From: Planctomycetota bacterium
GTDB taxonomy: Bacteria > Planctomycetota > Planctomycetia > Planctomycetales > Planctomycetaceae
Length of the DNA stretch: 42,309 nt
Direction of reading: 5' to 3'
Assembly: GCA_018242565.1 (NCBI GenBank)
Contig: JAFEBR010000395.1
Location: 1-42,309 of the forward strand
Numbering within the stretch: position 1 is the first letter of the stretch; the number at the start of each line of letters is the position of its first letter. A program made the translations under genes and the position numbers. This document shows, piece by piece, positions 1 through 42,309 of this stretch. Below the pieces are notes generated by a model that had not been told where the DNA came from, searched no databases, and saw only the letters and a list, made by a program, of their open reading frames with translations.

Positions 1-116
1 AAAGTACGGTCGGCCAGGGGACCACTTTCATTCTGAAACTCCCGCTGGCCGGCACCAACACCAAGAAGTCCGCCATTCCGCCACGAACTGCGCAGCAACT
101 TGGCGCGACAGGCTGA
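1..116 (+). CDS. Sensor histidine kinase, C-terminal end (partial)
   Basis: Only the last 37 codons are inside the window, read from base 3 to the TGA at 114-116. The visible residues contain GQGTTFILKLPL, which matches the end of the HATPase_c domain of histidine kinases (G-x-G-T-x-F-x-[IV]-x-L-P). A tail of about 25 residues rich in Thr, Lys and Ala follows. The N-terminal sensor and the phospho-accepting histidine lie upstream, so the stimulus cannot be inferred. The identification rests on this one short motif. Confidence 0.6.
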   Translation, partial: STVGQGTTFILKLPLAGTNTKKSAIPPRTAQQLGATG

Positions 117-179
117 TTTCAGCGAGTTGGGCCGCGTGCGAGCATCCCGCACGCGGCACGGGTACAATCACGGGCAATC

Positions 180-1025
180 ATGTCGGCCCGGAATCTACTC
201 ATTGACGGCTACAACCTGCTGCACGCAGCAGGCATGGGGAAGCTCGACTACCAGCCGGGCGAACTCCTGCGTTGCCGAACGCGGTTGTTGCGCCTGCTGC
301 TCGACCGCCTGACGATCGCCGAGATTCGGGCAGCAACGTTGATTTTCGATGCCCGCGACCCACCCCCCGATCGACCATCGGAATTCACGGTCTCCGGATT
401 AAAAGTCCGGTTTGCCAATCCCGGGGGTGACGCCGACGTCATGATTCGCAATTGGCTGGCAGTCCACCACACCCCCCGGCACGTGACTCTGATTTCGAGC
501 GATAAGGAACTGCAACGTGCTGCCCGGGCCTGCGGTGCACGTTTCAAAAGCAGCCAGGCGTTTCTCGCTGACCTCGAAACACGCCGGCAGGGAAAGCGTG
601 CCGGCCGCCCCTCCGACAGCGACGACGATAAACCGGATTTTTCGCTCGCCGGAGGCCAGGCCAATTATTGGCTCGCGGAATTTGGTGAATTCACAATTTC
701 AGAGCCCGATCCTGAACCACCGTCCGATGAAGCACCCGGGACCTCTACGGCATCGACAACGCCGCCAGCCCAGAGTGCCGGGGGCGACGCTCCGCAGGGA
801 CCATCCCGACACGGCAGACCACGGCGGCGGCGGTCCGCTCAGCCGGCCGATGATTCCAAGCCCACCGGCGACATCGATGCGGCAGAACTGGAACGCTGGG
901 CTCAGGGACTCGAGTCCTCGCTGACCGATCTCGAACCCTCTGACGACGAACGTCGGCGACTCGAACTCGAGCGTTGGCTCGCGCAGGAACAGGCCAAAGA
1001 TCAGGCACGCCGGTTCGGCAAATAG
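180..1025 (+). CDS. YacP-like NYN domain protein (putative RNase)
   Basis: A 281-residue protein with an N-terminal NYN (PIN-like) nuclease fold of the YacP/Rae1 type, about residues 1-125. The acidic residues expected of the metal site are visible: Asp9 in LIDGYNLLHAAG, Asp84/Asp86 in GGDADVMIRNWL, and Asp108 in ISSDKELQ. Family members such as Bacillus Rae1 cut mRNA on the ribosome; that role is known for the family and only inferred here. Unlike the usual protein of about 170 residues, this one continues with a Pro/Ser/Asp-rich linker (about 165-225) containing a basic RPRRRR patch, and ends in a charged helix (about 235-281) that could bind RNA or a partner. The stop at 1023-1025 faces the glycosyltransferase across a hairpin. 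No strong ribosome-binding site precedes the ATG. Confidence 0.8.
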   Translation: MSARNLLIDGYNLLHAAGMGKLDYQPGELLRCRTRLLRLLLDRLTIAEIRAATLIFDARDPPPDRPSEFTVSGLKVRFANPGGDADVMIRNWLAVHHTPRHVTLISSDKELQRAARACGARFKSSQAFLADLETRRQGKRAGRPSDSDDDKPDFSLAGGQANYWLAEFGEFTISEPDPEPPSDEAPGTSTASTTPPAQSAGGDAPQGPSRHGRPRRRRSAQPADDSKPTGDIDAAELERWAQGLESSLTDLEPSDDERRRLELERWLAQEQAKDQARRFGK

Positions 1026-1084
1026 CGGCAACGGCACTCGTTTCCGACCAGACAATATCGGGAACATTTTGCCCAGGCATTCGT

Positions 1085-1114
1085 CCAGTCAGCCCCCTGG
1101 TCGACGCTGACTGG
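1085..1114. terminator. Hairpin between convergent genes
   Basis: A perfect 9-bp inverted repeat (CCAGTCAGC at 1085-1093 and GCTGACTGG at 1106-1114) with a 12-nt loop lies in the 99-bp gap between the convergent yacP-like and glycosyltransferase genes. No U-tract follows on either strand, so a shared terminator is inferred from position and stem strength only. Confidence 0.45.
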
Positions 1115-1124
1115 CCAACGTCCT

Positions 1125-1946
1125 TTATGCCGCCCGGCGGTGGATTTTCTGTTTCACGGCGGTCGCAATTTCCCGTTCGGGATGCAAGCCCCATTTCTTC
1201 AGAAAACGAACGTACGATTTCAGATGCAGCAGGGCATCCTGCGAGAGCAGGTTCTTGCTGGCCCGTTGCTCGAGATGGTAGCACCACGTCTGGCCATTCA
1301 TCATCACGCGCCAGCCGGCGCGGGACATGCGCAGGCAAAAATCGACGTCTTCAAAGTACTTGCGGAACCCGAGGTCGAAGCAGCCGATTTCAGCGACGGC
1401 TTCACGCCGCACCATCAGAAAGCAACCCGAGAGCCAGTCACAATCGAAGACGGCGGTCCGGGGCTTGTCGGTATGCAGGTAGTCGGCGACCACTCCGCCC
1501 AGCATCCGTGACAATCCCAGTCGGCGGGCGGCGATCGTCTCGAGCGTCTGGAATCTGCGCGCCGGGTAACCATAGGTCCCATCGGGATGATACAAGCCAC
1601 AGCCACTCACGCCGCAGTCCGGATGCTCGTCCATGAAGTGGACCATTTTCGACACCGACTGTTCGCTGGGCTCGAAGTACATGTCGGTGTTCAGCAACAA
1701 CACGTAACGCGCCGTCGCCACGTCGAGGATCCGATTCAGATTCGCCGCGTAGCCCAGACGCTGCTCATTGCGGACCACCAGACTGCCGGGCGACTGGGCC
1801 GTCCATTCGGCGACCCCGTCGGTCGAGGCATTGTCAACGAGAATCAACCGCATCTGCACCCCCGAGGCCGACTGTTTGAGAGTCGAGACCAGGGGGGACA
1901 TGAACTCGCGTTCGTACGTGTAGATGAAACCGACGTCGACATCCAT
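1125..1946 (-). CDS. Glycosyltransferase family 2
   Basis: A 273-residue GT-A fold transferase, probably cytoplasmic, that moves a nucleotide-activated sugar onto a polysaccharide or glycoconjugate; donor and acceptor cannot be read from sequence. Visible hallmarks are the nucleotide-binding strand LILVDNASTDG (about 34-44), the divalent-metal motif region LLNTDMYF (about 84-91), and the acceptor or catalytic segments CDWLSGCFLMVRREAV (about 169-184) and KYFEDVDFCLRM (about 196-207). These resemble rhamnosyltransferase-like GT2 enzymes. The ATG at 1944-1946 is preceded by AGAGG at a spacing of 6, which supports this start. No transmembrane segment is evident. It stands alone, with no neighbouring polysaccharide genes. 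Confidence 0.88.
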   Translation of the reverse strand: MDVDVGFIYTYEREFMSPLVSTLKQSASGVQMRLILVDNASTDGVAEWTAQSPGSLVVRNEQRLGYAANLNRILDVATARYVLLLNTDMYFEPSEQSVSKMVHFMDEHPDCGVSGCGLYHPDGTYGYPARRFQTLETIAARRLGLSRMLGGVVADYLHTDKPRTAVFDCDWLSGCFLMVRREAVAEIGCFDLGFRKYFEDVDFCLRMSRAGWRVMMNGQTWCYHLEQRASKNLLSQDALLHLKSYVRFLKKWGLHPEREIATAVKQKIHRRAA

Positions 1947-2028
1947 GTCGAACCTCTGTCGCTACGAAGAAATTGCCGGGAAGTCGTGTCGTCTGTCGCA
2001 GGGCGCGAACCGTTTCGCGCCGGCCGGT

Positions 2029-2598
2029 CTACACCTTGACGCGTTCAACGTACTCGCCGGTGCGGGTGTCGATCCGTACGGTTTCGCCTGTTTCAATAAA
2101 CGCCGGAACTTGAATCTCGGCGCCGGTTTCGACGGTCGCCGCCTTGGTGATGTTCCCCGAGGTGTTCCCGCGGACCGCCGGTTCGGTGTAGGTAATTTTC
2201 ACAACGATATGGGGCGGCGGTTCGACGCCGATGACACGATCATTCCAATACAGCAACTGGCAGATCTGGCCGTCCATCAGCCAGCGGACCCCGTCCCCCA
2301 TGATCTCGTCAGTCACGGTGTATTGTTCGTAGGAATCCTGATCCATGAATACGAGCGAGGTTTTATCGCGGTACAGGAACTGAGCTTCTCCCTTGCGCAC
2401 ATCGGCAGCTTCCAGTCCATCACCGCTCTTGTAGGTTCTGTCGATGATGGTATTCTTCAACAGGTTTCGCAGGCGGCATTTGTACAGCGCCTGTCCCTTA
2501 CCCGGCTTGACGAAATTGCACTCGAGCATGTCGTATGGTTCGCCTTCGATGACGACTTTCACCCCTTTGCGAAAGTCCCCGGCGTTAATCTGTGGCAT
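2029..2598 (-). CDS. efp: Elongation factor P
   Basis: A 189-residue EF-P, the same length as the E. coli factor, which relieves ribosome stalling at polyproline stretches. The three-domain layout is intact: the KOW-like N-domain opens with MPQINAGDFRKGVKVVIEG, and two OB domains follow. The modified loop reads FVKPGKGQAL, with the acceptor lysine at position 34 as in E. coli. The divergently placed epmB suggests this Lys receives a beta-lysyl group. The start lies only 50 bp from the epmB start, so both genes must share a very compact promoter region. The ribosome-binding site is weak (GAGA-like). Confidence 0.97.
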   Translation of the reverse strand: MPQINAGDFRKGVKVVIEGEPYDMLECNFVKPGKGQALYKCRLRNLLKNTIIDRTYKSGDGLEAADVRKGEAQFLYRDKTSLVFMDQDSYEQYTVTDEIMGDGVRWLMDGQICQLLYWNDRVIGVEPPPHIVVKITYTEPAVRGNTSGNITKAATVETGAEIQVPAFIETGETVRIDTRTGEYVERVKV

Positions 2599-2648
2599 TG
2601 GTCGGTCTCAGTAAATTTCAGGTTTGTGAACGGCCCGAAGCATATCAA

Positions 2649-3692
2649 ATGGTTTTTTTCTTTACCAGTTCCATTTCCGAGCCTGACGCCCTGAAAAAAC
2701 CGGCGAATTACGCGGAAAATGACTGGCATTCGGCGTTGGCACAGGCCGTGCGCGACCCCGATGAACTGCTCGATCGGCTCGCACTCCCCGAGTCGCTACG
2801 CGAACCGGCCCGCCAGGCGGCAGACAGGTTCCCGCTCCTGGTGCCCCGCAGCTACCTGGCCCGTATGCGTCCCCAGGATCCGGCCGACCCGCTCCTCGCG
2901 CAGGTCCTGCCTTTGGGGGCCGAAACGCAGCACGTCGATGGCTATCTCGCGGACCCCGTTGGTGATGCCGACGCCCGTCGAGCACCGGGTCTCTTGCACA
3001 AATACGCGGGACGCGCGCTGCTCGTCACCACCGGCGCGTGTGCCGTACATTGCCGGTATTGCTTCCGGCGGCATTACCCCTATGGTGAAGAACCCCGTCG
3101 CCTGGCCGACTGGGACCCGGCATTTGCCACACTTGCTGCCGACGACTCGATCCACGAAGTGATTCTCAGCGGGGGAGACCCGTTGATGTTGACCGATTCG
3201 CGGTTACAAGAAATCTGCCGTCGCATCGGCGACATCCCGCATGTTGCGCGTCTGCGTCTGCACACCCGTCTGCCGATTGTGCTCCCCGAACGGGTCACCC
3301 CCGAACTGCTGCAGGTGATCCACGGGGCCGGTCCCACTCCGATCGTCGTCGTGCATGCCAATCATCCTCGGGAACTTGTGGATGATTGTGCCGAGGCCCT
3401 CCGGCGACTGGTTCGCAGCGGCATGACCGTGCTGAATCAGGCTGTGCTGCTGCGCGGCATCAACGATCAGGTCGAAACGCAGATCGAATTGTGCGAAGCG
3501 CTGGTTGATCTGGGAGTCATGCCGTACTACTTGCATCAACTCGACCGCGTCTCGGGCGCGGCCCATTTTGAAGTTCCCGTGGAAACGGGCCTGACGATCA
3601 TTGAAAACCTGCGCCGGCATCTGCCGGGCTATGCCGTGCCCCGCTATGTACGGGAAACGGCCGGTGGCGAACATAAGGAGATCATTGGATGA
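2649..3692 (+). CDS. epmB: EF-P (R)-beta-lysine modification enzyme EpmB
   Basis: A 347-residue radical SAM lysine 2,3-aminomutase-family enzyme. The CxxxCxxC iron-sulfur motif is in GACAVHCRYCFRRH (Cys131, 135, 138). SGGDPLML and the C-terminal YYLHQLDRVSGAAHFEV are typical of EpmB and KamA. Its size (E. coli EpmB about 342) and position beside efp favour EpmB, which isomerises L-lysine to (R)-beta-lysine for transfer to EF-P Lys34, over a fermentation KamA. An in-frame ATG at 2592 would run into the efp start codon and add residues unlike the family, so the ATG at 2649 is preferred. EpmA, the ligase, is not in the window. Confidence 0.9.
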   Translation: MVFFFTSSISEPDALKKPANYAENDWHSALAQAVRDPDELLDRLALPESLREPARQAADRFPLLVPRSYLARMRPQDPADPLLAQVLPLGAETQHVDGYLADPVGDADARRAPGLLHKYAGRALLVTTGACAVHCRYCFRRHYPYGEEPRRLADWDPAFATLAADDSIHEVILSGGDPLMLTDSRLQEICRRIGDIPHVARLRLHTRLPIVLPERVTPELLQVIHGAGPTPIVVVHANHPRELVDDCAEALRRLVRSGMTVLNQAVLLRGINDQVETQIELCEALVDLGVMPYYLHQLDRVSGAAHFEVPVETGLTIIENLRRHLPGYAVPRYVRETAGGEHKEIIG

Positions 3693-4459
3693 ACCAACCC
3701 GACCGCCGACCCCGAGTACTGACTTTTCTGTGCCTGGTTGTTCTCGCCGTGCCCCGCCTGCTGGCGGCCGACGAAGCCGCCGACCGGCTCAATAAACGGC
3801 TGGATACGGACATTCAGCGTTTCACCGCCGAGATCGATGCCAATCCGCAGGATGTCGACAACTATTCACGCCGTGGCGATGCCTGTTTCTTTCGAGGCAA
3901 GTTCGCCGAGGCGGTCGCCGATTACGAACAGATGGTGAAACTGAAACCAGAACTCGAAAACTCGCACTGGCGGAAGGGGATCGCCTACTTCTACGCCGGT
4001 CGCTACAAAGACGCAGCTCATCAGTTCGAGATCTACCATTCGTTCGACAATGTCGATCGCGAAAATGGGATCTGGCGCTATCTGTCACAGCGCAAAGCCT
4101 TCGGCCGCGACAAAGCCCGCGAAGGCCTGCTCAAGTATGAAAAAGATGACCGGGAGCCATTCCCGGATGTCTATCGCCTGTTCTCGGGCGAACTGACAGG
4201 CGACGAAGTGCTCAAACGTGTTAACGCGGCCCAGATCTCGCCACAGGAAAAAACGCAGCGCTTGTTCTACGCCGAGTTGTACGTGGGGCTGAATGACTTT
4301 GTCGACGGCCGTCTCGACTCCGCTGAGCAACACCTGGAACAGGCCGTCAAAAACACCTGGGGCGCGAACGCCGGGGGTGGTCCGGGCTACATGTGGCACG
4401 TCGGGCGCGTGCATTACGCACAGCTTCTGGCGGCAAAAACCAAACCCGCCAATAAATAA
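3689..4459 (+). CDS. Secreted TPR-repeat protein
   Basis: A 256-residue protein with a probable signal peptide (basic MNQPDRRPR, then LTFLCLVVLAVPRLLAA), so it is likely exported. It carries two or three tetratricopeptide repeats at about residues 45-130 (DNYSRRGDACFFRGKFAEAV and SHWRKGIAYFYAGRYKDAA), followed by a helical domain of the kind found in planctomycete TPR proteins. The start codon overlaps the epmB stop (ATGA at 3689-3692), and AAGGAG lies 8 nt upstream inside epmB, so the two are translationally coupled. A link between a secreted TPR protein and EF-P modification is not obvious; the coupling may be only co-transcription. Function unknown. Confidence 0.85.
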   Translation: MNQPDRRPRVLTFLCLVVLAVPRLLAADEAADRLNKRLDTDIQRFTAEIDANPQDVDNYSRRGDACFFRGKFAEAVADYEQMVKLKPELENSHWRKGIAYFYAGRYKDAAHQFEIYHSFDNVDRENGIWRYLSQRKAFGRDKAREGLLKYEKDDREPFPDVYRLFSGELTGDEVLKRVNAAQISPQEKTQRLFYAELYVGLNDFVDGRLDSAEQHLEQAVKNTWGANAGGGPGYMWHVGRVHYAQLLAAKTKPANK

Positions 4460-4511
4460 GCCCCAGCAACCGCGGGGCGGCCTGCAGTTGCCTCGATGCG
4501 ACCAGTGGCCC

Positions 4512-5939
4512 TTACTCGGCGATGCCGTGCCGACGCAGCTTTTGCCGCAACGTGGCTCGATGCAATCCCAGCAGTTGCGCGGCGGCGGCCCGGTTCCCCT
4601 GACAATGCTCGAGCACAGCCGAGAGCAGGGGAGGCTCTACGAGTTGCAGAAAACGTTCGTACAATTGCGGATCAATGGCCTCCGCCAGCGCAGGAGCTGT
4701 TTCGTTCGTCCACGATTGAATCTCCCGCTGTACGCGGGAATCCACCGGCAGCACACCCTGCCCCTGGATGGCGATCGCCGCCGGTGCCGGGAGATGATCC
4801 GGAAGAATCTCGCCCCCGCGAGCCACGATGGCCGCATGTTCGATCGCATTGCGCAATTCACGGACATTCCCCGTCCAGGCACGTGTCCGCAGCGCGACGA
4901 TCGTCTCGGGAGCCAGTTGCCAGGCGGTCCCCGGTCTGGGTGGCGCAATCCGCTTCAGGAAATGCTCCGCCAACAATTGAATATCGTCGGGGCGTTCACG
5001 CAGCGGCGGGAGGTGAATCTGAAACACCCCCAGCCGGAAATACAGGTCTTCCCGAAACGCGCCCTGGGACACCAGTTCAGGCAGAGATCGGTTGGTCGCG
5101 GCGATGATCCGCACATCCAATTCGCGCGGCGCCGTTCCGCCCACCGGCAGAATCTCACGCTGTTCGAGGGCCCGCAACAGCTTGACCTGCAAACTCAAGG
5201 AAACGTCGGCAATTTCATCGAGCAGCACCGTCCCCTTCGCCGCCAGTTCCAGTAATCCCGTCCGGTCATCTCCCGCACCGGTGAACGCGCCCCGCGCATG
5301 GCCGAACAATTCGCTTTCAATCAGCCCGGAATTCAGCGCGGGAATGCAGACCGGCAGAAATGGCCCCAGCTTGCGACGACTGTGCCGATGAATTGCCCGC
5401 GCCACCAGTTCTTTGCCCGTGCCGCTTTCACCGGTTATCAATACGCCGACATCCGAAGCCGCAACCAGTGCAATCTGTTTGAAGACCTGCTGCATCGCCG
5501 CTGATGAACCGATGATCGCGGCCTCGGGTTCCGCGGAATCGGGAATTCCCGTGGTGACCGAACTGGGCACTTCGGTGCGCGAGGCCAAAGCCCGTTTCAG
5601 CACCGTGACGGCGACATCCAGATCGAACGGTTTGACGAGATAATCAAACGCCCCTTCCTCGATGGCCCGCACGGCCGTATCGAGACTGCCAAAGGCCGTC
5701 ATTACGACCACGGGCGTTTCGCCGATCTGTTTTCGCATCTCCCGAATCGCCGACAGTCCGTCGATCCCCGGCAGGCGCACGTCCATCACGACGACATCCG
5801 GGCGAAATCCGCGCGAGGTCAACCGCAACGACTCTTCCGCCGACGGACAGACGCGCACGGTGTGCCCGTCATCGGTCAGTGCTTCACGAATCGCCCAGCA
5901 GATCGCCGGTTCATCATCAACTATCAAGACATCCGACAT
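4512..5939 (-). CDS. Sigma-54-dependent response regulator (NtrC family)
   Basis: A 475-residue transcription activator with three domains. The receiver (1-120) has acidic residues at 8-9, phospho-acceptor Asp53 in VVMDVRLPG, and the conserved Thr and Lys (MTAFG, LVKPF). The AAA+ domain (about 140-370) has Walker A GESGTGKE (170-177), the sigma-54 contact loop GAFTGA (217-222) and Walker B VLLDEIAD. The C-terminal Fis-type helix-turn-helix is at about 425-475 (NRAAAAQLLGLHRATLRQKL). It should activate RNA polymerase with sigma-54 on receiving phosphate from the kinase encoded immediately upstream. GGGAAG inside the kinase end serves as ribosome-binding site. No clear -24/-12 target promoter was found in the window. 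Confidence 0.96.
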   Translation of the reverse strand: MSDVLIVDDEPAICWAIREALTDDGHTVRVCPSAEESLRLTSRGFRPDVVVMDVRLPGIDGLSAIREMRKQIGETPVVVMTAFGSLDTAVRAIEEGAFDYLVKPFDLDVAVTVLKRALASRTEVPSSVTTGIPDSAEPEAAIIGSSAAMQQVFKQIALVAASDVGVLITGESGTGKELVARAIHRHSRRKLGPFLPVCIPALNSGLIESELFGHARGAFTGAGDDRTGLLELAAKGTVLLDEIADVSLSLQVKLLRALEQREILPVGGTAPRELDVRIIAATNRSLPELVSQGAFREDLYFRLGVFQIHLPPLRERPDDIQLLAEHFLKRIAPPRPGTAWQLAPETIVALRTRAWTGNVRELRNAIEHAAIVARGGEILPDHLPAPAAIAIQGQGVLPVDSRVQREIQSWTNETAPALAEAIDPQLYERFLQLVEPPLLSAVLEHCQGNRAAAAQLLGLHRATLRQKLRRHGIAE

Positions 5940-7394
5940 TTAATCTTCCCGTTGCAGGTCAGCCCCGCGCAGGGAGCCAACGGTTTCCTCGAGATCCGCC
6001 GGGGCGACCACCGGGGTCACGGCCTCGCCAGGGACATACGCCGGCAGTTCAATCTGAAACAGCGTTCGTCCCTGCTCGCGTTTCCATGATATCCGACCGC
6101 CATGGTCGATCGACACCTGGCGGGCCAGGGCCAATCCCAACCCAACCCCCTCGGGCTTCGTGGTCACAAACGGATCAAACAACGAACTGGCCAGGACCGG
6201 TGCCGGACCGCGTCCGGAATCGGAGACTTCGAGTACCACCCTCGGCCCCACTCGCCGGGCCCCTAACGTCACATCTCCTCCTGATCCGGCCGCTTCGATC
6301 GCATTGGTCGCCAGGTTGAGAACGGCCGCCCGCAGACTTTCGGGTTCTGCCAGAACGGGCACCGCCCCCTCGGCATGCCAGACATCCAGGTTGACCGCCG
6401 CATGTTCGCAGGCCGGTTGCACCAGCAGCGCGACGTCGTCGAGTAACTGGTTGACGTCGGTCTCGCGGGGCGGACTGTGTTCGGCTTTGCCGAGTGCCAG
6501 TAACCCCTTTACTTGCGTTTCCGTCAACGACAATTGACGCAGTGCGACCCCCAGGCTCTGATCCTGCGGGGCACTCGTGCAACGACGCTGATGCAACTGC
6601 AGCGCCATGCGTGCGCCAGCGACTGCGTTGCGCAACTGATGCGCCAAACCGCCAGCCAGTTGGGCCAGCAGTCGTTCGCGTTCCGCCTGCTGAATCGTCG
6701 TCTGCATGGCCCGCAGTTGTGCCGACATACTGTTCACTGCGGCGACCAGTTCCTGAATTTCATCGACCCGGGAACCGACGGGAATTTCAGAGAAATCGCC
6801 AGCGGCGATCGCGGCGACCTGCTGCTGCAATTTGCGAATCCGCCGGCCAAACCTCTGGGCCAGCCAGCCCGACACAACCGCCGTTAACAGGACGGCGCCG
6901 CATCCAACCAGCAACGGGGGCAAAGCCGCCACCCACCGATCCCGCTGCCAGGTATCCACCGGGTACAGCACGTACAATCTGCGGACCGAGGCATCGCTCC
7001 GCGGATCGAGACGTGCCACGTAAAACTGCGTCCCCGCGACTTCCAGTCGGGGCTGATTCGCCAGTGTCTCCAGGCCACCGCCGGCCGGCAGACGCTCGGG
7101 CAACTGTGGCAGACGGTCAGCCTGGGGCAGTGTCGAACCCTGCAACCTTCCGGAACTGTCATACGCCAGAAAATGCGCGCCGGAAAACCCCCGCATTTTT
7201 TCGAGCACGCTGGCGTTCAACGGCACGCTCGTCTGATCCAGCGTGACGAGCAGGTTGCGCAGTTGCGACAGAGTCTGTGCGTCGCGCTGCCGGGCCGCGG
7301 TGGAGGCCGCCACGGCTGTTACGGCAATGACAGCCAACAACACCACCCCGGCAAAGGGAAACAGAATCTGATTACGAATTGACCAATGCATCAT
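5940..7394 (-). CDS. Membrane sensor histidine kinase (NtrB-like partner)
   Basis: A kinase of about 484 residues. TM1 is ILFPFAGVVLLAVIAVTAV near the N-terminus; a periplasmic sensor region of about 130 residues follows, then TM2 (LLVGCGAVLLTAVVSGWLA), a HAMP-like segment (QQQVAAIAAGDFSEIP) and the His box LAGGLAHQLRNAVAGARMAL. The ATPase domain shows NLATNAIEAAG (N box), VSDSGRGP (G1) and EGVGLGLALARQV (G2). The stop codon at 5940-5942 directly abuts the response-regulator start at 5939, so the two form one operon and a cognate pair. The His box has Gln after the His and Ala in place of the usual Pro. The start is taken at the tandem ATGs (7389-7394); an upstream in-frame extension lacks a ribosome-binding site. 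Confidence 0.93.
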   Translation of the reverse strand: MMHWSIRNQILFPFAGVVLLAVIAVTAVAASTAARQRDAQTLSQLRNLLVTLDQTSVPLNASVLEKMRGFSGAHFLAYDSSGRLQGSTLPQADRLPQLPERLPAGGGLETLANQPRLEVAGTQFYVARLDPRSDASVRRLYVLYPVDTWQRDRWVAALPPLLVGCGAVLLTAVVSGWLAQRFGRRIRKLQQQVAAIAAGDFSEIPVGSRVDEIQELVAAVNSMSAQLRAMQTTIQQAERERLLAQLAGGLAHQLRNAVAGARMALQLHQRRCTSAPQDQSLGVALRQLSLTETQVKGLLALGKAEHSPPRETDVNQLLDDVALLVQPACEHAAVNLDVWHAEGAVPVLAEPESLRAAVLNLATNAIEAAGSGGDVTLGARRVGPRVVLEVSDSGRGPAPVLASSLFDPFVTTKPEGVGLGLALARQVSIDHGGRISWKREQGRTLFQIELPAYVPGEAVTPVVAPADLEETVGSLRGADLQRED

Positions 7395-7701
7395 TGTCGC
7401 GGGGAATGCGGTCTGAAAGGCTGCCTGTGCCAGCATATCGTGGCAGCCTGGAGAGCGACAGAACAAGTTGCCCAGCGACCAGTTCGCGTTCAAATTTCCT
7501 CGCGGCCACGTCGATTCTCGGACAAAAAAACGCCGCTCGCGTCAAAGAATCACCGCGAGAAATAACTGGCGCGGCCCCCTATGGCGTTCCGGCCGAAGTT
7601 TCTGCGACTTGCGCTGCGACTTCGCACATAGCATGACCTTTGCCTTGCGAACGAGCCAGCGTCATCCCCAGTCCCCCAGCCTGCCATACGAGAGTCACGC
7701 C
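7395..7701. other. Divergent intergenic region, no gene seen
   Basis: About 307 bp separate the kinase start (minus strand) from the DUF1559 start (plus strand) and must carry both promoters. An open frame extends upstream of the DUF1559 ATG but its translation is basic and unlike the family, so I treat it as non-coding. I see no convincing hairpin or consensus promoter. Confidence 0.5.
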
Positions 7702-8615
7702 ATGTTTCATCGTCGCGGTTTCACGTTGATTGAATTGCTGGTTGTCATCGCCATTATCGCCGCCCTGGTGGCGCTCTTATTGCCTGCCGTGCAGCAGGCC
7801 CGCGAGGCGGCCCCGCGCAGTCAGTGCCGCAATCAACTCAAACAACTGGGGCTGGCACTGCAGAACTACCACAGCACGCATAATGTCTTCCCCCCGGGCT
7901 ATGTGGCCGGCGCCCCTTACCCGGCCACTTCCAATGGCTGGGGCTGGTGCGCTCAGATCCTGCCGCAACTCGATGGAGGTCCGCTCTGTAACTCGCTCAA
8001 TTTCAGCCTGCCCGTCGAACATGTGTCCAACCAGAAACTGGTCGCCACGTCGCTCCCGTACATGCTGTGCCCCAGTGATCTGACCGAGTCAGGTCAGGTC
8101 AGGTCGAGGTCACCGATGCCACCGACCGCATATTGATTCCTGCCGCCGGCGGTTCGAGTTACGCCGTAACCGTGGGAGACGACTCGTGTGACGCCGACGC
8201 CTTGAAGGGGAACGGCAGTTTCTACCGCAACAGCCGGACGCGCATCGCCGATCTGGTTGATGGCACCTCCAACACCGTCCTGGCGGGCGAACGCACCTTC
8301 GCCTACACGCAGGGCATCTGGAGCGGGGCCCCCAACGGCGGAATTTGCCGCCCCGGCACATTGAACCCCTGGCCCGGTGCGGTCGCCACCAGTCCCGTCT
8401 TCCTGCTGGTACACAACAATTACATCAACATCGTGACCGACAGCGACGGCGGACTCGACGACTTTTCCAGTCTGCATTCCGGAGGCGCGCAGTTTCTCTT
8501 CGCGGACGGCTCGGTTCGGTTCATTCCCAGCATTACCAGCGACGGTCCGCAACGCCGCGCCTTCTGGGGAATGGGCACGCGAGCCGGCGGTAAAGTTGTG
8601 ACGGGAATCGAATAA
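7702..8615 (+). pseudogene. DUF1559 (H-X9-DG) prepilin-like protein, frameshifted
   Basis: The gene starts with a type IV prepilin-like leader ([19 protein letters not shown]) at residues 4-22, then continues with [20 protein letters not shown] and CPSDLTES, all typical of the planctomycete DUF1559 family of secreted pseudopilin-like proteins. The frame ends early at 8134-8136. The rest of the family sequence follows in another frame: DGTSNTVLAGERT and the C-terminal HSGGAQFLFADGSVRF (H-X9-DG motif), ending at 8615. The break lies at a run of AGGTC units. Deleting one 5-bp unit restores one uninterrupted frame reading [20 protein letters not shown], so the lesion is a tandem duplication of 5 bp. 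It may be a real pseudogene, a reversible slippage state, or an assembly error. Confidence 0.85.
8088..8105 (+). repeat. AGGTC tandem repeat causing the frameshift
   Basis: Three full AGGTC units (8091-8095, 8096-8100, 8101-8105) preceded by a partial GTC (8088-8090) lie inside the DUF1559 gene. Two full units would keep the gene in frame; three shift it. The unit length of 5 is not a multiple of 3, so every gain or loss changes the frame. Confidence 0.85.
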
Positions 8616-8628
8616 CGCAACGTCCCGC

Positions 8629-9972
8629 TCAACGCCACATCGGCTGGCGTTTCCAGTACGTCAGTGATCGCCACAGCCATTCCAGCGGACCGAACCGGAA
8701 GTATCGCAGCCAGATGGGGCTGACGACGAGCTGCAAGATCCAGATCGCGAGGACGACGAAATAGATCTGGTAGTACTGGAACTCGGCAAAGTAATTGAGG
8801 CCGTATCCGAAGAAAAACAGGGTGCAAATCACCGAGTGCATAATGTAATTCGTAAACGCCATCCGACCGACGGCTTCGAGGCGGGCGAACAACCCTTGCA
8901 ACCAGTTCCATTTGTAGAGCAGGGTCAACAACGACACATGGGCCATCACCAGGAGCATCCGCTGGAAGGGGTAAATCAGCCCTGTCCAGGGGATCGCCAC
9001 CTGCTCGAGTCGCAGCAGCGCGGCCTCGAGATTCGGGCTGTAAACGACGCCGTGATAAAAACTGTACGCCGCCAGCGGCAACCCCAGTCCGTAGCCAACG
9101 GCCATGACGATTTTGTAGCTCTTGTTGGACCATTGCCCCGTCAAAAAGCCCCATTGGTACAGGGCCAGCCCCAGGAACATCAGCGCCAGCGAATCCCAGA
9201 CTTCGATTGGCATGAAAATCGTCTGCCCTTTCAGGGCCATCGGCCGTATATAGCCCCCGACCGTGGCATAATCGGATTTCATCTTCTGCGTGTTTTCTTT
9301 GGCCTGCTCGCGATTCGGGATGAAATTCTTTTCTAGTTCCTCCCATTTCTCGATCGCGGTCTGCTGCGACTCGGTTAACGGAATTCCCGTCTGCTCCACG
9401 GCTTTCGCTTGGACGTACTCAATGCGCCGCATTCGGAAGAATTGGTGTACGCCGACACCTACGCCGAAGTCGATCAACCCCACAATCGGCACGCACAAGA
9501 CGAGATATTTCGGTTTGATCTTCCGGCACAGGTAGACGATGATTCCGCACCAGCCATAGAGATAAAGGATGTCGCCGATCCACAAGATGACGTGGGCGTG
9601 AAACAACCCGAACAGTACGAGCCAGAGCATCCGCCGAATGAAGAGCCAGGTTGTCGATTGGCCCGCCGACGCTTTCTGCGAGACGAATAACAGCACCCCC
9701 GCACCAAACAACATGCCGAACAGGGCTCGCATCTTCCCTTCAAACACCACCGAAATCACCGCCGACACCCAGAAATTGACATCCCCTGGATTGGATTTGA
9801 ACGACTCCGAAAAGTAATTCGGCATCGAAAACCCGGGAATATTCATCAACAGAATGCCTAGCAGCGCGACTCCGCGCAAGGCATCGATCAGACGGATGCG
9901 GGCTGTCTCGGAAACGGGGGCCGCGGTGGGTAAGGCAATCGCCGGGGTCAGTTCGGTGGAGAGAGTTGTCAT
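8629..9972 (-). CDS. DUF418 (YeiB-like) multi-pass membrane protein
   Basis: A 447-residue inner-membrane protein with about eight to ten hydrophobic segments. The N-terminal signature RIRLIDALRGVALLGILLMN and the C-terminal part (FTNYIMHSVICTLFFFGYG, then WLRYFRFGPLEWLWRSLTYW) match the DUF418/YeiB family, which is related to acyltransferase-like membrane proteins and has no settled biochemical role. A charged soluble loop at about residues 175-250 (IEKWEELEKNFIPNREQAKE) separates two groups of membrane segments. It ends 13 bp from the convergent DUF1559 gene. The nearest neighbours give no functional hint. Confidence 0.9.
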   Translation of the reverse strand: MTTLSTELTPAIALPTAAPVSETARIRLIDALRGVALLGILLMNIPGFSMPNYFSESFKSNPGDVNFWVSAVISVVFEGKMRALFGMLFGAGVLLFVSQKASAGQSTTWLFIRRMLWLVLFGLFHAHVILWIGDILYLYGWCGIIVYLCRKIKPKYLVLCVPIVGLIDFGVGVGVHQFFRMRRIEYVQAKAVEQTGIPLTESQQTAIEKWEELEKNFIPNREQAKENTQKMKSDYATVGGYIRPMALKGQTIFMPIEVWDSLALMFLGLALYQWGFLTGQWSNKSYKIVMAVGYGLGLPLAAYSFYHGVVYSPNLEAALLRLEQVAIPWTGLIYPFQRMLLVMAHVSLLTLLYKWNWLQGLFARLEAVGRMAFTNYIMHSVICTLFFFGYGLNYFAEFQYYQIYFVVLAIWILQLVVSPIWLRYFRFGPLEWLWRSLTYWKRQPMWR

Positions 9973-10209
9973 CGTGCCGAAGCATTCGTCCGAGTTGTCA
10001 AAATCTTGTAACTTCGGTCAGGAATTTTGCCAGACCGGCCGCCGAATGGGAACAGCAGGCCAGAGGTGTATCGCGCCCCTTGATTCAATTCCCATGGATT
10101 TCGCCCTAAACGGTCACGGCCGGCAAGCGCAATCTCGGCGGCAGGTCGCAAACTGGCACCCGGGCGCACCGCGCTCGTACCGTCACGCACCGGCCTGGGT
10201 GAGGTCCGG

Positions 10210-11769
10210 TTACTCGTTCTCGGGCGAGTGAATGCGCAGCGTCTCGCGCCGGAGCCATTTCGGACCGCGCAGGCTGTGCTCATTCTCTTCGGCCGGCAAC
10301 AGTTCCGCGGGATTGACCGACAGGCTCGCCGGCATATTCAGCGGGATATCCTGGGCCCGGGCAATGGCGGCCCCCAGATCGTTGAGTTTCTGCTCCAGCC
10401 GGTCGTAACCACGGTCCAGATGGTAAATCCGCCGCACCACACTGTCGCCCTGGGCAGACAGCGCGGCGAGCACGAGGGCGGCCGATGCGCGCAAGTCCGA
10501 GGCCATCACGGCCGCTCCGCTGAGTCGGGGCACGCCGTTGATGATGGCACTGGGGCCTTCTCTCCGAATCGCGGCCCCCATGCGGCCTAACTCGGCCACA
10601 TGCATGAAGCGGTCGGGGAAAATCTTGTCGGTGATAATGCTGATTCCCGGAACATTGGTCAGCAGGGCCATCATTTGCGCCTGCACATCGGTTGGCAACC
10701 CCGGATAAGGCAGCATGATACAGTCCGCCGGACGCAGATCGTCGCGGACCGAGACTCGGGCCGAGTTGCCGATCAGATCGACCGATACGCCAATGTCACG
10801 CAGTTTTTCAATCACCGCGGTCATGTGGTCGGGAGCGATATTCTCGAGCACCACATCTCCCAGCGTGATCGCCGCAGCGATCATCAACGTGGCCGCTTCG
10901 ATGCGGTCAGGAATAATCGTGTGCTCGCAACCTGTCAGGTGATCGACCCCTTCGATATGCAGAAAAGGGGTTCCCAGACCCGAAATACGGGCCCCCATGC
11001 GATTCAAATAGTTCCCGAGATCGACCACCTCCGGTTCGCAGGCGGCCGCTTCAATCGTCGTGACGCCATGCGCCAAAGCCGCGGCTGTCATGACATTGCA
11101 GGTTCCGGTCACCGTACTGCCGAAGGGGCCACCCAGATAAATCCGCGCGCCGCGCAGTCGCTTGGCGCGGGCGAAGATGTAACCGCGCTCGACCCGCAAT
11201 TCGGCCCCCAGGGCGGCCAAACCCTTCAAATGCAGATCCACCGGACGGTCGCCAATATTGCATCCACCGGGCAACGACACGCAGGCATGTCCCCGTCGGG
11301 CCAGCAACGGCCCCAGCACGCAGATCCCCGCGCGCATCTTCCGAACGAGTTCGTAATCGGCCACGCAAGGGGTCGTATTGACGACCTCCAGCCGCAGAGG
11401 CGAAACCGCGGGCAGACCGTCAGCAGTCTCTTGAGAGTCATCGAACGAGAAGGCCACGTTCGGTTCATCGGGAGGCAACTCGGCTGACGCGCGATCATGC
11501 ACAGCCACCGGGTCATCCGCAATCGCGGGCGGTTCGTCTGAAACCGTCGGGAATTCGGGGGCCGGTCCCAGCCGACGTACGTCCACCCCTAATGTTGCCA
11601 GCAGTTGCCCGAGCGTCGCGACATCCACAAGATCGGGCACATCGTGCAGCAACGTGGGGCCGTCCGAGGCCAAGACTGCCGCCATGATGGGGAGCGCCGA
11701 GTTCTTGGCGCCACTGACGCGGACTCGACCGCGCAGCCGCCGGCCGCCATGAATTACAAACATGTCCAT
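10210..11769 (-). CDS. murA: UDP-N-acetylglucosamine 1-carboxyvinyltransferase MurA
   Basis: First committed step of peptidoglycan synthesis: transfer of enolpyruvate from PEP to UDP-GlcNAc in the cytoplasm. Substrate-binding and catalytic motifs are present: [20 protein letters not shown] (residues 8-27, with the family's Lys-Asn), the catalytic-loop Cys170 in [16 protein letters not shown] (E. coli Cys115), and [16 protein letters not shown] near the end. The start at 11769 is fixed by GGAGG seven bases upstream. The protein is 519 residues against about 420 usually; the excess is an acidic, Pro-rich insertion at about 67-125 and a C-terminal extension of about 45 residues. Its presence fits the now-accepted existence of peptidoglycan in planctomycetes. 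Confidence 0.96.
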
Positions 11770-12000
11770 CCGTGGACCTCCGAAATTCGCGAATCCGTTC
11801 GAGGGGGGCGGATCTTCGCCAAAAGCAATTCCCAACGCAACCCCGCTTTTTTCACGTAACAAGAGAGACTTGGCACGTACTGTCAGACGCTCCCCGCCCG
11901 CTGCGAACCTCTCCCACTACCACCGAGAACCATAATCGGCCGCCCACACTTCGCTCTGCGTCCGACGACATCGTGACTGCCGGCGACCTTAAAAGAGGGC

Positions 12001-12046
12001 AACCCGGCGAGTGCAGGCAACCTGGAAAGACGAGGTTGGCTGGGTT
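12001..12046. other. Nested inverted repeat upstream of dsbD
   Basis: The outer arms AACCCGGC (12001-12008) and GCTGGGTT (12039-12046) pair over 8 bp with one G-T wobble. Inside them CAACCT (12018-12023) pairs with AGGTTG (12033-12038) around a 9-nt loop, leaving a 9-nt bulge on one side only. It could be a structured RNA or a protein site. It lies upstream of the candidate dsbD promoter, so it is not obviously part of that leader. Confidence 0.35.
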
Positions 12047-12083
12047 AGAAAAATCGGTCGATTCGAAGTTGCGGCAGTTCAGA

Positions 12084-12111
12084 TTGTCGTAACCAGGCAG
12101 ATTGCGATAAT
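12084..12111 (+). promoter_or_regulatory. Candidate sigma-70-type promoter of dsbD
   Basis: TTGTCG (12084-12089) and GATAAT (12106-12111) are separated by 16 bp and lie 82 bp before the dsbD ATG. Four of six bases match the -35 consensus and five of six the -10 consensus. The position is sensible, but a match of this quality can occur by chance. Confidence 0.35.
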
Positions 12112-12193
12112 ATCCAAGCCGATATAAGGAACAGCAGGCTTCACGGAAGTCTCCGACTTAGCGCGCCCCTTGCGAATTGCGAGAGAAAGACAG

Positions 12194-14920
12194 ATGTTGC
12201 ACACGCACCGTATGTTCACGTGTAAAGCATTGTTGGTCCTGGTTTTAGGACTGATCCTCGCCACTCCGGCCCGGGCTCAGTTCGGGCCCCTCGAAGTCAA
12301 AACGGGACTCGGCCAGGGCGGAAAGAAGGCGGCCAAATCCAATGGCGCGACCTGGTCGGCGACTTTGTCGCGAGCTGACTCCGCGGGAAAAGTCACCTTA
12401 AAGCTCGCCGTAAAGCTCGCGCCCGAGCATTATGTTTCGTCCACCACCATGGCCGATGGCCAGCTGATGAAATTCGAGATCGAATCCGAAGTCGGCCTCC
12501 GCGCCGCCGCCCATGAATTTGTGGCCAATCGTGAGCCCGAACGGGAACTCGATCCAGACGATGGTACCGCTATCGAGAAATACCACGACGAAGTGAGCTG
12601 GACGAAAACCTACCAGTTAGAAGCGGGTGCCGACCCGGCACAGGTCGCGGTTAAAGGTCAGGTCGTTTATCAAATCTGCAACGCGTCAAACTGCCTCCCC
12701 CGACAAAAGTTCCCATTTACGGCGATCCTGGCCGCAGGGGAACCAGGGTCGGCCGGTGCGGGCACCCGCACAGCGACGGTCGATCCCGACAAAGTCTTCA
12801 AACAGACCGACGGCCTGAAAGGCAGAGGGAATCTCGTCAGCTCCTGGTCGGTTTCGATCAGTCCGCGGCAGGCCACTCCGGGTAGTGAGGTCACCGTTCG
12901 CGTGCAGACCGAACTGGCAGCTCCCTGGCATGTGTTCGCACTCGATCAACAGGCGGATGCCGACGGTGGCGGTCCAGCCCCCACCGGAATCGGTCTCACC
13001 GAGCTGGGTGGCTTGATTCCCATGGACGCCCGTTTTCAAGGCCCGGTTCCGGTCGAGCATGCGAGTGATGCCTGGGAAGGCCTCACCGAGCGGACTCATG
13101 AGGGGACCGTCGTGTGGACCCGGCGTTACAAGGTTCCCGAAGCAGCCACCGGCAAGTTGTCCCTGCAGGGGCGAGTGGCCTGGCAGACCTGTAAACCCGG
13201 AACCTGCCTGCGGGTCATTGGCTTTGAATTCCAGCATGAACTGCCGGTTGGCAAATCGGAAGTCGCCGGTGAAACTTGGCTGGCCCTCACTGCACTGAAT
13301 GGTGCCGAAGCCAGCGAGGTCACCGACACATTTCGGCAGACCGTACAGGCTGCCACTCGCACAGACAACGGCCCGCCCGCGAACCCGGCTCGCGAAACGA
13401 CGAAACCCGCCCCGAAAGGTCCCGGTGCCGAGGGGGCCGCTTCCGGATTTGATGTGGGCTACAGCGATTCACCTCTGAAATCGGAAAACTATAAATCGCA
13501 GGGGCTGGGTGCGTTTCTGCTCCTGGCCGTGCTGGCCGGTTTCGGTTCGCTCGTGACCCCCTGCGTGTTCCCCATGATTCCCATCACGGTGACATTCTTC
13601 CAGAAGCAGGCCGAGAAACAGCACCACCGCCCAATCACCATGGCGCTGGTGTACTGCCTGGGAATTATCGCCACGTTCACCGGACTGGGCATGCTGATGA
13701 GCATTGCCTTCGGTGCGGGTGCACTGAACCAGCTCTCGAATGGCGTGATCATGAACCTGGCACTTGCCGGCATGCTGATCTTTTTCGCCTTCAACCTGCT
13801 GGGGCTGTTTGAAATCCGCATGCCATCCTGGCTGCTGACATTCACCGCAGGCAAAGAAAGCAAGGGCGGGTTCATCGGCGTGTTGTTCATGGCGCTGACC
13901 TTTACCTTGACTTCGTTCACCTGCACGTTCGCGTTCGCCGGGTTGTTACTGGCCGAAGCCATGAAGGGAGATCGCCTGTGGCCGATCCTCGGTCTGCTGG
14001 CCTTCTCGGCGGCGTTCTCGCTACCGTTCTTCTTTCTGGCGTTGTTCCCGAGTTTCCTGCAGAAGCTGCCGAAAAGCGGCGGCTGGATGAACATCGCCAA
14101 GGTCGTCATGGGCATGATCGAAATGGGTTTTGCCTTCAAATATCTGGGTGTCGCCGACCAGTCGTTCAACGGCCAGGCCGCCTTCATTGACTTTCATGTC
14201 ATGCTCTCGGCGTGGGTCGTACTGTCGATCGCCATCTGTGGCTACTTGCTGGGTTTGTACCGTTTGCCGCACGATACGCAGTCTGACCACATCGGCGTCT
14301 TGCGGTTTGTTTCGGCCCTGGGCTTCCTGGGACTGGCCGCCTACCTGATGGTCGGCCTGTACAGTGCCGAAAAGCCGGCCGGCCTGTTGTGGAAATACGC
14401 CGAATCGTTTGCCAATCCGAAATTTGAAGCGGGAACCGACCCGACCGGTCCGTTCCTGAAACACAACGAACTGAAATACGCCCTCGATTTCGAAAAGGCG
14501 TTGAAGTTTGCCATCGCCGAGAATAAGCCGATCTTCCTGGACTTCACCGGCGTCAATTGCGCCAACTGCCGACTGATGGAAAAAGGTCCCATGAGTCAGC
14601 CCCGGATCAAGGAGCAGCTCAGCCAGTTCGTGCGAATTCAGCTCTTCACCGATTCGGTGCCGATCAATGACCGGACGGAAGCGGCCCGGCTGCGGGACCT
14701 GAATGTGAAAATTCAGGAAGACTGGTTTGGCGACGTGGCGCTGCCCGCTTATGTCGTGATCCCGGCTGACCCAGCCGTGTTGGAAGACCCAGGCAAGATT
14801 CTGGCCAAGTTGTCGGGACTGAACTCGGAAGAGGTCTTCTCGCAGTTCCTCGACCGTGGGCTGAAGGGCTGGCAGAAAGTCCAGGCCCAGAAAAATGGTC
14901 GGGTCGTCGGCGCCCGCTGA
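12194..14920 (+). CDS. dsbD: Thiol:disulfide interchange protein DsbD, duplicated N-domain
   Basis: A 908-residue membrane protein that should pass electrons from cytoplasmic thioredoxin to periplasmic thiol proteins. Signal peptide: FTCKALLVLVLGLILATPARA. Two DsbD-alpha-like periplasmic domains follow, each with a Cys pair four residues apart (YQICNASNCLP and WQTCKPGTCLR). The central eight-helix domain has the redox cysteines in LVTPCVFPMIPITVTFF and LTSFTCTFAFAG. The C-terminal thioredoxin-like domain has the CxxC in FTGVNCANCRLMEK. E. coli DsbD has one N-domain and about 565 residues, so the second N-domain explains most of the extra length. The ATG at 12194 follows GAGAGAAAG and is preferred to the upstream TTG at 12170. 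Confidence 0.92.
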   Translation: MLHTHRMFTCKALLVLVLGLILATPARAQFGPLEVKTGLGQGGKKAAKSNGATWSATLSRADSAGKVTLKLAVKLAPEHYVSSTTMADGQLMKFEIESEVGLRAAAHEFVANREPERELDPDDGTAIEKYHDEVSWTKTYQLEAGADPAQVAVKGQVVYQICNASNCLPRQKFPFTAILAAGEPGSAGAGTRTATVDPDKVFKQTDGLKGRGNLVSSWSVSISPRQATPGSEVTVRVQTELAAPWHVFALDQQADADGGGPAPTGIGLTELGGLIPMDARFQGPVPVEHASDAWEGLTERTHEGTVVWTRRYKVPEAATGKLSLQGRVAWQTCKPGTCLRVIGFEFQHELPVGKSEVAGETWLALTALNGAEASEVTDTFRQTVQAATRTDNGPPANPARETTKPAPKGPGAEGAASGFDVGYSDSPLKSENYKSQGLGAFLLLAVLAGFGSLVTPCVFPMIPITVTFFQKQAEKQHHRPITMALVYCLGIIATFTGLGMLMSIAFGAGALNQLSNGVIMNLALAGMLIFFAFNLLGLFEIRMPSWLLTFTAGKESKGGFIGVLFMALTFTLTSFTCTFAFAGLLLAEAMKGDRLWPILGLLAFSAAFSLPFFFLALFPSFLQKLPKSGGWMNIAKVVMGMIEMGFAFKYLGVADQSFNGQAAFIDFHVMLSAWVVLSIAICGYLLGLYRLPHDTQSDHIGVLRFVSALGFLGLAAYLMVGLYSAEKPAGLLWKYAESFANPKFEAGTDPTGPFLKHNELKYALDFEKALKFAIAENKPIFLDFTGVNCANCRLMEKGPMSQPRIKEQLSQFVRIQLFTDSVPINDRTEAARLRDLNVKIQEDWFGDVALPAYVVIPADPAVLEDPGKILAKLSGLNSEEVFSQFLDRGLKGWQKVQAQKNGRVVGAR

Positions 14921-15111
14921 TCCACGGCCGCCTGAAAACCTACCGTGGGCTGACGGTGCTGCGAGATGTGGCCAACCCCGCGACCCAGGCGCACCACCAG
15001 CGTGCGCTGGCCGGTTGATCGGCGCGGTCTGCGAATACGCCTTGCGCCGTGCCGTCAAAAAACTTGATCAGCAGGCCACTGCGAACACGACATCAGCACG
15101 CCCGAGACAAT

Positions 15112-15140
15112 GAACCGGTGGGCAGACGCCACACCGGTTC
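15112..15140. terminator. Strong hairpin downstream of dsbD
   Basis: The left arm GAACCGGTGGGC (15112-15123) and right arm GCCACACCGGTTC (15128-15140) pair over 12 bp with one bulged A and a 4-nt loop. The hairpin lies 191 bp after the dsbD stop and 37 bp beyond the stop of the convergent acidic gene, where a shared terminator could sit. No U-tract follows on either strand. Confidence 0.4.
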
Positions 15141-15177
15141 CTGTCACTTGTCACCACAGCCACATTGGGCCGACGGT

Positions 15178-15474
15178 CTATTCTTCCGAGGCATCCTCAT
15201 CGTCGTCCTCATCGTCGAGGTCGTCGTCGTCGTCCTCATCGTCGTCGTCAAAATCGTCGTCGTCGTCGAAGTCATCGTCCTCATCGTCGAAGTCGTCGTC
15301 TTCGTCGTCGAAGTCTTCATCTTCGTCATCGTCGTCGTCGAATTCGTCGTCGTCCGCCTCGTCGGGTTCCACTTCGTCCTCGGAGTGACCCTTCCGGTTC
15401 TCAACAGCATTGCGTTTCTTCAGCGGCGACAAGCGGTCATAGGCCATTGTCCCGGTCAACTGCATCAACAACAT
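15178..15474 (-). CDS. Extremely acidic Asp/Glu-repeat protein
   Basis: A 98-residue protein. The first 30 residues are ordinary (MAYDRLSPLKKRNAVENRKG from residue 10); residues 31-98 are almost wholly Asp and Glu with Phe and Leu spaced through FDDEDDD-type repeats. On DNA this is an imperfect GAC/GAT/GAG triplet run. The ATG at 15472-15474 is preceded by AGAAAG at about 9 bp; a second ATG at 15445-15447 is possible. Such polyacidic proteins in bacteria may bind cations, basic proteins or ribosomal components, but no function can be assigned. Coding status is supported by the non-repetitive N-terminus and use of all synonymous acidic codons, but is not certain. Confidence 0.55.
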   Translation of the reverse strand: MLLMQLTGTMAYDRLSPLKKRNAVENRKGHSEDEVEPDEADDDEFDDDDDEDEDFDDEDDDFDDEDDDFDDDDDFDDDDEDDDDDLDDEDDDEDASEE

Positions 15475-15565
15475 GGATTCTTTCTACGATATGTTCGGCC
15501 CTCTTCCGAGAGAGCAGTAAACTCGTACTCAATTGTGCCTGCTGATTCCAAACTCACCAGGCCGG

Positions 15566-15919
15566 CTATTTGTCCAGAGCTTCCAACAGTGCGGTGGCAT
15601 TGGCAATACTGCCGGTCGCTTTCAGCAATGCCTTAGCATACTTGATTGCCTCGACCCACGCAGCAGCAGACGCCATGGGCGTGGCCCGCGGATCCGTTTT
15701 GCGGCGACGGGGCCGGCCATCCGCAGCCATATTGCTCTTGGTTTTGACCATGTACACCATGTTTGTGTGCACGCTGTGGCCAAACTCCTGCTTGACGGCA
15801 TTCACCACGTCCGCGGCTTTCGCCGTCGGCATTCTCTTCAAAACCGTGCGAATTGCCAGACTCTTGTTCTGCCTGGGGTCCTGTCGATCCTTGTTTCCGG
15901 TCGCTGCTTTTTTCGCCAT
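15566..15919 (-). CDS. Small basic protein, possible DNA-binding
   Basis: A 117-residue protein starting MAKKAATGNKDRQDPRQNK. Residues 20-60 (LAIRTVLKRMPTAKAADVV, then VKQEFGHSVHTNMVYMVKTK) could form a winged-helix-like unit in which a short helical repeat precedes a possible recognition helix. A basic RPRRRK stretch follows, and a C-terminal amphipathic helix (WVEAIKYAKALLKATGSI) could mediate dimerisation. I recall similar small proteins in planctomycete genomes but cannot name the family. The ATG at 15917-15919 has GAGAG about 8-10 bp upstream, preferred to the frame extending to 15952. A regulatory role is inference only. Confidence 0.7.
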   Translation of the reverse strand: MAKKAATGNKDRQDPRQNKSLAIRTVLKRMPTAKAADVVNAVKQEFGHSVHTNMVYMVKTKSNMAADGRPRRRKTDPRATPMASAAAWVEAIKYAKALLKATGSIANATALLEALDK

Positions 15920-16406
15920 GGAAATGCTCTCATAGAATGAAATGGGGACCAACGTCCTGTCAGTGGTCCTGAAATCGACCTCGTCGCCTGGTCATCCGGA
16001 ATCACAAAAGATCCCGCACGGTCGTTCGCGCGCCTCAACGGCAGACACATCGTTCTGCCGGCAGAGATTGCGACGAACTCGCTTGTTGGCACTGGCGGCC
16101 ATTCGCCACATCACGCGCCAACAGCATCCATCGGCAATGGACACTTCGACATACGGAAATGTTTACCTTTCTTTTTGAAATTCCACACTGGCTTTCTCCA
16201 AAAAGAAACCTTTCCATTTCCGTGTGTCACTCTATTCTATCGAAGTGACAGGTAAAATGCGATACGAAGGTAGAATCGTGTCACCAGCGGACCTCTGAGA
16301 TTGTGTCTGCGAACAGCCCAGGCCACAACTCGGCGTGTCTGCGGTGTCTGAGCGCGACACACCACCGACTGGCGGCCCAGCCTTGTGCCGTGGCCTGTAA
16401 ACCAGC
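15920..16406. other. 487-bp intergenic region with AT-rich dyads
   Basis: No gene is seen between the small basic protein and the transglutaminase-like gene. The centre is markedly AT-richer than the surroundings and contains the nested inverted repeat at 16142-16247, listed separately. The promoter of the small basic gene must lie in the left part of this gap. Confidence 0.5.
16142..16247. repeat. Triple-nested inverted repeat (106 bp)
   Basis: Three concentric arm pairs are exact. Outer: CACTTCGA (16142-16149) with TCGAAGTG (16240-16247). Middle: ACGGAAATG (16153-16161) with CATTTCCGT (16215-16223). Inner: TTTCTTTTTG (16168-16177) with CAAAAAGAAA (16199-16208), around a 21-nt loop. The gaps between middle and inner arms are 6 nt on both sides. 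A single transcript through it would fold as a long interrupted hairpin. It could be a miniature inverted-repeat element, a structured RNA, or a long terminator for the transglutaminase-like gene on the minus strand. Confidence 0.6.
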
Positions 16407-17216
16407 CTACGGCAGGGGATCGGACCACACGCGAAACGAAATCAACTGGTTCAGGCCGAAAGTGGTCGTCAACGCCACGTCGGCGGCGTCACGGCCACGG
16501 GCCATCAGAATTCTGCCGATGCGGGGGATGTTGTTGCGGGCGTCAAACGCGTACCAGCGGCCCCCCAGGTAGACTTCGAACCAGGCGCTGAAATCCATCG
16601 GCGATGCCGCGGGAGGGACACCGATGTCTCCCAGGTAACCCGTGCAGTACCGGGCAGGAATGTTCAGGCAGCGACAAAAGGTAATTGCCAGGTGCATGTA
16701 ATCGCGGCACACCCCCACCCGTTCCCGGTAAGCATCCAGAGCAGTACGGTTCGCGCGCGCCTGCAGGTAGTCAAAACGAATGTGCTTATGCACAAAGTCG
16801 CACACCGCCTGCACCAGCGACCAACCGGCTGGCAACTTGCCAAACTGCGCCCAGGCAATGTCACGCAACTCGCTGTCCGCTTCGCAATACCGACTGGGCA
16901 ACAGAAACAGCAGCGCATCGTCGGGCAATTCGTGAACGCTGTGCTGATACGACTGCGGGGCCTGAACATCGGGTTGATCGTCCGCCTCGACAATCGCATC
17001 CGAGGCGAAGACCACGCGCCCCGCGGGAACAAAGCTCCGGCCACAACGATTGCCGTACAGATCGCGGTACTCAGACAACGGAACCCGAGGCCGAATCGTC
17101 AGACGCTCAGGCTTGCGAATCGTGGAAGACAGCGAAGGATGCAGTGACGCCAGCAATACGACTGCGGTGGGATTGAGAAATTCCAACGCGGCTTCAAACC
17201 CCACCCGAATCAGCAT
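16407..17216 (-). CDS. Transglutaminase-like domain protein
   Basis: A 269-residue cytoplasmic protein with an N-terminal beta-sandwich region (IRVGFEAALEFLNPTAVVLL; EYRDLYGNRC) and a transglutaminase-like cysteine-protease fold. The nucleophile is Cys170 in GVCRDYMHLAITFCRCLNIP and the Asp is Asp225 in WYAFDARNN. At the usual His position the sequence is MDFSAWFEVYLGGRWY, with Ser210 where the typical family motif has His-Ala-Trp. The family includes proteases and amide-bond enzymes; substrates are unknown. The true start is the ATG at 17214-17216; GAGG lies about 12 bp upstream. It ends in ISFRVWSDPLP. Confidence is high for the fold and low for a role. Confidence 0.87.
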   Translation of the reverse strand: MLIRVGFEAALEFLNPTAVVLLASLHPSLSSTIRKPERLTIRPRVPLSEYRDLYGNRCGRSFVPAGRVVFASDAIVEADDQPDVQAPQSYQHSVHELPDDALLFLLPSRYCEADSELRDIAWAQFGKLPAGWSLVQAVCDFVHKHIRFDYLQARANRTALDAYRERVGVCRDYMHLAITFCRCLNIPARYCTGYLGDIGVPPAASPMDFSAWFEVYLGGRWYAFDARNNIPRIGRILMARGRDAADVALTTTFGLNQLISFRVWSDPLP

Positions 17217-17620
17217 CACGAAGCGACCTCAAAGAGTGTCCGGCGACAAGCGAACAGCTTCGAAATCGAGGAGTCGGTCGCACGGTCCATCGCTGATGCC
17301 CAAGCGCCAGGCAAGATCGATGCGGTGAGTATACCCTGATCAGATCGCCGCTGCACACCCCGAACGCGGATTGCGTGGTAATCCAGCCACGACGCAATAT
17401 TCTACGCGACGTCACCCGGCACTGCCGGCAGCCCCGACTGTGTTGACCGGCGCATAGAGATCTCCCCTGGTCAGCGAGAACCCTCGGCCGACATTCCGGC
17501 GTCAATTCCACGGTATCGCCGGAAACGTGTTTTTCGACATTCGGCGACTGGACGCAGACACCGCCCTGGATTATGTACTGAAGACCAACCTTTCATTGTT
17601 CCTGTGAATGCGGGAAGTCC
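17217..17620. other. 404-bp divergent intergenic region
   Basis: This gap separates the start of the transglutaminase-like gene (minus) from the phosphatase gene (plus), so it should contain two promoters. I see no coding sequence, RNA gene, clear repeat or consensus promoter in it. Confidence 0.45.
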
Positions 17621-18910
17621 ATGTCGCAAACCGAACTGAAAACTGAGTCGGCCTGGGAACAACGCCTGGCCCTGATTGTCGAAACGATGCGCGATATGAG
17701 CCGGCACACCGACCCGCAAGAAATGGTGCGGGCCTATGGCGCTCGAATCAGGCAATTGATTCCCGAGGGCCGGCGACTCTCTCTGAGTCGCCGCGGACTC
17801 AGCGACTCCTGGTATCGCATCACCCGCAGCACGACCTGGACCGAAGAGATCAATCCCTGGAAAGAGAAAGACCGCCTGCCGCTCTTCCAAGGCGGCCTGC
17901 TGGCCGAACTGATCTACAGCGGCGAACCACGCGTCGTCGACGATCTGCAACTGGCAGACGACGAACCAGCCCGCGAGTACTTGGCCGGCTTTCGTTCACT
18001 GCTCGCGATCCCCATGTACGATCAGGGAGAATCTTTGAATATGGTGCTGCTGCTGCAGGAGCAGGCCGCCGCGTTTGTACCTGAAGAAATCCCCGACCTG
18101 GTCTGGCGCAGCAATCTGTTCGGACGGGCCACCAGCAACCTCGTCCTCAAAGACGAATTGCAGCACGCCTACCAGGCACTCGATCGCGAACTCAAAATCG
18201 TGGCCCACATCCAGCGGGCCTTGTTACCGGCCCAGTTACCGACGATCCCGACGCTCGATATCGCCGTGTATTACCAACCTGCACAGCGGGCCGGAGGCGA
18301 CTACTACGATTTCTTCCCGCTCCCGGACGGGAAATGGGGAATCTTCATCGCCGACGTGAGTGGCCACGGTACCCCCGCAGCGGTCTTCATGGCCGTCACC
18401 CACTGCATCGCCCATACGCACCCTGGCCCCCCGGCGCCGCCGGGACGTGTCCTCGCTTACATCAACCGGCACCTGGTCACCCATTACACCAGCGTTTCGG
18501 AAGCGTTCGTCACGGCGTTTTACGGGGTCTACGATCCGGCCGAACGGGTGCTGACCTATGCCAGCGCCGGACACAATGCCCCGCGCTTGAAACGCTGTCG
18601 CGATAGAATCCTGGGTGAACTCGATCAGGCCGGAGGTCTGCCTCTGGGGATCGATCCAGACAGCGACTACGAAGAAGCGCGGCTCCCGCTCCATCATGGA
18701 GACCAGTTGATTTTCTACACCGATGGCATCACCGAGGCCCGCAATCCGGGTGACCAACTTTTCGGAACAGAGCGCCTCGATCAGACTCTGACCGACTGCA
18801 CCCTCGAAGCGCATGCTTTGCTTGACGACATCCTGAAGTCGCTGGAACACTTCACCGCCGGTCACTTACCAGACGATGACCGGACGCTCATCGTCGCCCG
18901 CGTGCAGTAG
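17621..18910 (+). CDS. GAF-SpoIIE protein serine/threonine phosphatase (RsbU-like)
   Basis: A 429-residue predicted cytoplasmic phosphatase. Residues about 15-170 resemble a GAF sensor domain (YSGEPRVVDDLQLAD; FRSLLAIPMYDQGESLNMVL). A linker helix follows (LDRELKIVAHIQRALLPAQL), then a PPM/SpoIIE domain at about 200-429 with the metal-binding pattern GGDYYDFFPL, IADVSGHGTPAAVFMA, YASAGHNAPRL and FYTDGITEARN. Such enzymes dephosphorylate anti-sigma antagonist (STAS) proteins in partner-switching systems. No STAS or anti-sigma kinase gene adjoins it here, so the target is unknown. GGGAAG five bases upstream supports the ATG. Confidence 0.92.
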   Translation: MSQTELKTESAWEQRLALIVETMRDMSRHTDPQEMVRAYGARIRQLIPEGRRLSLSRRGLSDSWYRITRSTTWTEEINPWKEKDRLPLFQGGLLAELIYSGEPRVVDDLQLADDEPAREYLAGFRSLLAIPMYDQGESLNMVLLLQEQAAAFVPEEIPDLVWRSNLFGRATSNLVLKDELQHAYQALDRELKIVAHIQRALLPAQLPTIPTLDIAVYYQPAQRAGGDYYDFFPLPDGKWGIFIADVSGHGTPAAVFMAVTHCIAHTHPGPPAPPGRVLAYINRHLVTHYTSVSEAFVTAFYGVYDPAERVLTYASAGHNAPRLKRCRDRILGELDQAGGLPLGIDPDSDYEEARLPLHHGDQLIFYTDGITEARNPGDQLFGTERLDQTLTDCTLEAHALLDDILKSLEHFTAGHLPDDDRTLIVARVQ

Positions 18911-18925
18911 CACCCCTCGCCGTCA

Positions 18926-21067
18926 CTATTTCGGCGGCGCCGTCACGTTCAGTGTCACAGGCTGACTGGGGGCCGACACCAGTGTATTGGGCTTGGGATT
19001 GGCCTTGGGATCTTTGTGGTACGGCACCTGCGCCTGCCCCAGCGCCGCCAGCGTGTATTCACCCGGGCGCGTGTTGGCCTGCACCTCGATCACCAGTGAG
19101 GCTTCCGCCTGTCCCGAGGGAATGTCGAACGAACCAAAGTTGAAATTTCCGGGGAACCCCAGGGGAATCACGGTGATCTTCTCGCGAAAATCAGGCCAGT
19201 GGCGTGTGGCGACGATTTTCACTTCGGCCTTCTTACCCGCCTCCACCGTGAGCCGGTCGGGAACTAGTTTCAGACTGTACGGTGCCGTGTCACGCACGCC
19301 GATCACCAGCTCACGCATGGGCTGGCTCGCCGCAAGGTTCGGTTCAGTCCAGACCCGCGTCGTCCCCCGCACTTCACGGCGGAGTGACTGGCCTGCGTGG
19401 TCGCCGGTCGCAATGAGGCGCACGGCGGCCTGGGTGTCGGCCGCGTCTGAATCAGCCCAGAGAACGACCACGCCGCGTGTATTGTTATTTACCACCGTGG
19501 GAGACAGATGCACTCCCGGCGGCAACCCCTCGGCGGAGATGGTGATCGGCCCGTTGAAACCATCCTGTTGATGAATCACGAGATCGAGGAACGCCGAACC
19601 GCCGCGAGCCAGGTTCGTGCCCGCCGGTCCGGGATTCTCGCTGTGAATCGCCGCGACGTGAAAGTCAGGCGCCGGCCGACGGAGTGCCAGAACGTATTGA
19701 AACCGCGGACCGCCCCGGCCATAGCGGTCTTGCACCAGAACGCGGTACGACTTGCCCGCCTGCAGGTTGGTCATTCCGTACGGATCGCGCAGATGGCCAT
19801 CGAACGCGTTGATCCGATGCCCATAATCGTCGAACTCCACCACGACATTGTCTTTTTCGTCGATGACGACCAGGTAGGGATCGGCCGCGCCGGCGATGCG
19901 TTCGGAATACACTTCGAACGCATACGAACCAGTCTCGGGAACTTCGAATGAGTACCAGTCGGCATCGCGGGGCTGATCGAAACGTCCGCTGACCATCGCC
20001 GGGATCTGCAGACGCTGGGGCTGGCTCTTCTCGTTGTTGGGTTCCTGCTCGAGCGTCACCGGTCCAGGAGCAGCAACCAACGCAACCGGATGCAGGGCTC
20101 CCGCGCCGACCGGCACCCGCACCTGACAGCCATCGAGCGTGCAGGTCGCCGCCGTCGGCAAGACGCTGTGGACCGTCGGATGTTCCTGAAAGACGAAACG
20201 GCCCGTCGTCGACAGATCGGCCGGCATGGTGAACGGGAAGCGCACGATTTCGAGGGGCGGTTCACCTCCCGTCGCCGTCAGGAACTGGCCCGTTTTGAAA
20301 TTCCGACCAATCGCAGTGAGTTCTGCCGATTTCCCCTGTTCAATCGCCCGCGGAAAAACATTCTCGGCATATGGCCGAGTCGTCACCAGCAACCGATACG
20401 GATAGCCGCCGCGATAGGACAAGTCGTGGACGGTCACCAGGTATTCGCCATCTTCGGGAACAGCAAAATCAATGAACGGGTCGCGACCACGGTAATCGCC
20501 GCTGGTCGCGAGAATCTGTCCTCCCGCCGAGCTGAGAATTAGATTTCCATCCAGGGCAGAATCGAGTTTTTGCGCCTGGCAGTCGATCGCGATTCGCTCG
20601 CCTCCACGGGCCGAGAAGCGGTACAGGTCCTGGCCATTTCCATCAGACACTCCGTCAATGGCGCTGTTCAGCGAGACGCGTTGTGCTTGCGCCACGGAAT
20701 TGTTCGGTTCAACTTCCAGCACGTCGGACAATTCATGGCTGACGGCGAACAGACGCGGGTTACTGACACCAAATCGCCCGATCAGGCGCACTTCATAAGT
20801 CCCTTCCGGCAGCTCGGCATTCGCGGTGATCTTGAATTTTCCCGGCTTAGTGGGCTCGGCTTTGAGACCCGGGTGATCAAACCACAGGGCGTTGACCTCT
20901 TCCGTGTCGCGGCCCGCGATTTCCACCTCGACCGTTTGGCCCGCCACGACCCCCAGCGGTTGGATTCGATCAAAACGAATCGAGGGTAATTCGGCCTGCA
21001 CGCGGCTTCCGAGCAGGCACGCCAGCAATCCCAGAGTCCGAGACAGTTTTGAAACAGGTGGCATCAT
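18926..21067 (-). CDS. Large secreted protein with two PPC-like domains
   Basis: A 713-residue protein with a signal peptide (MMPPVSKLSRTLGLLACLL, cleavage near RVQA-EL). An Ig-like domain (about 30-105, PLGVVAGQTVEVEIAG) is followed by a bacterial pre-peptidase C-terminal-like domain (VEPNNSVAQAQRV; DLYRFSARGGERIAIDCQA) and a second one (EQEPNNEKSQPQRL; DADWYSFEVPETGSYAFEV). The remainder is made of beta-rich segments (GPITISAEGLPPGV; PYSLKLVPDRLTVEAGKK). No protease active site is visible, so it is probably a structural, adhesive or carbohydrate-associated surface protein of a type common in planctomycetes. The tandem ATGs at 21062-21067 are chosen because the signal peptide starts there; the longer frame adds an implausible leader. 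Confidence 0.85.
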   Translation of the reverse strand: MMPPVSKLSRTLGLLACLLGSRVQAELPSIRFDRIQPLGVVAGQTVEVEIAGRDTEEVNALWFDHPGLKAEPTKPGKFKITANAELPEGTYEVRLIGRFGVSNPRLFAVSHELSDVLEVEPNNSVAQAQRVSLNSAIDGVSDGNGQDLYRFSARGGERIAIDCQAQKLDSALDGNLILSSAGGQILATSGDYRGRDPFIDFAVPEDGEYLVTVHDLSYRGGYPYRLLVTTRPYAENVFPRAIEQGKSAELTAIGRNFKTGQFLTATGGEPPLEIVRFPFTMPADLSTTGRFVFQEHPTVHSVLPTAATCTLDGCQVRVPVGAGALHPVALVAAPGPVTLEQEPNNEKSQPQRLQIPAMVSGRFDQPRDADWYSFEVPETGSYAFEVYSERIAGAADPYLVVIDEKDNVVVEFDDYGHRINAFDGHLRDPYGMTNLQAGKSYRVLVQDRYGRGGPRFQYVLALRRPAPDFHVAAIHSENPGPAGTNLARGGSAFLDLVIHQQDGFNGPITISAEGLPPGVHLSPTVVNNNTRGVVVLWADSDAADTQAAVRLIATGDHAGQSLRREVRGTTRVWTEPNLAASQPMRELVIGVRDTAPYSLKLVPDRLTVEAGKKAEVKIVATRHWPDFREKITVIPLGFPGNFNFGSFDIPSGQAEASLVIEVQANTRPGEYTLAALGQAQVPYHKDPKANPKPNTLVSAPSQPVTLNVTAPPK

Positions 21068-21594
21068 GGTCAGTCCAGCGAAACAACAGGCCTTCCGGAT
21101 GTCGCGCAAGTCGCCAGTCGGAAGCAGGATCAGTTCAACCTATCCTGCAAGATCGCGCAACAAACCGCAACCTGTCGTCGCAGGGCCTGCGTGCGATTCT
21201 GAGAACTCCACGCCCCAGCAAACCCGGCCCGTCAACTTCTCCCCTCTCCCATTTTGGGGAGAGGGGTCGGGGGAGAGGGCAAGCTGGGGCACGGCACCAC
21301 TGCACAAATTTCTGTACACCCGAAAGTCATTGAGCAAACCAGATGGCAAAACCTTTGGCACCATACACCAACCCCGTCGCAAACATGTGGCGAACGAAAT
21401 CGATGAACCCACATTCCCCACGATGACCGCACTGACGCCAGGGTGCCACCCGCAATCTATCAGCCACGCCGATCAACCAGCCAGTTGACGCTGGCCGTTC
21501 GCCTACTCTGTGCCGGGCACCTCGTGCTCGACCCGCACACGCCAAGCTGTCAGGCCGCCAAGGATTCGGCGGGAGACAGCAGGCTTGGGCCAGC
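21068..21594. other. 527-bp intergenic region
   Basis: No gene is supported in this stretch. The short frames on both strands have no family-like composition or ribosome-binding sites. It contains the palindromic repeat at 21241-21266. Confidence 0.5.
21241..21266. repeat. REP-like palindrome (CCCCTCTCCC type)
   Basis: CCCCTCTCCC (21241-21250) and GGGAGAGGGG (21257-21266) form a perfect 10-bp stem with a 6-nt loop. TCGGGGGAGAGGG follows and could compete with the right arm. Similar C/G-rich palindromes built on CTCTCCC/GGGAGAG are dispersed in intergenic regions of many bacteria. Repetition in this genome cannot be judged from one copy. Confidence 0.5.
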
Positions 21595-22239
21595 TCAACA
21601 GAAACAGATGGCCGTCTGATGTTCGATGCTCAAACGCGCCGCCTCGAACAGCGAGATCCACACGATCAATTCGATCCACCAGTCGGTTTCCGAATCAGCA
21701 TCCCGATTGATCCGGTCGGCCTCCGCGTCGGACAACGCACCCCGATCGAGCTTGATCCCGAGAATGGGCGCGACCATCACGAGTTCTTCCTGCAATCGAT
21801 AACTCGAACCCAGGAATCCGCCCGGAATTCGCTCCTGATTACGGTCATCGACAACCACATCGGTAAAGTGAATGGGCAGGTAAAACCCTTCACAATCCGA
21901 ATGACAGAGCAAGTGACTGGTCATCAGGCACGTGACTTCGTCGATGGCAGGATCTTCAGCGGCATCTTCGTCCGCAGGAGTCGGCGTCGGCTGCCACCCC
22001 GGATCATCCGTGGCCCGCGCATAGACACGACGCAGATGATGCAGAAACGAATACGAAAAACTGCATAATCCTGCCCGACTCTCCTGCGCAGGCAGTTGCT
22101 CTGGTTCTTGGTGCGGCGGCAGTCGGTTTTCGGCGAGGACTTCGTTCACTCTCGTGAAACACTCCCGCAACTCGTCGGCCCCTTCGGGGTCGTGGCAGAT
22201 CAAATCCGCGAGAATCCCCGTTTCAATTGCAAGTCCCAT
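21595..22239 (-). CDS. Hypothetical protein, unrecognised family
   Basis: A 214-residue soluble protein with no signal peptide or membrane segment. I do not recognise a named domain. Notable segments are LICHDPEGADELRECF (about 14-29), FSYSFLHHLRRVYARA (about 62-77), an acidic linker (PTPADEDAAEDPA), TSHLLCHSDCEGFYLPIHF (about 107-125) and GGFLGSSYRLQEELVMVAPI (about 139-158). The conserved-looking His/Cys/Asp residues could form a site, but this is speculation. AAAGGA about 8 bp before the ATG at 22237-22239 fixes the start, excluding a longer frame. The composition fits its neighbours, with no sign of transfer. Confidence 0.72.
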   Translation of the reverse strand: MGLAIETGILADLICHDPEGADELRECFTRVNEVLAENRLPPHQEPEQLPAQESRAGLCSFSYSFLHHLRRVYARATDDPGWQPTPTPADEDAAEDPAIDEVTCLMTSHLLCHSDCEGFYLPIHFTDVVVDDRNQERIPGGFLGSSYRLQEELVMVAPILGIKLDRGALSDAEADRINRDADSETDWWIELIVWISLFEAARLSIEHQTAICFC

Positions 22240-22548
22240 CTGGCGATCCTTTGCTGGCGAATGACACATCAAAGATTCGCGGGCTCAATGCTGGCAGCCC
22301 GCCGAACAACTATGGTGTTTGCCCGTCATTTCAGCTTAAACACGGGCCACGCCCTTGTCAGCCCCTGGCCAATTGCGGAATCGCATTCCGGCAACACACG
22401 TCCGTAACGGGCCAGTCAGCCGCTTCCCGGGACCGGCTGACAATACCCCACAGGATTCCTCTCAGTCACCACGGGCGCCCCGCATTGACTCGTGGCCGTT
22501 TTCGAAAAATGTGACACCAGGACCACAGGGGGCTCTTGGGTGCCCGGT
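22240..22548. other. Intergenic region with one hairpin
   Basis: A 309-bp gap downstream of the GroES-like gene and upstream of the hypothetical gene, both on the minus strand. It carries an 8-bp perfect inverted repeat, GTCAGCCG (22415-22422) with CGGCTGAC (22434-22441), and the loop contains the palindrome TCCCGGGA. The hairpin may terminate the GroES-like transcript, although no U-tract follows. Nothing else is seen. Confidence 0.4.
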
Positions 22549-22929
22549 CTATTCGTCAAGGTCGTCATCGAGATGCGACGCGTCGCCGGGTTCGTCGACT
22601 TCGTCATCATCCTTCGCCGCACGACGCGGCCGGGGCTTTCCGACCTTTCGAAACACGGCTACCACATCCTCAATCGGCACGACAAACAGCACGTTGTCCG
22701 GCTCGAAATCGACTGGAATCGCGTTTTTCGGGTGAAACAAAACCTTGTCGTATTTCTGAACGGGGAAGTCGATATCCCGTTCAATCTGGGCGCTGACCTC
22801 GACCACCCGACCGGTGATCGTGGGAATTTCCGCCTTATCGGGAAGGACAATTCCCCCCTTCGTTTTCTGGCGACTTTCATCCTTTCGAATCAGGATTCGC
22901 CGCCCCAGTGGTTCAACAGATTCGTTCAA
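22549..22929 (-). CDS. GroES-like co-chaperonin with acidic tail
   Basis: A 126-residue protein. Residues 1-90 match the Cpn10/GroES fold: PLGRRILIRKDESRQKTKGG (with the mobile-loop region), IVLPDKAEIPTITGRVVEVS, YDKVLFHPKNAIPV and the last strand VVPIEDVVAVF. A polar tail rich in Arg, then Asp and Glu (ending DDDEVDEPGDASHLDDDLDE), adds about 35 residues to the usual 95-100. There is no ATG. The TTG at 22927-22929 is preferred because GAGGG lies 4 bp upstream and the family sequence begins right after it; a TTG five codons earlier is the alternative. No groEL is adjacent, so this may be a secondary co-chaperonin paralogue. Confidence 0.85.
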   Translation of the reverse strand: MNESVEPLGRRILIRKDESRQKTKGGIVLPDKAEIPTITGRVVEVSAQIERDIDFPVQKYDKVLFHPKNAIPVDFEPDNVLFVVPIEDVVAVFRKVGKPRPRRAAKDDDEVDEPGDASHLDDDLDE

Positions 22930-23141
22930 GTGACCCTCAATCAAAAATCGCCGGGACCACAGACAGCCCCGCCGTGTCAGTCATGTGTACGAAAAATTAT
23001 AGGCAGAACGCGGCAGCCGGGGGAATGGCGGACCCATTTTGCCAACATGCCAGCCCGCCAACCCACGCCAGGATCGACTCCCCGGGGGCGATTGGCCGGC
23101 AACCCGGTCGGCGTCCCGAGCGAACATCGCGGACCGGATGC

Positions 23142-24320
23142 TTAATGACCAGACGCGGCACAAAACCGGTACAGGATGTCACTGGCTAGATGGAGCTGGG
23201 GAATTTCGATCCATTCGTCGACGGTGTGCGCCTGCTCGATCGAACCGGGACCAAACACAACCGCCGGCACCCCGGTGGGGGTGAACCGCGATGCGTTCGT
23301 GCCGTACCAGGCCCCCTGTTTCTGTCGCGAACCGGCGACCGCCGTGATGTGTTCCATGAGCCGATCCGCCCAGGGGCCATTGTGCTCATCCGATAACGTG
23401 GCGCCATCCACCCAGGGGGGCAGCATTTCAAAATCCACGTCAAGCCGGCTGCGGAGGTAATTCGTCACTTGGGGGATGACCTGTGCGGGATCTTCTCCCG
23501 GAATGACCCGGCGATCAATTTCAATGTAACATTCATCGGGAACCGTATTCACGCTGATGCCACCCGCAATTCGGCCCACGGACAGGGTGGGCAAACCACA
23601 CAGCGGATGCGGTGCCGCCATGCGGCCGACTTCCTCGGCGTAGCGGGACAGCACCCCGATGACCTGCGCCATTTTGTAGATCGCGTTGACCCCTTCGTGC
23701 GGACGCGAACTGTGGCAGGCGCGCCCGGTCGTCTTCAGTTTCCAGCGAACCGCACCGCGATGTGCCACAATGATGTTCAAATCCGTGGGCTCAGCGACAA
23801 TGGCGAGGGACGGGGGCGTGGGAAACATGGCCCGCCCGGGCCCAGATTCCGACCACATCCGCGCCAGCGCCCGGGCCCCTTGAGCAGTCGATTCCTCGTC
23901 GCAGGTGCACGACATCACGACATGTGCCCGCTGGGCGGGGCGCTCCTGGGCCAGTCGCGCAAACGCCGACAACATGGCCGCCATGCCCCCTTTGACATCG
24001 CAGGCCCCCCGTCCATACAGCCGACTGCCCTCCACGACCGGCTGAAAGGGGGCGATCGTCATGCCATCGACGGGAACCGTATCCTGATGGGCGTCGAGGA
24101 GAATCGTGTGTCTGGCTCCCGGGCTTTCCAATCGGGCGACCAGATTGGCACGCCCCGGCAGCACTTCGACTCGCTGATAGGGGACCCTCAGTTGCTGAAA
24201 GAACTGCTCCAGGTGGTCACTCAGCCGGGTTTCGAGAAACTCGGGCCCCGCAACATCCCGCCCCATCGGATTGACGCTGGGAATCGCGACCAGCTGCTTC
24301 AATATGTCGACAACATCCAT
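23142..24320 (-). CDS. M20 family metallopeptidase (ArgE/DapE type)
   Basis: A 392-residue cytoplasmic amidohydrolase with a two-zinc site. The metal and catalytic residues are visible: His78-x-Asp80 in LLDAHQDTVPVDG, the bridging Asp108 in GRGACDVKGGM, and the catalytic Glu pair at 142-143 in CDEESTAQGAR. The dimerisation lid follows (VAHRGAVRWKLKTTGRACHS), and the last zinc ligand is expected in GPGSIEQAHTVDEWI near the end. The family deacylates amino acids (acetylornithine, succinyl-diaminopimelate) or cuts dipeptides; sequence alone does not decide, and no biosynthetic neighbours help. The ATG at 24318-24320 with AAAGG upstream is preferred over a longer in-frame start. Confidence 0.92.
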   Translation of the reverse strand: MDVVDILKQLVAIPSVNPMGRDVAGPEFLETRLSDHLEQFFQQLRVPYQRVEVLPGRANLVARLESPGARHTILLDAHQDTVPVDGMTIAPFQPVVEGSRLYGRGACDVKGGMAAMLSAFARLAQERPAQRAHVVMSCTCDEESTAQGARALARMWSESGPGRAMFPTPPSLAIVAEPTDLNIIVAHRGAVRWKLKTTGRACHSSRPHEGVNAIYKMAQVIGVLSRYAEEVGRMAAPHPLCGLPTLSVGRIAGGISVNTVPDECYIEIDRRVIPGEDPAQVIPQVTNYLRSRLDVDFEMLPPWVDGATLSDEHNGPWADRLMEHITAVAGSRQKQGAWYGTNASRFTPTGVPAVVFGPGSIEQAHTVDEWIEIPQLHLASDILYRFCAASGH

Positions 24321-24784
24321 TGATCGAAGGCCTTTCACTGCCGTGGTCCGATTCACGAACCTGTATCAGAATACCACTGCCACCCACGCCGACAGAACTG
24401 GCAACACGGACCGCGCCTCGAGTCCGTTCGTCGGGCGGGATTATCCCGCATGGCTGCGAGAATTCGCAAGACAGTCAGACCCGGGTCTGCGAATGCTGTT
24501 TGGTAACCCACGGTCGGGTCTGTGAGTCGACGGGGCAGGCACGCGGGCCACCAAAGTGCAGACCCGGCCAGAAATTGCCTGGTCTGTAATGACACTACGC
24601 CCCGACATCATCGCCAGCGAATCCCCGGCGGAATCACCGGCTCTGACTCATTCCCCTGGATCAGGCGTTTTTGCATGCGACCACGGGTTTTCAGAGTGCA
24701 CACCCGTATTGACCGTATTTGGGCGATGGGGTATCACGCCCGCTGCGCCGCAACCGGCATCAGTTCGTTCGACAGGAGGGCGTC
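24321..24784. other. 464-bp divergent region with CAGACCC palindromes
   Basis: No gene is supported between the divergent M20 and methyltransferase genes. It contains an exact 14-bp palindrome CAGACCCGGGTCTG (24476-24489) and two further copies of its half site, GGGTCTG about 25 bp downstream and CAGACCC about 70 bp downstream. The AGGAGG of the methyltransferase gene is at 24774-24779. Confidence 0.5.
24476..24489. promoter_or_regulatory. 14-bp perfect palindrome, possible operator
   Basis: CAGACCCGGGTCTG reads the same on both strands and is flanked by the imperfect partners ATTCG and CGAAT. The half site recurs twice within the next 75 bp. A repeated dyad in a divergent promoter region suggests binding of a dimeric regulator, but no regulator gene adjoins it. 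It could also be a decayed dispersed repeat. Confidence 0.3.
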
Positions 24785-25576
24785 ATGGAAGTCGCCGAAT
24801 TCGCCCAGAACATCACTTTTCGGCTCTTGCAGCCCAACACACCGCGTCCTTCAGGCTTTCGCGCGCTGAACAAAGTCGCTCGGAAGGCCGGCATCCATCT
24901 GGAAATGTGGATGACGCGACTCCCTGAAGACCAAGAGGAAATGCAGCGGCGGCTGAAACGCGCCTGCAAATTGCCGCGAACTTCCACGTTCGCGATCGGC
25001 GCCATCATCAACCGGGCAGTGTCCCGCATGCCCGATCAGCAGGCCTATCTGAATATTGGTGTCGGACAAGGGTTTACGCTGTTCGCCGGGATGTCGGGGA
25101 ATTCCCATAAGAAATGTATTGGTGTCGATGACCTGGCGCGCGATACCAAGCCCCGGAACGATTTTCTGCGCCGATATCTGCGGCTGCGCAGTCCTCAACA
25201 TCGCTTCTGGGAGGGGGACTTCCGCGACTACCTGCAGCACGAGCACGAGGGACAACTCGGGCTGTATGTATTCGACGGCTCGAAATCGTACGACGAGCAA
25301 CGGCAGGGACTCGAACTCGCTGAACCTTTTTTCGGTCCGGGCTGTCTGGTTCTCGTGGACGATACGAACTGGCCCGAGATTCGGGAAGCGAACCTCGACT
25401 TCATGAAACACAGTCGTTTTGAATATCGGTCGTTGCTCGATATTCAAACACCGCGCGCAGGGCATCCCACGTTTTGGAATGGACTGATGCTGTTCGAGCG
25501 GGGTCAGCTTAAATCCTCTGCTGGTTTCGCTTTAGCAAAAAACCTGCGCATCCGGACGCAGCGTGCGGCCGCTTGA
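24785..25576 (+). CDS. Class I SAM-dependent methyltransferase (Methyltransf_24-like)
   Basis: A 263-residue protein. A helical N-terminal part (1-80) precedes a Rossmann-type domain with motif I YLNIGVGQGFTLFAGM (about 88-103), the acidic end of strand two in CIGVDDLA (about 111-118), and later strands LYVFDGSKSYDE and CLVLVDDTNWPEI. The pattern resembles Methyltransf_24/TylF-like families that act on sugars or small molecules; the substrate is unknown. The start is firm: AGGAGG ends 5 bp before the ATG at 24785. It is followed by the tRNA-Gly promoter, so it is probably monocistronic. A basic tail (RIRTQRAAA) ends the protein. Confidence 0.8.
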   Translation: MEVAEFAQNITFRLLQPNTPRPSGFRALNKVARKAGIHLEMWMTRLPEDQEEMQRRLKRACKLPRTSTFAIGAIINRAVSRMPDQQAYLNIGVGQGFTLFAGMSGNSHKKCIGVDDLARDTKPRNDFLRRYLRLRSPQHRFWEGDFRDYLQHEHEGQLGLYVFDGSKSYDEQRQGLELAEPFFGPGCLVLVDDTNWPEIREANLDFMKHSRFEYRSLLDIQTPRAGHPTFWNGLMLFERGQLKSSAGFALAKNLRIRTQRAAA

Positions 25577-25597
25577 CGGAAGATTTCTCGTTTAGAC

Positions 25598-25625
25598 TTG
25601 AAAGCCCACCTCAGAACTCTATAAT
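25598..25625 (+). promoter_or_regulatory. Near-consensus sigma-70 promoter for tRNA-Gly
   Basis: TTGAAA (25598-25603) and a perfect TATAAT (25620-25625) are separated by 16 bp and end 23 bp before the tRNA. This is the strongest promoter-like match I found in the window and is suitably placed for a stable RNA and possibly the tig-clpP genes behind it. Confidence 0.75.
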
Positions 25626-25648
25626 CGACTGCTTACGGTCTTCTCATT

Positions 25649-25720
25649 GCGGGTGTAACTCAGTGGTAGAGTACCACGTTGCCAACGTGGTTGTCGTGGG
25701 TTCGATCCCCATCACCCGCT
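25649..25720 (+). tRNA. tRNA-Gly (anticodon GCC)
   Basis: A complete cloverleaf can be drawn: acceptor GCGGGTG (25649-25655) with CACCCGC (25713-25719); D stem ACTC/GAGT; anticodon stem CCACG/CGTGG around loop TTGCCAA, giving anticodon GCC at 25681-25683; T stem GTGGG/CCCAT with loop TTCGATC; discriminator T at 25720. CCA is not encoded. It reads GGC and GGU codons. Trigger factor starts 53 bp later with no terminator between them. Confidence 0.97.
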
Positions 25721-25773
25721 CTCCCAATTAAGTAACAGTCAAACGTAGAAGGTACGGGCGGCGACAGGTCAAC

Positions 25774-27270
25774 ATGAGCGAGCAAGAGAACGAAGTTACG
25801 ACTGCCGAAGAGACTGCCACTGGCACCGAGACCGCTACCGCGGTCGCCGACGAGGCCGAAGCTGGCCCCTACAAGATGTCGCTCAAAGTCGACATCACGG
25901 TCGCCGGCCCCTGCAAAAAGCACGTCCGTGTCGAAGTTCCGCGGGAAGACCTCGAGTTCTTCTACGAAGATTCGGTCAAAGAGCTGGTGACTGGCGCAGC
26001 CGTTCCCGGCTTCCGTACGGGCCATGTGCCCCGGAAACTGATCGAGAAGCGCTTTCGCAAAGAAGTCGGCAGCCAGGTTCGCCAGAAAGTGTTGATGCAG
26101 AGCCTGCAGCAACTGGGCGAAGACTACAAACTCGACGCCATCAACGAACCCGATCTCGATGTCGAATCGCTCGACCTCCCCGAGCAGGGTAGTTTCGTCT
26201 ACGAATTTGACGTCGAAGTTCGCCCCGAATTCGATCTCCCGAACTACACCGGCCTGTCGATTCGTCGTCCGGTGCGGGCGATTGCCGAGACCGAAATTCA
26301 AGAATATATCGATAATTACCGGTCGCAGTTCGCCCAGTTGGTGCCGCACGACGGACCGGCCGAACTGAACGACTATGTGCTGGCGAATGTCCGATTTGAA
26401 TCGGCAGGCAAAGAACTGGGCCGTGCCGAAAATCGCAAGATTCGCGTGCGCCCGATCCTGCGGTTCGCTGACGCTGAAGTCACCGGCTTCGACAAGCTGA
26501 TGGTCGGTGCCCGCCCGGGCGACAAAAAGCAGGCCGAATCGAAGGTTTCGGTCGAAGCTTCGAACGTCGAACTGCGTGGGGAAGCGGTCACGATTCACTT
26601 TGAAGTGAACGACGTGCAGCGTCTCCGTTTGCAGCCTCTCGACCAGGATTTCCTGAATTCGATCGGCGTCGAATCGGAAGCCTCGCTCCGCGAAGAAGTC
26701 AAAGATATCCTCGAACGACAGCTCGCTTACGAACAACGTCAGGCTGCCCGGCAACAGGTGTTGGAGCAGATCACCGCCTCAGCGAACTGGGAATTGCCCG
26801 AGTCGATGGTCATGCGGCAGGTTGAAAACGCGTTGCGACGCGACATCCTCGAAATGCAGCAGGCCGGTTTCACCGAAGATGAGATCCGTGCCAAACAGAG
26901 TGAGTTGCTGCAGAATCAGGTCTCGACGACTCGGCAGGCGTTGAAAGAGCACTTTGTGCTCGACAAGATTGCCAACGAAGAAAAGTTGGAAGTCACCCCC
27001 GCCGACAAAGACATCGAGATCGCCTACATGGCCATGCAGCGTGGCGAGAGCCCGCGCAAGATTCGAGCCCGGTTGGAAAAGACGGGGCTGATCGAGAATC
27101 TCGAAGCACAGATTCTCGAACGAAAGGCCATTGACGTAGTTCTGGCCAAGGCCGTGTTTGTGGACGTGCCGAGCGAATCAGGGAAGACACACGACGTCGA
27201 AGCGGTAGAATTGTCTGTCTGTGGACAGCAGGTCGCCTCCGAAGCACCCGCTGCAGACAACGCCGAATAG
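25774..27270 (+). CDS. tig: Trigger factor
   Basis: A 498-residue ribosome-associated chaperone. The ribosome-docking signature GFRTGHVPRKLIEKRF is at residues 79-94 (family G-F-R-x-G-x-x-P). The middle region (about 195-290), where the FKBP-type prolyl isomerase domain should be, is recognisable only weakly (YVLANVRFESAGKEL; VTGFDKLMVGARPGDKK), so isomerase activity is uncertain. The long helical C-terminal substrate-cradle domain is intact (LREEVKDILERQLAYEQRQA; MVMRQVENALRRDILEMQQA). An extra Glu/Thr/Ala-rich N-terminus of about 30 residues and an Ala/Glu tail make it longer than the 430-450 usual. It heads a tig-clpP-clpP group, a common bacterial arrangement. Confidence 0.95.
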   Translation: MSEQENEVTTAEETATGTETATAVADEAEAGPYKMSLKVDITVAGPCKKHVRVEVPREDLEFFYEDSVKELVTGAAVPGFRTGHVPRKLIEKRFRKEVGSQVRQKVLMQSLQQLGEDYKLDAINEPDLDVESLDLPEQGSFVYEFDVEVRPEFDLPNYTGLSIRRPVRAIAETEIQEYIDNYRSQFAQLVPHDGPAELNDYVLANVRFESAGKELGRAENRKIRVRPILRFADAEVTGFDKLMVGARPGDKKQAESKVSVEASNVELRGEAVTIHFEVNDVQRLRLQPLDQDFLNSIGVESEASLREEVKDILERQLAYEQRQAARQQVLEQITASANWELPESMVMRQVENALRRDILEMQQAGFTEDEIRAKQSELLQNQVSTTRQALKEHFVLDKIANEEKLEVTPADKDIEIAYMAMQRGESPRKIRARLEKTGLIENLEAQILERKAIDVVLAKAVFVDVPSESGKTHDVEAVELSVCGQQVASEAPAADNAE

Positions 27271-27365
27271 GCAGTTATTCAATTCAATCAGGGACGATTT
27301 CCAGCGCCGGAACCCAATCCGGGTCCTGACGGCGCCGGCTATCATGCATTTTCTGAGGGATCACC

Positions 27366-27989
27366 ATGTTCGACATGACATCGGGGCTGGTCTCGCCGCA
27401 GAATCAGCGGCCCCGTGACTACGCACGTCAGCGCCAGATGACGATCGGCGATCTGCTGCTGGAAAACCGCATTATCTTCCTCGACGGGCCCATTCACGAC
27501 GCCAGTGCCAACGTGATTGTGATGAAACTGCTGTTTCTCCAATCCGAAAACCGGCACCAGGACATCCATCTGTACGTAAACTCGCCCGGCGGTTCGGTCA
27601 CTGCCACCATGGCGATTTACGACACGATGCAGTTCCTGGAATGTCCCATCGCTACGTATTGCGTGGGCCTCTCGGCAAGTGGCGGCGCAATCGTGTTGGC
27701 CGGGGGGACGAAGGGCAAGCGGTTCGCACTGCCGCATTCGAAAGTCATGATTCACCAGCCCTATGGGCAGGTTGGCGGTCAGGTTTCCGACATTGAGATC
27801 CAGGCCAAAGAGATTCTGGAAACCCGCGAATCGCTGAACCTCATCCTGGCGGATCACACGGGACAACCCCTCGACCGCATCGCCCGCGACACTGAACGCG
27901 ACTTCTACATGACGGCTATTCAGGCCAAAGAATACGGGATTGTTGACGAAGTGTTGTCGAAGTCCGCCAAGAAGGACGAAAAGAAGTAA
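27366..27989 (+). CDS. clpP: ATP-dependent Clp protease proteolytic subunit, paralogue 1
   Basis: A 207-residue serine protease subunit of the Clp barrel. By spacing to E. coli ClpP the triad is Ser105, His130 (SKVMIHQPYG) and Asp179 (RDTERDFY). The nucleophile context is GLSASGGAIVLAGG rather than the canonical GQA(A/S)SMGA, so the residue after Ser is Gly. The oxyanion segment [19 protein letters not shown] is normal. GAGGGA just before the ATG supports the start. It is followed 82 bp later by a canonical ClpP, so the two may form mixed barrels as known for other ClpP1P2 pairs. No clpX or clpA gene follows. Confidence 0.94.
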   Translation: MFDMTSGLVSPQNQRPRDYARQRQMTIGDLLLENRIIFLDGPIHDASANVIVMKLLFLQSENRHQDIHLYVNSPGGSVTATMAIYDTMQFLECPIATYCVGLSASGGAIVLAGGTKGKRFALPHSKVMIHQPYGQVGGQVSDIEIQAKEILETRESLNLILADHTGQPLDRIARDTERDFYMTAIQAKEYGIVDEVLSKSAKKDEKK

Positions 27990-28071
27990 ATTACAGCGGC
28001 GGTTCGGTGCTGGCACTCAACGGTCGCGCTCGAACCCGCAGGCTCCGTAACGAATCTGGAAAGACCATCAC

Positions 28072-28686
28072 ATGTCGATCGTTCCCTTCGTCATTGAAAA
28101 AAGCGGCCGCGAAGAGCGGGCGATGGATATTTACTCCCGCCTGCTGAAAGACCGCATCATTTTCCTGGGCACCCAGGTCAACGACGTTGTCGCCAACAGC
28201 ATCGTCGCTCAATTGCTGTTCCTGCAGTTTGAAGACGACAAGGCCGACATCCACATGTACATCAACTCGCCCGGTGGTTCGATCACGGCGGGTATGGCGA
28301 TTTACGACACGATGCAGTTTGTCCGGCCTGATGTCGCGACGTATTGCATCGGCCAGGCGTCAAGCATGGGCGCCATTCTGCTGACCGCCGGCGCGGCTGG
28401 TAAGCGGAATGCGCTGCCTCACGCCCGCATCATGATTCACCAACCGTTGGCCGGCATGGAAGGCACGGCCACCGAGTTGGAGATTCATTACAAAGAAGTG
28501 ATGCGCATCAAGCATCAGATGAACGAAGTGCTGCTGAAGCATACCGGCCAATCGCTCACGAAGATTGAGCAGGACACCGACCGCGACAATTTCATGTCGC
28601 CGGAAGAAGCCAAGTCCTATGGCCTGATTGATAACATTCTCGAACGGTTGCCCGCCGGACTCGTCCCGCCGCCAGCCGCCAAGTAA
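28072..28686 (+). CDS. clpP: ATP-dependent Clp protease proteolytic subunit, paralogue 2
   Basis: A 204-residue ClpP with a fully canonical active site: Ser98 in [15 protein letters not shown], His123 in [10 protein letters not shown] and Asp172 in EQDTDRDNF. The strand and loop [20 protein letters not shown] is typical. It begins with a short propeptide-like segment ([20 protein letters not shown]) that resembles processed ClpP N-termini. GGAAAG about 8 bp upstream supports the ATG. It is the main housekeeping-type subunit in this tig-clpP-clpP group and probably pairs with the product of the preceding gene. Confidence 0.96.
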
Positions 28687-28729
28687 CGTTTTGCCTATCA
28701 GGGGGGCAACACGTAACTCGGTAGTTCGC

Positions 28730-29629
28730 ATGTCAAAACACATTGCTGCACCGCGGCTTGTCCCGGTTGTTTGTGGCCTGTTGTGCGCGTTGTGGCTGTC
28801 TGCCTGCTCGGCACGAGGTGAGCTCGACGCCCTGGAAGCCGACCTGCGTTCGAAAGAGCAATCGCTCGTCGAAATGCAGAATCAGCTCGCCCGCACCGAA
28901 GACGATCTCAAGATTGCCCGTCGTGACGCCGCCGCTCTGCGAACGGAACTGGCCCGCGAGCAGGCGACTCCCATCCCCGTCGAGCAGGCTGAAGTGTTCT
29001 ACAAGGTCGAGGGGATCAAATTCCACTCGCTGCTGACCAGTGGCCAGAGTCGCGATGGCAATCCGGGCGATGAAGGCATCTCGGTTCTGCTGATGCCTGT
29101 CGATGTTCATGGGGAGCTCGTCAAACTGGCCGGGGATGTCGAACTCGAACTGTTCGACATGTCGCTGCCCGCCGCAGAGCAACGCCTGGGAACCTGGAAA
29201 TATTCAACCGACGACGTCCGCGAGCACTGGCATAAAGGAATTGTGGGAACGGGCTACCTGTTCCAGGAGAACTGGCAGAAAGCGCCTGTCGCCCGGGAGC
29301 TGACACTACACGCCCGATTCCGCATTCCCGATGGTCGAAAGTTCGACGCCACGACGCAATTGAAGGTGATTCCCCCCGGAAGCCCCGACAAAGTCGCAGA
29401 CGAGGCTCCAGGCCGACCGCAGGCAGCCTCCAGCCGGGCGAATGGGGAAACAGGCGTTCCAGCGAGAGTGATGCGTCCTGCCTCCGCCAGCAGCGTCTCA
29501 GCCACACCTGACCGGGCGGGCAAAAAACGAAATGGCTCGGCGACCAAAACCAAAGGGCCCCCCGACGCCGAACAACCGCTGCAAACCAGCGACTCCTGGA
29601 CCGAAGAATCCATCCCCACGTTGCGCTAA
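28730..29629 (+). CDS. Putative lipoprotein with coiled coil
   Basis: A 299-residue protein with a lipoprotein signal peptide: basic start, hydrophobic LVPVVCGLLCALW, then lipobox LSAC with the lipidated Cys at 26. Residues about 30-80 form a coiled coil (LDALEADLRSKEQSLVEMQN; LARTEDDLKIARRDAAALRT). A beta-rich domain follows (about 90-225: GISVLLMPVDVHGELVKLAG; LTLHARFRIPDGRKFDATTQ), then a disordered Ser/Lys/Pro-rich tail. No family is recognised. It begins 43 bp after the second clpP and may be co-transcribed with it, but a functional link is unproven. The frame extends upstream of the ATG at 28730; the lipobox decides the start. Confidence 0.82.
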   Translation: MSKHIAAPRLVPVVCGLLCALWLSACSARGELDALEADLRSKEQSLVEMQNQLARTEDDLKIARRDAAALRTELAREQATPIPVEQAEVFYKVEGIKFHSLLTSGQSRDGNPGDEGISVLLMPVDVHGELVKLAGDVELELFDMSLPAAEQRLGTWKYSTDDVREHWHKGIVGTGYLFQENWQKAPVARELTLHARFRIPDGRKFDATTQLKVIPPGSPDKVADEAPGRPQAASSRANGETGVPARVMRPASASSVSATPDRAGKKRNGSATKTKGPPDAEQPLQTSDSWTEESIPTLR

Positions 29630-29953
29630 ATGGCCCGGGCCGGGCCGTACGGCCGCCCGCCGTCGACCGCTTCGCGTGATTTCCCGGCGACAGTAGCGTA
29701 AACAGGCTGCCGTTGCTTGATGCGTGGTCGTGCAGTCGGCGCTCGAAATCAATTCCGAGGCCGCGCCAGACCATACTTTGTCGGGGTCCATGTTGCCGAC
29801 GTCGAGCGGGGACATCACTCTTCCCGGTGGCAGGCTGCGCGAAACGGCATCTGGCATATCGATCCGGCCGTCGTTAAGATTCCGCTTTCGATTCAGGCGG
29901 ATTTCAAGCCGACATTTCCAGCGCGAGGCGCCTCTGTTCAGGCGAAAAACTTG
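29630..29953. other. 324-bp region before glucan phosphorylase
   Basis: The phosphorylase frame is open back to 29717, but the extra 79 residues do not resemble the family and no ribosome-binding site precedes that start, so I treat the stretch as upstream region. I see no clear promoter or terminator. Confidence 0.4.
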
Positions 29954-32098
29954 ATGGCTAATCAAAAGTCGATTCACGAAAAGTTGCGGGAACTGGGGAA
30001 TAATCTCTGGTGGAGCTGGCAACCTGAAGTCACACAGATTTTTCGCGAGATCGATCCCCAGGCGTGGACCGACGTGGGGCATAATCCGGTCTTGCTTCTC
30101 GAACAATATCCGCCGGAGTTGCTCGAGAAGCGGGCCACCGACGCCGTCCTGCACACCCGGATCAATTGGGCCTACCGCCGCTGGCAGGAGTACATGACGG
30201 CGACCGATACCTGGGCAGCCACGCACGCCGGCGTCCTGGGCCATCGCCCCACCGCTTATTTTTCAGCCGAGTTTGGCGTCCATGAGTCGCTCCCGATTTA
30301 CTCGGGAGGCCTGGGGGTGCTGGCCGGCGATCATTTGAAGAGTGCCTCAGACCTGGGAATACCCCTGGTCGGCGTCGGTCTGTTTTATGGTCAGGGGTAT
30401 TTTCAGCAGTACATCGACGCCAATGGCTGGCAGCAGGAAACGTACACCGACTTGAAGATCTCCAAGCTGCCGATTGAGCCCGCGCTCACCCCCGATGGCA
30501 AGCCGGTGATGATCAGTGTCGACACCCGGGGCGGCCAGATTTTTGCCCGTACCTGGCGGATCAACGTGGGGCGCATCCCCCTGTATCTGCTCGATACCGA
30601 CGTTCCCGAGAATCGCGATGAAGACCGACATCTGACCAGCCGCCTGTATGGCGGAGATCAGCGGACTCGCATCCGCCAGGAGATCATCCTCGGCATCGGC
30701 GGAGTCCGGGCGTTGGCGGCACTCGGAATTCTGCCCGGTGTCATTCACATGAACGAAGGGCACTCGGCATTCGCCGGACTGGAAGTGATCCGCCAGCGCA
30801 TGAAAGAAGATGCCCTGTCATTCGACGAGGCCCTGCGGGAAACGGCCGCGATGAGTGCGTTCACGACGCATACGCCTGTCCCGGCAGGTCATGATCGGTT
30901 CAGTGCAGAACTGATTGAAGAACACCTGGGTCCACAGCGGGAAGAACTCGGCTTGCCGCACGACGCCCTGATGGGACTGGGACGTGTCGAACCCCAGAAC
31001 CACCAGGAGACGTTCTGCATGACCGTGCTGGCGTTCAAACTGTGCCGCCGTGCCAACGCGGTCTCGGGGTTGCACGGCACGGTCAGTCGACGGATGTGGG
31101 CCAATCTCTGGCCCTGGCGCAGCGAAGAAGAAATTCCCATCGGCCACATCACCAACGGCATTCATGTGCCCACCTGGCTGGCCGCGCAGATCCGCACTCT
31201 TTACGACCGCGTCTTGCCGTTGAACTGGTACCTGCACACAGGCGAGCCCGAAGTCTGGGCCCCGGTGGAACAGCTTTCACCCGGGGAATTGTGGGAAACC
31301 CACCAATCGCTCAAGAGCCGACTGATCACCTACGCCCGCAATCGGCTGGTGAAACAATCGCGTCGTCGGGAAGAACCCGAGCAGATGCAGGCCCAGTTGT
31401 CGACGGCCCTCGATCCGCGGGTCCTCACGATCGGGTTTGCCCGAAGGTTCGCGCCCTACAAACGAGCCGACCTGATCTGCCGCGATCTCGATATGCTGGC
31501 CCGACTGATGACTGATGCCGAGCGTCCGATTCAGATCGTCTTCGCTGGCAAGTCGCACCCCGCCGACAATCCGGGTAAATCGATTCTGCAGCGGATCTTC
31601 AAATTGACCCAGCAGGAACCGTTCCGGGGCAAAGTTGTGTTCCTCGAGGATTACGACATCAATCTGGCTCGGCACCTCGTGCAGGGAGTCGATGTCTGGC
31701 TGAACAATCCGCGACGGCCGCTCGAGGCGTCGGGGACCAGTGGCCAGAAAGTCGTGTTGAATGGAGTGCTGAACTGCTCGATTCTCGACGGCTGGTGGGC
31801 GGAAGCCTTCGATGGCCGCAACGGGTTTGCCATCGGCAATGGGCACACGCACGTCAACCAGGATATTCAGGACGAACGCGACTGTAAGAGCCTGATTTCG
31901 GTCATTAACAACCAAGTGATTCCGCTCTACTACGATCGCGATCACGACGACCTGCCCCAGGACTGGATTAAGCGCATGAAGCGCGCTGTCCGCACGTTGG
32001 GCTGGCGATTCAACGCCGACCGCATGGTCATGGACTACGTCAGCAAGGCCTACATCCCCGCCGCAGGCGGCTTGAGTTGCTCGATGGACAAGATTTGA
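29954..32098 (+). CDS. glgP: Alpha-glucan (glycogen) phosphorylase, GT35
   Basis: A 714-residue PLP enzyme that releases glucose 1-phosphate from glycogen or maltodextrin. It belongs to the shorter bacterial/archaeal type, with the N-terminal [20 protein letters not shown]. Key segments are [21 protein letters not shown] (split by domain loops), [41 protein letters not shown] and the PLP-lysine region [17 protein letters not shown], where the Lys is conserved. [18 protein letters not shown] follows, as is usual for this subgroup. Its presence implies storage or turnover of alpha-glucan, though no glg genes adjoin. It ends at a strong hairpin shared with the convergent PpiD-like gene. Confidence 0.93.
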
Positions 32099-32133
32099 CG
32101 AGCATTCTGTGCGTTGATGTGTTGACAATGAAA

Positions 32134-32166
32134 AACGGCCCAACCGATTGATTCGGTTGGGCCGTT
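32134..32166. terminator. Bidirectional intrinsic terminator
   Basis: A perfect 14-bp stem: AACGGCCCAACCGA (32134-32147) and TCGGTTGGGCCGTT (32153-32166), with a 5-nt loop, between convergent genes. On the minus strand the stem runs into a T-run (five T including the stem end), a good U-tract for the PpiD-like gene; on the plus strand the trailing CTGTTT is weaker. Confidence 0.88.
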
Positions 32167-32213
32167 CTGTTTCGCATCAGATCGTTTACGGCGAGTATCG
32201 CCGCAACGTGCGA

Positions 32214-34643
32214 CTACTCGTCGAACTGATCGGGTCCCTGCTGCCGCGAGTTGCGCTGCGAGACTTTCTTGGCCCGAATCTGGTACTTGTCTTTGACGCG
32301 TCGGCCGTGCAGACGCTGGGCGTACAGGTTTTCCATCGAAGCGATGGAGTTGTACGCCGACCCTTCAAACAGCCGGGCGTTTTTGAATTCGTCACGGTCG
32401 GGACTTTCCCGCTCCAGGACTTTCACAACATAGTAGATCGAGGCATCGTCGTTGAGGGCCACACCGACTTCGCCGTCGGCGAGTTGCTCGAATACGACCT
32501 TCATGAAATTACGCCCCGGGTTGGCGACGCCGCTGGGGTTACCCAGCTGGACAGGCCGTTCCCGCGACATCGGATCGCCCACAGACGATTCCTGCCAATA
32601 CGAGAACTTACCCGATTCAAAGATGGCCAAAGCCTGGCCCACCGACGTGCCGGTGACCGTTTCATCGGCCAGCGCCTTCTGGAAATCTTTGTCGCTGGAG
32701 CGGGCAATTTTCGCCAGTTCCTCGGCTCGTTTCTGGGCCAGCGGTATGGCTTCCAACCGTTTCCAGGCTGCGACCACCTGCTCGCGAATGCCGGTGTTTT
32801 TCAGTTCGGGAATGTGTTCAGCCACATCCCGCACCTTCCAGACCACAAACCGTGACTGCCCCAGGGTTTCAGATTCAAACGTCTGGCACAATGCATCCGA
32901 CAGGAAAGCCTGCTGGACGATCGTCGTCAGTTCACCACGCATCGACATAGGGCTTTCGGGATCGTAGGCATTGCCGATTTCGGGGGTTTCACGCAGTTCA
33001 ATATCCGAGACGAGTTTCGTTTCGCCATATTTCAGCGAGAGCTTTTCGGCGATCTTTCGTAACTCGGCGGCGGCCCGCTTGTCCAGTTCATCCAACTGCT
33101 TGTCGTCGGCGTCAACCAGTTTGACGTCTTTTGAGTCCGCAAATCCCTCAGCGACGGTTCCCATCGCACGGCGGGCTTCGTTAGCCGTATCAACCATGAT
33201 TTTGCGAGTGCGCTCGGCAATCAGGCTTTCGCGAATGCGATCGCGCAACTCGTCGTCCAGAGGCTTGAACTTGATTTCCGGAGCGGGGGGCTTGGGTTTG
33301 TCGGTGCCCGACTTCGCCGGGGCACCTTCACCCGCCGGAGTTTTCTCGGCGTCTTCACCCTCGGTCGCTTCCGCGGGCTTCTTTTCGGTCGTCTCTTTTT
33401 CAGCCGCCGGTTCACCTTCCTTCTTCGCGGGTTCTCCCCCATCAGAAGGCAGATCGGGAGCCTGGGGCTTCACTTCAGCCGGCGCATCCTCCTGCAGTTC
33501 GCCACGTCCACATTCGGGGGCCTTCTCGGTCGGAGCGGCGGCCTCGGGCTGCGGGTCGGATTTCTGCTCGGGAGGCTTCGCTTCGGATTCGGGCTGCTTA
33601 GGTTCCGATTCCGAGGGAGCCGACGGCTGTTCGCCCTCTTTAGACTGTTCAAGCTTCGGGCCTTTTTCCGACGATTCGGGAGTCAGGTCCGGGTCGAGCG
33701 GCGTTTTGTCACCGTCAGTTTCGCCAGCCGGAGCTGACGGGGGTTCTTGCAGCCAGATCTGCGTGAGCTTGTTAGCCTCGTAGTATTCTTCGACTTCCTT
33801 GTCGGTAATCGGCTGCCCCGCACGCGCCTTTTTCTCGGCATCAGCCTGCGAAACTTCGAGGTACTGCAGCTTGACGCGTCGTGGCTGCCGGAATCCAGGC
33901 ACAAACTGGCCGTCGTACGACTCTTCAGCATCGTAACGGTGCTTTTCAAACAACGCCGTGATCTGGGCGTCGGTCGGTTCACCCGTTTTTTCGATGAAAC
34001 TGCTGACCGGAACAGCGGCCACGGCGATCTTCTGTCGGGTATTCAACTGCTGGAAGTACTCCCAATACGATTCGGGAGACGGAATGCGGACCGGGAATTC
34101 GAGTCGGAACGCCGTTCGCACCTGCAACTCGGTTCGGAACAGGCTGTACAGCTCTTTCGGAGAAATCTGCATATCCCGCAGGATTTCTTTGAATTTTTTG
34201 TCCGAAAGTTTGCGATCGGTGATCTGGTTGATGTAGTCCTCGACCTCATGATCAGCGATGGAAATCCCCAGATTTTCGGCCTGGCGCTGGAAGAGCCATT
34301 TGTAGAGCATTTCTTCGTCGGAATCTCCGCCGAAGCCCCAGCGACGCATGATTTGCGGCAGCACAAACCCCATGATTTTGTCGAAATCGGGGTGACTGCG
34401 CTGGAAGGCCACCTGAATAAAGCGGCTGACTTTGATCCGCTGCATGCGCAGATTGTAAATCGTCAGCTCATCCAGGTTCCCGATATTCGTCTCGAAAACG
34501 ACTTTGGACTCGCGTGAACCGCGGCCACCGCCACCTGCCATGCGGAACACATCTCCCAAACCAAATGCGACCATGGCCATCAACGTAACAGCGGCCAAAG
34601 CGACCTTTTGGTGTTTTCGGAAGATCTTAAATGGAGATTGCAT
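32214..34643 (-). CDS. PpiD/SurA-like membrane-anchored periplasmic chaperone
   Basis: An 809-residue protein with one N-terminal membrane anchor ([20 protein letters not shown], about 10-29), then a SurA-N-like helical region (about 60-240: [40 protein letters not shown]). The domain order matches PpiD, which assists folding of exported proteins. Residues about 300-455 form a very long Glu/Pro/Lys/Ala-rich low-complexity insertion. A helical part and a C-terminal domain follow ([37 protein letters not shown]). I see no parvulin catalytic motif, so it is probably a chaperone without isomerase activity. The ATG at 34641-34643 is preceded by AAGGG at about 10 bp. Confidence 0.8.
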
Positions 34644-34784
34644 TCGGGTAGGACCCTTGACAGAGTGCGCAGTGATGAACTATGGATTTTCGTCGGACGG
34701 CAATGGTTGCCGTGTCTTTTTTGGGATTTTAGCCGTGTTCCCGGGTGTGACAAGGCCAACCCCCGGTATTGGAGCAACCACTCA

Positions 34785-37538
<2,754 letters not shown>

Positions 37539-37615
37539 GCTGGATCGACCTTCGTCACACATTCTGCCTGAAGTCCGGGTCCATAACACGACGAGGGAAT
37601 CTCGTCCCGCAACGT

Positions 37616-38299
37616 TCACTCCTCTTCGCCCCACCGCTTAAACAATCGGTGGGCGATCCCCAGGTGATCGCAGATGCGACCGACAACGAAGTCGACCAGG
37701 TCCTGAATCGATCGCGGGGTGTGATAAAACCCAGGCATCGCCGGCATGATCGTGGCCCCGGCATCTGCCAGTCGTTTCATGTTCTCTAACTGAATGCTCG
37801 ACAGTGGCGTTTCACGCGGGACCAGAATCAGCTTGCGCCGCTCCTTCAGATGGACGTCCGCCGCCCGTTGAATCAGGTTTTCGGAATGTCCACCCGCGAT
37901 ACTCGCCAGCGTCCCCATCGAGCAGGGGCAGATCACCATCCCCGACGTCAGAAACGAACCGCTGGCAATTCCGGCTCCAAAATCCTCGTAGTGATGGTAC
38001 ACGAGCGACCCGGCGGTGGTCTCGGCAAACACCGAACTCAAATCCGAAAACGACGAACGATCGGGAGCCAGCGTCCGCAAGGCGCTGTCCGATGCCAAGT
38101 CCCCTTCGTCCGGCAGCAACTGGTGGATCTTAAAGTTCTTGAGGTCGACTCGAATGCCGAGTTCACGGTCGAGCACGAGCACGGCCGATTTGCTGATCGT
38201 CAGATGGACGCGACAACCCGCCGCCAACAGGATTTCCAGCAGACGCACGGCGTAAATCGAACCACTGGCGCCCGTCATGGCCACAACAATATTCTGCAT
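37616..38299 (-). CDS. ubiX: Flavin prenyltransferase UbiX
   Basis: A 227-residue enzyme that makes prenylated FMN, the cofactor of UbiD-family decarboxylases. Conserved blocks are MTGASGSIYAVRLLEILLAA (FMN-binding), ASGSFLTSGMVICPCSMGTL, LIQRAADVHLKERRKLILVP and PGFYHTPRSIQDLVDFVV. The region between the second strand and the ASGSF block is about 30 residues longer than in the shortest homologues (DEGDLASDSALRTLAPDRSS). Two ATGs are present. The GGAGA is too close to the ATG at 38303-38305 but well spaced for the one at 38297-38299, giving MQNIVVAMTGASGS. It follows menG by 33 bp on the same strand, and a ubiD-like gene lies further upstream. Confidence 0.95.
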   Translation of the reverse strand: MQNIVVAMTGASGSIYAVRLLEILLAAGCRVHLTISKSAVLVLDRELGIRVDLKNFKIHQLLPDEGDLASDSALRTLAPDRSSFSDLSSVFAETTAGSLVYHHYEDFGAGIASGSFLTSGMVICPCSMGTLASIAGGHSENLIQRAADVHLKERRKLILVPRETPLSSIQLENMKRLADAGATIMPAMPGFYHTPRSIQDLVDFVVGRICDHLGIAHRLFKRWGEEE

Positions 38300-38332
38300 C
38301 GACATTCTCCGCGATAATTCCCTGACGTCGCG

Positions 38333-39076
38333 TTATTTCTCGCCGATGTACAGCGTCGCGATTCCAAAGGTCAGCGGAGTGAAGCTCACGGATCGCAAAC
38401 CACATTCGCGCATCAACGCGGCCAGGCGCTCGCCATAGGGAAACTCCGAAACCGAATCAGGTAGATAGTTGTAGGCCTGATGACTGTTCCGGGCGAGGAG
38501 TTGGCCGATTTTCGGCAGCACGTTGCGGAAGTACCAGGTGTACAGTCCCCGCAACAGACGGTTCGAGGGCAACGAGAATTCCAGGACGACGACCCGCCCG
38601 CCCGGCTGGCACACTCGAATCATCTCTTTGAGACCCCGGGCCGTGTTGGTCACATTCCGCAGTCCGAACGCCACACTCACGATCTGGAACTGGGCATCGG
38701 GAAAGGGGAGTAACTGCGTGTCCGCCTGCACGAATTCGAGTAGGGCCCCGTCGACAGCGGCCTGCTGCTGCAGTTGCGACTTTTGCTCGGCGATAACGAG
38801 CATTTCCCCGGTGAAGTCAGCCCCGACGACCGGAATTCGGCCCTGCCCTTTTTTCCAATACGCCAGCGCCAGATCGCCGGTACCCGTACAGACATCCAGA
38901 ATTGGAGCGGAACCCTCGGGAGCCGCCATGCGCACCGTACGCCAACGCCAATACCAGTCGGTCCCTCCCGAGAGAAAGTGATTCAGGAAGTCATACCGGG
39001 GCGAAATCTCGCCAAACATTCGGCGAATTCGCGCTTCGGACTTATCGACAGCCGGCGATTCAACCACTTCAGGCAT
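38333..39076 (-). CDS. menG: Demethylmenaquinone methyltransferase MenG/UbiE
   Basis: A 247-residue class I methyltransferase for the last C-methylation of menaquinone (UbiE in ubiquinone makers). Motifs: RMFGEISPRYDFLNHFLSGG near the N-terminus, ILDVCTGTGDLALAYWKKG (motif I), QIVSVAFGLRNVTNTARGL and GGRVVVLEFSLP, with the C-terminal YLPDSVSEFPYGERLAALMR typical of UbiE/MenG. Menaquinone is the expected quinone in planctomycetes, so menG is preferred as symbol. The ATG at 39074-39076 is chosen because the longer frame adds an atypical leader. The ribosome-binding site is weak. It lies between the ubiD-like gene and ubiX, all on the minus strand. Confidence 0.95.
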   Translation of the reverse strand: MPEVVESPAVDKSEARIRRMFGEISPRYDFLNHFLSGGTDWYWRWRTVRMAAPEGSAPILDVCTGTGDLALAYWKKGQGRIPVVGADFTGEMLVIAEQKSQLQQQAAVDGALLEFVQADTQLLPFPDAQFQIVSVAFGLRNVTNTARGLKEMIRVCQPGGRVVVLEFSLPSNRLLRGLYTWYFRNVLPKIGQLLARNSHQAYNYLPDSVSEFPYGERLAALMRECGLRSVSFTPLTFGIATLYIGEK

Positions 39077-39379
39077 AAGGCAACATCGAAATTCGAATTG
39101 ATGAAACAACGATACAAAACGCACACAGGTGACTCACATTGGCCGTTTTCGAGCCCACGCCGCGCACGCATGAGTGAGCTGTATTCTAGGCAGTTACTCC
39201 GCCTGAAAGCGACAGCGGCGCTGATTTCCACGCGCGCTCGCACGCTCACCAGTAGCGGAACCGTATCCAGCACGGCCCATTAACGCGGCGTACCCGCAGC
39301 AACAGCGATGCCAAACGTCAAACCCACGGGTCGTGGCACGGCGTCGGTGACACCAACGGCGACCGAGCCTGCGCACGGA
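39077..39379. other. 303-bp gap between ubiD-like gene and menG
   Basis: No gene is seen here on either strand. The gap is long for an operon, so menG-ubiX may have their own promoter within it. I found no convincing consensus match or hairpin. Confidence 0.4.
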
Positions 39380-40861
39380 TCACGTTGCGGGCTCTGTCGG
39401 CAGGCGGCCCAATCCGTATTGTGCCCAGCGATTCGTCACCAGATCCTTAATTTCGCCGGGCATCACGAGGTCACCAGGCCAGGGCCGGGGATGGGCTTCT
39501 TCCGGAAACTTCGCCGTCGCATCGATACCCATCGGCTGTCCGACCCCTTCCACCGGAGCCGCGTGGTCGGCGGCATCGGTCGGCACCGAGTTGAACACGA
39601 CATCGCGTCCCGGGTGAACATTCGAAGCCACACGAAACCAGACCTGGTGTTCGTCTTGAACGTCAACATGTTCATCCACGATCACCACGATCTTCGCCAT
39701 CAGCGTGGGCCACAATCCCCAGAGTGCATTGAGAACTTTTCGGGCCTGCTGCGGATAGGTTTTGCGGATACTGACAAACAGCATCTGCCGTCCGCCGCCG
39801 GCTTGCGGAAAGTTGTAATCCACGAACTCGGGAATCGCCGCTTTGACTAATGGCAGAAAGATGCGTTCGCACGCTTTATTGATCCAATAGCATTCGGTGG
39901 GCGGGATGCCGAAGACGGTCGTCGGATAAATCGGGTTGGCGCGCTGAGTCACGGCGGTAATGTGGTAGACCGGGCACAGGCGGGGGACCGAGTAATAACC
40001 CGTCGGACCGCCATACGCGCCATCCATCTGCCAGGGTTCTGTGGGATCGACGTACCCTTCCAGCACAATCTCGGCGTTCGCCGGGACTTCCATGTCGATC
40101 GAGCGGCATTTCACCAGATCGCACGGCGCTCCGCGCAACAGGCCGGCCAGCAGGAAGGGATCAGATTCCGGAAGCCGGGGCGCGAACGCCATCAGGGGGA
40201 AGGCCGGATCGCCTCCAAAAGACACCGCGATCGGCATCTGAATGCCCAGCTTTTTGAACTCCACAAAATCGTGCCAGGCTTCCTGCTGTCGATGCCAGTG
40301 AATCAGACACGAATTCGTATCATGTACCGGCAAGTGAAAATTCCCGGCATGACGTACGCCCGTCGCGGGATGACGGGTCAACACCTGCCCGAACGAAATA
40401 CTTCGCGCGGCGTCACCGGGCCAGTTCTTCAACACCGGGAATTCGGTCAAATCCACATCCCGCCCCAGTTTCACCACCTGCTGGCAGGCGGCGGTCCGGA
40501 CGGCACGTGGAACGAATTTGGAGGCCCCGGCAGCCGTCGGAACCAGTTTGAGTTTGTCGAGCCAGCCTTCCGCGGACTGGGGTTTCAGCAACTCAGGAAT
40601 TCGCTCAGCAACGTCGGCAAACGATTTGGCCCCCAATGCCCGCAATAAGCGCTTGTGCGACCCCAACAGGTTGACCAGCACTGGCAGGGTGCTGCCTTTA
40701 ACATTTTCGAAAAACAACGCGGGACCACCGCGCGGCCGCTTCGAAATGCGATCGGCGATTTCGGTGATTTCCAGAACCGGATCGACCTCGGCAGAAACCC
40801 TGACGAGTTCGCCATCATCCTGCAGTTCGTTCAGAAAATCAGAGAGGTTTTCGTAAGCCAT
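39380..40861 (-). CDS. UbiD-family protein with altered catalytic triad
   Basis: A 493-residue protein, the same length as E. coli UbiD and similar throughout: SDFLNELQDDGELVRVSAEV, GGPALFFENVKGSTLPVLVN, EVPANAEIVLEGYVDPTEPW and GVGQPMGIDATAKFPEE. UbiD enzymes use prenylated FMN to decarboxylate aromatic acids; with ubiX and menG nearby, a menaquinone (futalosine-type) or related role is the simplest inference. The catalytic Arg-Glu-Glu triad is not visible: the block usually reading G-[IM]-Y-R has His176 (HAGNFHLPV), and the usual E-G-P-[FY]-G-[ED] reads DGAYGG (Asp280, Gly285). The following GGA segment is also changed to QEA. The fold is certain; decarboxylase activity is doubtful. No symbol is given for that reason. 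Confidence 0.85.
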   Translation of the reverse strand: MAYENLSDFLNELQDDGELVRVSAEVDPVLEITEIADRISKRPRGGPALFFENVKGSTLPVLVNLLGSHKRLLRALGAKSFADVAERIPELLKPQSAEGWLDKLKLVPTAAGASKFVPRAVRTAACQQVVKLGRDVDLTEFPVLKNWPGDAARSISFGQVLTRHPATGVRHAGNFHLPVHDTNSCLIHWHRQQEAWHDFVEFKKLGIQMPIAVSFGGDPAFPLMAFAPRLPESDPFLLAGLLRGAPCDLVKCRSIDMEVPANAEIVLEGYVDPTEPWQMDGAYGGPTGYYSVPRLCPVYHITAVTQRANPIYPTTVFGIPPTECYWINKACERIFLPLVKAAIPEFVDYNFPQAGGGRQMLFVSIRKTYPQQARKVLNALWGLWPTLMAKIVVIVDEHVDVQDEHQVWFRVASNVHPGRDVVFNSVPTDAADHAAPVEGVGQPMGIDATAKFPEEAHPRPWPGDLVMPGEIKDLVTNRWAQYGLGRLPTEPAT

Positions 40862-40973
40862 CGCGAATTGAATCCTGCCAGTTCGGGAGGAATGTTTCGC
40901 GATTATAGAACCCGCCCACCGCTTGCAGAAGGATGGTCAGGTGCGGCGGGTCAGAACCGCAGGCCGATTCCGA

Positions 40974-42263
40974 TCAGCGATTCGGCAACACCAGATCGGC
41001 CCAGACAAGGTAATGGTCGCTGGCCGGGTTGGTGCCCGCAACGAGCGCATGCAACGGATCGTCAGGTGTCGGCCAGAACACCTGACTCTCCCGAACTTCG
41101 AGACCGCGCGATGGCAGACAATAATCCAGTCGGCCGAAATTCGAGGTCCGAAAGGGCAGATAATCCGTGGTGGCAACCACGTGTGGCGATCGCTGGCTGC
41201 CCATACTCTGAGGCTTGGGATCGTGCACCTGGGGCAAATCGAGCAATTGGCGAATGGCCATTTTTCCGTAGGGAGCGTCACCCCGGACCGGATCGGAATT
41301 GAGATCCCCCAGAATGACGAATTCGGCTTCTTGCGGAAGCCCTCCGGTGCGCCCCTCATCGTCCCGGATATACTGGGCGCGATCACCCCCCGCAATGTAG
41401 TCGGCCCACAACCGGATTTCATCGAAATTCCGCCGGCCGTTACTGTCTTCCGGTCCGTCGAAAATCGGCGGCGTTGGATGCGCGGCCAGAATATGTATCT
41501 GCCGATTGCCGATTTCGATCGGCACATCCCAATGGCTCTTGCTCGAAAGGCGGAATACGGCGACTTCATCTGGTGCGTAAAATGCCGGTTTGCCACCAGT
41601 CCCATCGGGCATCAGGTTGCCGGGCATCTCGGTCCACCGAAGTTTCCGAAACGTGCGTGCGGCGCTGGCCACGATGGGAAATCGACTGTACAGCGCCAGC
41701 CCGTACTGACCTGGATAATTACCAAAACCATAGGCGTCGGCAGGACCGGTTGTTTTACCGTCATTGTCGAGGTCTTTGCCGGTCGGCACCCCCGTGTTGC
41801 TGGGGCGATAAAATCGATGCGGAAAGTCGAGCCCCGCCTGTCCGTGATGCTCGACTTTCAGATACAGGTTATAAAACCGGGTGGCCGCATCGTCAGTCCT
41901 GGCTTCCAGGCCGGACGATTCATCGGGGCCGTCGTAATCGATCTCATTGATCAGCAGCACGTCGGGTCGCACGCGCTGGATAATTTCCGCCGCCTTCAGC
42001 AGTTGCGGATGATTACCCCGTCCCTCGGCGTCGACGCGTTTGAGTTTCTCGGCAGACAGAATCTCGATGTTGTACGTCGTGAACCGCACTTGTCGAGGGG
42101 CCGGTTCAGACGCACCTGCTAACTGCGACGCGGCGAGCAGAGACCAGAAACCGATGCACCACATTTGCCAAGACACGACGACAGTTCGACGCGGCCCGGT
42201 TGACGGCACGCGGAATGGGAACAGGCACCATCGTCGCCGCTGGAAAACTGCCGGAATCACCAT
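40974..42263 (-). CDS. Secreted endonuclease/exonuclease/phosphatase-fold protein
   Basis: A 429-residue exported protein of the EEP superfamily (DNase I, exonuclease III, phosphodiesterases). Family blocks: VRFTTYNIEIL, PDVLLINEIDYDG (metal-binding Glu), ILAAHPTPP, EFVILGDLNSDPV (catalytic Asp-x-Asn) and the C-terminal ASDHYLVWADLVL (catalytic Asp-His). The signal peptide has a long basic n-region before WCIGFWSLLAASQLAGA. The start at 42263 is supported by TAGGAG 8 bp upstream; the inner ATG at 42162-42164 directly before the hydrophobic segment lacks a ribosome-binding site but is a possible alternative. Substrate could be nucleic acid or a phosphoester. The nearest neighbour, the ubiD-like gene, lies 112 bp downstream and is probably unrelated. 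Confidence 0.87.
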   Translation of the reverse strand: MVIPAVFQRRRWCLFPFRVPSTGPRRTVVVSWQMWCIGFWSLLAASQLAGASEPAPRQVRFTTYNIEILSAEKLKRVDAEGRGNHPQLLKAAEIIQRVRPDVLLINEIDYDGPDESSGLEARTDDAATRFYNLYLKVEHHGQAGLDFPHRFYRPSNTGVPTGKDLDNDGKTTGPADAYGFGNYPGQYGLALYSRFPIVASAARTFRKLRWTEMPGNLMPDGTGGKPAFYAPDEVAVFRLSSKSHWDVPIEIGNRQIHILAAHPTPPIFDGPEDSNGRRNFDEIRLWADYIAGGDRAQYIRDDEGRTGGLPQEAEFVILGDLNSDPVRGDAPYGKMAIRQLLDLPQVHDPKPQSMGSQRSPHVVATTDYLPFRTSNFGRLDYCLPSRGLEVRESQVFWPTPDDPLHALVAGTNPASDHYLVWADLVLPNR

Positions 42264-42309
42264 TTGCCGACTCCTACCGCTGATCAATTGCAAACTCCAT
42301 CAATCGCCC

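Follow-up and report, generated by a model that had tools for sequence, protein, structure and literature searches.

We found that a UbiD homologue of 493 aa, encoded on the minus strand at positions 39380..40861 of the window (the whole stretch of 42,309 nucleotides of planctomycete DNA that was analysed), keeps the N-terminal, prFMN-binding and C-terminal UbiD domains around a dismantled active site. Judging from sequence comparisons, the explanation that we favour, with modest confidence, is that this protein is a pseudoenzyme of the UbiD family, retained because it serves the futalosine-type synthesis of menaquinone (vitamin K2) in some way other than by decarboxylation, that reaction having passed to a second, longer UbiD of the same genome. 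The components of this explanation differ in strength: the window protein very probably lacks decarboxylase activity, the long UbiD is likely to have taken the reaction over, and an accessory role in the menaquinone pathway is put forward tentatively. The ~490-aa homologues are called class B and the long ones class A below.

The open reading frame at 39380-40861 starts with ATG and is intact over the full length of a UbiD homologue. The Pfam domains PF20695, PF01977 and PF20696 occur in this order with 188, 117 and 86 bits, all above their cut-offs, and together with the UbiD fold they place the protein in the UbiD superfamily. Among solved structures, E. coli UbiD is its best match (E 1e-91). 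An AlphaFold2 model, computed from the window sequence and sequences of related loci, has a mean pLDDT of 90.2 and a TM score of 0.87/0.93 against E. coli UbiD (5m1d_C). With TIGR03701, the SCO4490/MqnL equivalog profile, the window protein scores 432.1 bits, below the curated cut-off of 495.9, and an intact orthologue from the same genus (L036) scores 615.1 bits, above it. A frameshift or assembly artefact was rejected as the cause of the degenerate site, because the reading frame has no break and 88 other genomes show the degenerate site too.

A sequence-only reading of this DNA had placed His176, Asp280 and Gly285 at the catalytic Arg-Glu-Glu positions, with a nearby segment reading QEA; alignment with E. 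coli UbiD and with the orthologue from another species of the window's genus (genome G294, L036/L091) recovered exactly these residues. The orthologue is 66-67% identical to the window protein and aligns with it almost without gaps, so the active-site alignment is secure. It has the standard motifs NVGMYR and EGPFGDHTG; its NVGMYRLQV is aligned to HAGNFHLPV in the window protein, and its TEGPFGDHTGFYS to MDGAYGGPTGYYS. His176 (40334..40336) stands in place of the catalytic Arg (Fdc1 Arg173), Asp280 (40022..40024) in place of Glu (Fdc1 Glu277) and Gly285 (40007..40009) in place of the Asp/Glu that donates the proton (Fdc1 Glu282; PMC5818171), all on the minus strand, as are the residues below. 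The Glu-Arg-Glu/Asp network of prFMN-dependent UbiD decarboxylases is absent from the protein, while its relatives have Arg, Glu and Asp/Glu. A misalignment hiding an intact Arg or Glu was ruled out by the nearly gap-free alignment of same-genus and family orthologues.

The loss goes further than was first proposed and extends to His171 (40349..40351) and Pro235 (40157..40159), which replace an invariant Asn and an invariant Glu. Asn has a fraction of 1.00 in intact and 0.06 in degenerate proteins, and Glu of 1.00 and 0.02. We take these two positions to be Mn2+/prFMN-phosphate ligands, by analogy with Fdc1 and E. coli UbiD, and on this assignment the ligand residues are missing from the window protein. 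The prFMN phosphate is held by two metal ions (PMC8988006). At 39569..39571 an otherwise invariant Leu, the probable counterpart of Leu439 in Fdc1 (for Leu439, see PMC8379154), has become Ala431. At the metal-His position the window protein has Gln, which is uninformative because 12/77 intact relatives share it; a supposed ligand loss at this His and at the Glu/Asp site guessed first was dropped, as intact relatives vary there and the Glu that matters is at residue 235 of the window protein.

Mutants of Fdc1 give a measure of these changes. An acidic residue is needed at both 277 and 282, with E277D and E282D partly active and E282Q inactive, and the R173A mutant is impaired in the oxidative maturation of its cofactor (PMC5818171). 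Since Glu277 to Asp is tolerated but Glu282 to Gln kills activity, the damage comes from Gly285 and His176; an enzyme could tolerate Asp280 on its own, but should not tolerate His176, Gly285 and probable metal-ligand loss together. Other residues are conserved in the degenerate proteins. Arg358 (39788..39790), which aligns with an Arg of HmfF, is newly conserved in 74/88 of them, with His in intact relatives; the site of Asp150 (40412..40414) is acidic (Asp/Glu) in 88/88, and Arg253 is present in about 98%.

The degenerate state is a property of the family rather than of one genome, a condition that the sequence-only reading had missed. We sampled 170 genomes of the window's family, including records labelled Planctomycetaceae, Planctomycetales and Planctomycetia, and counted class B at E<=1e-40; 97 genomes had a match and about 73 had none, so class B is not universally needed. 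The 93 proteins of at least 450 aa, nearly all with full-length frames, were scored at five sites (Asn171, Arg176, Glu235, Glu280 and Asp/Glu285). Four were intact at all five (G294, G310, G295 and G338) and 89 were degenerate, one of them only partly. This one, from G337 (L095), reads SREAD and keeps three of the five sites, Arg and Asp among them, with Asn changed to Ser and Glu to Ala; it appears to be an intermediate state, and a long UbiD is also present in its genome. Apart from G337 and the intact four, 80/88 proteins retain none of the five sites. Pro occupies the Arg site in 72/89 degenerate proteins and the ligand-Glu site in 60/89, and the remaining sites are very mixed; positions 280 and 285 in particular hold many different residues with no single conserved substitute. 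The probable Mn2+/prFMN-phosphate ligands are retained in 2-4/89.

All 77 relatives outside the family's degenerate members keep Asn/Arg/Glu/Asp. They come from a comparison set of 80 relatives from a separate public collection, in which only G337 and G311, both of the window's family, deviate; in these samples the degenerate state is therefore confined to the window's family. In no family genome searched did we see an intact class B together with a degenerate one. About 89 species-level genomes carry a UbiD copy that is predicted to be unable to decarboxylate, usually beside menG and ubiX. UbiDs are routinely annotated by homology, and automatic annotation would label these copies as menaquinone decarboxylases.

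The degenerate proteins have evolved fast since the loss of the catalytic residues, under strong constraint. The cleanest evidence comes from two same-genus pairs, each compared with an outgroup, in which class B is sped up only in the degenerate member: private replacements number 127:16 between the window genome (G000) and G294 (p 1.7e-20) and 77:17 between G337 and G338 (p 6e-10). For menG the ratios are 14:10 and 15:6, with one marginal p of 0.05 that is gone with another outgroup, and for ubiX they are 12:9 and 12:14, with no acceleration. Across 19 degenerate class B pairs, dN/dS ranges from 0.036 to 0.124 (median 0.064), and the same method gives 0.05 for class A, 0.043 for ubiX and 0.027 for menG. 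When neutral evolution was simulated up to the 127 replacements of the window lineage, 0.45% of runs were free of a stop codon. Degenerate class B is under strong purifying selection and is not decaying, as read from these sequence comparisons. In addition, 31 positions are conserved at >=90% in intact and degenerate proteins alike. Loss is concentrated in the prFMN domain, where 13/39 invariant sites are lost in the degenerate clade, against 0/8 in the N-terminal domain; invariant sites are retained at a mean of 0.54 in the prFMN domain, 0.70 in the C-terminal domain and 0.83 in the N-terminal domain. Loss of catalytic residues combined with purifying selection is what defines a pseudoenzyme, and the window protein fits this description, its inactivity being a prediction.

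The absence of another UbiD from the window, as stated earlier, was correct, and the proposed search of the genome for a canonical copy found one. This class A protein of ~610 aa has all catalytic residues, with the motifs NLGMYR, LSELTFAG and EGPFGDHLGYY, and is the only other UbiD of the genome. Its gene is interrupted in the assembly, with one part at an end of contig C699 and the other at an end of C1124 (L231, L232), and annotation of this assembly would show two UbiD fragments plus one full-length dead UbiD. Contamination is an unlikely source, with a GC content of 0.604 against 0.595 for the window and G337 as the closest sampled relative.

Class A was found in 154/170 family genomes and in 84/89 genomes with a degenerate or partial class B, but in none of the four genomes whose class B is intact (completeness 95, 95, 90 and 66%). 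These counts are not independent events, because the species are related, and the absence from G338 is weak because that genome is only 66% complete. Class A was not found in five degenerate-class-B genomes either (G264, G273, G306, G350 and G398; completeness 76-93%), probably owing to assembly gaps. In the class A tree, the proteins of G000, G337, G311 and G399/G396 form one clade, which would fit descent with loss of class A in the sister species; gain of class A in G000 and G337 is a possible alternative. In other planctomycete families (f25 and f42, e.g. G047 and G066), UbiD matches with 36-41% identity to the window protein lie in open frames of ~620-700 aa.

The gene neighbourhood points to menaquinone synthesis. 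The assignment of the neighbours as ubiX and menG was borne out by profile matches: the next downstream gene, codirectional with class B, encodes a menG/ubiE-type methyltransferase (38333..39124, minus strand; TIGR01934, 238.5 bits), and downstream of it, also codirectional, lies a gene for a ubiX-type, MqnM-like flavin prenyltransferase (37616..38305, minus strand; TIGR00421, 219.6 bits). UbiX profiles align to two separate stretches of the 229-aa ubiX product, which suggests an insertion of ~40 residues in its N-terminal half, roughly at residues 55-98; its C-terminal motif KERR...PRETP looks normal. Among the 82 loci with enough downstream sequence, menG lies on the same strand within 3 kb of class B in 64, and in the other 18 class B is no longer linked to menG and ubiX. 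In profile searches of the window's own genome, MqnC was present above its cut-off and no MenD above its cut-off was found, so the futalosine route is the one that makes menaquinone here. The late steps of this route have been assigned by comparative genomics to MqnP, MqnL (UbiD-type) and MqnM (UbiX-type) (PMC4746308), and this genome has what is expected of SCO4490/MqnL, the futalosine pathway together with menG and ubiX next to class B. A second radical-SAM protein (~350 bits, below the MqnC cut-off; C920 in this genome), possibly MqnE, accompanies MqnC in nearly every genome tested. Evolutionary distances of class B correlate with those of class A when menG is controlled for (r 0.37); the mirror-tree signal for a complex of the two is positive but nonspecific, because the correlation of class B with menG given class A is r 0.72.

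Several other explanations have to be weighed. The sequence-only reading had offered three: a different prFMN reaction, an alternative acid, or a paralogue that acts structurally or in regulation, the true decarboxylase being encoded elsewhere. The last is well supported by the intact second UbiD and by the family-wide co-occurrence. The first is disfavoured because the probable cofactor ligands are lost as well, and the second because no one conserved substitute occurs at positions 280 and 285. A non-canonical prFMN decarboxylase or carboxylase using His176 or Asp280 as substitute groups seems highly improbable: Asp is a tolerated replacement for Fdc1 Glu277 (PMC5818171), His176 could bind a carboxylate and ubiX is adjacent, but Gly285 and the missing probable ligands stand against catalysis, non-polar residues such as Pro and Ala fill positions 176 and 280 in relatives, and the genome has a canonical UbiD. 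An enzyme of new function, whose pocket now centres on Arg358 and the acidic residue 150 and serves prFMN-free catalysis or binding, in or outside quinone metabolism, is unlikely but deserves more weight. Conservation of Arg358, of the acid at 150 and of Arg253 and the strong purifying selection agree with it, as does retention of the gene in lineages that lost the linkage to menG and ubiX, and the newly or still conserved Arg358 and acidic 150 leave room for a new activity. However, the former catalytic sites vary widely instead of sharing one new set of residues, constraint has been lost mainly in the cofactor domain, and a structural part seems to suit Pro176 and Pro235 better than a catalytic one. 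A redundant gene in slow, functionless decay would explain the redundancy with the long UbiD, the ~73/170 family genomes without a class B match, the great variability of the former active site and the fast evolution after catalytic loss. The low dN/dS already makes such a relic improbable, and the full-length frames, the lack of any stop codon in the window lineage even with more than 120 replacements and the 31 positions conserved in both classes are further points against it.

A different question concerns origin, and its answer is compatible with a pseudoenzyme. Degenerate class B and the four intact proteins could be ancient paralogues or horizontally exchanged copies, the pseudoenzyme having arisen once and the window copy being inherited; we regard this as possible, though doubtful. 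A large quick tree groups the window protein with all other degenerate proteins (support 89), the window protein shares Pro235 and Gly357-Arg358 with the main degenerate clade, and the AU test leaves a single degenerate clade unrejected (p 0.14). Against this, a careful 25-row tree pairs the window protein with that of G294 (80/97), intact and degenerate class B were never seen in one genome, and G337 represents a separate, partial loss within the genus of the intact G338. Catalysis may have been lost once or repeatedly; the tentative count of independent losses is at least two (G337, and the window or the main clade), and possibly three.

In the pseudoenzyme explanation that we prefer, class B would descend from a decarboxylase of the futalosine pathway that resembled SCO4490/MqnL and whose gene lay with menG and ubiX. 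The longer UbiD, with its complete catalytic residues, would have made class B redundant as a decarboxylase, and class B would then have lost the triad and the probable prFMN/Mn2+ ligands, keeping its fold and, mostly, its operon position. Today class B would most likely assist the final steps towards menaquinone, as part of a complex or as a binder of carboxylated prenyl-naphthoate, and the long UbiD would decarboxylate with prFMN made by UbiX. A helper role in menaquinone synthesis is the most economical guess, drawn from the gene company and from the precedent of UbiD helpers. The more specific proposal, that across the family the dead UbiD binds carboxylated prenyl-naphthoate, possibly through Arg358, or acts as a scaffold that brings the long UbiD, MenG and UbiX together, is speculative and rather less probable.

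If true, quinone biosynthesis would include a pseudoenzyme with the UbiD fold, a case for which we found no description; in the literature searched, neither a clade of dead UbiDs nor planctomycete UbiD was the subject of any paper, which is weak evidence, most subscription journals being outside that literature. The same-genus pairs of intact and dead proteins provide a natural experiment on a UbiD scaffold once catalysis has been taken over. It can now be tested which UbiD performs the late futalosine decarboxylation in planctomycetes, and whether UbiD activation uses a UbiD-fold helper.

Among known systems, SCO4490/MqnL (TIGR03701) is the best NCBIfam family of the window protein and shares its gene company (menG and ubiX) and the futalosine pathway, whereas the window protein falls below the equivalog cut-off and lacks the Arg, the proton donor and the probable Mn2+ ligands. 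E. coli UbiD (PDB 2idb, 5m1b-5m1e) is 35% identical over the whole length and close in predicted fold, but has Asn, Arg, Glu and Asp where the window protein has His, His, Asp and Gly. Fdc1 of A. niger shares the fold and the domain order; the window protein combines changes at sites where E282Q alone is dead and R173A impairs cofactor maturation. Phenylphosphate carboxylase alpha/beta (TIGR02723/TIGR02724) offers a case of UbiD-type chains in one complex, although these profiles match the window protein weakly, with 106-122 bits, far below their cut-offs of 564.6 and 469. For non-catalytic UbiD helpers encoded nearby, the precedents are VdcD, an integral partner of VdcC (PMC8379154), and LpdD, a prFMNH2-binding chaperone (PMC10865409); these have small, unrelated folds, whereas the candidate helper in the window is itself a dead UbiD.
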